Shown piece by piece: positions 1 to 50,913 of a stretch of DNA of 50,913 nt. Numbering within the stretch: position 1 is the first letter of the stretch; the number at the start of each line of letters is the position of its first letter. Source of the DNA: Alphaproteobacteria bacterium MedPE-SWcel (lineage in GTDB: Bacteria > Pseudomonadota > Alphaproteobacteria > Rhodobacterales > Rhodobacteraceae); NCBI GenBank assembly GCA_001874255.1, contig MPDC01000026.1, positions 1 through 50,913 on the forward strand, given 5' to 3'. The notes under the pieces are model-generated. The model ran no database searches. It was not told the origin of the DNA and saw only the letters and a program-made list of their open reading frames with translations. The translations under genes were made by a program, and so were the position numbers.

Positions 1-22
1 GTTAGATAATCTATTGTTTTCT

Positions 23-38
23 AACAAGAGTCGCAGTT
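23..38. repeat. Left copy of 16-bp inverted repeat bracketing the window
   Basis: The 16 bases AACAAGAGTCGCAGTT recur as an exact reverse complement near the right end (50874-50889). Just upstream, bases 1-6 (GTTAGA) can pair with 20-25 (TCTAAC) to form a small stem-loop. The copies could be ends of a mobile element, a dispersed repeat at which an assembly broke, or an inversion site. The sequence shows only the identity and orientation; function is unknown. Confidence 0.6.
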
Positions 39-84
39 GGAGGTAGCGTGCGCCCGCGCCGGACAACCGAGCGCGCTTTTTTGT

Positions 85-110
85 CAGGACTGGCTGACAG
101 GACTGGCTGA
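85..110. repeat. Two tandem copies of a 13-bp unit, 3' of rnd
   Basis: The unit CAGGACTGGCTGA occurs twice head to tail without mismatch. It lies 44 bases beyond the rnd stop codon in noncoding DNA. It is one of about ten short tandem repeats of unrelated sequence found only between genes in this window. Confidence 0.85.
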
Positions 111-153
111 ACCTCGGGTCACATCGAGGTCAGGATCGGGGTCGCTTGGGGGG

Positions 154-1311
154 TCAGATGTCCACCACCTGAACGGTCTGGCCTTTGGCAGCCAGGGCGA
201 TCCTGCCCTCGCACAACCGCAAGGCATCGGCGCCAAAAACCTCGTGCCGCCAGCCACTCAGGGCCGGGACATCGCGTTCGCCGGCCGCAATCGCATCCAG
301 ATCCGACGAGGGCGCGATCAGCTTGGCCGCGACACCGGCGGTTTCGGTCTTGGCCTTCAGCAAGACCCGCAACAGATCCGCCAGCGCCGGGTTCACCTGA
401 ATTTTCTCGCGAGAGCGGTCGGGCTGCGGGATTTGATCCTGGGGGCAGTTCATGCCCCGTTCGACCGCCTTCAGGATGCCTTCGGCAATCGCGCCTTTGC
501 GCGCCTCGCGCAGCAACAGACGCGAGCCCCCCAGATCGGAAGGCGTGCGTGGCTTGGTCGACGCCAGTTCGACCAAAGCGTCATCTTTGTAGACCCGGTT
601 GCGCGGCACATTATTCGTTTGCGCATAGTCCTCGCGAAAGGCTGCCAGCTCCCGCACCACGGCGAGAAACCGGCCCGAGCTTGTGCGGGTCTTGACCCGG
701 CGCCAGGCCTCGGAGGGTTGCACCGTGTAGGTCGCAGGATCGGTGAGAACCTTCAATTCCTCGGCCACCCAATGGCTGCGGCCGGTCTTTTCCAACTCGC
801 GGTTCAGATGTTCGTAGATCTGGCGCAGATGGGTCACATCCGCCAATGCATAGGTTTTTTGCGCCTCGCTTAGCGGGCGGCGCGACCAGTCGGTGAAGCG
901 GGATGTCTTGTCCAGACCCTGCTTGCAGATCTTGCGCACCAGCGTCTCGTAACCGACCTGTTCGCCAAATCCGCACACCATGGCAGCGACCTGGGTGTCA
1001 AACAGAGGCGTCGGGAAAACGCCTGCATCGACCCAGAAAATCTCGAGATCCTGCCGGGCCGCGTGAAAGACCTTTACGACCTGTTCGTTGCGAAACAGAT
1101 CATAAAGCGGCTCCAGCGACAGCTCTGCGCACAAGGGATCCACCAGAACGGCATTCTCATCTCCGCTTCCGGGAAATGCCATCTGCAGCAGGCATAGCTT
1201 TGAATAATAGGTCCGTTCGCGCAGGAACTCGGTATCGAGCGTCACATAGGCATGGTTTGCGGCTTCCTCGCAAAAGGCCCGCAGCTCGTCGGTCGTTGTC
1301 AGGGTTCTCAT
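154..1311 (-). CDS. rnd: Ribonuclease D
   Basis: A 3'-to-5' exoribonuclease of the DEDD family that trims tRNA precursors and other stable RNAs in the cytoplasm. The 385-residue length is normal for the family. The three exonuclease motifs are visible: TLDTEFLRE (D26, E28), FHAARQDLEIF (D88) and YALADVTHLRQIYEHL (Y154, D158). The C-terminal half carries HRDC-type helical domains. It sits 98 bp downstream of purN on the same strand, with a long inverted repeat in the gap, so it may be transcribed separately or as the tail of a purMN-rnd unit. The assignment is secure. Confidence 0.93.
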   Translation of the reverse strand: MRTLTTTDELRAFCEEAANHAYVTLDTEFLRERTYYSKLCLLQMAFPGSGDENAVLVDPLCAELSLEPLYDLFRNEQVVKVFHAARQDLEIFWVDAGVFPTPLFDTQVAAMVCGFGEQVGYETLVRKICKQGLDKTSRFTDWSRRPLSEAQKTYALADVTHLRQIYEHLNRELEKTGRSHWVAEELKVLTDPATYTVQPSEAWRRVKTRTSSGRFLAVVRELAAFREDYAQTNNVPRNRVYKDDALVELASTKPRTPSDLGGSRLLLREARKGAIAEGILKAVERGMNCPQDQIPQPDRSREKIQVNPALADLLRVLLKAKTETAGVAAKLIAPSSDLDAIAAGERDVPALSGWRHEVFGADALRLCEGRIALAAKGQTVQVVDI

Positions 1312-1361
1312 TGAAATGCGTCTTTGCAGGTTTTTCTAAAGTTGTGTCCGCTCGGTTCCCC

Positions 1362-1407
1362 GTTGATACGCCGACGCGGCCCCGGTTGCAAACCCTGTCG
1401 TATCAAC
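1362..1407. other. Inverted repeat between purN and rnd
   Basis: GTTGATACG at 1362-1370 is the reverse complement of CGTATCAAC at 1399-1407, enclosing a GC-rich loop. It begins two bases after the purN stop codon. No T-run follows on the minus strand, so it is not a standard intrinsic terminator. It could protect the purMN mRNA 3' end or attenuate read-through into rnd. Confidence 0.4.
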
Positions 1408-1409
1408 CG

Positions 1410-2039
1410 TCAGCTCAGATAGAGAGGCGCGGTCTCGCCGCGTAAAAATCGGGACAAGACCGCAGGATAGAGGCGATGTTCCTGCACCAGAACCCGCAGG
1501 GCAAGATCGTCTGGCGTGTCGCCTGCGAGGACCGGCACCTCGGCCTGGCCCAGGATCGGGCCATCGTCCAACAGCGGCGTCACCTGATGGACGGTGCAGC
1601 CATGACGCCTGTCCCCGGCTGCGAGCGCCCGGGCATGGGTCTGCAACCCTTTGTATTTCGGCAGCAAAGAGGGGTGAATATTGAGCATCCGCCCCTCGAA
1701 CTGACTGACAAAACCCGCCGTCAGCACCCGCATGAAGCCGGCAAGGCAGACCACATCGGCGCCGGCGTCGAGGATCGGCTTCACCAGCTCTGCCTCGAAT
1801 GCCTCAGGGTCGGTGCCAAAAGGCCGGTGATCCACCACAGCCGTCGGAATGCCGCGTTCGGCCGCTTTGGCCAGCCCGCCCGCATCGGGCCTGTTCGACA
1901 AGACAAGACAGGGACGTCCCGGGTGGATCTCGTCCCGCAGCATGCTGTCCACGAGCGCCACCATGTTGGAGCCGCCGCCCGACAGCAAGATCGCAACAGA
2001 GGCCTTGCCCTGCGCGTCCTTCTGTCCCGTCTGGCTCAC
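1410..2039 (-). CDS. purN: Phosphoribosylglycinamide formyltransferase (GAR transformylase)
   Basis: Transfers a formyl group from 10-formyltetrahydrofolate to GAR, the third step of de novo purine synthesis. Of 209 residues, the N-terminus shows [12 protein letters not shown] (phosphate binding), and the middle shows [13 protein letters not shown] and [16 protein letters not shown], which contain the catalytic Asn, His and Asp of the family. I chose the GTG start at 2039 because it overlaps the purM stop as GTGA and gives the normal N-terminus. A longer reading in this frame runs antisense-free into purM and has no support. It is translationally coupled to purM. Confidence 0.93.
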
Positions 2040-3082
2040 AGCAGGGCGCCCGAATACCGAACGCCCTCGCCCGCGGTCACAGTGCCGAGGCGGGACACAG
2101 TTTCGCCTTCGGCCGTCAATAGCTCGCTCACCGCATCGGCCCGGTCCGCATCGACAACCACGATCATGCCGATGCCGCAATTGAAGGTCTTCAGCATCTC
2201 GGTCTCTTCTATGCCGCCCACGGTTGCAAGCCATTTGAAAATGCCCGGCAGGTCCCATGCACCCAGATCAATATCCGCCCCGAGCCCATCGGGCAGCACA
2301 CGTGGCAGGTTTTCCGTCAGCCCGCCGCCGGTGATATGCGCCAGGGCGTTGACCCCGCCGGAGCGCACGGCAGACAGCACCTGTTTGACATAGAGGCGGG
2401 TCGGCGTCAGCAAGGCCGCGCCCAATGTTCCCGCGCCGAAGGGGCTGTCGGCATCCCAGTCGAGGCCCGAGTATTTGACGACCTGACGCACCAGAGAATA
2501 TCCGTTGGAATGCACCCCGTCAGACCCGAGGCCCAGCAAGACATCGCCTTCTGACACCCCGTCCGGCAGAGCCGTTCCGCGTTCCATCGCCCCCACGGCA
2601 AAGCCTGCGAGATCAAAGTCGCCTTTGGGGTACATGCCCGGCATCTCGGCGGTCTCGCCGCCGATCAGGGCGCAGCCAGACCGCACGCAGCCCTCGGCAA
2701 TGCCTTCGATAATGCGGGCGGCTGTTTCTGTCTCCAGCTTGCCGGTGGCAAAATAATCGAGAAAAAAGAGCGGCTCCGCGCCCTGACACACCAGATCGTT
2801 GACACACATGGCCACCAGGTCGATCCCGACGCCATCCACATGGCCGGTGTCGATCGCGATACGCAGCTTGGTGCCGACGCCATCCGTCGCGCCGACCAGA
2901 ATCGGGTCTTCGAAGCCTGCGGCCTTCAGATCGAAAAGAGCACCAAACCCGCCCAGACCGCTCATCACGCCGGAGCGGTTTGTGCGTTTGGCTGCCGGTT
3001 TGATCCGGTCCACCAGAGCATTGCCCGCATCAATGTCCACCCCTGCATCCGCATAGGTCAAACCGTTTTTGCCGCTGGTCAT
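2036..3082 (-). CDS. purM: Phosphoribosylformylglycinamidine cyclo-ligase (AIR synthetase)
   Basis: ATP-dependent ring closure of FGAM to AIR, the fifth step of purine synthesis. The 348-residue protein begins [17 protein letters not shown] and has the family signatures [33 protein letters not shown], and the dimer/active-site segment around [12 protein letters not shown]. The ATG at 3082 is preceded by AAAGGAG eight bases upstream, which decides against an in-frame upstream extension. It is first of the purM-purN pair, an order common in proteobacteria. A 341-bp divergent spacer separates it from an unknown gene pair. Confidence 0.95.
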
Positions 3083-3423
3083 CACTTGGCTCCTTTGCAC
3101 TGATTTACGAGGCTTTAGCCTATCGGGTTGGCGAAGGAAACAAGGGATTGCGCCCGCCTCCCGCATCAGGGGCCGTGCGATCCCGGCAAGGCGACAGCGG
3201 TGTGGATATCCACGCCGGGTTGGGGCCGATGGACGCACAATTTACGGGCGCTTGCACCGCCTCAGAGGGAGATTCACGGTTCGTTTTCCACGGATAGCCA
3301 CATCGACGGTCTGCGACACATCAAACGCCGCCTCCGCCGCTTCAGCTCTCTTTAAGGTTGCATTTGCAGGGTCCTTATCTAAACTTGCCACCATATTTTG
3401 CGATTGATTATGGGGGGAAATGA
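3083..3423. other. Divergent spacer between purM and an unknown operon
   Basis: These 341 bases hold no convincing gene. The purM-proximal part is GC-rich; the last 80 bases before 3424 are clearly AT-richer (around CATATTTTGCGATTGATTATG). Promoters for both directions must lie here, but I could not identify a -35/-10 pair with confidence. Confidence 0.5.
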
Positions 3424-3777
3424 ATGGGCGGAAGTGATCTTGGCTGGCTTTCCGAAGCGGCGCAGAACGAATTGACCAGTTATCTATGGACGGCGATCAA
3501 GGCCCTGATCGCGCTCAATGGGTTGTGGCTTACAATCGGGTCCTTGCAACAAATTCTTCAGGCATTTCGCCTGCTGTATGAGGAAATCCGCGGGCCTCAG
3601 ACCTCTGCTGCCCGGACCGGGCGACGGCGACGTATGGCGACGCTGATCGATGAATTCAAGAACCTCCTGAACCGGTTGCTTGGCGCTGAAAACAAGAAGA
3701 TCGAAATGGCGCTGGCGGCAAAGAACGGGGTGCAACAACTGGTACAAGGCGGACAGCAGGCCGCTGCCGTTCAGTGA
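3424..3777 (+). CDS. Small protein of unknown function, first gene of a two-gene operon
   Basis: I do not recognise this 117-residue protein. The N-terminal half contains one hydrophobic helix (about residues 18-42, rich in Ala, Leu, Ile and Trp), followed by an Arg-rich patch (TGRRRRM, about residue 66) and an amphipathic helical tail ending in a Gln/Ala-rich stretch. The start is supported by GGGGGGA seven bases upstream. The next gene follows after 12 bp. The local GC content is visibly lower than in neighbouring housekeeping genes. It may be a membrane-anchored or membrane-interacting protein that pairs with its neighbour; this is inference from composition only. Confidence 0.65.
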   Translation: MGGSDLGWLSEAAQNELTSYLWTAIKALIALNGLWLTIGSLQQILQAFRLLYEEIRGPQTSAARTGRRRRMATLIDEFKNLLNRLLGAENKKIEMALAAKNGVQQLVQGGQQAAAVQ

Positions 3778-3789
3778 TAGGAGAGCAAC

Positions 3790-4293
3790 ATGGCTGATGA
3801 CGGAAGCGCTCTGTTGAAAGGCGTGAATGAGGCTGAGGCCTTGGTGAAGGATTTCATGAAGCTGGGGAAATCCACCCTGACGGACCTCAAGAAATTTGAA
3901 TCCGAAGTCAAGTCGCACAAGGCGACGCGCCCGATGGTCGAAAAGTTTGGTTGGTCAAAGAAAGTCGCAAAGCTGACGGACAACAAGAAGATCATCGATG
4001 CGGTTTTTGCGATTGAGAAATCCAAAACCCGTAAAAGTTGTGAAGCAGCGGCAAAGTTGATGAAGGGGGATAAAAAGCTCGCGCCTCTGCTGGATGAAAT
4101 CGAGCGCGTGCTAAAAGGTGACGAGGCTTTGGCGAAAAAAATCTCCGGCGCCGCTGATGCCGCCAAGAAGCGTGCCCAGCAGGCGGAGAAATTCCTCGCG
4201 GGCGGAAAATCCTTTGAAAAAGCCTTCAAGTCCAATCTCAAGGATGTCCTGACAGAGGTGAAAGCCGCCAAATCCGACCCCAAGGACGACTGA
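3790..4293 (+). CDS. Lysine-rich helical protein of unknown function
   Basis: The 167-residue protein is about one fifth lysine, has no signal peptide or membrane segment, and is predicted from its heptad-like Ala/Leu/Lys pattern to be almost entirely helical (for example ADAAKKRAQQAEKFLAGG). AGGAG lies seven bases before the ATG. Codon use is AT-richer than in the flanking purM and hydrolase genes. It forms an operon with the hydrophobic small protein upstream and ends 250 bp before a tRNA gene on the other strand. Possible roles such as nucleic-acid binding or partner of the upstream protein cannot be decided from sequence. It resembles no family I can name. Confidence 0.7.
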   Translation: MADDGSALLKGVNEAEALVKDFMKLGKSTLTDLKKFESEVKSHKATRPMVEKFGWSKKVAKLTDNKKIIDAVFAIEKSKTRKSCEAAAKLMKGDKKLAPLLDEIERVLKGDEALAKKISGAADAAKKRAQQAEKFLAGGKSFEKAFKSNLKDVLTEVKAAKSDPKDD

Positions 4294-4338
4294 CGCCCCC
4301 CCTGCCCGCGCGCCTTGAGCAGGATCGCCCTGATACGC

Positions 4339-4374
4339 ACCGGAACACGAACCGGAGCACGAACTGGGACACGC
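4339..4374. repeat. Three degenerate tandem copies of a 12-bp unit
   Basis: Units read ACCGGAACACGA, ACCGGAGCACGA and ACTGGGACACGC. They lie 46 bases after the stop codon of the Lys-rich gene. A second imperfect duplication (GCCCGCAGAAG at 4491 and 4508) lies between this array and the tRNA. Confidence 0.8.
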
Positions 4375-4542
4375 TCAGCCCCCCGGGCGGGGACCTCAGA
4401 TGCCCTGCCCGATCGGCCGAGGCCTCGGCATTCCCGCTTCGGCACCGTTTCCAGGGGCCGACACCGTATAGAGGACCCTACATGGGCCAGTGCCCGCAGA
4501 AGCAAGGGCCCGCAGAAGCCAGGAATCGATGGCAGCGATGGA

Positions 4543-4618
4543 TGGTGGGAGATCAGAGATTCGAACTCTGGACCAAAGCGTTATGAGCGCTCTGCTCTAA
4601 CCGCTGAGCTAATCTCCC
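4543..4618 (-). tRNA. tRNA with CAT anticodon, probably tRNA-Ile2 (lysidine type)
   Basis: Reading the minus strand gives a full cloverleaf of 76 bases: acceptor GGGAGAT/ATCTCCC, discriminator A, encoded CCA, D arm GCTC/GAGC, anticodon stem GAGCG/CGCTT around loop CTCATAA, variable loop TGGTC and T arm CAGAG/CTCTG with TTCGAAT. Anticodon CAT fits elongator Met or Ile2. The D-loop and the variable region resemble E. coli Ile2 more than elongator Met, but the choice is not certain. An encoded initiator is excluded because the first pair is G-C rather than mismatched. Confidence 0.9.
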
Positions 4619-4731
4619 ACAGCGGTTTTCTTACAAGCATTCGATTTCGACATCAATCCATTCAAAGGCCGTGTTGCGCAGATAGATCGCGACCGGCCAT
4701 GACGGCCGGAGGCGCTGGCGCCCGACAGGAC

Positions 4732-6015
4732 CTACTCGCCCGCAGCGCGGGTCTCGAACTGCAGGCCGACGGCAGTGCGATTGGGAAAACCGGCCCAATA
4801 GGTGTGATCGTCCTGCGCGACGCCTTCTGCGGCCATCGACCATCGCCCGTCAGAGGCCTTCGGGGTCAGCTCCAGATAGGCGGCCCGGTCCTCCAGGCCC
4901 TTGAGGTGAAGATCGAGATAGGCGGTCACGAAATGCTGGGTGATATTGTTCATCCGGACGCTGTCCCAAACCGCGTCGGCGTAATGGTCGAAGGGCGCGT
5001 AGCCGAGCGATTCGACCGGCAGCCAGCTGTTGTCCGGGGCGGGCATCGGAGCTGCGGCATTGTGGTTGGCGTTCTCAAAGGTCAGCAAATGCCGGTCGGT
5101 GCCGGTGGTTTCCTCGAAAATCCTGCGCATCGCGGCGTAGTCAGACACATCATCGACCTCACCTGCGATCAGCATCAGCGGCTTTTTTATTCCACCGAGC
5201 CCCGCGCCGTCCCAGAAATCCCAGTTGCGCCCCCAGGGACCGATCGCAACCACCGCCTTGACCCGGTCATCGGGCAGCGCCTTGTGGCTGGCACTGCCGG
5301 ATTGATGCACGGCCAGCAAATCCTGCGCCGGTGCGAAACGCGAAGTCATGATCTCTTGGCTGAGGCCGCCACCGGCAAAGATCAACGCCCCATAGCCGCC
5401 CATGGAGTAGCCGATCACCGCCGCAGTGTCGCCGTCGACAATCGCGCCGACAGGTCCCTCCAGACCCGCCATGCGATCCAGCACGAAGGCTTGATCCTGC
5501 GGGCGATTGACCAGCGTCGAGGGGAAGGCCGAGAGGTCGGAATAGGTGCTTTCGGTGTGGTCGATGGCCGCGACCACATAGCCCTTTGACGCCACATTCT
5601 CTGCCAGCGGGCTCATCAGGAACCGGTTGCCCGGATAGCCATGTGACACGATCACCAGCGGGAATTGGCCATCCGCTGCAGGCGCGGCATCTCTTGCGGC
5701 GCGTCCCGTGAGGCTGGTGGCGGTCGCCCCGTCCCGCAACTCCGTGGTGTAGGTCGTCCCCTCTTCGGTGCCGCTGGCGGCGGGATACCAGACCTCGACC
5801 GTCAACGGCCGATCATAGGTGGGCGCGGCCTCTGCCGTGGTGTTCACCACATCCGCCACGCCCTTGCGGGTAAAGGTCAAGGTGGTCACGCCGATCTTGT
5901 GATCGCCATATGGGGCCAGCGCCGGCGCATCCGGCCGGATCCGGTCGATGCGGTTCTCTGCCAATCCTGCCGACGCAACCGTCGCCAATGCCGCGCCAAG
6001 TGCAATGCGTTTCAT
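4732..6015 (-). CDS. Secreted alpha/beta hydrolase (dienelactone-hydrolase / PAF-acetylhydrolase type)
   Basis: The protein is about 427 residues. It has a signal peptide (MKRIALGAALATVASAGLAEN, cleavage likely after GLA), an oxyanion-region VIVSHGYPG, the nucleophile elbow GYSMGGYG, an acid candidate in AGEVDDVS and a histidine candidate in ENANHNAA. This matches predicted dienelactone hydrolases and platelet-activating-factor acetylhydrolase-like esterases. The substrate is unknown, and the export signal suggests a periplasmic or extracellular ester. GGAGG precedes the ATG at 6015 by eight bases; a TTG three bases upstream is a less likely start. It is a single gene, convergent with nothing and separated from the next gene by 165 bp. 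Confidence 0.85.
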   Translation of the reverse strand: MKRIALGAALATVASAGLAENRIDRIRPDAPALAPYGDHKIGVTTLTFTRKGVADVVNTTAEAAPTYDRPLTVEVWYPAASGTEEGTTYTTELRDGATATSLTGRAARDAAPAADGQFPLVIVSHGYPGNRFLMSPLAENVASKGYVVAAIDHTESTYSDLSAFPSTLVNRPQDQAFVLDRMAGLEGPVGAIVDGDTAAVIGYSMGGYGALIFAGGGLSQEIMTSRFAPAQDLLAVHQSGSASHKALPDDRVKAVVAIGPWGRNWDFWDGAGLGGIKKPLMLIAGEVDDVSDYAAMRRIFEETTGTDRHLLTFENANHNAAAPMPAPDNSWLPVESLGYAPFDHYADAVWDSVRMNNITQHFVTAYLDLHLKGLEDRAAYLELTPKASDGRWSMAAEGVAQDDHTYWAGFPNRTAVGLQFETRAAGE

Positions 6016-6180
6016 CAAGTCATCCTCCGAAATTCCCTGACAGAGGACAGCCCCGCGCGAAAAAATTCAACGCTTCTTTGTGACATGCGCCACCGGTCAC
6101 TTCGCGCACAACGATGTAATCCTGCGTTTTCAGAAGAATTACGCTGCGTCACCATTTGCCTTCAGATCTGAAGCGCGGGG

Positions 6181-7512
6181 TCAGAGCGCGATGACGATAT
6201 CCGCCTGCAGCCCCCCCAGCGCCTCGCTGGTGCCGAGCCGCAACGTGCCGCCATGCGCTCGGGCAATATCCGCAACAATGGCCAGACCCAATCCAACGCC
6301 CGTTCCGAGATCCTGATTGCGGGCAGGATCAAGGCGGGTGAAGGGACGAATGGCATCGCCGCGCAGGTCCTCGGGAATGCCGGGGCCGTCGTCTTCGACC
6401 CGGATCCGCAGCGACTTTTGCATCACGGCGACCGAGACCCGCGCCCGGGTCCCATAGCGGATCGCGTTGGAGATGAGATTATCGACCGCCCGCCGAACAG
6501 CGGCAGCGCGCAGGGGCACGCGTCGGCCGCCAACCGCCTCGACCAACAGAACATTCTGCCCCTGGCGCGCCCAACTCTGCACAGCGTCCTCGATCAACGC
6601 GCAGGGATCCGTGTCTTCCATGGCGCTGGTGGTCACGCCGCGCGCAAAATCAAGGAAGGCATTGACCATGTCCTCCATCTCCTTGACGTCCCTCTGCATC
6701 GAGGCAATCTCCTCGTCATCACCGAGCATCGAAAGGCTGAGCTTCAGGCGCGTCAGTGGCGTTCGAAGATCGTGGCTGACACCGGACAGCATCAAGGTGC
6801 GTTGTTCCAACTGCCGATCAATTCGCGCACGCATGTCGATAAAGGCCGCCCCCGCAGCCCGCACTTCGACCGCACCACGTGGCTGATAGGGAATCATCCG
6901 ACCGCGCCCGAAGGCTTCGGCCGCATCCGCCAGCCGTTTGATCGGCCTGAGCTGATTGCGCATGTAGGCCATCGCGATCACCACCAGCAGAAACCCAAAG
7001 ACAGCCATCGTCACGATCAGCTGATGGGGCGCGGCGGCGCTCACTCTGCGGCGGCTGAATTCCATCGAAACAGGCCCATGCACCGTATCCATCACAGTGA
7101 GGATCTGCCGCGATCTTGGCAATTGGATCGCCCTGAAATCAGGAAGGCCCTGAGCAAAGGTCTCTCTCACGATCCGGCCGGAATAATCCTCGAAGGGGAT
7201 GAAATCCGCAGGCATCGCTTCATCCTCGTCCAGAAACCGGATGCTGATCTGCAGCGGCGAGAGAATTGGCTGCAGCCGCAGCAAGGCCTCATCCGGCCCG
7301 GCGCTGCGGTCGATTTCATCCCCGATCAGGATGAATTCCCGCACCATGGTTTGCGCCATCTGCTTGGTGATGTCTTCGAGGTCGCGCCGGATGAAGACGA
7401 AGGACACAACGATCTGCAGCAGCACGATCGGCATCAGAAGGATCAAGGCCGCGCGCCCGTAGATGCCCTTGGGCATTCTGGGAATATAGTGTTTGAGACG
7501 GGAGACAATCAT
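6181..7512 (-). CDS. Sensor histidine kinase, EnvZ-like, without an adjacent regulator
   Basis: A 443-residue membrane kinase. TM1 is at about 21-41, a periplasmic loop of about 120 residues follows, TM2 is at about 165-184, HAMP at about 185-238, the phosphoacceptor motif SGVSHDLRTPLTR has H247, and the ATPase domain has NLISNAIRYG (N box), VEDDGPGIPED (G1) and GVGLGLAIV (G2). This layout is that of EnvZ-type kinases partnering OmpR-type regulators. No response regulator is adjacent: downstream is the secreted hydrolase, upstream a divergent hydrolase 57 bp away. The ATG at 7512 lacks a clear ribosome site, but it gives a normal short cytoplasmic N-terminus; upstream in-frame readings overlap the divergent gene. 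Confidence 0.9.
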   Translation of the reverse strand: MIVSRLKHYIPRMPKGIYGRAALILLMPIVLLQIVVSFVFIRRDLEDITKQMAQTMVREFILIGDEIDRSAGPDEALLRLQPILSPLQISIRFLDEDEAMPADFIPFEDYSGRIVRETFAQGLPDFRAIQLPRSRQILTVMDTVHGPVSMEFSRRRVSAAAPHQLIVTMAVFGFLLVVIAMAYMRNQLRPIKRLADAAEAFGRGRMIPYQPRGAVEVRAAGAAFIDMRARIDRQLEQRTLMLSGVSHDLRTPLTRLKLSLSMLGDDEEIASMQRDVKEMEDMVNAFLDFARGVTTSAMEDTDPCALIEDAVQSWARQGQNVLLVEAVGGRRVPLRAAAVRRAVDNLISNAIRYGTRARVSVAVMQKSLRIRVEDDGPGIPEDLRGDAIRPFTRLDPARNQDLGTGVGLGLAIVADIARAHGGTLRLGTSEALGGLQADIVIAL

Positions 7513-7569
7513 GACTAAGCCTAGAGCGGAGCAGGACAGGGGCGCAAAAGCGCCACAAGGAGGATCGTC

Positions 7570-8490
7570 GTGAGCAGATCGCAAGCCGATGACGGGTTCA
7601 ACCCCAAACCGGGGCTGGCAGAGGATGTCGCCCCTGGCGTGCGCCGCATTCTGGCACCGAATCCATCGCCGATGACCTACCGGGGCACCAACACCTATCT
7701 TGTCGGCACCACCGCGCTGGCAGTGATCGACCCCGGCCCCGACTCTGACCCGCACCTGGAGGCCCTGCTGTCCGCCCTCAGCCCCGGACAATCCGTGTCC
7801 CATATTCTCGTCAGCCACAGCCATATGGATCACTCCCCCCTGGCGGCGCGGCTGGCACAGGAAACCGGGGCGCCGATCCTGGCGTTCGGCACCGCCGAGG
7901 CCGGGCGCAGTGCGATCATGAGCGATCTGGCGGAGCGCGGGCTGGTCGGAGGCGGCGAAGGCATCGACCGCGCATTTACCTGTGATCAGACCCTCGTGGA
8001 TGGCGAGATCATCCGCGGCGATGGTTGGCAGCTGGAGGCACTGCATACGCCCGGCCACATCGGCAATCACTTGTGTTTTGCATTCGGGGACCTGCTGTTT
8101 TCCGGCGATCACGTGATGGGCTGGGCCAGCTCGCTGGTATCGCCTCCGGATGGAGACCTGACCGATTTCATGGCCTCCTGCCAACGCCTTCGGCACCGCC
8201 AGTGGTCCCGGTTCCTGCCCGGCCACGGCGCTCCGGTTCTGGCGCCGCAAGACAGGCTGGACTGGCTTCTTTCCCATCGCCGCCAGCGGGAAGCGTCAAT
8301 CCTCGCCCATCTTGCGACCGGCCCCGCAACGGCAACCACACTCGCCGCTGCAATCTATACCGACACGCCCCCTGCCCTTCTTGGCGCAGCAGCGCGCAAC
8401 GTATTGGCTCATTTGATTGATCTGGTCCAGCAAGGGCACGTTACGCCGCTGACATCATTGCAGGCCGACGCGACATTCCGGAGAGTCTGA
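7570..8490 (+). CDS. Metallo-beta-lactamase-fold hydrolase (LACTB2-like)
   Basis: A cytoplasmic binuclear-zinc hydrolase of about 306 residues. The metal motif HSHMDH (H83, H85, D87, H88) is intact, followed by LHTPGHIGNH, FSGDHVMG and LPGHGAP, which supply the remaining ligands. The last 70 residues form a helical, winged-helix-like tail typical of the LACTB2/glyoxalase-II-like branch. Substrate is unknown; related proteins include RNA hydrolases and thioesterases. GTG is the start, with AAGGAGG six bases upstream. It is divergent from the histidine kinase across a 57-bp gap and followed by tRNA-Asn. Confidence 0.88.
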   Translation: MSRSQADDGFNPKPGLAEDVAPGVRRILAPNPSPMTYRGTNTYLVGTTALAVIDPGPDSDPHLEALLSALSPGQSVSHILVSHSHMDHSPLAARLAQETGAPILAFGTAEAGRSAIMSDLAERGLVGGGEGIDRAFTCDQTLVDGEIIRGDGWQLEALHTPGHIGNHLCFAFGDLLFSGDHVMGWASSLVSPPDGDLTDFMASCQRLRHRQWSRFLPGHGAPVLAPQDRLDWLLSHRRQREASILAHLATGPATATTLAAAIYTDTPPALLGAAARNVLAHLIDLVQQGHVTPLTSLQADATFRRV

Positions 8491-8520
8491 GAATTTTTTC
8501 CATCATCGTCTTTTTCACTC

Positions 8521-8549
8521 TGGACGGAGATGGTTGCCGAAGCTATACG
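8521..8549 (+). promoter_or_regulatory. Possible promoter of tRNA-Asn
   Basis: TGGACG (8521-8526) and TATACG (8544-8549) are spaced 17 bases apart, each matching four of six sigma-70 consensus bases. The -10 element lies 11 bases before the mature tRNA 5' end. Placement is right but the match is modest. Confidence 0.35.
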
Positions 8550-8560
8550 AGCCCCCACAC

Positions 8561-8635
8561 TCCGGCGTAGCTCAGCGGTAGAGCAGTTGACTGTTAATCA
8601 ATTGGTCGTAGGTTCGATCCCTACCGCCGGAGCCA
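8561..8635 (+). tRNA. tRNA-Asn (GTT)
   Basis: A 75-base cloverleaf with acceptor TCCGGCG/CGCCGGA, discriminator G, encoded CCA, anticodon stem GTTGA/TCAAT with loop CTGTTAA (anticodon GTT), and T arm GTAGG/CCTAC with TTCGATC. A tyrosine recombinase gene begins 124 bases downstream in the same direction, the usual arrangement when the 3' half of the tRNA serves as an attachment site. No second copy of the tRNA 3' end was seen in the window. Confidence 0.97.
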
Positions 8636-8652
8636 ATTCACCCTCTAAGCCC

Positions 8653-8707
8653 TTGACAATCAAGGCATAGGCTGAATTTGGCAAATACAGTGTCACACAG
8701 CACTGTA
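8653..8707 (+). promoter_or_regulatory. Putative control region of the integrase gene
   Basis: A consensus -35 TTGACA is at 8653-8658, without an equally good -10. Just after it, TACAGTG (8686-8692) and CACTGTA (8701-8707) form a 7-bp inverted repeat with an 8-base centre. Position between tRNA-Asn and the recombinase start suits an operator or a recombinase arm site. Evidence is structural only. Confidence 0.35.
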
Positions 8708-8759
8708 GCACAAGTTCCTGAAATGCGGGTCGCTCGTCTCCAAGCCTGGAGGCCGCATC

Positions 8760-10625
8760 TTGGCAACCACCCCTTACCTCCTGCAACGCGGCTCCACCTG
8801 GAGCTGGCGTCGGCGCGTGCCCGGGTTTTCCACAAAAACCAGACATTGGCAGCTGTCTTTGCGCACCACGGACCGGTCGATTGCGAGTATCATCGCACGC
8901 AGATTGAACTACGAGAGTGACCGGATGCTGGATGCAATCACCTATGGAAAGCTGACCCCCGCCCAGGCCAAGGCCTGGCTGACCTCGGTTGTGCGCAGGG
9001 AGCTTGACCGCATCAAGCGTCAGCGCATGATCAGCCGGATGGACCCGGTGGGCTCATCCGAGCTAAACCAGCGTCTCGATTGGGCGACGGCGCGCGCCTG
9101 GTCTCACCTGGCGAGCAAGGGACTGCATCCGGAGCTCTCCGATCACGACCGAGATCGTGTACTCAATGAAGGTTCGAGCGAGGCAGACATCGCGTCGCTT
9201 GAGCTGATGCTTGGCATCCTGTCGCGTGACGTGCTGTCCGAGGCGGGCGTCAACAAGATGCTTCGCGCTGCGCGGGACAGCATTCAGACGGCAACAGGCG
9301 AGACCCTGACCCCTGCGGCCGAGACGGTTCTCTCTCTGAGGCAACTGCTGCTGGCCGGAAAAGCCGCTGCCTGGTCCGCATCCGAAGGTCGGGAAGATCC
9401 GAGCCTTGAGCAAGCGCGTGCCCTTGCGCGGGGAATTCTTGACGGCGACCCTGCCGAGATCATCGACACCCGCGAGCCTCTTCCCGTCCCTCAGGAAGCC
9501 ACTCTGATCGACGCACCTGCCCCAACTCAAGTCTCTGCCCAGAGGCCCGAGTTCAGTTTTGACCCGGACATTGTCGCAGTCGTAGAGCGCATCAACGCCG
9601 AGAGGGATCGCGATCACATCAAGGAAGACACCAGAAAGCAGCTTGCCTCGCAGGCGCGCCTGTTCATCAAGGCAACCGGCATCACCGACGTTCGAGACAT
9701 TACGCAGGGCCATCTCAAGTTCTACAAATCGATCCTGCAACGCCTTCCGACGAGCTATGGGAAAAGCGCGAAGGACGCGGACAGGACCCTCGATGAGCTT
9801 CTGGCACGCGCCGAGGATCTGCCCGCGAAAAAGGTCGGCCTCTCGCCGCGTACGATCAACGGACATCTGGACCGGTTCAAGCTCATCTTCCAGTTCGCCA
9901 GGAGTGAAAACATCGCGATTTCGGAAACGATCGAACTCGGCCTGCTCCGTGTCCGGGAAGAAAAGCGCAACCGCGACAAGCGCGAAGCCTTTACCTTGCC
10001 GGAACTCCAGCAGGTCTTCCGGCATCCGATCTGGACGGGGTGTCGGTCACCATCGCGGCGCCACGAGCGCGGCAACACCGTCAAGGCGGATGGGCTCTAC
10101 TGGGGGCCGATCCTGGCTGGCTACAGCGGCGCCCGGCGGGAGGAGGTTCTCGGACTGGAACCCCGTGATGTCGTGTCCGTCGACGGCATTGCCTGCTACC
10201 ACATCCGGGACAACATGCACCGCGGGGTCAAGACCTTCAGTTCGGAGCGCCTGGTTCCCATTCACGAGCACCTGATCGAACTGGGCTTTCTCAGACATGT
10301 CGAAGAGATGCGCCAGCGCGGCGCCACAGCCGTCTTCCCCGAGTTGATCGCGACCAATGACAGCCAATCCTTCGGCGACAAGATCTATTACAACTGGGCG
10401 AAGGCGCTGGTTCTGCAACTGGACGGCAACCCGAGGGAGCTCTGCTTCCACTCGTTCCGCCATTATGCCATCGCCCACCTGAAGGAGCTGCCCGAGGTCA
10501 GCGAGAAACAGCGCCGTGACCTGGTCGGACACAGCGGCGGTGACGTGCATGATGAGCAATATGATGTCGCCACGTCGATGACCGTGATGAGCAGCGTGGT
10601 TGCGAAGCTGCCGCGATTGTTCTGA
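8760..10625 (+). CDS. Tyrosine recombinase / site-specific integrase
   Basis: A 621-residue integrase. The N-terminal 60 residues resemble the DUF6538 domain seen in large proteobacterial integrases. A SAM-like core-binding region lies at about 270-400. The catalytic domain shows GYSGARREEVLGLEP (first Arg, about 456), CFHSFRHYAIAHL (HxxR, about 565) and LVGHSGGDVHDEQYD (His and nucleophile Tyr, about 590-601), so it looks intact. TTG is the start, chosen because GGAGG lies seven bases upstream and no ATG or GTG fits. Its position and direction next to tRNA-Asn imply integration there. There is no excisionase, phage or conjugation gene downstream, so it is probably a remnant or the left end of a larger island. 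Confidence 0.92.
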   Translation: MATTPYLLQRGSTWSWRRRVPGFSTKTRHWQLSLRTTDRSIASIIARRLNYESDRMLDAITYGKLTPAQAKAWLTSVVRRELDRIKRQRMISRMDPVGSSELNQRLDWATARAWSHLASKGLHPELSDHDRDRVLNEGSSEADIASLELMLGILSRDVLSEAGVNKMLRAARDSIQTATGETLTPAAETVLSLRQLLLAGKAAAWSASEGREDPSLEQARALARGILDGDPAEIIDTREPLPVPQEATLIDAPAPTQVSAQRPEFSFDPDIVAVVERINAERDRDHIKEDTRKQLASQARLFIKATGITDVRDITQGHLKFYKSILQRLPTSYGKSAKDADRTLDELLARAEDLPAKKVGLSPRTINGHLDRFKLIFQFARSENIAISETIELGLLRVREEKRNRDKREAFTLPELQQVFRHPIWTGCRSPSRRHERGNTVKADGLYWGPILAGYSGARREEVLGLEPRDVVSVDGIACYHIRDNMHRGVKTFSSERLVPIHEHLIELGFLRHVEEMRQRGATAVFPELIATNDSQSFGDKIYYNWAKALVLQLDGNPRELCFHSFRHYAIAHLKELPEVSEKQRRDLVGHSGGDVHDEQYDVATSMTVMSSVVAKLPRLF

Positions 10626-10748
10626 CACGCTGGTGCGATCAATGCCCGACGGGCCTCTCGAGCATGATGACGAATGGCGCGGATCGTCACAACAGGGTCA
10701 GAAAATCATCTTCGACATTTCCGGAGATTCGGCCCGCGATTGCCGAAA

Positions 10749-11210
10749 TCAGGGAGGGCCCTCCCCCTTAGGTCCTATCGCGCGCAAGCTTCCCTTGCTC
10801 GGCCCGAAGCGACAATCGCGATCCAATAAACATGCCAGATGTGGCCAGTCTGGTCTGCGAGCCTCCTCGCCGGAAAATACGGATTTTTGCTCCAGGCTGT
10901 CTCGGCCGACACTTCCCGGCGCGTCACCAGCCACTCGGACCACCAAGTCGGCGCGGATATCCACATAATAGTGACGCGAGACGGTCCCGAAACGCCATTC
11001 GGGCGCCCTGGAGCATCCTGCAGCAGTTATAATGCCTGCCAGAGAAACTGCAAAAAGAACAACCACGTTGACTGACAAACAGGCCATCATCTGCACCCGC
11101 ATCAGCCGTTTGATGCGGTTGATGAGCCTGATTCCGATCTACCAGAAACCCAATGCCAGCAAGGCGGCGAAGGGACATAAGACATAGGCAATCAAGCGAT
11201 TGCGTCTCAC
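10749..11210 (-). pseudogene. Decayed small membrane-protein ORF (in-frame TAG)
   Basis: From a GTG at 11210 the frame reads a hydrophobic N-terminus (RRNRLIAYVLCPFAALLALGFW), meets TAG at 11141-11139, then continues open as IGIRLINRIKRLMR and a second hydrophobic stretch (VVVLFAVSLAGIITAAG) to 10749. Two membrane segments flanking one stop in the same frame suggest a single inactivating change. The C-terminal part is low-complexity and may be out of frame. Third-base GC is much lower than in neighbours. No ribosome site precedes the GTG. A perfect 14-bp palindrome, GGGAGGGCCCTCCC, lies at 10752-10765. The remainder of 10626-11266 shows nothing else. Confidence 0.35.
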
Positions 11211-11266
11211 CCCGGGTGTCAGGATATCCAAATCCAAAGCCGCTGAAAGAAAATCAGGGCAAGGGC

Positions 11267-13753
11267 TCAATGGCTGACAAAACTGACCAGTAGAGAGTCT
11301 GCAGTGGCCCAGGCCTTATGAAGCCCATCCAATACAGGGACTTCATCTGTTGACACCTGTTCAATCTCAAGCATGGAAGCCCGTAAATCCGCCAGTCCCA
11401 ACACAGCGGCAGACCCTGCCAAACGATGAGCTTCTTGCCGATGGTCGGCTGTCAACTGCGGGCTCCGTGCTAGTGTGTCACTCAGTTTGCGCATGTCATT
11501 GCGGAAAACAGACAGGAAATGCTGAGCCTTCTCGCGGCCAACGGCATCTATGAATTGCTCGATGTCAGCCTCATCCGACGGCTGCCCGGTGGCGGGTCTT
11601 CGGGGCGCAAAGGCTGCGCCGCTGCGGCTGCGGCGATCCACCAGATCGCCGAGATCGGCTCGGCTGATCGGTTTGGTCACGACTTCTGCAAAACCAGCAG
11701 CAAGAATACGCACGTGATCCTCCGCCGCAGCATGGGCAGTCAGAGCGACGATATCGACCCCCTCGGCCAATCCTTCGGCGCGCACGCGACGCAGCACTTC
11801 CAGCCCATCGATCTCGGGCATGCTGATATCTGTCAGGATCAAATCAAATGCCTGTGCCTTGATCGCGGCAATCCCGTCGCCGCCCCCGGCTGCAGACACG
11901 ACCTCATGTCCGAGCTTGCCAAGCATTTTCTCAAGCAGCAGTCGGTTTACGTCATTGTCCTCGATCACCAAGAGCTTCTTTTTTCGATGTGTATCGATCT
12001 TCTTCTGGGACGTTTCGGGCGGGATCAGCTTTGACGAGGGCAATGGAAGGGTGAAGCTGAAAATACTCCCCTCTCCAAGCTCACTCTCGCAGGAGATCTG
12101 TCCCTCCATCAACGAGACCAGCCGTTGCGAAATCGCCAGTCCCAGACCTGTCCCCTCGCTGCCACGCGTGTAGCTTGGGTCGATCATCATGAAATCATCA
12201 AAGATATGCTCCAGATGTTCGGCAGCGATCCCTTTGCCAGTATCCGCGACGCTGAACTCCACCTGATCGTTTTCCTTGCGAATGACATCCACCGAAACCG
12301 CGCCATCCTTGGTGAATTTCAAAGCATTGCCGATCAGATTGAGCAGGACCTGCTGAATGCTCCGGGCCCGGCCGATCACACCGACGTCTGGGCCAAGATT
12401 GCAGAACACGCTAAGTTCATTGTTGTTTTTCTTCGCGTTGGCCTGTTGGCTGTCAACGAGACCATGGACAAGCCCTTGCAGATCGAAACTCCGTGCCGTT
12501 TCAAATTCTGCGCCGGCCTCGAGCCGAGACAATTCCAGAACGTCGTTCACATGATGAAGCAACAATTCACCGGAAACGCGCATGGCCTGAAGGAATTTCT
12601 GCTGTTCCACCGAACACGGCATGTCATCCAGGATATCGAGAGACCCCAAAATCCCGGTGAGCGGCGTGCGCATTTCGTGGCTCATCACCGTGAGCAATCT
12701 GTCCCTGGCCTTCACGCCCGCCAGCGCGTCATCACGGGCCTGACGCAACTCTTCCTCTGCACGCAGCCGGTTTGAGATATCGCGCACATAGCTGACCAAC
12801 ACTTGATCCCCGCCCGAGCGGCTGACCGTGAGCGAGACCTCGACCGGCAGACAGGCACCCGATTTCCGCGTCGCGGTCAATTGAATACGCCCGTCTCGTT
12901 CCCCCATCCCAGCGGGCAGTTGCCCCGCGGCGATTCTGGCCGGGTCCGCCGACACGAGGCGCTCAAAGGGCATTCCCATTGCCTCATCGGCAGAATAGTC
13001 GAAGATCCGCTCGGCCGCACCGTTCATGGCGGTAATCCGACCGCTCTCATCGGCCATCAGAATCGCGTCAAGCGAGGATGTCACCATGGCCTCCGCCCGG
13101 GCGGCGTCCTGTGCCTGCAGGTAGGCCAGCCGCTGCCCCCGCCGATAGAGCCACAGGATCACCAGTGCGGTCACGGTCAAAGCAAGCAGCAAAGTAACCA
13201 CGACAATCGACAGCCGTAGAAACAGCGTATGCAGGATGACCCGTTCGGCGCCTGCGGTTTCTGCTTGCAGGACCACACCGATCAACGCGAGTTCGCGTAC
13301 TTCGTCGCCATCTTCCGCGACCAACTGGCGCAAGAGGCCCAGACCGTCCAGAAGCACCTCATCGGACGAATCGATCAAACCTGCCTGCTTCGTCAGGCCT
13401 TGCGTAAGCCGTTCAAGAGTCGCACCGCCTTCTGTATTGTCTCGTATTTTCGCGTAGTGCAGACTCTCGCGGTAGGTGGCGACCCGGCTGTAATAGATAT
13501 CAAACTGGCGTCTGAGTTCCGGCAGATCCGCCGCTGTGGAGGCTCCGAGAACGGCGCGCTGGTATTTCAGGTAGTCGACCTCGGCCTGCGACAGGGTCCA
13601 CTGCAGATTATCTGTCGCGGCGGAGGCCAGCGCTTCGATACGGCGCTGGACGTCCTTGCCCAATCGAACAGACTGAACCGCCAGTAGTATCAAAACTACG
13701 GCGGCTGCAGAAATCAACCAGCGTTGAACAGTCGGAACCTTTAGGCGTTGCAA
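11267..13753 (-). CDS. Hybrid sensor histidine kinase (PAS-HisKA-HATPase-REC-HPt)
   Basis: An 828-residue inner-membrane phosphorelay kinase. TM1 is at about 11-30, a periplasmic helical sensor region at about 31-177, TM2 at about 178-203, and PAS at about 222-330. HisKA has MSHEMRTPLTG with H359. HATPase has N476, ADTGKG and GTGLGLA. The receiver domain (about 593-705) has D642 in LTDISMPEIDG and K694. The C-terminal HPt has H776 in AHRLAGSAAVLGL. All phosphorelay residues are present. The TTG at 13753 is the only available start; AGGAG lies 11 bases before it. The gene lies 43 bp downstream of a periplasmic pterin-binding-like protein and near a divergent LuxR regulator, which suggest its ligand-binding partner and output. 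Confidence 0.93.
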   Translation of the reverse strand: MQRLKVPTVQRWLISAAAVVLILLAVQSVRLGKDVQRRIEALASAATDNLQWTLSQAEVDYLKYQRAVLGASTAADLPELRRQFDIYYSRVATYRESLHYAKIRDNTEGGATLERLTQGLTKQAGLIDSSDEVLLDGLGLLRQLVAEDGDEVRELALIGVVLQAETAGAERVILHTLFLRLSIVVVTLLLALTVTALVILWLYRRGQRLAYLQAQDAARAEAMVTSSLDAILMADESGRITAMNGAAERIFDYSADEAMGMPFERLVSADPARIAAGQLPAGMGERDGRIQLTATRKSGACLPVEVSLTVSRSGGDQVLVSYVRDISNRLRAEEELRQARDDALAGVKARDRLLTVMSHEMRTPLTGILGSLDILDDMPCSVEQQKFLQAMRVSGELLLHHVNDVLELSRLEAGAEFETARSFDLQGLVHGLVDSQQANAKKNNNELSVFCNLGPDVGVIGRARSIQQVLLNLIGNALKFTKDGAVSVDVIRKENDQVEFSVADTGKGIAAEHLEHIFDDFMMIDPSYTRGSEGTGLGLAISQRLVSLMEGQISCESELGEGSIFSFTLPLPSSKLIPPETSQKKIDTHRKKKLLVIEDNDVNRLLLEKMLGKLGHEVVSAAGGGDGIAAIKAQAFDLILTDISMPEIDGLEVLRRVRAEGLAEGVDIVALTAHAAAEDHVRILAAGFAEVVTKPISRADLGDLVDRRSRSGAAFAPRRPATGQPSDEADIEQFIDAVGREKAQHFLSVFRNDMRKLSDTLARSPQLTADHRQEAHRLAGSAAVLGLADLRASMLEIEQVSTDEVPVLDGLHKAWATADSLLVSFVSH

Positions 13754-13796
13754 GGGCCCGGGTACTCCTGAATAGTGGCCGCCGAAGCGGCAAAGT

Positions 13797-14270
13797 TTAT
13801 TTTACGGAGATCCTGTTCAGCTGCCAGATGCTGCGTGAATAGATTTCCTCGGTACGGAATTCAGCACCGCTATCATAGGGATAGACCAGCCATAGCGGCC
13901 CCTTGTCCCGCAAGGACATGGTTTTTCCGTTGCGCATGTAGGCGATCATCGGCCCGCCTTTGCGCGCATCGCTCATTGGGATTTCAACCGCATAGTCGTT
14001 CACTGCTGCAGCCTCCAGGACCCCTTCGCTTACGCCGACATGGGCCATCAGAACATCGAGAGAGACCCCCACAAATTCCTGTACGCCGTCACTCCAGATC
14101 GTGGTGGTGTTCACCTCCCGCTCTTCGATCGCGCGCAATTGATCTATGGAGAACTCCTGTACATCATCGCCGTTTCGCAGGGTCAGGACCACGTCAGCCT
14201 CCGACGCGATGGCCGGCAGGGATAACATCAGCGCAAATATCGTCGCCACAGTCATAAAAATGCGGTTCAT
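13797..14270 (-). CDS. Periplasmic SUOX-fold protein, putative pterin-binding (PruR-like)
   Basis: A 157-residue exported protein: signal peptide MNRIFMTVATIFALMLSLPAIASEA, then a short oxidoreductase molybdopterin-binding-like (SUOX-fold) domain with FSIDQLRAIEEREVNTTTIW, FVGVSLDVLMAHVGV and DKGPLWLVYPYD. It is far too short for a molybdoenzyme and lacks the usual Moco cysteine region, matching the COG3915 putative pterin-binding group and the idea of PruR in Agrobacterium tumefaciens, which binds periplasmic pterins to control a signalling partner. AGGAG precedes the ATG at 14270 by seven bases, overriding a longer in-frame reading. It is co-directional with the hybrid kinase, 43 bp apart. 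Family call is good; ligand is inferred. Confidence 0.75.
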   Translation of the reverse strand: MNRIFMTVATIFALMLSLPAIASEADVVLTLRNGDDVQEFSIDQLRAIEEREVNTTTIWSDGVQEFVGVSLDVLMAHVGVSEGVLEAAAVNDYAVEIPMSDARKGGPMIAYMRNGKTMSLRDKGPLWLVYPYDSGAEFRTEEIYSRSIWQLNRISVK

Positions 14271-14359
14271 AGGGCATCTCCTAATTCGGTCAGGCCCCGA
14301 AATGAGGCTTTGTCCGATTGTGGCACAGCGCAGCAAAAACGGAATGAGCACCTGCGTAT

Positions 14360-14384
14360 AGTCTGCTAGACTTTCGTATACGAA
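14360..14384. promoter_or_regulatory. Two adjacent inverted repeats in a divergent control region
   Basis: AGTCT-GCT-AGACT (14360-14372) is followed directly by the perfect 12-bp palindrome TTCGTATACGAA (14373-14384). They lie 90 bases upstream of the PruR-like gene and about 115 bases upstream of the regulator gene, in the 228-bp space between the two divergent units. This is a plausible operator for a dimeric regulator such as the LuxR-type protein encoded next door. No binding evidence exists in sequence. Confidence 0.45.
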
Positions 14385-14498
14385 GGGTAAACTACATCGT
14401 CCAAAGTTGAACTGTTTTGCCTCCTATCCGGTGATCCGGTGCTCTAGCCTTGACCTGAGGCAGGCCGATTTGCCGACCTTGTCAGGGAGGAGCAAGAC

Positions 14499-15227
14499 AT
14501 GAGAAGCCAAATTAGAGCCCTCAGTAGCAAATTCATTTCAAATGTTGATGGAAATGAAAGACCTGCGTCGGTAAAGTCCTTTCACAAGGGTAAAAATAGG
14601 GTACCGGGCCACATGCGTATTCTTCTGGCAGATGATCACGACATGGTACGTGACACAATTTCGGCGTATCTCAGTTCCGAAGGCGGGGCAGAGATCACGG
14701 CGACCACAGATCTGCCCCGCGCCATGAAGGAACTCGAAGATAACGGCCCCTTTGACCTGGTGCTTCTGGACTACAATATGCCCGGCATGAATGGTCTCGA
14801 CGGTCTGACGCGCGCCCTCAAGGCCAATGGCGGCGGCGGCGTCGCGATTCTGTCCGGCAGCGCGCCGACACATACCGCACAGGACGCTTTGGATGCCGGC
14901 GCCATCGGCTTCATTCCCAAGACGATGGGCGCTCAGTCGCTATTGAACGCGGTGCGTTTCATGAGTGCCGGTGAAATCTACGCCCCGGTGGAGCTGATGC
15001 GCCGCGACGCCGCTGCGCCGACCCATCCGCTGCTGGCGCAACTCAGCCCGCGTGAGATCGAGGTCCTGAGTGGTCTGTGCCGAGGCCAGTCGAACAAGGA
15101 AATTGCACGGGATCTGGGCCTGCAGGAAGTGACGATCAAATTGCATGTTCGCACGCTTTGCCGAAAGCTGGACGCGAAGAACCGGACCCAGGCCGCCATG
15201 ACAGCGAAAGAGGCCGGTCTGTTCTGA
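14499..15227 (+). CDS. LuxR/NarL-family response regulator
   Basis: A 242-residue regulator. After a 38-residue N-terminal extension, the receiver domain begins MRILLADDHDMVRDT, with phosphoacceptor D91 in VLLDYNMPGMNG and K141 in GFIPKTMG. The C-terminal LuxR helix-turn-helix is LSPREIEVLSGLCRGQSNKEIARDLGLQEVTIKLHVRTL (shown by its ends: LSPREIEVL and VTIKLHVRTL). The first ATG is supported by AGGGAGGAG six bases upstream, though the ATG at residue 39 would give the classical N-terminus. It is divergent from the PruR-like/hybrid-kinase operon and is its likely phosphorelay output. Confidence 0.92.
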   Translation: MRSQIRALSSKFISNVDGNERPASVKSFHKGKNRVPGHMRILLADDHDMVRDTISAYLSSEGGAEITATTDLPRAMKELEDNGPFDLVLLDYNMPGMNGLDGLTRALKANGGGGVAILSGSAPTHTAQDALDAGAIGFIPKTMGAQSLLNAVRFMSAGEIYAPVELMRRDAAAPTHPLLAQLSPREIEVLSGLCRGQSNKEIARDLGLQEVTIKLHVRTLCRKLDAKNRTQAAMTAKEAGLF

Positions 15228-15344
15228 GCGATTTTCCCGGCCATCGTCGACAGTGTCGGTGAATGCAGGCGCAGCACGGAGACTGCCGTTTTGGGGTCTG
15301 TCGGCACAGGCGCGCAGCTCCGTTCAGTCGGTACCGCTCAGCCC

Positions 15345-15376
15345 GCGCCCCAACTGCCCCGCGCCCCAACTGCCCC
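15345..15376. repeat. Two exact tandem copies of a 16-bp unit
   Basis: GCGCCCCAACTGCCCC occurs twice without mismatch in the 328-bp convergent space between the regulator and the ManC-like gene. That space holds no gene. Confidence 0.9.
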
Positions 15377-15450
15377 GATCAGAGCGCAACCGGCGCCCCG
15401 GCAGCATGTCCCATCTTCCAACCGGCCCGTGGCGCGGGCGTGCGGTGCTC

Positions 15451-15510
15451 CAGCCGTCCTTTGTCCCAGCCGCCCACTCTCCCAGCCGCCCTCTGTCTCA
15501 GCCGTCACGT
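15451..15510. repeat. Degenerate 16-bp tandem repeat, about 3.7 copies
   Basis: Copies begin CAGCCGTC or CAGCCGCC at 15451, 15467, 15483 and 15499, an exact 16-base period with diverging second halves. It shares the period but not the sequence of the array 75 bases upstream. Confidence 0.85.
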
Positions 15511-15555
15511 GTTATGATCGTCCCGTGTCATGGTCTCCGGGCGGGGCCGATCGGG

Positions 15556-16872
15556 TCAGGCGAAGCCAGCCGGGATTGCGTCGATGCCTGCGTTGGTTGA
15601 CGGCGTCGGGGGCGTCGAGGATGCAACTTGCATCTGCACCATATGGAGCGGCGTCGACCCCGAATTCTCAATGCGCCTGCTGCGCCCTGCGGGGATTCGG
15701 GCGCTCTGGGTTTCCCAGATGCGCCGGATGTGACTGCCAAGTGTGATCAGCGCATCTCCCTTCACCACCACCCAATGCTCTGCCGCACCGGCCTCCGCGC
15801 GCAGCCGTACCGCCTCTCCCGGCTTGACCACCAGCCGCTTCAGCGAAAACCCCGGCCCCATGGCCAACGTCTCCTGGCGGCCCCAATCGTGATCGGCGCT
15901 GCTTGAAACCGGCGTGTCACCGGCGGGAACTGTCGCAAGGCTTTGGTAAATCGCCATCATGTCGGCCGCGTGAGGATGGACGGCGGCCTGTTCCTCGAGC
16001 CGGTCCGCCTCCCAGCCGACCAACCCCAGATCCGGCCGCCGATCCAGAGCGGCATCGCGATCCCAATCGCTATATTCGGTCCAGGCCGTGTCGACCTGGA
16101 TCGCCACCACACTCCGGGCACGCTGCGCCACGGCCTTTTCAAAGGACTGCGCCTTCACGCGGCCATAATATCCTTGGTCCAGATGGATGGCGCCGTCTGC
16201 GGTCGTGCCGCGCTGGAATGCATTCTTCACCGGCAGAAATACGCGGCTTGCGTGGAATTTATAGGCCGCCAGAAGCATATCAACCCGCGCCACATAGATC
16301 CCCATCCCACACAGTTGATGGTTGCCCACCAAGAGATTGGACAGCGAGGTCTGCCGATCGGCGGGCATGATCCGGCTAACCGCCACCGGGGTGGTGTTGC
16401 GGGGGATCGACGTGACTTCGAGGCTGCCGTAGCCCATGTAGTCGCGGCTGCGTCGTTGCCCCAGCATGACGATCTCGCCCCGTTGTGCCGCGGGGATGGC
16501 CTGGCACAAGGCTTGATCCAGCTGGCCTGCATCCTCGAAGTCAGCCGTGGCAGGGGCCACCACAACCAAGGCATGCGGCGTATTCTGAAGCGACAGGACA
16601 GCGCTCAGCAAGGCCGCAGCCGGCTTGTGCTGGTCTGGCTCCAGGATCAATCGCGTGCCCGCGCCGGGCTTTGCCTGCCGCCGGGCGACGGAGGCGCAAT
16701 CCTGTGTCGTCACGACGATCGGAGCGGCAAAGATATCACCGGACAACCTGGCCAGAATGTCGGAATACCGGCTGCGCAGCCCCGGAGCATCTTCAAAGTG
16801 CATCGGAAGCATCCCCGACGACAGAGCGTCAGACGAATGGGTGGTACCGGCGAGAATGATGGGATGCAGCAT
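15556..16872 (-). CDS. ManC-like protein (GDP-mannose pyrophosphorylase / type II PMI family), both active sites degenerate
   Basis: The 438-residue layout follows bifunctional mannose-1-phosphate guanylyltransferase/mannose-6-phosphate isomerase: an N-terminal nucleotidyltransferase, a middle sugar-binding region (VFLPVKNAFQRG, YYGRVKAQSFEKAV), and a C-terminal cupin. However, the N-terminus reads ILAGTTHSSDALSSGMLPMHF where active enzymes have a GSGTRLWPLSR-type loop and PKQF, and the cupin reads RLRAEAGAAEHWVVVKG where active isomerases have the metal-binding Gln/His cluster before AEHW. Both catalytic signatures are gone, although the frame is open and the fold seems kept. GAGG precedes the ATG at 16872. 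It may be a regulatory or carbohydrate-binding paralog. Confidence 0.75.
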   Translation of the reverse strand: MLHPIILAGTTHSSDALSSGMLPMHFEDAPGLRSRYSDILARLSGDIFAAPIVVTTQDCASVARRQAKPGAGTRLILEPDQHKPAAALLSAVLSLQNTPHALVVVAPATADFEDAGQLDQALCQAIPAAQRGEIVMLGQRRSRDYMGYGSLEVTSIPRNTTPVAVSRIMPADRQTSLSNLLVGNHQLCGMGIYVARVDMLLAAYKFHASRVFLPVKNAFQRGTTADGAIHLDQGYYGRVKAQSFEKAVAQRARSVVAIQVDTAWTEYSDWDRDAALDRRPDLGLVGWEADRLEEQAAVHPHAADMMAIYQSLATVPAGDTPVSSSADHDWGRQETLAMGPGFSLKRLVVKPGEAVRLRAEAGAAEHWVVVKGDALITLGSHIRRIWETQSARIPAGRSRRIENSGSTPLHMVQMQVASSTPPTPSTNAGIDAIPAGFA

Positions 16873-17241
16873 TTGAACCTCGTTTTGTTGGTATTCCGTT
16901 GCATACATATTTAAACGAAATCCCCTGGTTCTGCGCCTATCCATCCGTCTCTCCCCTGCTTGCGAAAGGATAGAGACCCATCTTTGGGATAGGTATCGCC
17001 ACCTTCCGAGGGTCACAAATCACCGATATTTGAGATAACATTGTTTCGTTATGAAGAAGCTAACGCCTCTTAACCATGATCTCCTGCAACTCATTGAAAA
17101 AATTAACCAAGTATTCACCGAATCAAGACAGACGAGGCCTGATGGACAGGCCGTGTCGCTGCGAATGCCTGGTCGTTTGCGGGGGCTGGCACGGGATGGC
17201 AGGGGCTGACCTTTGACCGCGGCTGCGATACTGTCACATCC
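16873..17241. other. AT-richer divergent spacer
   Basis: These 369 bases contain no convincing gene. The middle (about 17030-17125) is markedly AT-rich, with TTAACCAT and ATTAACCAA, and probably carries promoters for the ManC-like gene and the TfoX-C gene. No definite -35/-10 pair or operator could be assigned. Confidence 0.45.
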
Positions 17242-17577
17242 ATGACCACTCCAGTCTCCAGCATCCGCAACCTTGGACCGGCCTATCAGGAGGCCTGTGG
17301 CCGTGCGGGCATAAATTCCGCCGAAGAACTCCGCAGGCTCGGCGCGGATGCGGCCTATGCAAAGCTGCTGCAGTCCGGATCAAAACCGCATTTCATTGGC
17401 TACTACGTCCTGGTCATGGCGCTTCAGGGGCGACCATGGAACGATTGCAAGGGCAAAGAGAAAGAGGCGCTGCGCAAGCGTTTCGACGCCATCAAGGCAG
17501 GGTCATATGACAGCGCCCAATCGGCCCTGGATGCGATCCTTGACGAGATCGGGGTGATCGAGCGTCACCGGAGATGA
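17242..17577 (+). CDS. TfoX C-terminal domain protein
   Basis: A 111-residue cytoplasmic protein consisting only of the TfoX/Sxy C-terminal helix-hairpin-helix-like domain: SIRNLGPAYQEACGRAGINSAEELRRLGADAAYAKLL is the diagnostic stretch (shown by SIRNLGPAYQ and LRRLGADAAY). The TfoX N-terminal domain is absent, as in many alphaproteobacterial stand-alone versions. These have no established function and need not control competence. No strong ribosome site precedes the ATG. It stands alone, convergent with ndk. Confidence 0.85.
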   Translation: MTTPVSSIRNLGPAYQEACGRAGINSAEELRRLGADAAYAKLLQSGSKPHFIGYYVLVMALQGRPWNDCKGKEKEALRKRFDAIKAGSYDSAQSALDAILDEIGVIERHRR

Positions 17578-17635
17578 TCGGCCTCATCCTGTGACCATGA
17601 TGGCCACCATGTCAGCTGTACGTCGGAATTGATAT

Positions 17636-17668
17636 GCAAAAACCGCCACGCAGAACACGTGGCGGTTT
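17636..17668 (-). terminator. Intrinsic terminator of ndk
   Basis: AAACCGCCACG (17640-17650) and CGTGGCGGTTT (17658-17668) form a perfect 11-bp stem with a 7-base loop. On the minus strand the stem is followed by a T-run, 66 bases after the ndk stop codon. Confidence 0.88.
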
Positions 17669-17733
17669 CACAATGTCGACCCGGCCGGGAAAACCCTCCC
17701 GACCGTCCGGTATCTTCGGTGGCCCGATGCGGC

Positions 17734-18156
17734 TTAGCCGACCAGCTCGAGGCCAGAGAAGAAATATGCGATCTCTTCCGCTGCAGTCTCTGCCGCATCC
17801 GAACCGTGTACGGAGTTCTCACCCACGGATTCTGCGAATTCGGCGCGGATGGTGCCCGCTGCTGCATCGGCAGGGTTGGTGGCGCCCATGATCTCGCGGT
17901 TTTTCGCGATGGCGTTTTCACCTTCCAGAACCTGCACAACCACCGGAGCGGAGCACATGAATTCGCAGAGTTCGTCATAGAAGGGACGCTCGGCGTGGAC
18001 TTCGTAGAATTTGCCGGCCTGTGCCTTGGTCATGTGGATGCGTTTTTGCGCCACGATGCGCAGGCCTGCTTCTTCGAACTTGGCGTTGATCGCACCGGTC
18101 AGGTTGCGGCGGGTTGCATCGGGTTTGATGATCGAGAAAGTGCGTTCTAGTGCCAT
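17734..18156 (-). CDS. ndk: Nucleoside-diphosphate kinase
   Basis: Equilibrates nucleoside di- and triphosphates through a phospho-histidine. The 140-residue length is typical. The N-terminus [13 protein letters not shown] carries the ATP-site Lys, and the active site is [12 protein letters not shown] with the catalytic His. AAGGAG lies eight bases before the ATG at 18156, excluding a 13-residue in-frame extension. It is monocistronic with its own terminator. A palindrome lies 42 bases upstream of the start. Confidence 0.97.
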
Positions 18157-18197
18157 CAGGCGATCTCCTTGGTCAGGTATATGTCGTAGGTTCATTC

Positions 18198-18213
18198 GAG
18201 GTCCGAGGACCTC
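18198..18213. promoter_or_regulatory. Palindrome upstream of ndk
   Basis: GAGGTCC-GA-GGACCTC is a perfect 7-bp inverted repeat with a 2-base centre in the ndk 5' region. It could be an operator or an mRNA hairpin. The rest of this 286-bp spacer shows nothing recognisable. Confidence 0.3.
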
Positions 18214-18442
18214 CGCAACGATCTGGCGCCGGGTAACACGGCTGATGCGTCATGGGAAGAGGCTTGTCGGTGCCCGAAGGCGCAAACCCCGCCCCACCGC
18301 GCGGAGTTTTGAGAGGTTTCCTGCACGCCTGTCGCCCCATGTCGCTCCCTGCTCTCCCCCAAATCGGGTGATGCCGCATCATGCCGGGCCCAGCGCGACG
18401 GCAGAGCAAGCGCGTCCCCACCCGCGCCCTAGCCCCTGCGGC

Positions 18443-20032
18443 TCAACTCTGACGTTCGAGTCGGATCGACAAACTGCCCGCGTTGTTGCCGTACATATGC
18501 CAGGCATCATTGGCAAAGAGATACAGATAGCCACTCCGGTCGGCTGTGAAGGCCACATCCTTGCCAAGTCGGTGCATCTCATGCTCTTCGACCCCCTCGC
18601 CAAATTCGCTGGCGCCCTGCCCGTTCGCGATGGCTCCGATCAGGACAAACCAGGGCGCATCGCCCACACGGCGCGTGAAGGGCACATCCGCCTTCGCCAG
18701 ACGTTTGACCGAGCGCAACAGGCCGCGCAGGGCTTCTGGCACCGCAGCAAGCCCATAGGCGATCTTGCCCAGATGGGCGCCCGCCCTCGCCCCGTCCGCA
18801 GTTGCCGGAACAGAGGCGTCCAGCCATTCCCCATTGGCAATCACCCGGTAGGTGCCGCCCTGTTCGATATAGATGCCGGTACTGTTCCATCTGGGCCGTG
18901 CGCTGGCCTTGGTCTGGCAGCTCTCGCCCGGCGCCAGGCGCAGGCTCGGCCAATAGCTCCTCTCGCCGGGCGGTGGGGTCCGGTGCCGGGTGATGACAGA
19001 TGTATCAAAGCAGGTCCGGCCGTCCCAATCCTCGCGACTGCGCGCGCCGTCGGTCACTTCGGGCACCGCGCGCGGCCGGGTCGGACGATATCGAAACAGA
19101 CCGAGAAACGAATTATGCCGCATCGCAAAGGCATCCGGGTTCAAGTGACCGGGGGCGACGGGACGCAGGCCCAACCCGTTCTTCCGCGCCTCCTGCAGCA
19201 TCCAGTCCAGAGTGAGATCCCCGAGGCCACAGTCGGCATAGCTTCCTCCGACGTCCCCATGCACCCCGGGAAACCAACGCTGCTGCACATCCTGACCGGG
19301 GGCCCATTTCGTCCAGAGGGTCGGCGTAAAGTCCTGCCTGCGTTCGTCCATGGCAAGCGCCTGTCGCGCGCACGCAACATTGCCTCCCAGCTCGGTGTCG
19401 CGGAACCCGTGTTTGCGCGGATCCCCAAGCACCAGCCGCAACAGCCCCTTGTCATCGGGAATACCGAGCGCCCCGACCGTATCCCAGACGCCGATGAACC
19501 GGAACCCGAGCGTCGCCCGATCATGGAAGGGCACATTTTTCAGCGGCCGCTCCCGCAGCAAGGCCGATTGCAGGACCGTTTTCTCACCCTGCACCTTGTT
19601 GGATTGGTACCGCTCCATCAGCCGCTTCACGATCTGCCACGGGTCGTCGTAGGGGGACAGGTGGTCTGGTCTGAGGTCGGCAAGCCCGACATTGGACACC
19701 ATCCCCGCCAGGCTGCGCACCGTATAGGCGCCACGACTGAAGCCGAAGAGAAAGATCTCATCCCCCGGCGCATAGGTCTCGGCAAGGAATTTATAGGCGC
19801 TCATGATGTCATCCTCGAGCCGCAGCCCGATTGCACCGCCCAATGCCCGCCGGAAAAACCCGCCCGAGGTGCCAACCCCGGTGCGGTAATAGACGATCTG
19901 CCCGGTTCCCGAGCGGTCCTGTGTATCCACCAGCGAATGCAGCTTGGCCACATTGGTCGGCGTCGGCGTCCCGTTTTCGTGCTGATCCGCCGTGTTCCAC
20001 GTTCCGTCGCAACAAATGACCAATCTGCGCAT
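18443..20032 (-). CDS. DUF2235 alpha/beta hydrolase with C-terminal lectin-like domain
   Basis: A 529-residue protein. Residues about 1-340 are the DUF2235 domain: RRLVICCDGTWNT at the N-terminus, the nucleophile elbow FGFSRGAYTVR (S99), and FIGVWDTVGALG and FPGVHGDVGGSY, which supply acid and His candidates. DUF2235 includes type VI secretion phospholipase effectors and related lipases. Residues about 390-529 resemble the PA-IL/LecA-type jelly roll: GTYRVIANGEWLDA, FTADRSGYLYLFANDAW and MYGNNAGSLSIRL. No signal peptide is present. It is a single gene with no VgrG, PAAR or immunity gene beside it, so an effector role is unproven. AAGGGG lies about ten bases before the ATG. Confidence 0.87.
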   Translation of the reverse strand: MRRLVICCDGTWNTADQHENGTPTPTNVAKLHSLVDTQDRSGTGQIVYYRTGVGTSGGFFRRALGGAIGLRLEDDIMSAYKFLAETYAPGDEIFLFGFSRGAYTVRSLAGMVSNVGLADLRPDHLSPYDDPWQIVKRLMERYQSNKVQGEKTVLQSALLRERPLKNVPFHDRATLGFRFIGVWDTVGALGIPDDKGLLRLVLGDPRKHGFRDTELGGNVACARQALAMDERRQDFTPTLWTKWAPGQDVQQRWFPGVHGDVGGSYADCGLGDLTLDWMLQEARKNGLGLRPVAPGHLNPDAFAMRHNSFLGLFRYRPTRPRAVPEVTDGARSREDWDGRTCFDTSVITRHRTPPPGERSYWPSLRLAPGESCQTKASARPRWNSTGIYIEQGGTYRVIANGEWLDASVPATADGARAGAHLGKIAYGLAAVPEALRGLLRSVKRLAKADVPFTRRVGDAPWFVLIGAIANGQGASEFGEGVEEHEMHRLGKDVAFTADRSGYLYLFANDAWHMYGNNAGSLSIRLERQS

Positions 20033-20228
20033 ATCGCAATACCCCTTGTTTCAATACCAATTGCACCGGGGATCAGTCGCCCCGGACCGCTCAAATAAAA
20101 CAAAGGTAGCATATTTGCGCTCGGGACCAATGCAGGAAGGCGCCTTTGGCTGCCGTTCGGCTGACAGAGTTCCCGCAGTCGGCGGATAGTCATTGACCCC
20201 CTTCCCCGCTTTCGACATGAGAGACCCC

Positions 20229-22085
20229 ATGCTCAGGATCGAAAACATCACATATTCCGTCGAAGGCCGCCCCCTCATGGAGGAGGCCTCCGCCACCATT
20301 CCAACCGGCCACAAAGTGGGCGTTGTCGGCCGCAATGGCACCGGCAAGTCCACCTTGTTCCGCATCATCCGCGGGGAGCTGGCATTGGAGGGGGGCAGCA
20401 TCTCCCTGCCGTCCCAGGCCCGGATCGGCGGGATCGCACAGGAGGTGCCGTCCTCGGCGGACTCGCTGATCGACACGGTGCTGGCCGCAGACCTTGAACG
20501 CGCGGCGCTGATGGCAGAATCCGAGACCGCGACCGACGGCACAAGGATTGCCGAAATCCAGACCCGGTTGGCCGATATCGATGCCTGGTCCGCCGAGGCG
20601 CGGGCGGCCTCCATCCTCAAGGGGCTGGGCTTTGACGATGTGGACCAGCTGCGGCCCTGTTCCGATTTCTCCGGCGGCTGGCGGATGCGGGTGGCCTTGG
20701 CCGCCGTCCTGTTTGCGCAGCCCGATCTGCTGCTGCTTGACGAGCCGACCAACTACCTCGACCTCGAAGGGGCGCTGTGGCTGGAGAGCTATATCGCCAA
20801 ATACCCGCATACGGTGCTGATCGTCAGCCACGACCGTGGCCTTTTGAACCGGGCCGTCGGGGCGATCCTGCATCTGGAGGACCGCAAGCTGACGCTTTAT
20901 CAGGGGCCCTACGACACCTTTGCACAGACCCGCGCCGCCCGCATCGCCGCCGCCCAGTCCGAGGCGCAGAAACAGGATGCCCGCCGCGCCCACCTGCAGA
21001 GCTTTGTCGACCGCTTCCGGGCCAAGGCCTCCAAGGCGAAACAGGCCCAGTCGCGCCTGAAGATGATCGAGAAGATGAAACCGATCTCCACCCCGCAGGA
21101 GGCCGCCATGCGCGCGTTCTCCTTCCCGGAGCCCGAGGAAATGTCGCCGCCGATCATCCACCTTGAGGGCGGCACCACGGGCTATGGCGAGGTCGAGATC
21201 CTCAGCCGCCTCAATCTGCGCATCGATCAGGACGACCGCATCGCGCTTTTGGGCAAGAACGGTCAGGGCAAATCCACCCTGTCGAAACTGCTGGCCGACC
21301 GCCTGCCGCTGATCTCGGGCAAGATGGTGCGCTCCTCCAAGCTGCGGATCGGCTATTTCGCCCAGCATCAGGTGGATGAGCTTTATGTCGACGAGACCCC
21401 GATCGACCACCTGCGCCGCCTGCGCCCGAACGAGGCGCCCGGCAAATGGCGCACCCGGCTGGCGGGCTTCGGTCTGCGAACGGAGCAGGCGGACACGCTG
21501 GTGGGGCGGCTTTCGGGGGGGCAGAAGGCACGGCTGTCGCTGCTGCTGGCCACCCTCGACGCGCCCCATATGCTGATCCTCGACGAGCCGACCAACCACC
21601 TCGATATCGAAAGCCGCGAGGCGCTGGTGGATGCGCTGACCGCCTATAGCGGCGCGGTCATTCTGGTCAGCCACGACATGCACCTGCTGTCGATGGTCGC
21701 CGACCGCCTCTGGCTGGTGTCCGGCGGCACCGTCTCTCCCTATGACGGCGATCTGGACAGCTATCGCGACATGCTGCTGTCGCGGGACAAACCGGCCTCG
21801 AAATCAGCATCAAAGCCTGCCAAGACACCAAAGCGCCTGACCCGGGATCAGATCCTCGCGCTACGCTCTGAGGCGCGCAAGGCCGAAGCGCGGGTCGAAA
21901 AGCTGTCCCAGATGCGCGAGAAGCTCGACGACAAGCTGGCCGACCCCGAACTCTACGAAAAGGGCAAGACCTCGGGCGTCGAAGTCTGGCAGAAGAAACA
22001 CGCCGAATGCATCGAGGCGCTGGAGCGGGCCGAGGCAATGTGGATGAAGGCGCTGGAGAAGCTTGAGGTGGCAGAAGCGCAATGA
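20229..22085 (+). CDS. ABC-F family ATPase (YheS/Uup type)
   Basis: A soluble ribosome-associated twin ABC ATPase of about 618 residues, without membrane domains. Domain 1 has GRNGTGKST, signature FSGGWRMR and LLLLDEPTNYLD. Domain 2 has GKNGQGKST, LSGGQKAR and LILDEPTNHLD. A charged linker lies between them and a Lys-rich coiled-coil tail follows. ABC-F proteins act on stalled or antibiotic-bound ribosomes; which role applies is unknown. I chose the ATG at MLRIENITYSVEGR because it matches YheS-type N-termini; an ATG 12 bases upstream is possible. It overlaps marC by four bases (ATGA). Confidence 0.92.
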   Translation: MLRIENITYSVEGRPLMEEASATIPTGHKVGVVGRNGTGKSTLFRIIRGELALEGGSISLPSQARIGGIAQEVPSSADSLIDTVLAADLERAALMAESETATDGTRIAEIQTRLADIDAWSAEARAASILKGLGFDDVDQLRPCSDFSGGWRMRVALAAVLFAQPDLLLLDEPTNYLDLEGALWLESYIAKYPHTVLIVSHDRGLLNRAVGAILHLEDRKLTLYQGPYDTFAQTRAARIAAAQSEAQKQDARRAHLQSFVDRFRAKASKAKQAQSRLKMIEKMKPISTPQEAAMRAFSFPEPEEMSPPIIHLEGGTTGYGEVEILSRLNLRIDQDDRIALLGKNGQGKSTLSKLLADRLPLISGKMVRSSKLRIGYFAQHQVDELYVDETPIDHLRRLRPNEAPGKWRTRLAGFGLRTEQADTLVGRLSGGQKARLSLLLATLDAPHMLILDEPTNHLDIESREALVDALTAYSGAVILVSHDMHLLSMVADRLWLVSGGTVSPYDGDLDSYRDMLLSRDKPASKSASKPAKTPKRLTRDQILALRSEARKAEARVEKLSQMREKLDDKLADPELYEKGKTSGVEVWQKKHAECIEALERAEAMWMKALEKLEVAEAQ

Positions 22086-22705
22086 TCGACACGGCCTTCC
22101 TCATCACCTCATTCGTGACGCTTTTTGTAATCATCGACCCGATCGGGCTGATGCCGGTGTTTCTTGCGCTCACGCAGGGTATGACCTCCAGACAGCGACG
22201 CGCCATTGCCCTGCGCGCGTCCCTGACAGGGGTCGGAATTCTGACCGTTTTCGCGCTGTTTGGTGAAAGCGTGCTGGGGTTTATCGGGATCTCCATGCCG
22301 GCCTTCCGCGTGGCTGGCGGTGTGCTGCTGTTCCTGACCGCGCTCGATATGCTGTTTGAACGCCGCGCCGCGCGACGCCAGCATCAAGGCGATGAGATCG
22401 CCCCCGAAGATGACCCGTCGGTCTTTCCCATGGCGATCCCGCTGATTGCGGGTCCCGGCTCCATTGCCACCGTGATCCTGCTCACCGGTCAGCATCCGGG
22501 AATCGAAGGGCTGGCCTCGGTGATGGCCATCGTGGTTGCGGTGATCCTGCTGATGCTGGGGTTGTTCTCGATCTCGGGCCTGGTGGAACGGCTGCTTGGC
22601 CCGGTCGGGATCAATGTCGCCACCCGCCTGTTGGGGATGCTCTTGGCGGCGCTTTCGGTGCAATTCGTTCTGGAAGGTCTGCGCGCCTTTGGCTTTGCCA
22701 GCTAG
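22082..22705 (+). CDS. MarC-family inner-membrane protein
   Basis: A 207-residue protein with about six membrane segments. Diagnostic stretches are FVIIDPIGLMPVFLALT near the N-terminus and AIPLIAGPGSIATVILL in the second half. The MarC/UPF0056 family has no established function; the old link to multidrug resistance has been withdrawn. It is translationally coupled to the ABC-F gene through the ATGA overlap and is followed after 49 bp by a membrane protease. Confidence 0.92.
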   Translation: MIDTAFLITSFVTLFVIIDPIGLMPVFLALTQGMTSRQRRAIALRASLTGVGILTVFALFGESVLGFIGISMPAFRVAGGVLLFLTALDMLFERRAARRQHQGDEIAPEDDPSVFPMAIPLIAGPGSIATVILLTGQHPGIEGLASVMAIVVAVILLMLGLFSISGLVERLLGPVGINVATRLLGMLLAALSVQFVLEGLRAFGFAS

Positions 22706-22754
22706 ACATTGCGGCACCGGGCACCTACGTCCATCAGCAGGAGGACGCGTTTCA

Positions 22755-23336
22755 ATGACATCGGATGATATGGGCCGACTGCTCTACCTGATCGTATTGC
22801 TGGTGGCCGTCGGATCCTGGGTCTTCGTTCAGAACCGACAGTCACTCGGCAAGACCGCGCAGTATCTGGCCATCTGGGGGCTGATTTTTCTCGGCGTGCT
22901 CGCGGCATACGGGCTGTGGGACGATATCCGCGCCACGGTGCACCCTCGCCAGGCCATCGTCGCCGATGGCAACCAGATCACCGTGCCGCGCGCCCGCGAC
23001 GGTCATTATTATCTGACACTGGACGTCAACGGCCAACCGGTGGAGTTCCTCGTGGACACCGGAGCCAGCCAGATGGTGCTGAACGCGGCAGTGGCCGAAC
23101 GCATCGGCATCGACACCAGCGGCCTTGCCTATCTCGGCCGGGCGATGACCGCCAATGGCGAAGTGCGCACGGCAAGGGTCAAGCTCGACACTGTGACGCT
23201 GGGCCCCGTGACCGACAGGAATGTTGTGGCCTGGGTCAATGAAGGGGAATTGGACCAGTCGCTGTTGGGCATGGGCTACCTGCAGCGGTTCTCGGGGATC
23301 GAGATCCGCAACAACGAGCTGATCCTCACCCGCTAG
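22755..23336 (+). CDS. Membrane-anchored retropepsin-like aspartic protease
   Basis: A 193-residue clan AA protease of the TIGR02281 type. Two membrane helices (about 8-24 and 36-54) precede a soluble single-lobe protease with the active-site VEFLVDTGASQMVLN (D101-T-G-A) and the second conserved Gly-rich segment SLLGMGYLQRF. As a retropepsin it must dimerise to be active. Substrates are unknown. AGGAGG lies about ten bases before the ATG at 22755. Confidence 0.88.
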   Translation: MTSDDMGRLLYLIVLLVAVGSWVFVQNRQSLGKTAQYLAIWGLIFLGVLAAYGLWDDIRATVHPRQAIVADGNQITVPRARDGHYYLTLDVNGQPVEFLVDTGASQMVLNAAVAERIGIDTSGLAYLGRAMTANGEVRTARVKLDTVTLGPVTDRNVVAWVNEGELDQSLLGMGYLQRFSGIEIRNNELILTR

Positions 23337-23451
23337 CCCCAATGGCGACGGCTTGCTCCCTGCGGCTGTCTGCCCCCGCCAGGCCAAGTCGGAGCGGACT
23401 GGTGTGCGGTCCCTTCCGCGCGCCACCGCCCCATACAATGAAGCATATAAT

Positions 23452-23475
23452 GGCCCAGATACCGGCCCAGATACC
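23452..23475. repeat. Two exact tandem copies of a 12-bp unit
   Basis: GGCCCAGATACC occurs twice, followed by a partial third copy (GACCAG). It lies in the 182-bp convergent space between the protease gene and holC. Confidence 0.8.
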
Positions 23476-23518
23476 GACCAGCCCCCCCCGAGGCCCGCGA
23501 GACCGCAGGCGACCCCGG

Positions 23519-23992
23519 CTAGGCAGGCGCGGCGTCGCTTTCGGCCTTCTTTTCCCAACGTCCGGATTCCTCGGACCAGTATTGCGCCGCACAGCCCGCC
23601 CCGGTCAGCGCCTTCCACTGGCCCCGCGCCTGCTGAACCGCCTGCGGGTCCGTGCCGTCAAACAGGATGCAGACCCGCTCCAGCCTGCTGACTTCCTCGG
23701 CGCTGACGCCCGCACCATCCACGCTCATCACACAGGAGGGCAGATTGGGGGCCTCGGCCGATGCCGTCAGCAGAATGGGCTGCAGGGCGTCATGGGCGCC
23801 CCCGGCCAGCCCATGCGGCAGAAAGCTGGTCTCCCCGCCGAGCCAGAGCACGTCGTCCAGCCAGGCCAACCGGTCCGGGTCGGTGCCGCGCACCGCGATA
23901 CGCCACCCGGCACCGCGCGCCTTTTCCAGCAGCACAGGCAATGTCTCCTGCAACGGCTTGCGCGTCAGGTGATAGAAATAGGCCGCCCCCAT
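23519..23992 (-). CDS. holC: DNA polymerase III chi subunit
   Basis: The 157-residue clamp-loader accessory subunit links the holoenzyme to SSB. The N-terminus AAYFYHLTRKPLQETLPVLLEKA and the middle WLGGETSFLPHGLAGG follow the chi family; the FLPHG motif is diagnostic. Its ATG lies seven bases after the pepA stop, so the two are coupled. The pepA-holC pairing is also conserved in gammaproteobacteria, supporting the call. Confidence 0.93.
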   Translation of the reverse strand: MGAAYFYHLTRKPLQETLPVLLEKARGAGWRIAVRGTDPDRLAWLDDVLWLGGETSFLPHGLAGGAHDALQPILLTASAEAPNLPSCVMSVDGAGVSAEEVSRLERVCILFDGTDPQAVQQARGQWKALTGAGCAAQYWSEESGRWEKKAESDAAPA

Positions 23993-23999
23993 CGGTTGC

Positions 24000-25472
24000 T
24001 CACTCGTCCTCGAACTGGTCTTTCACCAGACGGTTCAGGGACATCACCCCCCAGCCCGTGGCCCCCTTGGGCGCGTAGGAGGTGTTGGATTTGACCGAGG
24101 CCACACCGGCGATATCAAGATGGATCCACGGGGTCTCCTCCTTGATGAACCGCTTCAGGAACTGGGCCGCGGTAATTGAGCCCGCAGGCCGGCCGCCGAC
24201 ATTTTTCATATCCGCGACATTCGACTTCAGCTGGTCATCATAGGCCTGGCCGAGCGGCATCCGCCACGCTCCCTCGTCCTCCGCTCCGGCGGCCTTCAGG
24301 AAGGCCTGGCACAGCTTGTCGTCATTGGAGAACACGCCCGCGTTTTCATGCCCGAGGCCGACGATGACAGCGCCGGTCAGCGTCGCCAGATCGATCACGC
24401 CCGCCGGTTTGAACCGTTCTTGCGCGTACCACAGCACATCACACAGAACCAGCCGACCCTCGGCGTCCGTATTGATGATCTCGACCGTGTCGCCCTTCAT
24501 CGAGGTCACCACATCGCCCGGGCGAATGGCGGTGCCGGAGGGCATGTTTTCGACCAGGCCGACAAGGCCGACCACATTGGCCTTGGCCTTGCGCAGGGCC
24601 AGGGCCCGCATGGTGCCCGCAACCACCCCGGCGCCGCCCATGTCCATGGTCATGTCTTCCATGCCACCGGCCGGTTTCAACGAGATCCCGCCGGTGTCAA
24701 ACACCACGCCCTTGCCCACAAGCGCAAGCGGCGCCGCCCCTGCCGCGCCACCGTTCCAGGACATCACCACCACTTTGGACGGGCTGGCAGAGCCCTGGCC
24801 GACACACAGCAGGGTGCGCATTCCCAGCGCCTCCAGATCTGCCTCTTCCAGCACCTCCACCTCGAGCCCGATGCTCTTCATCTCTGACAGGCGATCGGCA
24901 AATTCACTGGTGGTCAGCACGTTGGCCGGCTCGCTGACCAGATCGCGGGTCATGTGGACACCTTCGGCAACCGCCAGCAGCGGCTGGTAGGCAAGCTCCA
25001 TGTCCTCGGGGCGGTTGTGGCCAATCACCACCTCGCCGCGCGCATCGCTCGTGGCCGTTTTATGGGCATCGAAACTATAGCCGCGCAGGGCCAGACCAAA
25101 GGCAAGATCCGCCGCGCGGGACATATTTCCCGCCTTGACCGTCAGCGCCGAGGATCCTCTTGCTTCGGCCAGTTTGGCGCCAGCCTTGCGTGCCTCCACC
25201 GGGGTCATCCGGCGCGACAGGATCAGAACATGCAGCGCCTCTGCCGCCAGCCCCGCAGGCCAGGCCAGGGTGATGACGTGACCGGCTTTGGCCTTGGCAA
25301 AGCTCTCGGAGGCGATCAACCGGGCCACGGCGCCCTTGGTCAGCCGGTTGGCGCTGCGCGCGGCCTGATCCATTGTGCCCTCGGGCGTGACCACAATCGC
25401 AATATGGCCATCGATTTCAGCCAGGGATTTGGGATCGTAGATGGAAAAACGGATCGGGGTGAGCGCGCTCAT
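24000..25472 (-). CDS. pepA: Leucyl aminopeptidase (M17)
   Basis: A 490-residue di-zinc aminopeptidase that recycles N-terminal residues from peptides in the cytoplasm. The metal and catalytic signatures are intact: VGKGVVFDTGGISLKP (Lys and Asp), the DMGGAG region, and the M17 signature NTDAEGRLVL. AGGAG lies six bases before the ATG at 25472, ruling out a longer N-terminus. It is first gene of pepA-holC, transcribed away from the LPS-export operon. Confidence 0.96.
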   Translation of the reverse strand: MSALTPIRFSIYDPKSLAEIDGHIAIVVTPEGTMDQAARSANRLTKGAVARLIASESFAKAKAGHVITLAWPAGLAAEALHVLILSRRMTPVEARKAGAKLAEARGSSALTVKAGNMSRAADLAFGLALRGYSFDAHKTATSDARGEVVIGHNRPEDMELAYQPLLAVAEGVHMTRDLVSEPANVLTTSEFADRLSEMKSIGLEVEVLEEADLEALGMRTLLCVGQGSASPSKVVVMSWNGGAAGAAPLALVGKGVVFDTGGISLKPAGGMEDMTMDMGGAGVVAGTMRALALRKAKANVVGLVGLVENMPSGTAIRPGDVVTSMKGDTVEIINTDAEGRLVLCDVLWYAQERFKPAGVIDLATLTGAVIVGLGHENAGVFSNDDKLCQAFLKAAGAEDEGAWRMPLGQAYDDQLKSNVADMKNVGGRPAGSITAAQFLKRFIKEETPWIHLDIAGVASVKSNTSYAPKGATGWGVMSLNRLVKDQFEDE

Positions 25473-26009
25473 TCGGGTCTCCTGTTGATCGTCTGTTTCG
25501 CGGGGTTCGGACATGTTCGCCCGCCATTCCCCCCTAGGAGTAGCCGCTGCATCCCGCGAATACCAGTACCGGAAGCCCGGGCGCGTCAATCCGCGGATAC
25601 AGCGCCCCCGGCATGGCGCGGCGCCTGCCGGATCGTTCCTCCTGCGGTCGAGTTCCGGTCTGTTTCCCAGCCCCCTCCCCAGTCCACTCCCCAGTCCACT
25701 CCCCTGACCGCTCCCCTGGCCGCTCCGCTGTTCGCGCCCCTGGCCGGTGCCACCCTCGCATCTGCCCGAGAAGAATGCAGTTTTCCCTCCTGCACAATTC
25801 CTCTAAGGTCCCGCCAACAATCCGAGCGCAAGATCATGGGGGGATCGGGTGTCACATAACGACGGATACTTGCTGCCGCATGGTCCCATACTCTTCGGCC
25901 GCTCGCTCTTCGGCTGCAGGGGCTCTGGCGCGTCCCGCGCCCCGGAGGCGGCGTGTCCCGGCTCTGCCCGGGTGGCGGACCGGGTCCTGCCGATGCGGGG
26001 GCGTCGGCG
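25473..26009. other. Spacer at the position normally held by lptF
   Basis: These 537 bases separate the pepA and lptG starts. None of the six frames gives a protein resembling LptF or any other family; the open stretches are proline- or arginine-rich readings typical of GC-rich noncoding DNA. The central part is a seven-copy 12-bp tandem repeat. The last 145 bases are open in the lptG frame, but this reading is not convincing as coding. The operon promoter presumably lies here. Confidence 0.6.
25666..25749. repeat. Seven-copy degenerate 12-bp tandem repeat
   Basis: Strict 12-base period from 25666: CCCAGCCCCCTC, CCCAGTCCACTC twice exactly, CCCTGACCGCTC, CCCTGGCCGCTC, CGCTGTTCGCGC and CCCTGGCCGGTG. 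It is the longest array in the window and lies between the divergent pepA and lptG genes. Confidence 0.9.
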
Positions 26010-27116
26010 GTGATCTTGGATGTCTACTACGCCCGGCGCTTTATCCAGTGGTTTCTGGTGATTTCCGCCGTCCTGATGAGCCTCGTCATGCTGATCGACC
26101 TGAGCGAACAGATGCGCCGGTTCGAAGCACAGGACCTGAGCCTGTCGCAACTGCTGGGCCTGACGCTGCTGAATGCCCCCGGTACATTGAGCGAATTTCT
26201 GCCGCTGATCATGATCCTGACCACCATTGTCCTGTTCGTCGGCATGGCCCGCAGCAGCGAGCTGGTGGTGACCCGGGCAATCGGTCGCTCCGGCATCCGG
26301 GCCCTGGTGCCGCCTGTGGTGGTCTCGCTGATCATCGGAGGCCTTGCGGTGGGCATCCTGAATCCGATGGTTGCGGCCACCGCGAACCGCTACAAGGAGC
26401 TCGCCGAAAGCTATCGCCAACCCGGAGCCGCGGCCGCCGTGTCGCTCACCGGTGAGGGGCTCTGGCTCCGGCAGGGCGGGCAGAATGGCCAATCGGTCAT
26501 CCATGCCGCCAACTACCGGGGCAATGCGGACGAGCTGTTTCTCTATGATGTGTCGATCCTTACCTACGCGCCTGACGGCGGCCCCGTGCGCCGGACCATC
26601 GCAGAGGAAGCCTCGCTCGATGGCGAGGATTGGGTGCTGCACGATGCCAAGGTCTGGCAGCTGGCGGTCGGCGTGAACCCGGAACAGGGCGCGCGGCGCT
26701 ATGATCAGCTGCGGCTCCCCACGACCCTCACCAACGAGCGCATTCGCGACACCATTGGATTTGCCGAGGGGATCTCGATCTACGACCTGCCCCAGACCAT
26801 CGCGGCCCTGACCGAAGCGGGGTTCTCCACCACCCGCTTCCGGGTCTGGCTGCAGGTCGAGCTGGCCCGTCCCCTGTTCCTGGTGGCCATGGTTCTGGTC
26901 GGCGCCGCCTTCACCATGCGCCATGCGCGGCTGGGGGGCACTGGGGTCGCGGTGCTGACCGCAGTGATGTTGGGATTTTCGCTATATTTCATCCACAATT
27001 TCGCACGCATTCTGGGCGAAAACGGCCAGATCCCGGTGCTGCTGGCCGCCTGGGCACCGCCGGTGGCCTCGATACTCTTGACGATGGGATTGCTCCTGCA
27101 TGCCGAAGACGGTTGA
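26010..27116 (+). CDS. lptG: LPS export permease LptG
   Basis: An inner-membrane component of the LptB2FG ABC transporter that lifts LPS out of the membrane. The 368-residue protein begins ILDVYYARRFIQWFL and contains four to six membrane helices, with the periplasmic jelly-roll at about 120-270; SEFLPLIMILTTIVLFVGMARSSELVVTRAIGRS (shown by its end SSELVVTRAIGRS) is diagnostic of the YjgP/YjgQ family. Sequence favours LptG over LptF. The GTG at 26010 gives the normal N-terminus; a GTG at 25953 has a closer GGAGG but would add a Gly/Pro-rich leader. The obligate partner lptF is not in its usual place just upstream. Confidence 0.88.
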   Translation: MILDVYYARRFIQWFLVISAVLMSLVMLIDLSEQMRRFEAQDLSLSQLLGLTLLNAPGTLSEFLPLIMILTTIVLFVGMARSSELVVTRAIGRSGIRALVPPVVVSLIIGGLAVGILNPMVAATANRYKELAESYRQPGAAAAVSLTGEGLWLRQGGQNGQSVIHAANYRGNADELFLYDVSILTYAPDGGPVRRTIAEEASLDGEDWVLHDAKVWQLAVGVNPEQGARRYDQLRLPTTLTNERIRDTIGFAEGISIYDLPQTIAALTEAGFSTTRFRVWLQVELARPLFLVAMVLVGAAFTMRHARLGGTGVAVLTAVMLGFSLYFIHNFARILGENGQIPVLLAAWAPPVASILLTMGLLLHAEDG

Positions 27117-27120
27117 TTTC

Positions 27121-29325
27121 ATGACACGGCAGCGCAGTCCGTTGCTGCTGGCGGTGGTGCCCCTGTGGCTGGCTCTGTCCGGTACAGCGGCTCTGTCGCA
27201 ATCCGTGCCCTCCCTCCCGGCCGCGCCTGCCGCAACTCAGACGGCAGAGAGCGGCATCGCGCCTGCGATGCTGGTGGCGGACCGGGTCTTCATCTCGCCA
27301 GACCGCAAATTGGTGGCCGAAGGGAATGTCGAGGCCTTTCAGGGGGATATACGCCTTCAGGCCGACCGGATCACCTATGATCGCCAGACCGGTGTGCTGA
27401 ACCTCGAGGGTCCGATCCGCATTGATCAAAGTGGCGCGATCACCGTATTGGCCGATACCGCAGAGCTGGACAGCGGCCTGCGCAACGGCATCCTGCGCGG
27501 GGCGCGGCTGGTGTTTGATCAACAGGTGCAATTGGCCGCCCTGCAGATGACCCGGGTCGAGGGGCGCTATTCCCAGCTCTACAAGACCTCCGTGACCTCA
27601 TGCGATGTCTGTGACGACGGCCGCCCGCCGCTCTGGCAGATCCGGGCCGAACGCATCACCCACGACGCGCAGGAGCGCCAGCTGTATCTGGAAAACGCCC
27701 AGCTTCGGATCAGGGATGTGCCGGTCTTCTACTTTCCCGCCCTGCGGCTGCCCGATCCGACGCTGAACCGGGCCAGCGGCTTCCTGATTCCATCGCTGTC
27801 GAGTTCGTCAAACCTCGGGCTGGGGATCAAGCTGCCGTATTTCGTGACCATGGGACCGCATCGGGATCTCACCATCACGCCCTATCTGTCGGAAGACACA
27901 ACCACATTGGACCTGCGCTACCGCCAGGCCTTTCGCAACGGGCAGATTGAAATCTCCGGCGCCTTCAGCCGCGATGACATTCAGCCCGACGATGGGCGCG
28001 GCTATCTCTTTGCCAGCGGCACCTTCGACATCCGGCGCGGCTTCCGGCTGAGCTTTGATCTCAGGACGGTGTCCGATGATGCCTATCTCGCCGATTATGA
28101 CATCTCCGACACTGACCGGCTCCGGTCTGATGTGACGCTCAGCCGGGCGCGACGGGATCAGCTGATCCAGCTGGCAGCCTATAGGTACAAGACCCTGCGC
28201 GACACGGAAAATCAGGATTTTGTGCCCGCAACCATCCTCACCGGGACGTTCGAACAACGGCTGTTTCCGAAACGCCTCGGGGGCGAGCTTCGGCTCAAGC
28301 TGAACGCGACGCAATTCTCCCGCGCCTCCTCGCTGGATGCCACCGCAACCGAGGCCAACGGACGCGATGTGACCCGGATCTCTGCCGACATCACATGGTT
28401 GCGCAGCTGGATCATGCCGGGCGGCGTGGAAACCACCTGGACCGCAGGTCTGGGGCTGGACAGTTTTGCCCTGTCCGACGATGCCGCCTTTGACAATGAA
28501 GCGAGCCGGATCACGCCCAAGATGGCGCTCACCTTCCGCCGGCCGATGGCACGGCAGACGGCCTCCGGCGCCACACAGATCCTGGAGCCGATCCTCCAGC
28601 TCGGCTGGACCAAGGTCAATGGCGATGATGTTCCGAACGAATCCAGCAATATTTCCGAATTCGATCAGGGCAACCTGCTCGCTCTGTCCCGCTTTCCCGA
28701 GACGGATGCCCGGGAGGACGGTCGCGCGCTGGTCTACGGCGTGCATTTTTCGCATTTCGCCCCCTCCGGCTGGGAGGCGACCGGTATCGTGGCGCAGGTC
28801 CTGCGGTCGGATGCGCAGGAGGGGTTCACCTCCAGTTCCGGGCTGGACGGGCAAAACTCCAACGTGTTGATCGCAGGCCAGATCGGATTGCGCAACGATC
28901 TGACGCTGACCGCGCGGGGGCTGTTCGATGAGGAATGGTCCGTGTCCAAGGCCGAGTTTCGCGGCGACATCAGCCGCAACCGGCTGACGCTGGCGGGCAG
29001 CTACCTCTGGCTGCAGGCCGACGCCGAAGAAGATCGCGACAGTGAAACCTCGGAGCTGTGGTTCGACGGGTCCTATGCGCTGACGCCTGCATGGGAGGCG
29101 GGCGCCAGCATGCGCTACGACATCACGGACGGGCGGGCCACCCGCGCGGGCATCGGTTTGACCTATCGAAACGAATGCGTGACCCTCGACCTCTCACTCA
29201 GCCGTCGCTATACCTCCACCACAAGTGTTGAGCCGTCGACCGATTTCGGTTTTACACTGTCATTCAACGGCTTTTCCGTCAAAAGCGGCACCACAACAAG
29301 CAGGCGATCATGCAGCACAACGTAA
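27121..29325 (+). CDS. lptD: LPS-assembly protein LptD
   Basis: The outer-membrane beta-barrel that inserts LPS into the outer leaflet. About 734 residues: signal peptide MTRQRSPLLLAVVPLWLAL..ALSQ, an OstA-like beta-jellyroll (about 55-150: VFISPDRKLVAEGNVEAFQG), a cysteine pair SCDVC typical of alphaproteobacterial LptD, then the barrel ending in FTLSFNGFSV. The start is either here or 21 bases earlier inside lptG; neither has a clear ribosome site. It follows lptG by four bases and overlaps surA by 16, so the operon is tightly coupled. Confidence 0.93.
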   Translation: MTRQRSPLLLAVVPLWLALSGTAALSQSVPSLPAAPAATQTAESGIAPAMLVADRVFISPDRKLVAEGNVEAFQGDIRLQADRITYDRQTGVLNLEGPIRIDQSGAITVLADTAELDSGLRNGILRGARLVFDQQVQLAALQMTRVEGRYSQLYKTSVTSCDVCDDGRPPLWQIRAERITHDAQERQLYLENAQLRIRDVPVFYFPALRLPDPTLNRASGFLIPSLSSSSNLGLGIKLPYFVTMGPHRDLTITPYLSEDTTTLDLRYRQAFRNGQIEISGAFSRDDIQPDDGRGYLFASGTFDIRRGFRLSFDLRTVSDDAYLADYDISDTDRLRSDVTLSRARRDQLIQLAAYRYKTLRDTENQDFVPATILTGTFEQRLFPKRLGGELRLKLNATQFSRASSLDATATEANGRDVTRISADITWLRSWIMPGGVETTWTAGLGLDSFALSDDAAFDNEASRITPKMALTFRRPMARQTASGATQILEPILQLGWTKVNGDDVPNESSNISEFDQGNLLALSRFPETDAREDGRALVYGVHFSHFAPSGWEATGIVAQVLRSDAQEGFTSSSGLDGQNSNVLIAGQIGLRNDLTLTARGLFDEEWSVSKAEFRGDISRNRLTLAGSYLWLQADAEEDRDSETSELWFDGSYALTPAWEAGASMRYDITDGRATRAGIGLTYRNECVTLDLSLSRRYTSTTSVEPSTDFGFTLSFNGFSVKSGTTTSRRSCSTT

Positions 29326-30587
29326 TTTCCCGCCGGGCCATCCGGGCCCTGATCAATCGGACCCGCACAGCTGCGGGTCTCGTCGCGCTGAGCCTGTCGT
29401 TCATCGCCGGTGCCCCCCTCTCGCCCAGTGCCGCGCAGGGGTTGTTTGCGCCGGCCATCGTCGTCAACGAGGATGTGATCACCACCTATGAACTGGAGCA
29501 GCGCGCCTTGTTCCTGTCGGTTCTGGGCTCCGCTCAGGGTGATCCGGTCGAGGCCGCCCGCAAGGATCTGATCGAAGACCGGCTGAAGCGCAGCGTCATG
29601 GCCGAAGTCGGGCTGACCCTCTCCGACGAAGAGGTCACCGAAGGGATGCGTGAACTGGCAGGACGCGCCAATCTGCCGCTCGAAGACTTCCTCGCGCGGT
29701 TGCAACAGTCGGGTGTCGCGCCGGAAACCGTCCGCGATTTTTCCTCCGCCGGGCTGGGGTGGCGGGAATACGTTCGGGCACGCTATCTGGCGCGGGCGCG
29801 GCCCACCGAAGAAGAGATCGACCGTGCCATGGGCTCTGCCGGGTCGGGCAGCGTTCAGGTGCTGCTGTCGGAAATCATCCTGCCCGTCGATCAGACCAAC
29901 GCGGTTCAGGTCGAGGAACTTGCCACCCAGATCGCGGATGTCAAAACCAGCGAGGCCTTTGCGGCCTCTGCGGCGCAGTTTTCCGCCTCTGACAGCCGTC
30001 TTGACGGCGGCCGCCTGCCCTGGATGCCCCTGACCCGTCTGCCACCGCAATTGCAGGAAGTCGTTCTGGCGCTGGAACCCGGTGAAATCACCCGCCCTCT
30101 GCCTCTGCCCGGCGCGGTTGCGCTGTTTCAGATGCGGGGCCTGCGCGAAGTGGATGGCCGCAGCGCCCGGTTTGCGGCCATTGATTACGCCACCTATCGC
30201 ATTCCCGGCGGTCGCAGCGCTGCGGCTCTGGCGCGCGCAGCCGAGGTCCGGGACGCCATTGATACCTGCGACGACCTCTATGGGATCGCCAAGGATCAGG
30301 ACCCGGCGGTTCTGGTCCGGGGCAGCGTCGCACCGGCAGACATCCCGCAGGACATCGCGCTGGAGCTGGCGAAACTGGATGCCGGCGAATCCACAGCCGA
30401 CATCACCCGCGACAACGGTCAGACCCTGCTGCTGGTGATGCTCTGCGGCCGCACGAGCGAGATCAACGCCACCCAGGAAGATGCCCGCCTCACAGTGGCC
30501 AACGCTCTGGTGCAGCAGCGCCTGAACGCCCTCGCGGACAGTCTTGTGGAACAATTGCGGGCCAACGCGCGGATTGAACTGCGATGA
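29310..30587 (+). CDS. surA: Periplasmic chaperone/peptidyl-prolyl isomerase SurA
   Basis: A 425-residue periplasmic chaperone for outer-membrane proteins including LptD. A signal peptide ends near PSAAQG, the N-terminal SurA domain begins APAIVVNEDVITTYELEQRA, and one parvulin domain lies at about 190-290 (VLLSEIILPV, FSASDSRLDGGRLPWM). The last 60 residues form the C-terminal helix that completes the chaperone fold. Coupled to lptD by a 16-base overlap and to pdxA by ATGA. The first 20 residues make a long basic n-region, so an internal start is possible. Confidence 0.9.
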   Translation: MQHNVISRRAIRALINRTRTAAGLVALSLSFIAGAPLSPSAAQGLFAPAIVVNEDVITTYELEQRALFLSVLGSAQGDPVEAARKDLIEDRLKRSVMAEVGLTLSDEEVTEGMRELAGRANLPLEDFLARLQQSGVAPETVRDFSSAGLGWREYVRARYLARARPTEEEIDRAMGSAGSGSVQVLLSEIILPVDQTNAVQVEELATQIADVKTSEAFAASAAQFSASDSRLDGGRLPWMPLTRLPPQLQEVVLALEPGEITRPLPLPGAVALFQMRGLREVDGRSARFAAIDYATYRIPGGRSAAALARAAEVRDAIDTCDDLYGIAKDQDPAVLVRGSVAPADIPQDIALELAKLDAGESTADITRDNGQTLLLVMLCGRTSEINATQEDARLTVANALVQQRLNALADSLVEQLRANARIELR

Positions 30588-31558
30588 CACGACCGCCGCA
30601 GGTGATTGCGCTCTCCTGCGGCGAGCCGGCAGGCATCGGACCCGAGATCGCGGTCGCGGCCTGGTCCCGGCTCCGTGACACCTGCCCGTTTGTCTGGATC
30701 GGCGATCCACGCCACTTGCCGGCGGGCACAGAGGTCACCGAGGTCACCGCCCCGGAACAGGCGCTTGCCGTCAGCAAGAACAGCCTGCCGATCCTGCCAA
30801 TCCCCTTTGACGGCGCCGTAACGCAGGGCACGGCAGATCCGCGCAATGCCGCAGGCGTCATCCGCGCCATCGAGACTGCGGTTGCGCTTGTCACGGCGGG
30901 CCAGGCCTCGGCCGTCTGTACCGCCCCGATCCACAAGAAAGCCCTGATCGACGGGGCCGGTTTCGCCTATCCGGGGCATACGGAGTTCCTCGCCACCCTC
31001 GCCGGTGTCGAGCGGGTGGTGATGATGCTGGCAAGCGCGCAACTGCGCGTGGTGCCCGCAACCATCCATATTCCCCTGCGCGAGGTGGCACATGTGCTGA
31101 GCCCGGACCTCCTGCGCGAGGTAATCACACTCACCGCAGAGGGTCTGACGCGCCAGTTTGGCATCGCCGCGCCGCGGATCGCGATTGCAGGCCTCAATCC
31201 CCATGCCGGCGAAGGCGGCGCCATGGGGCAGGAAGAGCTGGACTGGATGACCGGGCTGATCACGGACCTGCAGGCCCAGGGCCATCTTCTGACCGGGCCT
31301 CATCCTGCCGATACCTTGTTTCACGCCGCCGCCCGGTCCCGTTATGATGCCGCCATCGCGATGTACCACGATCAGGCGCTGATCCCGATCAAGACGCTGG
31401 ACTTTGACAAGGGGGTGAATGTCACCCTTGGCCTGCCGTTCATTCGCACCTCGCCGGACCACGGCACGGCCTTTGACATCGCCGGTCAGGGCATCGCATC
31501 GCCCTCCAGCCTGATCGAAGCGCTGAAGCTCGCACAGACGATGGCCACCTCCGCCTGA
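30584..31558 (+). CDS. pdxA: 4-hydroxythreonine-4-phosphate dehydrogenase
   Basis: Oxidises 4-phosphohydroxythreonine in de novo pyridoxal-5'-phosphate synthesis. 324 residues with SCGEPAGIGPEIAV at the N-terminus, TAPIHKKAL, the metal-binding His in GHTEFLA, AGLNPHAGEGG, MYHDQALIPIK and RTSPDHGTAFDIAG. All belong to PdxA. It overlaps surA by four bases. The pairing surA-pdxA-rsmA is conserved across proteobacteria despite the unrelated functions. Confidence 0.96.
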   Translation: MTRPPQVIALSCGEPAGIGPEIAVAAWSRLRDTCPFVWIGDPRHLPAGTEVTEVTAPEQALAVSKNSLPILPIPFDGAVTQGTADPRNAAGVIRAIETAVALVTAGQASAVCTAPIHKKALIDGAGFAYPGHTEFLATLAGVERVVMMLASAQLRVVPATIHIPLREVAHVLSPDLLREVITLTAEGLTRQFGIAAPRIAIAGLNPHAGEGGAMGQEELDWMTGLITDLQAQGHLLTGPHPADTLFHAAARSRYDAAIAMYHDQALIPIKTLDFDKGVNVTLGLPFIRTSPDHGTAFDIAGQGIASPSSLIEALKLAQTMATSA

Positions 31559-31574
31559 GGCCCCCACAGCCGGT

Positions 31575-31610
31575 GCGCCAGACGACACGCCAGACGACGC
31601 GCCAGACAAT
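31575..31610. repeat. Three tandem copies of a 12-bp unit between pdxA and rsmA
   Basis: Units GCGCCAGACGAC, ACGCCAGACGAC and GCGCCAGACAAT begin 17 bases after the pdxA stop codon, in a 115-bp gap inside an otherwise compact operon. Confidence 0.85.
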
Positions 31611-31673
31611 GGGCAGAGCAGATTGGAAACAACTGCTTTCCAGATCGCGCCCGGGTGCTTATGAAGGCGCATC

Positions 31674-32516
31674 ATGAGCGCCATCGACACACTCCCCCCG
31701 CTGCGCGAGGTCATCGCGACCCATCAGCTCTCGGCCCGCAAATCGCTGGGTCAGAACTTTCTGCTGGACTTGAACCTCACCGCCAAGATCGCCCGCCAGG
31801 CCGGCGATCTGTCCGGCTGTGATGTGCTGGAAATCGGCCCCGGCCCCGGCGGGCTGACACGCGGCCTGCTGAGCGAAGGCGCGCGCCGTGTGCTGGCGAT
31901 CGAAAAGGATCAGCGCTGCCTGCCGGCACTGGCGGAAATCGCAGCCGCCTACCCGGATCGGTTGCAAGTGATCAACGGCGACGCGCTGGAGATCGACCCG
32001 CTGGCCCACCTGACCCCGCCGATCCGCATTGCCGCCAACCTGCCCTATAATGTCGGCACCGAGCTTCTGGTGCGCTGGCTGACGCCAAAAGAATGGCCGC
32101 CCGTGTGGCAGAGCCTGACGTTGATGTTCCAGCGTGAAGTCGCCGAGCGCATTGTCGCGCAGCCCGGCTCAAAGGCCTACGGCCGCCTGGCGCTTCTGGC
32201 GCAGTGGCGGGCCGACGCCAGAATTGTCATGTCGCTGCCGCCGGGCGCCTTTACCCCGCCGCCAAAGGTCAGCAGCGCGGTCGTCCACCTGACGGCCCTG
32301 CCTGCGCCGCGTTTCCCGGCCGATGCGGCTGTGCTGTCGCGTGTCGTTGCCGCCGCGTTCAACCAACGCCGCAAGATGCTGCGCGCCTCCCTGAAGGCCA
32401 TCCACCCCGCGATCGAGGACCATCTTCAGGCCGCGGGCATCCCGCCAACAGAACGGGCGGAGCAGATCAGTCTGGAGGCCTTCTGCGCCCTCGCACGCAG
32501 CATCAAACCCCAGTAG
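31674..32516 (+). CDS. rsmA: 16S rRNA dimethyladenosine transferase
   Basis: Dimethylates two adjacent adenines in the 3' hairpin of 16S rRNA late in 30S assembly. 280 residues with [11 protein letters not shown], the SAM motif [15 protein letters not shown], the acidic loop IEKDQRC, and catalytic [15 protein letters not shown] lies seven bases before the ATG. It is last in the lptG-to-rsmA run and is followed by a tandem repeat and a terminator. Confidence 0.96.
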
Positions 32517-32529
32517 CCGCCGTCAGTAG

Positions 32530-32614
32530 CCTCCCGTCCCTGAGCCGCCCGTCCCTGAACCGCCCGCCTGAACCACCCGTCCCTGAGCCTCCCGTCCCTG
32601 AGCCACCAGCTGAA
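32530..32614. repeat. Six-copy degenerate repeat (15-bp unit with shortened copies)
   Basis: Full units resemble CCTCCCGTCCCTGAG (32530, 32545, 32573, 32588), with shortened versions of 13 and 12 bases at 32560 and 32603. The array starts 13 bases after the rsmA stop codon and ends before the shared terminator. Confidence 0.85.
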
Positions 32615-32678
32615 CCACCACCCGAGGCACAGCCGGCCGGTCCCGATCTTTGTCCAGAGGGCCCGCGCCAGATAGACA

Positions 32679-32709
32679 AAAACCCCCGTGCACCAGCAGC
32701 GGGGGTTTT
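32679..32709. terminator. Bidirectional intrinsic terminator
   Basis: AAAACCCCCG (32679-32688) pairs with CGGGGGTTTT (32700-32709) around an 11-base loop. Four T follow on the plus strand and five on the minus strand, so it can end both the rsmA operon and the DUF4167 gene. Confidence 0.88.
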
Positions 32710-32737
32710 CCTGTAGCGTGTCACCTGCGGTCAGAGG

Positions 32738-33385
32738 CTACTCTGCCGCTTCCTGAGGCTCTTCCGGCTTGGGCTTGGGCTTTGCGCGGCTGCGCTTTGG
32801 CTTTGCCTCGGCATCGGGTTTCGCCTCGGCATTTCCGTCTGCCGCCTCTTTCGGGGCTGCGGGCTTGCGATTGCGGGGCTTGCGCGCGGGGGTCTTCTTG
32901 ACCTCTGCGGCCTCAGGGGCAGAGGTCTGCCCCTCCGGTGTGTCCACCAGACCGCTGCTTTCGCTCACCGGTGCTGCAACGTCGCGGGGATCCTGGATCT
33001 CCGGCTGCGGGCCTTCACCGGAGGCCGCATCCGTCGCTTCCCGCTCCTGACGTTCAAGCCGCTCGGCCCGCTCGCGATCGCGTTCGGCCTGGCGCTCGCG
33101 GTTCTGCCGCTCCTGCTCCTCCCGACGAGAGTCGATTTCGCGCTGCGCTTCGTTCAGCATCCGCAGGTAGTGTTCCGCGTGCTGCTGGAAGTTCTCAGCC
33201 GCAACCCGGTCATTGCTCAGCTGAGCATCCCGCGTGAGCTGATTGTACTTATCGATGATTTGCTGCGGCGTACCGCGCACTTTACCTTCTGGTCCATTGC
33301 TGTCGAACACGCGGTTGACAACATTGACCCCATTCGGGCGATTTCGGTTCGACTTCGAACGCGAACGTGATTTGGACGATCTCAT
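32738..33385 (-). CDS. DUF4167 protein
   Basis: A 215-residue protein characteristic of alphaproteobacteria. The conserved N-terminal domain (about 1-85) starts with a basic Arg/Ser/Asn-rich stretch (SKSRSRSKSNRNRPNG) followed by FDSNGPEGKVRGTPQQI and AAENFQQHAEHYLRML. It is followed by a Glu/Arg coiled coil (about 85-120) and an Ala/Lys/Pro-rich disordered tail. The basic start suggests RNA or DNA binding, but function is not established. It lies just downstream of prmC on the same strand, a neighbourhood conserved in the class. Confidence 0.9.
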   Translation of the reverse strand: MRSSKSRSRSKSNRNRPNGVNVVNRVFDSNGPEGKVRGTPQQIIDKYNQLTRDAQLSNDRVAAENFQQHAEHYLRMLNEAQREIDSRREEQERQNRERQAERDRERAERLERQEREATDAASGEGPQPEIQDPRDVAAPVSESSGLVDTPEGQTSAPEAAEVKKTPARKPRNRKPAAPKEAADGNAEAKPDAEAKPKRSRAKPKPKPEEPQEAAE

Positions 33386-33614
33386 ATGCCTAACGTCAGC
33401 CTTAATTCTAATTGTCGAAGTCCTCTACTGCGCATCCTGCGCTGGGTCTGCGAACTTTTTTGGGCTTGGCGTCGCCGAGAAAACTGTCGAAGTCCTCTTA
33501 CAGCAGCGACACCTTGAGTAACCATTTTCCGACAGTACAAACAAGGGGGCAGTGCATGATATTTGACTCTTTTTTGTATTCAGACGCCAAAATTCGGGAT
33601 TTTCCGCCGAATTG

Positions 33615-34454
33615 TCACGTTTTCCTGCCCAAAACCACCCGGTCGCGCCCGTCCAGATCCTGCAGCCGGGTGATCCCGATCAGCCCCGCCGCATGCATCA
33701 TCCCAGCCACTTCCGCCCCCTGGGTCGGCCCGATTTCCACAATCAAACGGCCACCTTGCGTCAGATACGGCGCCGCGCCGCCACAGATCCTGCGGTAGGC
33801 CGTCAGACCGTCCGCCCCATCGGTCAGCGCCATCTGCGGTTCGTGATCGCGCACCTCTGCCGACAGGCCCTCCAGTTCATCCAGCGCAATATACGGCGGA
33901 TTTGAGACAATCAGGTCAAACTGCCCGTCGACGGCGGAAAACCAATCCGAACGCCGGATATCCGCGCGCCCCTGCACCCGGTGCAGCACCGCATTGGCGC
34001 TGGCCTGCAGACAGGCCGCCTCGCTCAGATCGACGCCAAGCCCGGTCGCCGCCTGCTGCTCCGCCAGCAGGGTCACGAGGATACAGCCCGACCCGATACC
34101 CAGATCCAACACCCGCTCAAAGGGATGCGCCAGGGCTGCCTCGATCAGTGTTTCCGTCTCGGGCCGCGGGTCCAGCACATCTGCCGAGACCTTGAACCGC
34201 CGCCCATAGAAATCCCGCTCGCCAATCAGATGCGACACCGGCACCCGGATCGCCCGGAGCGACACCAGCTGTTCATAGCGTTCGACAATCTCGGAGGGCA
34301 GATCCTCCGGCGCGATCAGGGTAATCCGGCTGGCATCGACGCGCGCCGCATGTGCCAAAAGAACCCGCGCGTCCCGGGCCGGATCCTCCACACCGGCCGC
34401 CCGCAGCCGCGCCGTCGCGGCGACCATGGCCTGGGCAGCGGTGGTGGTGGTCAT
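33615..34454 (-). CDS. prmC: Release-factor glutamine methyltransferase
   Basis: Methylates the Gln of the GGQ motif in RF1 and RF2, needed for efficient peptide release. 279 residues: an N-terminal helical recognition domain, SAM motif [11 protein letters not shown], and catalytic [11 protein letters not shown]. The ATG overlaps the prfA stop as ATGA, so enzyme and substrate are translationally coupled. Confidence 0.95.
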
Positions 34455-35503
34455 TGCCCCATCTCCGCCAGCAATCGCGCCTGATGATCCGATGTCAGCG
34501 CATCGATGATTTCGTCCAGGTCGCCCCCCATGATCTGCTCCAGCTTGTAGAGCGTCAGGTTGATGCGGTGATCGGACATCCGCCCCTGCGGAAAATTATA
34601 GGTGCGGATCCGTTCGGACCGGTCGCCGGAGCCGACCTGGCTGGCGCGATCTGCGGACCGTTCGGTATCGATCCGCTGCCGCTCCAGATCATAGAGGCGC
34701 GTCTTCATCACCTGCATGGCGATTTCGCGGTTGCGGTGCTGGGATTTTTCCGAGCTGGTGACCATCAGGCCGGTGGGCAAATGGGTGATGCGCACGGCCG
34801 AGTCGGTGGTATTGACGTGCTGCCCCCCCGCGCCGGAGGCCCGCATCGTATCGATCCTCAGGTCATTCGGGTCGATCTTGATGTCCACGTCCTCCGCTTC
34901 CGGAAGGACCGCGACCGTCGCCGCCGAGGTATGGATACGGCCGCCGCTTTCGGTCACGGGGACACGCTGCACCCGATGCACGCCGCTTTCGTATTTCAAC
35001 CGGGCAAAGACGCCGTCGCCATTGATCCGCGCGACCAGTTCCTTGAGCCCGCCAAGTTCCGTCGCCTGCTCTTCGATCACCTCGACCTTCCAGCCGCGCG
35101 CCTCGGCATAGCGGCTGTACATGCGGTAGAGGTCGCCCGCAAAAAGCGCCGCCTCGTCGCCCCCGGTGCCGGGCCGGATCTCCAGAATCGCCGCCCGGCT
35201 GTCGGCCTCGTCCTTCGGCAGCAGCGCCAGTTGCAGGCTGTGCTCGGCCTCCGGCAAAGCCGCCTTGAGGGTCGGAATTTCCTCCAGCGCCAACGCCTTC
35301 ATATCCGGATCGTCCAGCATCTCCTCGGCCTCGGCCAGATCGCTCAGAAGCTGACGATAGGCGCCGATCTGTTCCGCCACGGGACGCAGATCGGAATATT
35401 CCTTTGCCAGTCGCGCGATATCGCCGCCCGGCCCGTCGGCCATCGCCGCCTCGAGATACTGATAGCGTTGCAGGATCTGTTCCAGCCGGTCTTCGGGGAT
35501 CAT
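34451..35503 (-). CDS. prfA: Peptide chain release factor 1
   Basis: Reads UAA and UAG and triggers peptide release. 350 residues. The tripeptide anticodon region is [15 protein letters not shown] (PVT, RF1-type rather than SPF of RF2). The peptidyl-transferase motif is [16 protein letters not shown], with the Gln methylated by Prm[20 protein letters not shown] marks domain 2. The start at 35503 gives a standard N-terminus ([14 protein letters not shown]). Confidence 0.97.
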
Positions 35504-35576
35504 CTTCGGATCTGTCTCACTGTTTCAGGCGCCTCAGAGCTTTGGCGCGGGGCTTCACCTGTGATAGGCTAGAGCC

Positions 35577-35861
35577 ATGAAACATGCCAGTGCTCTTGTC
35601 TGTCTCGCCCTTCTGGTGCCTGCGGCGGCCCATGCGGATGTGACGGGCCCCGGCGGCAAGACCCTTGATTGCTATTGCACCGACAAACAGGGCAGCCGCA
35701 TTGAATTGGGCGAAACAATCTGCCTGCAGGTAGATGGTCGCATGTTCATGGCGCAATGTCAGATGTCGCTCAATGTGCCGATGTGGCGAGAGGTCCAGGA
35801 GGGGTGCCTGTCCGCGCGCGCCCACCAAACGCCGGCGCCCGACAGCCTGCCGCAGCTGTAG
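35577..35861 (+). CDS. Small secreted Cys-rich protein of unknown function
   Basis: A 94-residue protein with a clear signal peptide (MKHASALVCLALLVPAAAHA, cleavage after AHA) and a mature part of about 74 residues with five cysteines (C32, C34, C49, C61, C77), including a CYC pair. Four of them could form two disulfides in the periplasm. I do not recognise a named family. It is divergent from prfA across 73 bp and monocistronic. Confidence 0.7.
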   Translation: MKHASALVCLALLVPAAAHADVTGPGGKTLDCYCTDKQGSRIELGETICLQVDGRMFMAQCQMSLNVPMWREVQEGCLSARAHQTPAPDSLPQL

Positions 35862-35871
35862 CGCGCTCTTC

Positions 35872-35930
35872 GCCGGGCGCAGCCCGGCGCCCGGCCCAAC
35901 AGGCGGGAGATTTCGAACGAAATCGACCCG
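35872..35930. repeat. Compound hairpin element
   Basis: GCCGGGC-GCA-GCCCGGC (35872-35888) is followed by another GCCCGGC, then by GATTTCG-AA-CGAAATC (35909-35924) inside CGGG...CCCG. These dyads sit ten bases after the stop of the small secreted protein, in the 180-bp convergent space. It could be a terminator-like or REP-like element; no T-run follows. Confidence 0.6.
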
Positions 35931-35988
35931 TCGGCGGGAGCGCCCCCCTCCCGACCGGAACGCGCCGCCGATTGCTTGCGTCACCTCC

Positions 35989-36026
35989 CAGCCCCGCAAA
36001 ACAGCCCCGCAAACCAGCCCCGCAAC
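35989..36026. repeat. Three tandem copies of a 13-bp unit
   Basis: CAGCCCCGCAAAA, CAGCCCCGCAAAC and CAGCCCCGCAAC run head to tail, ending 16 bases before the stop codon of the ureohydrolase gene. Confidence 0.85.
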
Positions 36027-36041
36027 AGACCCGACGGCGGT

Positions 36042-36992
36042 TCAGCTCGCGGCCGACGGAGCGGGGAGGATGCAGAGCATCTCATAGATCAGATTCGCGG
36101 CCACCAATGCCGTATTGCCCGTGGTGTCATAGGGCGGCGAGACTTCAACCAGATCAAAGCCCACCAGGTTCACCCCCTTGAAGGCGCGGATCAGCTCCAG
36201 GGCCTGCATCGTCGTCAGCCCGCCGATCTCCGGCGTGCCGGTGCCCGGCGCGAAGGCCGGATCGAGACTGTCGATGTCATAGGAGATATAGACCGGCCGG
36301 TTGCCGATATCGCGACGGATTTCGGCCCCCATATTGTGCAGCGACCGGTTCCACAGCTCTGATGCGAGAAAATGCTGAAAGCCCCAGCCCTGCGGCTCTT
36401 TCAGGTCATCCGGGCCATAGCCAGTGCCCCGCAGCCCGATCTGGTACACTTTGTCATCCACCAACAGCCCCTCTTCATGGGCGCGGCGGAAGACGGTGCC
36501 GTGGGTCTCTTTTTCGCCGAACATCTCGTCATTCACATCAGCATGCGCGTCGATATGGATCAGCGCCACAGGCCCGTGCTTGCGGGCAATCGCGCGCAGG
36601 ATCGGCAGGGTGATCGAATGGTCACCGCCCATGGCCACGGGCAGCACATCCTGCGACAGGATCGCATCATAGCTATCTTCGATAATACGCAGCGATTCCG
36701 GCAGGTTGAAGGTGTTGATTGCCAGATCTCCGATGTCGGCAATATTCAATTGATCAAAGGGAGAGGCCCCCGTGGTCATATTGTAGGGCCGGATCATCGC
36801 GCTTTCGGAGCGGATCTGCTTGGGGCCGAACCGGGTGCCGGACCGCCACGAGGTCCCGATGTCCATCGGAACCCCCAAGATGGCCACATCCAGCCCGTCG
36901 AGCGAGGTCGCCTGCGGCAGGCGCATGAAGGTGCCCGGCCCGGAAAACCGGGCCAGATCATTACCACTGATGGGTTGATTGAACTCTGTCAT
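36042..36992 (-). CDS. Ureohydrolase, guanidinobutyrase/agmatinase-like
   Basis: A 316-residue Mn-dependent ureohydrolase that releases urea from a guanidino compound. Metal ligands are intact: GGDHSITLP, IHIDAHADVND and YDIDSLDPAFAPGTGTPE. MFGEKETHGTVFRRA, QIGLRGTGY and SPPYDTTGNTALVAANLIYEML resemble guanidinobutyrase (GbuA) and guanidinopropionase more than E. coli SpeB; agmatine remains possible. It overlaps the upstream paralog by four bases (ATGA). Confidence 0.85.
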   Translation of the reverse strand: MTEFNQPISGNDLARFSGPGTFMRLPQATSLDGLDVAILGVPMDIGTSWRSGTRFGPKQIRSESAMIRPYNMTTGASPFDQLNIADIGDLAINTFNLPESLRIIEDSYDAILSQDVLPVAMGGDHSITLPILRAIARKHGPVALIHIDAHADVNDEMFGEKETHGTVFRRAHEEGLLVDDKVYQIGLRGTGYGPDDLKEPQGWGFQHFLASELWNRSLHNMGAEIRRDIGNRPVYISYDIDSLDPAFAPGTGTPEIGGLTTMQALELIRAFKGVNLVGFDLVEVSPPYDTTGNTALVAANLIYEMLCILPAPSAAS

Positions 36993-37954
36993 CGCTCTCT
37001 CATCTTCCAGCCCAGAAGGCAGATAATACTCATTGCCACATGGGCGCCCGCAATCGCGGTGGCGCCCGTGGTATCAAAGGGGGGCGACACTTCGACCACA
37101 TCTCCGCCCTTGATATTGATGCCGCGCAGCCCCTTGAGGATCGCCTCCGCCTGCGCCGAAGTCAAACCGCCCCAGACTGGCGTGCCGGTGCCCGGCGCAT
37201 AGGCCGGATCGAGGCAGTCGATATCGAAGGTCAGATAGACTGGCCGGTCGCCAAGGATCTCGCGAATACGGCGCGCGGTCTCCTCGGGGCCGATCGCATG
37301 CACGGTGGGCGCATCGATCGTGGGCACGCCAAGAATGTCCTCGTTGGTGGTGCGGATCCCCACCTGCACCGAGGTCTCGGGATCAATGAGACCGGATTTC
37401 ACGGCCTTGTAGAACATGGTGCCATGATCGACGCGGGTGAAATCATCATCGGCCCAGGTGTCGCTATGGGCATCGAAATGCAGCAGAGACACAGGCCCGT
37501 ATTTCTCGGCATAGGCCTTCAGCATCGGGAAGCTGACATAGTGATCACCGCCGATCGCGACCGAGGCGGTATCCGTCGCCAGAATACCCCTGATATGGTC
37601 GGTCAGCGTCTCCGGAAAGGCAGGCACATTGGCATAGTCAAAAGCCAGATCGCCATAGTCCACGATGGCCAGCTCGCTCATCGGGTCGATGTCCCAGCCA
37701 TAGGGCGCATCCGGGCTCTGCAGCGCCGAGGCCTCGCGCACGGCCCGCGGACCCAGACGGGTGCCGGGGCGGTTGGTCACCGCCTGATCGAACGGAATGC
37801 CCGTGACGGCGATATCCGCATGGGTCAGATCCTTGCTGTAGCGCCGCCGCAGGAAGGAGAGCGCCCCGCCAAAGGTGTTCTCGAAACTCAGACCTTTCAG
37901 GTCCTCACGGGTGAACGCCTGATCCACCTGGGTCTTTGCGTCTTCCAACGCCAT
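36989..37954 (-). CDS. speB: Agmatinase
   Basis: Hydrolyses agmatine to putrescine and urea. 321 residues. Ligand motifs are GGDHYVSFPML, LHFDAHSDTWADDDF, DHGTMFYKAV and FDIDCLDPAYAPGTGTPVWGGL, closest in style to the E. coli SpeB branch. It precedes the GbuA-like paralog with an ATGA overlap and follows the M20 hydrolase gene by 89 bp on the same strand, suggesting one catabolic operon. Confidence 0.9.
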   Translation of the reverse strand: MALEDAKTQVDQAFTREDLKGLSFENTFGGALSFLRRRYSKDLTHADIAVTGIPFDQAVTNRPGTRLGPRAVREASALQSPDAPYGWDIDPMSELAIVDYGDLAFDYANVPAFPETLTDHIRGILATDTASVAIGGDHYVSFPMLKAYAEKYGPVSLLHFDAHSDTWADDDFTRVDHGTMFYKAVKSGLIDPETSVQVGIRTTNEDILGVPTIDAPTVHAIGPEETARRIREILGDRPVYLTFDIDCLDPAYAPGTGTPVWGGLTSAQAEAILKGLRGINIKGGDVVEVSPPFDTTGATAIAGAHVAMSIICLLGWKMRER

Positions 37955-38043
37955 ATCCGACTGCTCCCTCTTCTCGGGTTGTGGCCCTCGCCATAGCGAA
38001 AGCGGGCGGGCTTGTCATCCGAAAGCCCGCCCGGCCGCGAAAC

Positions 38044-39207
38044 TCAGACCACAGGCTGTGCTTTCTCCACCAATCGGGCAAAGAACGAGGCCCCCACCGG
38101 CGCGATATCATCGTTGAAATCATAGTCCGGATGATGCAGCCCGGCGGTCTCTCCCTGACCGAGGAACAGATAGGCACCAGGGCGGGACTGCAGCATATAG
38201 GCGAAATCCTCCGCGCCCATTTCGCGCCCCCCCTCGGCTTCGACCTGATCCGCCCCGGAGATATCGCGTGCAACATCGGCCGCGAATGCCGTCTTTGCCG
38301 CGTCGTTGATCGTGGCGGGATAACCCACCTCATAGTCCAGTTCCGCCTCGACCCCATAGGCCACGGCACAGCCTTTGACGATCTCGTCCATGCGGGTCAT
38401 CACCATGCGCTGAACCTCGGGATTGAAGGTGCGGATCGTGCCGTTGATAAAGGCGGTTTCGGGGATCACATTGTCCACCGTCCCGGTGTGGATCTGGGTG
38501 ACAGAGATCACCAGATCCTCGGTCGCATGGTGATTGCGGCTGACGATGGTCTGAATGGCCTGGGCCATGCCACAGGCGGCCATGACCGGATCCCGGGTTT
38601 CATGCGGCATCGCCCCGTGCCCGCCCAGTCCCTTTATGTGGACGGTAAACGTGTCCACCGCCGCCATCAGAGGCCCCGGCGCGGTCAGAAACGCGCCTTC
38701 CGGCAGGCCCGGTGAATTGTGCAAAGCGTAGACTTCAGCAATGTCAAAACGGTCCATCACCCCCTCTTCCACCATGATGCGGGCGCCGCCGGTGACTTCT
38801 TCGGCGGGTTGGAACAACAGCGCCACACGGCCCGCAAAATTGCGCGTCTCGGCCAGATACCTGGCCGCCCCCAACAGCATCGTGGTGTGGCCGTCGTGGC
38901 CACAGGCATGCATGTTGCCCGGATGCGTGGACCGGTACGCGGCGCCCGCAGGTTCGGTGATCGGCAGCCCGTCCATATCGGCCCGGAGCCCGATGGTCGG
39001 CCCCGCACCGCGCCCGTTGACAATCGCCACGATCCCGTTGGAGGCAATCCCACCGTGGATTTCATCGACCCCGAACCCTTCAAGGATTTCCGTGACATAG
39101 GCCGCGGTCTTCACGGTATCCAGGCCCAATTCGGGGATCTGGTGCAACCGCCGCCGCCAGGTCTTCATATCCTCAGAGAAATCGGCAATGCGATTGACGA
39201 CCGGCAT
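38044..39207 (-). CDS. M20 family amidohydrolase (hippurate hydrolase/aminoacylase type)
   Basis: A 387-residue di-metal amidohydrolase that removes N-acyl groups from amino-acid-like substrates. Motifs: RRRLHQIPELGLDT, GLRADMDGLPI, HACGHDGHTTMLLGAA (ligands), FQPAEEVTGGARIM (catalytic Glu pair), a dimerisation domain with GLGGHGAMPH, and EMGAEDFAYMLQ. AGGAG lies eight bases before the ATG at 39207. With the two ureohydrolases downstream it suggests breakdown of an acylated guanidino compound, which is inference from neighbourhood. Confidence 0.9.
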   Translation of the reverse strand: MPVVNRIADFSEDMKTWRRRLHQIPELGLDTVKTAAYVTEILEGFGVDEIHGGIASNGIVAIVNGRGAGPTIGLRADMDGLPITEPAGAAYRSTHPGNMHACGHDGHTTMLLGAARYLAETRNFAGRVALLFQPAEEVTGGARIMVEEGVMDRFDIAEVYALHNSPGLPEGAFLTAPGPLMAAVDTFTVHIKGLGGHGAMPHETRDPVMAACGMAQAIQTIVSRNHHATEDLVISVTQIHTGTVDNVIPETAFINGTIRTFNPEVQRMVMTRMDEIVKGCAVAYGVEAELDYEVGYPATINDAAKTAFAADVARDISGADQVEAEGGREMGAEDFAYMLQSRPGAYLFLGQGETAGLHHPDYDFNDDIAPVGASFFARLVEKAQPVV

Positions 39208-39269
39208 GGGGTGGACTCCTGTAAGATAGTCGGGAAAATGCACATCACCACACAAAGCAGGCAGGTGCA

Positions 39270-40091
39270 ATGAGTGACGACAGTCTGATCCACGACGAAA
39301 CGGCAGGCATCGAACGGTTGCTGAAAATCATGCAACGTCTGCGCGACCCGGGCACCGGGTGCCCCTGGGATATCGAACAGGATTTCGCAACGATCGCCCC
39401 CTACACCATCGAAGAAGCCTATGAGGTCGCAGATGCCATCGAACGCCGCTCCTGGTCCGAACTGAAGGGCGAATTGGGCGATCTTCTGTTTCAGTCGGTG
39501 TTCCATGCCCAGATGGCGGATGAGGCGGGATATTTCAATTTTCAGGACGTGGTCACCACCATGTCGAACAAGATGGTGTCGCGCCATCCCCATGTCTTCG
39601 GACAGGAAAGCCGCGACAAATCCGTCGACCAGCAGGCGCAGGACTGGGAGGCGATCAAAGCCGCCGAACGCGCGTCCAAGGCCCAGTCCGGAGCGCTCGA
39701 CGGTGTGGCGGTTGGCCTGCCTGCGCTCCTGCGGGCCTATAAATTGCAAAAACGCGCCGCTCGGGTCGGCTTTGACTGGCCCTCGGCGCAGAATGTTCTG
39801 GCCAAGATTGCCGAGGAATCGGCTGAATTGGTCGAGGCACGAGACGAGCTGACCCAGAATGAGGTCGAGGAGGAATTCGGCGACCTGCTTTTCGTGATGG
39901 CCAACCTCGGCCGTCATCTGGGCGTCGAACCAGAGGCTGCATTGCGGCAGGCAAATGCCAAGTTCACTCGCCGTTTCAAGGCGGTAGAGGATAAACTTGC
40001 GGCAATCGGAAAACGTCCGGAAGACAGCGACCTGGACGAAATGGATGCCTTCTGGAACGAGGTCAAGGACGACGAAAAATCCCGCGTCTGA
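39270..40091 (+). CDS. mazG: Nucleoside triphosphate pyrophosphohydrolase MazG
   Basis: Converts NTPs, especially aberrant ones, to NMP and pyrophosphate, and influences ppGpp in E. coli. 273 residues with two MazG repeats: the first at LRDPGTGCPWDIEQDF, EEAYEVADAI and ELGDLLFQSVFHAQ, the second at AEESAELVEA and EEEFGDLLFVMANLGRH. Both carry the EExxE and ExxD metal motifs. Divergent from the M20 gene across 62 bp. Confidence 0.95.
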   Translation: MSDDSLIHDETAGIERLLKIMQRLRDPGTGCPWDIEQDFATIAPYTIEEAYEVADAIERRSWSELKGELGDLLFQSVFHAQMADEAGYFNFQDVVTTMSNKMVSRHPHVFGQESRDKSVDQQAQDWEAIKAAERASKAQSGALDGVAVGLPALLRAYKLQKRAARVGFDWPSAQNVLAKIAEESAELVEARDELTQNEVEEEFGDLLFVMANLGRHLGVEPEAALRQANAKFTRRFKAVEDKLAAIGKRPEDSDLDEMDAFWNEVKDDEKSRV

Positions 40092-40231
40092 CCGCTGTGG
40101 CAGGCCGGAACCACCGGCAACTGCCCGCAAATCCGCCAGGCTGACAGGACGCACGGCCGTTTTGGTTTCCAGCGCTCTGGACAAGCCACCGCAGGCTTGA
40201 CACTGTCCCCGCTCAGCCAACGGAGACCACA

Positions 40232-41173
40232 ATGAGCGCGCGAAAGATCATCATCGATACCGACCCCGGACAGGACGACGCGGTCGCCATTCTGCTTGCT
40301 CTGGGATCGCCACAGGACATCGAGCTGCTCGGGATCACCACCGTGGCCGGCAATGTGCCGCTGGCGCTCACACAGAAGAACGCGCGGATCGTATGCGAGG
40401 TCGCGGATCGCACGGATGTGAAGGTGTATGCGGGCTGCGCGGCCCCCCTCGAGCGCGACCTGGTGACAGCCGAACATGTCCACGGCCGCACCGGGCTGGA
40501 CGGGCCCGACCTGTTCGAACCGACAATGCCTCTGGCGGAGCAGAACGGGGTCGATTTCATCATCGAAAGCCTGCGGCAGGAGGCACCCGGCACGGTGACG
40601 CTCTGCCCGCTCGGCCCCCTCACCAATATCGCAGCCGCGTTTCGCCGGGCGCCGGATATCATCGACCGGGTCCAGGAAATCGTGCTGATGGGCGGGGCCT
40701 ATTTCGAGGTCGGAAACATCACCCCTGCGGCGGAATTCAACATATTTGTCGATCCCGAAGCCGCCCGCGAGGTTCTCGGCTGCGGTGTGGCCATTACCAT
40801 GATGCCGCTGGATGTGACCCACAAGGCGCTGGCGACCCCGGCCCGGGTCGCCGCCTTTCGCGATATTGGCACCCGCGTGGGCAGCTTCACCGCCGATATG
40901 CTTGAATTCTTTGAACGATTCGACGTGGAGAAATACGGGTCCGAAGGCGGCCCCCTGCATGACCCCTGTGTCATAGCCTATCTGATCCGGCCCGACCTTT
41001 TCGCCGGGCGGCAGGTTAATGTCGAAGTGGAAACCTCCTCCGAGCTGACCCTCGGCATGACCGTGGCCGACTGGTGGGGGGTCACGGATCGCCGCGCGAA
41101 TGCCATGTTCATCGGCGATGTGGACGCGGACGGGCTTTTCGCCCTGCTGACCGAACGTCTGGCACGGCTATGA
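40232..41173 (+). CDS. Inosine/uridine-preferring nucleoside hydrolase
   Basis: A calcium-dependent N-ribohydrolase that splits nucleosides into base and ribose. 313 residues with the signature IIIDTDPGQDDAVAILLAL, AGNVPLALTQKNA, the GPLTNIAAA loop, EFNIFVDPEAA and HDPCVIAYL (His and Asp near the active site). Base specificity cannot be read from sequence. GGAG lies six bases before the ATG. It overlaps the following GNAT gene by ATGA. Confidence 0.93.
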   Translation: MSARKIIIDTDPGQDDAVAILLALGSPQDIELLGITTVAGNVPLALTQKNARIVCEVADRTDVKVYAGCAAPLERDLVTAEHVHGRTGLDGPDLFEPTMPLAEQNGVDFIIESLRQEAPGTVTLCPLGPLTNIAAAFRRAPDIIDRVQEIVLMGGAYFEVGNITPAAEFNIFVDPEAAREVLGCGVAITMMPLDVTHKALATPARVAAFRDIGTRVGSFTADMLEFFERFDVEKYGSEGGPLHDPCVIAYLIRPDLFAGRQVNVEVETSSELTLGMTVADWWGVTDRRANAMFIGDVDADGLFALLTERLARL

Positions 41174-41619
41174 GCGCTTCGCTGCATCTTGCAGGCCCGG
41201 ATGATCTGGACAGGCTGCTGACGCTGGTGGCCGGCTTTCACGCGGAAACCGGCATCGACAGCTCCGAAGAGCAGCGCCGGGGCGCGCTGCTGCCACTGCT
41301 CGAAGGGATTCCCTACGGCGCGATCTATCTGATTGGCCCGGCGCGGGCGCCGATCGGCTATCTCGTCCTGACCTTCAGCTGGTCCGTGGAATTCGGCGGG
41401 TTGGACGGGATGATTGATGAGTTTTTCCTGCGGCCCGCCGTGCGGGGGCGTGGCATCGCAACCGAAGTGCTGCATGCCCTGCCCCGTACCCTGGCCGAAG
41501 CGGGCATCGGCGCGCTCCACCTCGAAGTGGACCGCAGCAACGCGGCCGCCATGAAGCTCTATCGGCGTGCACATTTCGAGCCGCGCGACCAATATATGCT
41601 GATGAGTCGCAGGCTGTAA
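41170..41619 (+). CDS. GNAT family N-acetyltransferase
   Basis: A 149-residue acetyl-CoA-dependent acetyltransferase. The acetyl-CoA loop is LRPAVRGRGIATEVLHAL, followed by ALHLEVDRSNAAAMKLYRRAHFEPRD (shown by LHLEVDRSNAAAMKLYRR), the usual C-terminal GNAT pattern. I chose the ATG overlapping the nucleoside hydrolase stop. A longer in-frame reading would lie within that gene. Substrate unknown. Confidence 0.9.
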   Translation: MSASLHLAGPDDLDRLLTLVAGFHAETGIDSSEEQRRGALLPLLEGIPYGAIYLIGPARAPIGYLVLTFSWSVEFGGLDGMIDEFFLRPAVRGRGIATEVLHALPRTLAEAGIGALHLEVDRSNAAAMKLYRRAHFEPRDQYMLMSRRL

Positions 41620-41626
41620 CCCGACA

Positions 41627-42037
41627 TCAGTTCTCGGCGATCAACCCGGTTCCGCTGGCGGCGGCGATTTGCTCGTCGCCAAGCGCGAAGAGAATGGAAC
41701 AGGCCCCGTCACAGGCGTGGCCGACCGCCATCACCGTGGCCAGACGCACCCCTTGATCCTGAGCCACGGCCAGAATGCCTGCGATCCGCTGCGCTGCGAT
41801 CTCATCTCCGCCGGTGCCCGCCAGCCAGATGGCGATGGGCGCGTAGCGCGGCTCTTCCAGCATCGCCGATTCAAAGTGATGCAGAAAGGCGCCGTAGTCG
41901 ATGGCCTTGACCTCGCCATCCAGCCGCACCCCGCCCGGCACCCTGCTCCAACCGGCCTGCGCATCACGTCCCGGCAGAGCTACGGCGCCGAGAAAACTCG
42001 CGATCAGGACAGCCGTCAGTTGAATTCCTCGAAACAT
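41627..42037 (-). CDS. Short periplasmic ClpP/crotonase-like protein
   Basis: A 136-residue exported protein: signal peptide MFRGIQLTAVLIASFLGAVALPGRDAQAG, then a segment resembling the COG3904 ClpP-like group (IAIWLAGTGGDEIAAQRIAGILAV, then HACDGACSILFALGDEQIAAASGTGLIAEN, shown by ACDGACSILFALG). The chain ends soon after the putative active-site region, so it is either a minimal or a truncated version. Serine in ACSILF is a candidate nucleophile, but the canonical SAC arrangement is altered. GGAGG six bases before the ATG at 42037 fixes the start. Function unknown. Confidence 0.6.
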   Translation of the reverse strand: MFRGIQLTAVLIASFLGAVALPGRDAQAGWSRVPGGVRLDGEVKAIDYGAFLHHFESAMLEEPRYAPIAIWLAGTGGDEIAAQRIAGILAVAQDQGVRLATVMAVGHACDGACSILFALGDEQIAAASGTGLIAEN

Positions 42038-42332
42038 GACAGACCTCCAAATTCTTTCGAAGCGCCGCATTTTCAGCCTGCGGCAAGTCCATCATGTCAT
42101 GAAATCGTTACAAAAGTCATATTTGTGCAGGCTACTGGCCGCGAATCGGTCTCGGGCGGGCCGTGACTGCCCAGGGTTTAGGCCGATCCGTCCGGGTCCC
42201 GGCTGCGCCCACGAGGTCCACCCCAGCGGCGACAATCAAGCAAGGTGGCGCAAACCGGGCGCACCAAAGCGAGCTGATACGGATCTCGCCGCCGTCACGA
42301 AACAGAGAGGCCTGCCTGCCCCCGCGCGGACG

Positions 42333-42932
42333 TCAGGGGCGCAGCAGCGGCACATGGGCCGCGCGCTCCGGGTCAATGACGCCGCTCAGACGCGGATCGT
42401 CGACACTCTCGATGGCGCGGCCGTAGGGCACAAAGCCCGCGCGCCGGTAAAATCCCAATGCCTGCGCACTGTCCAGAGTGCAGGTATGGACAAAGAACCG
42501 TTTGATCTCATGCGAGAAAGCCCGGTCGAGGGCGTGCTCCATCAGCCAGCGCCCCACACCGCCACCGATCAATTCAGGGGCGAGACCGAAAAACGACAAT
42601 TCGCAGTCACCATTCTGCATCCATTCCAGTTCCAGAAGCCCCAGATCCTCACCCGATCTGCGCACCGACCAGACCTCGACCGCCGCAGATGCCAGATGCG
42701 CCGTCAGGAGATCATCCGCCATCAGCAGACGAGAGAACCACAGGTAGTCCTCGCCCACCCGGCGGTAGAGCTGCCGGTACCACTCCAGGTCGGGCGTGTC
42801 GTGCCGCAGGAGGCGCAGTTGCGGCGGGGGCTGCACGGGCCGGGCCGCCGGGCGCGTGGTCATCTCGAGATAGGTCACAACCGCCGCAATCTTTCCGGGC
42901 GCTAGATCTGTGAGGCCATCCGGCAGGGTCAT
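42333..42932 (-). CDS. GNAT family N-acetyltransferase
   Basis: A 199-residue acetyltransferase, with the acetyl-CoA region FFGLAPELIGGGVGRWLMEHAL and the C-terminal IKRFFVHTCTLDSAQALGFYRRAGFVPYG (shown by LDSAQALGFYRRAGF). GGAG six bases before the ATG at 42932 decides the start against a longer in-frame reading. The 260-bp gap on its 3' side holds no gene. Substrate unknown. Confidence 0.88.
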   Translation of the reverse strand: MTLPDGLTDLAPGKIAAVVTYLEMTTRPAARPVQPPPQLRLLRHDTPDLEWYRQLYRRVGEDYLWFSRLLMADDLLTAHLASAAVEVWSVRRSGEDLGLLELEWMQNGDCELSFFGLAPELIGGGVGRWLMEHALDRAFSHEIKRFFVHTCTLDSAQALGFYRRAGFVPYGRAIESVDDPRLSGVIDPERAAHVPLLRP

Positions 42933-43015
42933 GGGCTGCTCCGCTGAGTTTGAATTGCACGTCGCGCCTAGGTCTAGGCGCCCGGCGCGATGACGGCAAG
43001 CGCCTGTTGCGCAAA

Positions 43016-43049
43016 GAAAAACGCCCCGGCAGAAAGGCCAGGGCGTTTT
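43016..43049 (-). terminator. Intrinsic terminator of eno
   Basis: AAAACGCCC (43018-43026) pairs with GGGCGTTTT (43041-43049), with a GGC/GCC-rich loop. On the minus strand the stem is followed by TTTTTCTTT, 23 bases after the enolase stop. Confidence 0.85.
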
Positions 43050-43071
43050 CCGGTCTAGCTCTCGCCAAGGC

Positions 43072-44478
<1,407 letters not shown>

Positions 44479-44595
44479 TCACTGTCGCGCCTGTTGCCGC
44501 CCTGCCGCGACAAAAATGACGCGCCCCACAGCCGATCACCACGGCCGAGAGCCCAGACTCTTGCGCAAATTCATTAACAGAGCAAGCGTGCCGCC

Positions 44596-45843
44596 ATGAA
44601 CACCACTCCCGGATTTCGCCGTTTCCTGATCGTCAACGCCCCCTATCTCTCTGCGGGCGCGATGCTGACGTTCCTGTCGAGCTTTGGTCAGACCTTCTTC
44701 ATCTCGGTCTTTGCCGGGCAGATCCGTCAGGAGTTCGGCCTCAGCCATGCCGGATGGGGCGGGCTCTACATGATCGGCACCACCGCTTCGGCCCTGGTGA
44801 TGGTCTGGGCCGGGGGCTTGTCGGATGTCCTGCGCGTCCGGCATCTGGGTCCGCTGGTGCTATGCGGACTGGCGCTGGCCTGCCTCACCATGGCGTTCAA
44901 TCACAGCCTTTGGGTGCTGCCGGTGGCAATCTTTGCGCTGCGGTTCTTCGGACAGGGGATGAGCAGCCATCTGGCGGTCGTGGCCATGGCGCGCTGGTTC
45001 GTCGCCGCACGCGGGCGCGCCCTCTCGCTGGCGGCGCTTGGGTTTTCCGTCGGCGAAGCGCTGCTCCCGCTGAGTTTTGTCGCCCTGATGACCGTCCTCG
45101 ACTGGCGGGTCCTGTGGATCATCAGCGCCGCTGTCTGCCTGCTCGGCGCGCCGCTGTTGGCGCGGCTTCTGGCGCAGGAACGCACGCCGCAATCCTCTGC
45201 CGAAGATGAAAGCGCAACCGGCATGGACAACCGGCACTGGACCCGCTGGGAGGTCCTGCGCACGCCACTCTTCTGGTTCATGGTGCCCGCTGTTCTGGGG
45301 CCCCCGGCCTTCAACACGGCGTTCTTTTTCCACCAGTTGCATTTCGCCACCACCAAGGGCTGGACGCATCTGGAGCTGGTCGCCTTCTTCCCCCTCTACA
45401 CGGCGCTGTCCGTAGTCGCCATGATGATCTCCGGTTGGGCGCTGGATCGGTGGGGGGCGGCCCGGCTGACGCCGTTTTATCAGCTGCCCATGGTGGCCGC
45501 CTTCCTGATCTTTGCCAGCGCCACCAGCGGTCCCGGCATCGGAGCCGCCTTTTTCTGCCTGGCCCTGACCACCGGCGCCCAATCGACGCTGCCGAATTCC
45601 TTCTGGGCCGAACTCTTCGGCACCCGCAACATCGGAGCGATCAAGGCGCTTGCCACAGCCGTCATGGTCTTTGGCTCTGCCATCGGGCCCGGGCTGACCG
45701 GTCTGCTGATTGATCTGGGCATCACCTTTGACAGACAAGGGTATGGAATTGCCGTCTATTTCGCGATCGCATCCGGATTGATGATGGTCGGTGTCGGCCA
45801 GGCCCGGAAACGCTTGCTCCCCATCCGGACAGCGGCGCCCTAG
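44596..45843 (+). CDS. MFS transporter
   Basis: A 415-residue permease with about 12 membrane segments split by a charged cytoplasmic loop (about 195-215). WAGGLSDVLRVRHLGP is the loop 2-3 signature; the equivalent in the second half is SGWALDRWGAARLTP. Substrate cannot be inferred. The stop codon TAG overlaps that of the convergent DMT gene, so no terminator separates them. Confidence 0.9.
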   Translation: MNTTPGFRRFLIVNAPYLSAGAMLTFLSSFGQTFFISVFAGQIRQEFGLSHAGWGGLYMIGTTASALVMVWAGGLSDVLRVRHLGPLVLCGLALACLTMAFNHSLWVLPVAIFALRFFGQGMSSHLAVVAMARWFVAARGRALSLAALGFSVGEALLPLSFVALMTVLDWRVLWIISAAVCLLGAPLLARLLAQERTPQSSAEDESATGMDNRHWTRWEVLRTPLFWFMVPAVLGPPAFNTAFFFHQLHFATTKGWTHLELVAFFPLYTALSVVAMMISGWALDRWGAARLTPFYQLPMVAAFLIFASATSGPGIGAAFFCLALTTGAQSTLPNSFWAELFGTRNIGAIKALATAVMVFGSAIGPGLTGLLIDLGITFDRQGYGIAVYFAIASGLMMVGVGQARKRLLPIRTAAP

Positions 45844-46742
45844 AGCGCGATTTCGCGGGTCTGCCGAGCGGCCCGGGCCTCTCGCGCCAGCCTGCGCTCG
45901 CGCACAAACGTATAGAGCCCCGTCGCGATGATCAGCGCCGACCCCGCCAGCGTCATCTGATCCGGCCGTTCCGCAAACACAATAGCCCCGCCAACCATCG
46001 CAAACACCAGACGCGAATAGCGAAAGGGCGTGATCACCGCCGCATCCGCCACCCGCGTCGCGGTGACAATCCCGTAGTAGGCAATCACCCCAAAGACGGC
46101 GCCACAGGCCAGCATCGCCCATTCGAAGGACGTCGGCGCCACCACGCCCGACGGCGTGATCAGCAATAGCACGCCCCCCGCAACGACAACGGCCAAATAG
46201 GCCTGCACGCTGACCAGAGACGACGGAATCGCGACGCTCATGCGGCGGGTGATCAGGTCGCGCACCGCAACACATAAAACAGAGATCAGAACCAGCAGCG
46301 CGTTGGGCTCAAACCCCGACAATCCCGGCCTGATGATCATCAGGACACCGATAAAGCCGACAAAAATGGCGGTCCAGCGGCGCCATCCGACCTGCTCGCC
46401 CAGAAACAGCGCGGCCCCCATGGTGATCGCCAGCGGTGTCGCCTGAAAGACTGCCGCCACCACGGAAATATCGACCAGAGCCAGCGCCGTGGCGAAACTC
46501 ATCGCCGCGCCCCCCTCGGCCAGTGCCCGCAGAACCGGCAGCGGTCGCCAGGCTGCAGGGACCAGAACGGAGTGCCCCTGTATCCGCAACACCGCCAGAA
46601 AGACGAGCCCCGCGCCCATCCCGATCAGGATCAGGATCTGCCCCACCGGGATCGTGCCCGAGAGCTGCTTGATGAACAGGTCCTCGATGGTAAAGCCCAC
46701 CATGGCGAGCAGCAGAAGCAATATACCTTTGACGTTGTCCAT
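45840..46742 (-). CDS. EamA/DMT-family transporter
   Basis: A 300-residue, ten-helix permease of the drug/metabolite transporter superfamily with two EamA repeats (residues about 5-140 and 150-285); ALVDISVVAAVFQATPLAITMGAALFLGEQ (shown by VAAVFQATPLAITMGAALFL) is a typical repeat end. Substrate unknown. AAGGG lies seven bases before the ATG. It ends within the last bases of the MFS gene on the other strand. Confidence 0.9.
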   Translation of the reverse strand: MDNVKGILLLLLAMVGFTIEDLFIKQLSGTIPVGQILILIGMGAGLVFLAVLRIQGHSVLVPAAWRPLPVLRALAEGGAAMSFATALALVDISVVAAVFQATPLAITMGAALFLGEQVGWRRWTAIFVGFIGVLMIIRPGLSGFEPNALLVLISVLCVAVRDLITRRMSVAIPSSLVSVQAYLAVVVAGGVLLLITPSGVVAPTSFEWAMLACGAVFGVIAYYGIVTATRVADAAVITPFRYSRLVFAMVGGAIVFAERPDQMTLAGSALIIATGLYTFVRERRLAREARAARQTREIAL

Positions 46743-46875
46743 GGCGGCGCCCTTCGGGTTGAGATCAGTCCTGTGTCAGACCTCCGCCTTCGCGCGGGGC
46801 ACACCCGGGGCGCAAGCGCAAATGCGACCGCCCTTCAGCAAAAGTTGTGAGCCTGCGCATTCGAAACCGTGATGC

Positions 46876-46923
46876 CAGCCCTCAGCCCCCCCAAGCCCCC
46901 AGCATCCTCAGCCCACAAGCCCC
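46876..46923. repeat. Imperfect 25-bp tandem duplication
   Basis: CCTCAGCCCCCCAAGCCCC is followed by CAGCAT and then CCTCAGCCCACAAGCCCC. It lies just past the stop codon of the fur gene, between two minus-strand genes. Confidence 0.6.
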
Positions 46924-46956
46924 TCCGGCCAGATAACCATACGGCGCCCCCTGGCC

Positions 46957-47376
46957 TCAGCGGCCCTTGCGGAGCGGCACACCGTAAAGCTCCAGCTTGT
47001 GGCCCTTGAGTTTGTAGCCGAGCTTTTGCGCGATTTTTTCCTGCAACGCCTCGATGTCGGGATCGCAGAATTCGATCACCTCGCCGGTGTTGAGATCGAT
47101 CAGATGGTCATGGTGATCCCGGTCGGCATCCTCATAGCGGGCCCGCCCGTCGCCGAACTCCAGCCGGTCCAGAATGCCCGATTCCTCGAACAATTTGACC
47201 GTTCGATAGACGGTCGCCAGCGAAATCCGGGAATCGAGCGCATTGGCGCGGGCATGCAGCTCCTCCACATCCGGGTGGTCTTCGCTGTCCTGCAGGATCC
47301 CCGCAATCGTGCGCCGTGGACCGGTCATACGCAATCCATGCGCTTCACAGCGAGCGATGATGGTATCCGTCGTCAT
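46957..47376 (-). CDS. fur: Fur-family metalloregulator (Fur/Mur)
   Basis: A 139-residue dimeric repressor. The winged helix spans about 1-85 (LRMTGPRRTIAGILQ, ISLATVYRTVKLFEESG), and the metal/dimer domain carries DRDHHDHLIDLNTGEVIEFCDPDIEALQ (shown by HHDHLIDLNTGEVIEF). The CxxC structural zinc motif of E. coli Fur is absent, as in alphaproteobacterial Mur. In this order such proteins often answer to manganese rather than iron; that is family knowledge, not shown here. The ATG at 47376 follows AAGGGA. Confidence 0.9.
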   Translation of the reverse strand: MTTDTIIARCEAHGLRMTGPRRTIAGILQDSEDHPDVEELHARANALDSRISLATVYRTVKLFEESGILDRLEFGDGRARYEDADRDHHDHLIDLNTGEVIEFCDPDIEALQEKIAQKLGYKLKGHKLELYGVPLRKGR

Positions 47377-47817
47377 GCCTGTCCCTTCCCTTTGCCCGAT
47401 CAGGGGTTCCTTGCTTGGCGCTTCTTTTTAGCGAATGCAACCCCTGTCGAAAACAGCGATCTGCGCCGATGCGCCATTGACAAATGCCGCCACGCAGGTC
47501 ATGTGCCCCAACAGGCACACCCTCTGCCGCGTGAGCAGAGAGCCGAAGCGCCCCGGAGTCCATCGAAAATCCCTTGGACCCCGGCTTGATATGTCCCCTG
47601 AACACAGGCGGGCTTTTGCGTTTCAGACCGGCTCTTGTCGGGGTTGCCATGGTTCCAAGATCACGCGTGGGGCTACGTGCGAGAGATCGACCCGTCGGCA
47701 TGAGGCCAGACGGAGTCGGAGATTTCCGCCCCACTCGAACGGGTGTCGTCGGCCAGAAAGCCGCGGCCCCGACGGCATGCGTCGTCAGGTGACACGCAGG
47801 CCGAAGAAAGGCTATTT
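47377..47817. other. Divergent spacer between fur and the DEAD-box gene
   Basis: These 441 bases contain no protein I can support. A TTGACA at 47477-47482 on the plus strand could be a -35 element, but no good -10 follows at the right distance. The length leaves room for a long 5' leader on the helicase mRNA, common for cold-induced helicases. Confidence 0.4.
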
Positions 47818-49149
47818 GTGACCGAATTTTCAACAATGGATCTGCCCGCGCAGCTTCTGACCCGTGTGACCGAAATGGGGTTCAAGGACCCGACTCCGAT
47901 CCAGGCACATGCAATCCCCCACGCCCTGCAGGGCAAAGACGTTCTGGGGCTGGCGCAGACCGGCACCGGCAAGACCGCCGCCTTCGGCATCCCGCTCGTG
48001 GCGCAGATGCTGGAATATGGCCAGAAGCCCGCGGCCAAGACCGTGCGCGGGTTGATCCTCGCCCCCACCCGCGAGCTTGCCAACCAGATTGCAGAAACGC
48101 TCAAGGGGCTGACCGACGGGACGCCGCTGAAAACCGGCCTCGTGGTCGGTGGCGTCTCCATCAACCCGCAGATCGCGCGCATCGCCCGTGGCACCGATAT
48201 CCTGGTTGCCACCCCCGGTCGCCTGCTGGACATCCTCGACCGTCGCGCGCTTGATCTCGGGTCCTGCGATTTTCTGGTGCTGGACGAGGCCGACCAGATG
48301 CTCGACCTCGGCTTCATCCATGCCCTGCGCAAGATCGCGGCCCTGCTGCCCGAAGAGCGTCAGACGATGCTGTTCTCGGCCACCATGCCGAAACAGATGA
48401 ATGAAATCGCCAACGCCTATCTGAAAAGTCCCGTGCGCGTCGAGGTCACCCCTCCGGGCAAGCCTGCCGCCAAGGTGACCCAGTCGGTGCATTTCATCGC
48501 CAAAGCCGAAAAGCTGAAGTTGCTGAAAGAACAGCTGGCCAGCCATGAGGGCGAGCGCACGCTGGTTTTCGGGCGCACCAAGCACGGTATGGAAAAGCTG
48601 ATGAAAGTGCTGGAGAAATCCGGCTTCAAAGCGGCCGCCATTCACGGCAACAAGAGCCAGGGACAGCGTGAGCGGGCCCTGCGTGCGTTCAAATCCGGCG
48701 AGATCACCGTTCTGGTCGCGACCGATGTCGCCGCGCGCGGGCTCGACATTCCGGATGTGAAATACGTCTATAACTACGAATTGCCCAACGTTCCGGATGC
48801 CTATGTGCACCGGATCGGACGGACCGCGCGGGCGGGCAAGGACGGCCAGGCCGTGGCGTTTTGTGCACCGGATGAAATCGGCGATCTGAAGGCGATCCAG
48901 AAGACCATGGGGATCACCATTCCCGTCGCCTCTGGTCGCGCCTGGGAAGAGCTGCCCGACCCGGCTGCCAAATCCTCGCGCGGCGGTGGCCGTGGTCGCC
49001 CCGGCGGCGGCGGCGGACGTGGCAAGTCCGCAGGTAAACCGGGCGGTGGACGTCGCCGCTTTGGCGGCGGTGGCAAATCCGAGGGACAAGGCGGAGGCGA
49101 AGCCCGCTCCGCTGGCGGCGGCGCCTCCCGTCAGCGCCGCAAATCCTGA
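47818..49149 (+). CDS. DEAD-box RNA helicase (RhlE type)
   Basis: A 443-residue ATP-dependent RNA helicase. Motifs run in order: DPTPIQAHAI (Q), AQTGTGKT (I), PTRELANQ (Ia), TPGRLLD (Ib), VLDEADQML (II), FSATMP (III), TDVAARGLD (V) and HRIGRTARAGK (VI). The C-terminal 70 residues are rich in Gly, Arg and Lys with RGG-like repeats for RNA binding. The GTG at 47818 with AAAGG six bases upstream gives the RhlE-like N-terminus. It is followed by an intrinsic terminator. Confidence 0.94.
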   Translation: MTEFSTMDLPAQLLTRVTEMGFKDPTPIQAHAIPHALQGKDVLGLAQTGTGKTAAFGIPLVAQMLEYGQKPAAKTVRGLILAPTRELANQIAETLKGLTDGTPLKTGLVVGGVSINPQIARIARGTDILVATPGRLLDILDRRALDLGSCDFLVLDEADQMLDLGFIHALRKIAALLPEERQTMLFSATMPKQMNEIANAYLKSPVRVEVTPPGKPAAKVTQSVHFIAKAEKLKLLKEQLASHEGERTLVFGRTKHGMEKLMKVLEKSGFKAAAIHGNKSQGQRERALRAFKSGEITVLVATDVAARGLDIPDVKYVYNYELPNVPDAYVHRIGRTARAGKDGQAVAFCAPDEIGDLKAIQKTMGITIPVASGRAWEELPDPAAKSSRGGGRGRPGGGGGRGKSAGKPGGGRRRFGGGGKSEGQGGGEARSAGGGASRQRRKS

Positions 49150-49184
49150 ACCGGATCGTTTCACCAACCTTGCATGCATGAAGC

Positions 49185-49212
49185 AAGGGGCGGGAACTCT
49201 CCCGCCCCTTTT
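49185..49212 (+). terminator. Intrinsic terminator of the DEAD-box gene
   Basis: AAGGGGCGGGA (49185-49195) pairs with TCCCGCCCCTT (49200-49210) around ACTC, followed by more T. It lies 35 bases after the helicase stop. Confidence 0.9.
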
Positions 49213-49248
49213 GATCTGTGCCACAGGCACCGACAAAAGCGTTGGGCC

Positions 49249-49279
49249 GCGCAGGCCGCGCCGAAGGCGCGGCCTGCGC
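49249..49279. repeat. Perfect 14-bp GC hairpin
   Basis: GCGCAGGCCGCGCC and GGCGCGGCCTGCGC enclose the triloop GAA. It lies between the convergent helicase and selO genes. In the minus direction it follows the selO stop by about 60 bases and is trailed by GGCCCAAC and then CTTTTG. It could terminate selO or be a dispersed palindromic element. Confidence 0.7.
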
Positions 49280-49341
49280 CCCCGAGCGACGCGACCCGCG
49301 GCGCAACACCTCTACGCTGTCCTGGCTGGGTTTCCCCCCGG

Positions 49342-50760
49342 TCAGGTTCCGCAGAACGTGGCTTGCACCACTTCGCCCTCGGATGGTGGACGACGCAGAT
49401 CTTCAAAGGAGGGCTGCGGCTCATAGGGCCGTGCAAGCGCCGCCATCAGCCGTTCAAACGGCGCAAGATCACCGGCAACCGCAGCCGCAATCATATGTTC
49501 AATCTGGTGATTGCGCGGAATCAGAACCGGGTTGGCCCGGGCCATGACCGCCTGCGGTTGCACCTCGGCCTCCAGCCGCTTCGACCAGCGAAGATGCCAG
49601 CTGTCAAATACCGAGGGCTCCAGAAACTGATCCCGCGCATCCCCGTCCATCAAGGACCGGAATGTATTGGTAAAATCGGCCTGTCCGTCCGTCATCAGCC
49701 CCATCAAATCGGTGATCAGCTCCAGGTCGTCTGCACCTTCTGTGGAAAGTCCCAGTTTGGCCCGAAACCGGCTCAGCCAGGCGGCTTCGATCTGCGCTGG
49801 CATCGCATGGACAATCTCTGTCGCCTCATCGACCGCTTCATTGGGGTCGTCATATTGCTGGATCAGCGCGGTCGCCAGTTGCGCGAGGTTCCAGACCGCA
49901 ATCTCCGGCTGGTTGGAGAACGCATATCGCCCGGCCCGATCGATGGACGAAAAGACCCGGTTCGGATGGAACACATCCATGAACGCACAGGGACCATAGT
50001 CAATGGTCTCGCCCGAAATGGCGCTGTTGTCGGTATTCATCACCCCATGGATGAAGCCCACGCCCATCCAGGCCGCGATCAGCTCCGCCTGTGCATCGCG
50101 CGCGCAGCGCAAGAGCCCCATCGGACCCCGGGCGTGAGGGTAGTGGCGCGCGATGGCATAGTCGGTCAGGGTCTTGAGAGCCGCCGTTTCACCGCGTGCG
50201 GCAAAGACCTGAAATGTGCCGACCCGCAGATGGCTGAGGGCCACTCGGGTCAGAACCGCTCCGGGCAGCGCCCCTTCGCGCCAGATCGTTTCTCCGGTTT
50301 CAACGGCGGCCAGCGCGCGCGTTGTCGGTATCCCCAGAGCATGCATCGCCTCAGAGACCACATATTCCCGCAGCACCGGACCCAGCCACGCCCGCCCGTC
50401 GCCGTTGCGGGAATAGGGAGTCGGGCCTGATCCCTTGAGCTGGATGTCGCGACGGATGCCATCGGTGCCGACCACCTCGCCCAGCAACACGGCGCGTCCG
50501 TCGCCAAGCTGCGGGTTGAACGTGCCGAACTGATGGCCCGCATAGAGCTGCGCCAGAGGCTCGGCCCCATCCGGGAGCTGATTGCCGCCAAAGGCCGCCG
50601 CCAGTTCCGCCTCATCGGCGGGCGGGATGCCCAATGTCGCGGCCAGATCCGCATTGAAGGCCAGAAGACGGGGCGCGGCGACCGCGGTGGGGCTCTGTCG
50701 CGTATAGAACTGCGACGGCAATTGCGCATAGGTATTATCGAAGGGGATATGGAGTGTCAT
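49342..50760 (-). CDS. selO: Protein adenylyltransferase SelO
   Basis: A pseudokinase-fold enzyme that transfers AMP to Ser, Thr or Tyr of target proteins, linked to redox stress. 472 residues, close to E. coli YdiU. Diagnostic segments are LYAGHQFGTFNPQLGDGRA, QLKGSGPTPYSRNGDGRA, VSEAMHALGIPTTRAL, the metal-binding GVMNTDNSAI and ETIDYGPCAFMD. The C-terminal Cys (FCGT) occupies the position of the Sec/Cys of the family. The ATG at 50760 matches the family N-terminus (FDNTYAQLPSQFY); a start seven codons upstream is less likely. Beyond it, 50761-50873 holds no gene. Confidence 0.95.
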   Translation of the reverse strand: MTLHIPFDNTYAQLPSQFYTRQSPTAVAAPRLLAFNADLAATLGIPPADEAELAAAFGGNQLPDGAEPLAQLYAGHQFGTFNPQLGDGRAVLLGEVVGTDGIRRDIQLKGSGPTPYSRNGDGRAWLGPVLREYVVSEAMHALGIPTTRALAAVETGETIWREGALPGAVLTRVALSHLRVGTFQVFAARGETAALKTLTDYAIARHYPHARGPMGLLRCARDAQAELIAAWMGVGFIHGVMNTDNSAISGETIDYGPCAFMDVFHPNRVFSSIDRAGRYAFSNQPEIAVWNLAQLATALIQQYDDPNEAVDEATEIVHAMPAQIEAAWLSRFRAKLGLSTEGADDLELITDLMGLMTDGQADFTNTFRSLMDGDARDQFLEPSVFDSWHLRWSKRLEAEVQPQAVMARANPVLIPRNHQIEHMIAAAVAGDLAPFERLMAALARPYEPQPSFEDLRRPPSEGEVVQATFCGT

Positions 50761-50873
50761 GGGCGAAACATATGGTGTCACAGGACAATTACCAGTCAGA
50801 AACGCCCCTCCGGAGGGAAGCCTGGCAAATTAGCCGGGCAGACTAGGAAGGACCCAATTGTGAGCGATACCTG

Positions 50874-50889
50874 AACTGCGACTCTTGTT
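50874..50889. repeat. Right copy of 16-bp inverted repeat bracketing the window
   Basis: AACTGCGACTCTTGTT is the exact reverse complement of bases 23-38. It lies 114 bases upstream of the selO start in noncoding DNA. See the left copy for the possible meanings. Confidence 0.6.
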
Positions 50890-50913
50890 GAACTCATAGT
50901 AGGGGCGTCATCG

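Follow-up and report, generated by a model that had tools for sequence, protein, structure and literature searches.

Among the closest described systems is that of Agrobacterium tumefaciens, in which PruR and DcpA set surface polysaccharide through c-di-GMP by way of GGDEF and EAL domains. PruR-DTB (DcpA-TorS-BaeS) systems have also been named, and the one of Ruegeria pomeroyi has been drawn (WP_011045932.1; PMC13259868), so that the pairing of PruR with a sensor kinase belongs to this known class and is not a new find. The term 'response regulator' gives 0 matches in PMC13259868. What the present locus probably adds to the known pair, judging from a comparison of about 100 relatives, is a regulator, its probable DNA word and its likely target genes.

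We analyzed a window of 50,913 nucleotides (contig MPDC01000026.1 of Alphaproteobacteria bacterium MedPE-SWcel), in which the preliminary description had placed the gene for an exported 157-residue protein 43 bp upstream of a hybrid kinase gene, with a LuxR-type regulator transcribed divergently. The first two open reading frames were confirmed: the pruR-like gene (13797-14270, minus strand) encodes an exported, predicted pterin-binding protein of 157 aa with a signal peptide recognized by eye, and the gene for a DTB-type hybrid kinase of 828 aa (11267-13753, minus strand, TTG start) begins 43 bp past the pruR stop. The regulator is indeed divergent and carries the Pfam domains Response_reg and GerE, but its start has probably to be moved. 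The long open reading frame (14499-15227, plus strand) spans 242 aa, whereas homology begins at an inner ATG at 14613 (MRILLADDH), which is therefore the more likely start of a NarL/LuxR-type response regulator of 204 aa (14613..15227, plus strand); the phospho-acceptor first numbered D91 thereby becomes D53.

The proposed likeness of the small protein to PruR was borne out by solved PruR structures, the matches being 7kp2 (E 4.6e-26), 7kos (8.8e-26), 7rkb (2.1e-23), and 7kom (2.2e-20). In a gapless alignment to 7kos, Y93 and W149 fall on Tyr104 and Trp160 of A. tumefaciens PruR with a spacing of 56 in both proteins, and both pocket residues are kept in all 115 aligned PruR sequences. We conclude that the small protein is a PruR, for which pterin binding is predicted by homology. 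The same genome encodes an SDR that passes the cut-off of NF006597 (365.9 versus 281 bits), a model entitled 'SDR family oxidoreductase' and nothing more specific, and in which the pteridine-reductase words TGX3RXG and YX3K were recognized by eye. We read this SDR as PruA-like because it has the TGX3RXG word, which the available passages of PMC13259868 give as a mark of pteridine reductases. E. coli FolM had been tried as a probe and was replaced by family NF006597 after an ambiguous result (26% identity). The small protein might instead sense a cue other than pterin, another small molecule or the redox state, with the rest of the pathway as described below: according to the same passages, some bacteria keep PruR-DcpA pairs without a pteridine reductase, and the native ligand of PruR is not yet settled even in A. 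tumefaciens. The invariance of the Tyr and Trp pocket residues and the pteridine-reductase-type gene in the same genome argue against this alternative, which we consider unlikely.

A Pfam search of the kinase found PAS, HisKA, HATPase_c, Response_reg, and Hpt domains and no GGDEF or EAL domain; an 'EAL?' flag from the locus script was a short-word match and not a domain. With membrane segments placed by eye, the order is TM, DcpA-type periplasmic domain, TM, PAS, HisKA (H359), HATPase, REC (D642), and HPt (H776, within residues 746-800 encoded at 11354..11518, minus strand), in agreement with the periplasmic region and full His-Asp-His relay reported earlier. H359 and D642 are conserved in 102/102 aligned kinases, H776 in 101/102 (with one gap), and D91 (long-ORF numbering) in 99/99 aligned regulators, so that all four phospho-residues of a His-Asp-His-Asp relay are in place. 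The periplasmic sensor region (13229..13660, minus strand; about residues 32-175, limits by eye) contains W52-x7-D60, a WX7D rather than a WX7E motif; among the 102 kinases, 73 have E at position +8 and 29 have D. Its likeness to DcpA was tested against Salinivibrio DcpA-type proteins: the periplasmic profile aligned with two such N-termini at hhalign probabilities of 95.3 and 94.8% and with two DTB kinases at 97.2 and 98.0%, as opposed to 0.17% for an RstB control. In a distance-matrix test on 91 systems, the largest partial correlation of PruR was with the kinase periplasmic domain (0.22; reached in 0/300 permutations), which weakly supports a contact between the two.

Conserved linkage of the genes had been proposed as a check. 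Our sample comprised 100 loci, mostly the best-scoring among the matches listed, together with 8 weaker ones and 14 named loci, some of which may share a genus with other loci of the sample; one locus is present twice (L048 is L004), and the duplicate is included in counts out of 115 and excluded from those out of 114 and 96. A relative of the regulator is divergent and within about 3 kb at 99/115 PruR loci read, directly adjacent at 77 and beyond an insert at 22. It is placed otherwise at three and was not seen at 13, three of which have less than 1.2 kb of upstream sequence. Among 295 genomes, with PruR taken from the matches listed and 10 regulator candidates scored per genome, 138 have both genes, 29 PruR only, 16 the regulator only, and 112 neither (odds 33, Fisher p 1e-35); loci were read in 12 of the 16 regulator-only genomes. 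Beyond the Rhodobacteraceae, 21 loci were read, comprising 20 of the matches from outside this family and one plasmid, several of them cut by contig ends; the regulator was found at one of the 21. Viral contigs yielded none. The linkage of a divergent LuxR-type regulator to PruR loci thus holds up strongly.

The promoter region common to pruR and the regulator contains a 20-bp palindrome, ACCTATMCGAAAGKATAGGT, represented in the window by the probable operator TCGTATACGAAAGTCTAGCA (14364..14383, minus strand), which scores 18.5 bits and lies some 94 bp upstream of the pruR start codon. With a matrix trained on these same regions (at 21 loci with an insert, on just the regulator-proximal 300 bases), 88 of 96 pruR/regulator intergenic regions exceeded the 99th percentile of the scores of 480 letter-shuffled regions and 78 exceeded every one of these; eight lack a good palindrome site, and the site is absent from the locus of a distant regulator relative (L234, 38%). 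We predict that this palindrome is probably the operator of the regulator. The genome of the window is not enriched for the motif (10 matches with at most two mismatches versus 47 for a reversed control), and a regulon search there gave three strong matches only. A perfect match at C39:9531 falls at the start of a zinc-binding-dehydrogenase open reading frame, and one with a single mismatch at C12:99282 is at about chance level by estimate; both were left out of the evidence. A -35-like word before the regulator was dropped, being present in 13/96 regions against a control count of 16.

Across 1.51 Mb, 161 sites exceed 16 bits, compared with a mean of 2.5 (maximum 8) for 30 column-permuted matrices, and 44 sites stand before polysaccharide genes in relatives, compared with a mean of 0.03. 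Thirty-six of these 44 (26 loci) fall outside the motif-training stretches, and 4 of the 36 overlap a predicted gene (two at L091 and one each at L121 and L130). The genes so preceded include wzz, wza/wzx, pyruvyl-transferase, and sugar-dehydrogenase genes, families around the loci having been named from one representative each; polysaccharide-family genes were seen at only 47/114 loci. The window itself contains a manC-like gene (15556..17016, minus strand; likely start ATG 16872 or 16908), which scores 151 bits, below the cut-off of 373, against TIGR01479, the mannose-1-phosphate guanylyltransferase/mannose-6-phosphate isomerase family. Three operator half-sites precede it (16982-16994, 16960-16973, and 16936-16949, spanning 16936..16994, minus strand) and are recognizable in 5/5 aligned genomes. 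Alone, the manC site of the window scores 10.0 bits, where an unrelated site at 3039 scores 9.8, and the matching site in four relatives scores 7.9, 10.7, 11.8, and 17.0 bits. Among more distant loci, the manC-like gene of L147 has a site at 15.1 bits and those of L055 and L100 have none; four in this comparison lay at contig ends. The manC-like gene of the window is a probable target of the regulator. The probable operator and the putative polysaccharide targets extend the preliminary description. Extra sites in 14 other genomes were not used as evidence: by eye, those at L169, L170, and L171 are beside sugar-transfer or sugar-nucleotide genes, and those at L168, L172, L173, and L176 beside unrelated or unclear genes.

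The relay could operate as described with the regulator acting elsewhere, the palindrome being read by a different transcription factor and tied to polysaccharide genes by shared location only. Ten PruR loci have no regulator in the 4 kb or more taken upstream, yet five (L013, L072, L116, L145, and L147) still have the palindrome before pruR; for four of these five the regulator is elsewhere in the genome (G089, G215, G128, and G187), L013 being a named record outside that search. However, five main-set PruR loci without the regulator beside them (L109, L119, L131, L142, and L144) have no site above 16 bits, and five weaker ones (L228, L229, L231, L232, and L233) none above 13 bits, whereas at three regulator loci without a pruR match (L216, L217, and L220) sites persist next to manC/sugar-dehydrogenase, wzz, or wecB genes. 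Several recognition-helix residues are, moreover, invariant across 99 regulators, and we hold an unrelated factor to be improbable. As for a sulfite-oxidase-like molybdenum enzyme, suggested by the automatic annotation of relatives ('molybdopterin-dependent oxidoreductase') and a Pfam Oxidored_molyb match (28.6 bits, cut-off 24), the best solved matches of the small protein are pterin-binding proteins and its 157 residues include zero cysteines, and therefore no molybdenum ligand of known kind, so that this reading is contradicted by the sequence and merits almost no credence.

We therefore favor, with good though not full confidence, a PruR-DTB system with an output attached. By homology to PruR-DcpA, the exported PruR would bind reduced pterin in the periplasm and sit on the kinase periplasmic domain, where the pterin-loaded form would set the balance of kinase activity. 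Phosphate would pass from H359 to D642, H776, and the aspartate of the divergent regulator, which would bind the palindrome in its own promoter region, giving feedback, and at surface-polysaccharide promoters, those of the manC-like neighbor here and, among relatives, of wzz, wza/wzx, pyruvyl-transferase, and sugar-dehydrogenase genes. Pterin in the periplasm would thus act as a cue that sets the expression of exopolysaccharide genes at the level of transcription.

Four genomes that lack a PruR match have a close relative of the regulator beside a LOV (blue-light-type) kinase. A tentative extension, which we would not yet back, is that the Rhodobacteraceae regulator, palindrome, and polysaccharide genes form a module with interchangeable inputs, PruR-DTB in most lineages that possess it and a LOV hybrid kinase in some. 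Pterin is an excreted, redox-active metabolite; were the module real, pterin would be a public cue setting polysaccharide expression much as light does. Pterin-dependent gene regulation becomes testable with one promoter reporter, and the PruR kinase class gains a concrete candidate output, comprising regulator, DNA word, and gene set, where the available passages of PMC13259868 give none.

With PruR-DTB systems, the locus shares the two-gene order, an exported PruR, the DcpA-type periplasmic domain, and a PAS-HisKA-HATPase-REC kinase; the HPt domain, the linked LuxR-type regulator, the conserved predicted operator, and the putative polysaccharide targets go beyond their description in those passages. 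The regulator has the REC and GerE helix-turn-helix architecture of NarL/FixJ-type proteins such as NarL and ErdR, while scoring far below their family cut-offs (108/250 and 100/390 bits). With A. tumefaciens PruR-DcpA, the locus has in common PruR, a homologous periplasmic sensor domain, and polysaccharide or biofilm as the proposed output, which would be reached by phosphorelay and transcription instead of GGDEF/EAL-dependent c-di-GMP turnover. This comparison suggests that, in bacteria whose way of life alternates between swimming and attachment, pterin signaling reaches surface polysaccharide along two different routes, through c-di-GMP in Agrobacterium and through transcription here.

The system comprises a pruR-like gene encoding 157 residues (13797-14270, minus strand), a gene for an 828-residue hybrid kinase 43 bp past it (11267-13753, minus strand) and a divergent LuxR-type regulator ORF (14499-15227, plus strand), all three as claimed in the preliminary description. 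Since homology of the regulator begins at ATG 14613, we prefer this start and a predicted protein of 204 residues; the aspartate previously given as D91 is then numbered D53. Downstream of the kinase, an ORF (8760-10625, plus strand) has by eye the look of a phage-type integrase; DUF6538 was its sole Pfam match, and a relative was absent among the other loci read.

The PruR-like assignment held up well: the 157-residue protein matched four solved pterin-binding chains (E 4.6e-26 to 2.2e-20) and aligned with 7kos without gaps across residues 29-156. In this alignment Y93 and W149 correspond, at equal spacing (56), to Tyr104 and Trp160 of Agrobacterium tumefaciens PruR, pterin-contact residues according to the accessible text of PMC13259868, and neither position varies among the 115 sequences aligned. 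Identity to the PruR adjoining a Salinivibrio GGDEF-EAL protein is 36%. A molybdenum enzyme of known kind is ruled out, because the whole sequence contains no cysteine. By sequence, then, the protein is a PruR and is predicted to bind pterin. An SDR carrying TGX3RXG, the pteridine-reductase word, is encoded in the genome as well. We hold with moderate confidence that pterin is the live signal in this species.

The kinase belongs, as judged from its sequence, to the DTB (DcpA-TorS-BaeS) class. Its proposed periplasmic sensor region is borne out by a DcpA-type match: the periplasmic profile matched two Salinivibrio diguanylate cyclase/phosphodiesterase proteins, each coming after a pruR, in their N-terminal portion at 95.3 and 94.8%, versus 0.17% for a control periplasmic domain. 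The full His-Asp-His relay is likewise present, H359 and D642 being kept in 102/102 aligned kinases and H776 in 101/102. Where the motif is WX7E, the window kinase has WX7D, as do 28 others of the 102. PruR would contact this kinase, and phosphate would flow along the relay.

We surveyed 295 Rhodobacteraceae genomes from 294 genera, scoring ten candidates per genome in the regulator search. PruR was found in 167 (E 1e-5) and the regulator in 154 (E 1e-32); among the matches listed, 138 genomes had both, 29 PruR alone, 16 the regulator alone and 112 neither. The divergent arrangement proved to be conserved: of 115 PruR loci (the window, 14 named and 100 further), 77 had the regulator divergent and directly adjacent, 22 had it divergent but beyond an insert, and 3 had it otherwise placed; it was not seen in 13, three of them with too little upstream sequence. 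Weaker PruR loci had it in 3/8 cases, one at 38% identity. Because only 1/21 PruR loci outside the family had the regulator, this wiring looks like a Rhodobacteraceae speciality. After Agrobacterium and Rhizobium plasmid PruR-kinase pairs (L183, L214) lies an HD-domain phosphohydrolase gene, a possible other output. PruR-like genes occur on 623 plasmid records, 263 of these Klebsiella, and conjugation is predicted for 392 of the records; among the 40 rows listed, most carry the annotation 'molybdopterin-dependent oxidoreductase'.

Expectation-maximisation on the pruR-regulator intergenic regions yielded one strong palindrome, ACCTATMCGAAAGKATAGGT. Of the 96 intergenic regions, 88 scored beyond the 99th percentile set by 480 letter-shuffled ones, and 78 outscored every one of these. 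In the window the predicted operator, which the regulator would bind as activator or repressor, lies at 14364-14383 (18.5 bits). Over 1.51 Mb the matrix found 161 sites above 16 bits, versus a mean of 2.5 (maximum 8) for 30 column-permuted matrices. Such sites preceded polysaccharide genes 44 times (wzz 15, wecB fusion 7, pyruvyl transferase 6, wzx 5, wza 4, others 7) versus 0.03 for permuted matrices; eight lay within training stretches and 36, in 26 loci, outside. The window's next best site (16975-16994, 10.0 bits), before the manC-like gene (15556-17016, minus strand), is weak alone; an unrelated window site scores 9.8 bits. Three half-sites before this gene are recognisable in 5/5 aligned genomes with one or two substitutions, and one of the five has a 17-bit site there; at two more distant loci manC-like genes lack the site. 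The regulon in the window's species looks local, because its genome holds few strong motif copies (10 matches versus 47 for a reversed control). One perfect match to the operator in this genome falls where a zinc-binding-dehydrogenase ORF begins (G000:C39:9531-9545; L158:7511-8503) and may be chance. At L117, L011 (Sulfitobacter dubius) and L105 (compare L180), operator sites precede a small secreted-protein gene adjoining very large surface-protein genes, a possible second target class.

The inserts between regulator and pruR are themselves polysaccharide genes, namely a WecG/TagA and sugar-transferase fusion and a GalU-type gene. Around the loci, O-antigen-polymerase-like genes (28.8 bits, slightly under the family cut-off), Wzz-like genes (assigned by eye, with no Pfam match) and export, flippase-type and glycosyltransferase genes recur. 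On Ruegeria sp. B32 and Sulfitobacter faviae plasmids the three genes sit mid-cluster among polysaccharide genes, and in Pacificitalea manganoxidans the system is on the rhamnose-operon plasmid pDY25-D; on a Paracoccus seriniphilus plasmid the closest glycosyltransferase is ~7 kb off. One or more members of these families occurred in 47/114 loci (stretches read, mean 13.2 kb) and a gene of the fusion cluster in 22/114. As sugar-transferase genes (PF02397) mostly number 1-4 per genome, we estimate about 1/114 by chance for such a gene.

Is the input as stable as the output? We read 12 regulator stretches, from 12 of the 16 genomes without a PruR match. In five, a co-directional multi-PAS hybrid kinase replaces PruR-DTB, and four of these kinases (L216:3227-5989, L217:6617-9595, L219:3129-5897 and L220:6172-9120), beside the regulator, carry GxNCRF, which we take to be a LOV signature. 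In two kinases the region with this signature was compared with the YtvA blue-light family and gave E 5e-31 and 9e-32, under the family cut-off; light input to the same output is possible. Three of the five loci (L216, L217, L220) keep the palindrome beside polysaccharide genes. The output module therefore seems more stable than the input. At L224, L225 and L226 a DTB-like kinase stands beside the regulator with no pruR match found between, the sensor protein having apparently been lost or relocated, or having diverged beyond recognition; around the regulator at L218, L222, L223 and L227 no other part of the system was recognised.

Our confidence is highest in the PruR-DTB identity of the window's pair, and high in the regulator as its partner. 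No paper among the matches listed gives a regulator or operator for PruR-DTB systems; the available text of PMC12363192, on Phaeobacter motility, does not mention the system, and neither 'response regulator' nor 'phosphorelay' occurs in the review PMC13259868. In its accessible part, that review describes PruR and such kinases as paired in many proteobacteria, names them PruR-DTB and draws a Ruegeria pomeroyi protein as an example.
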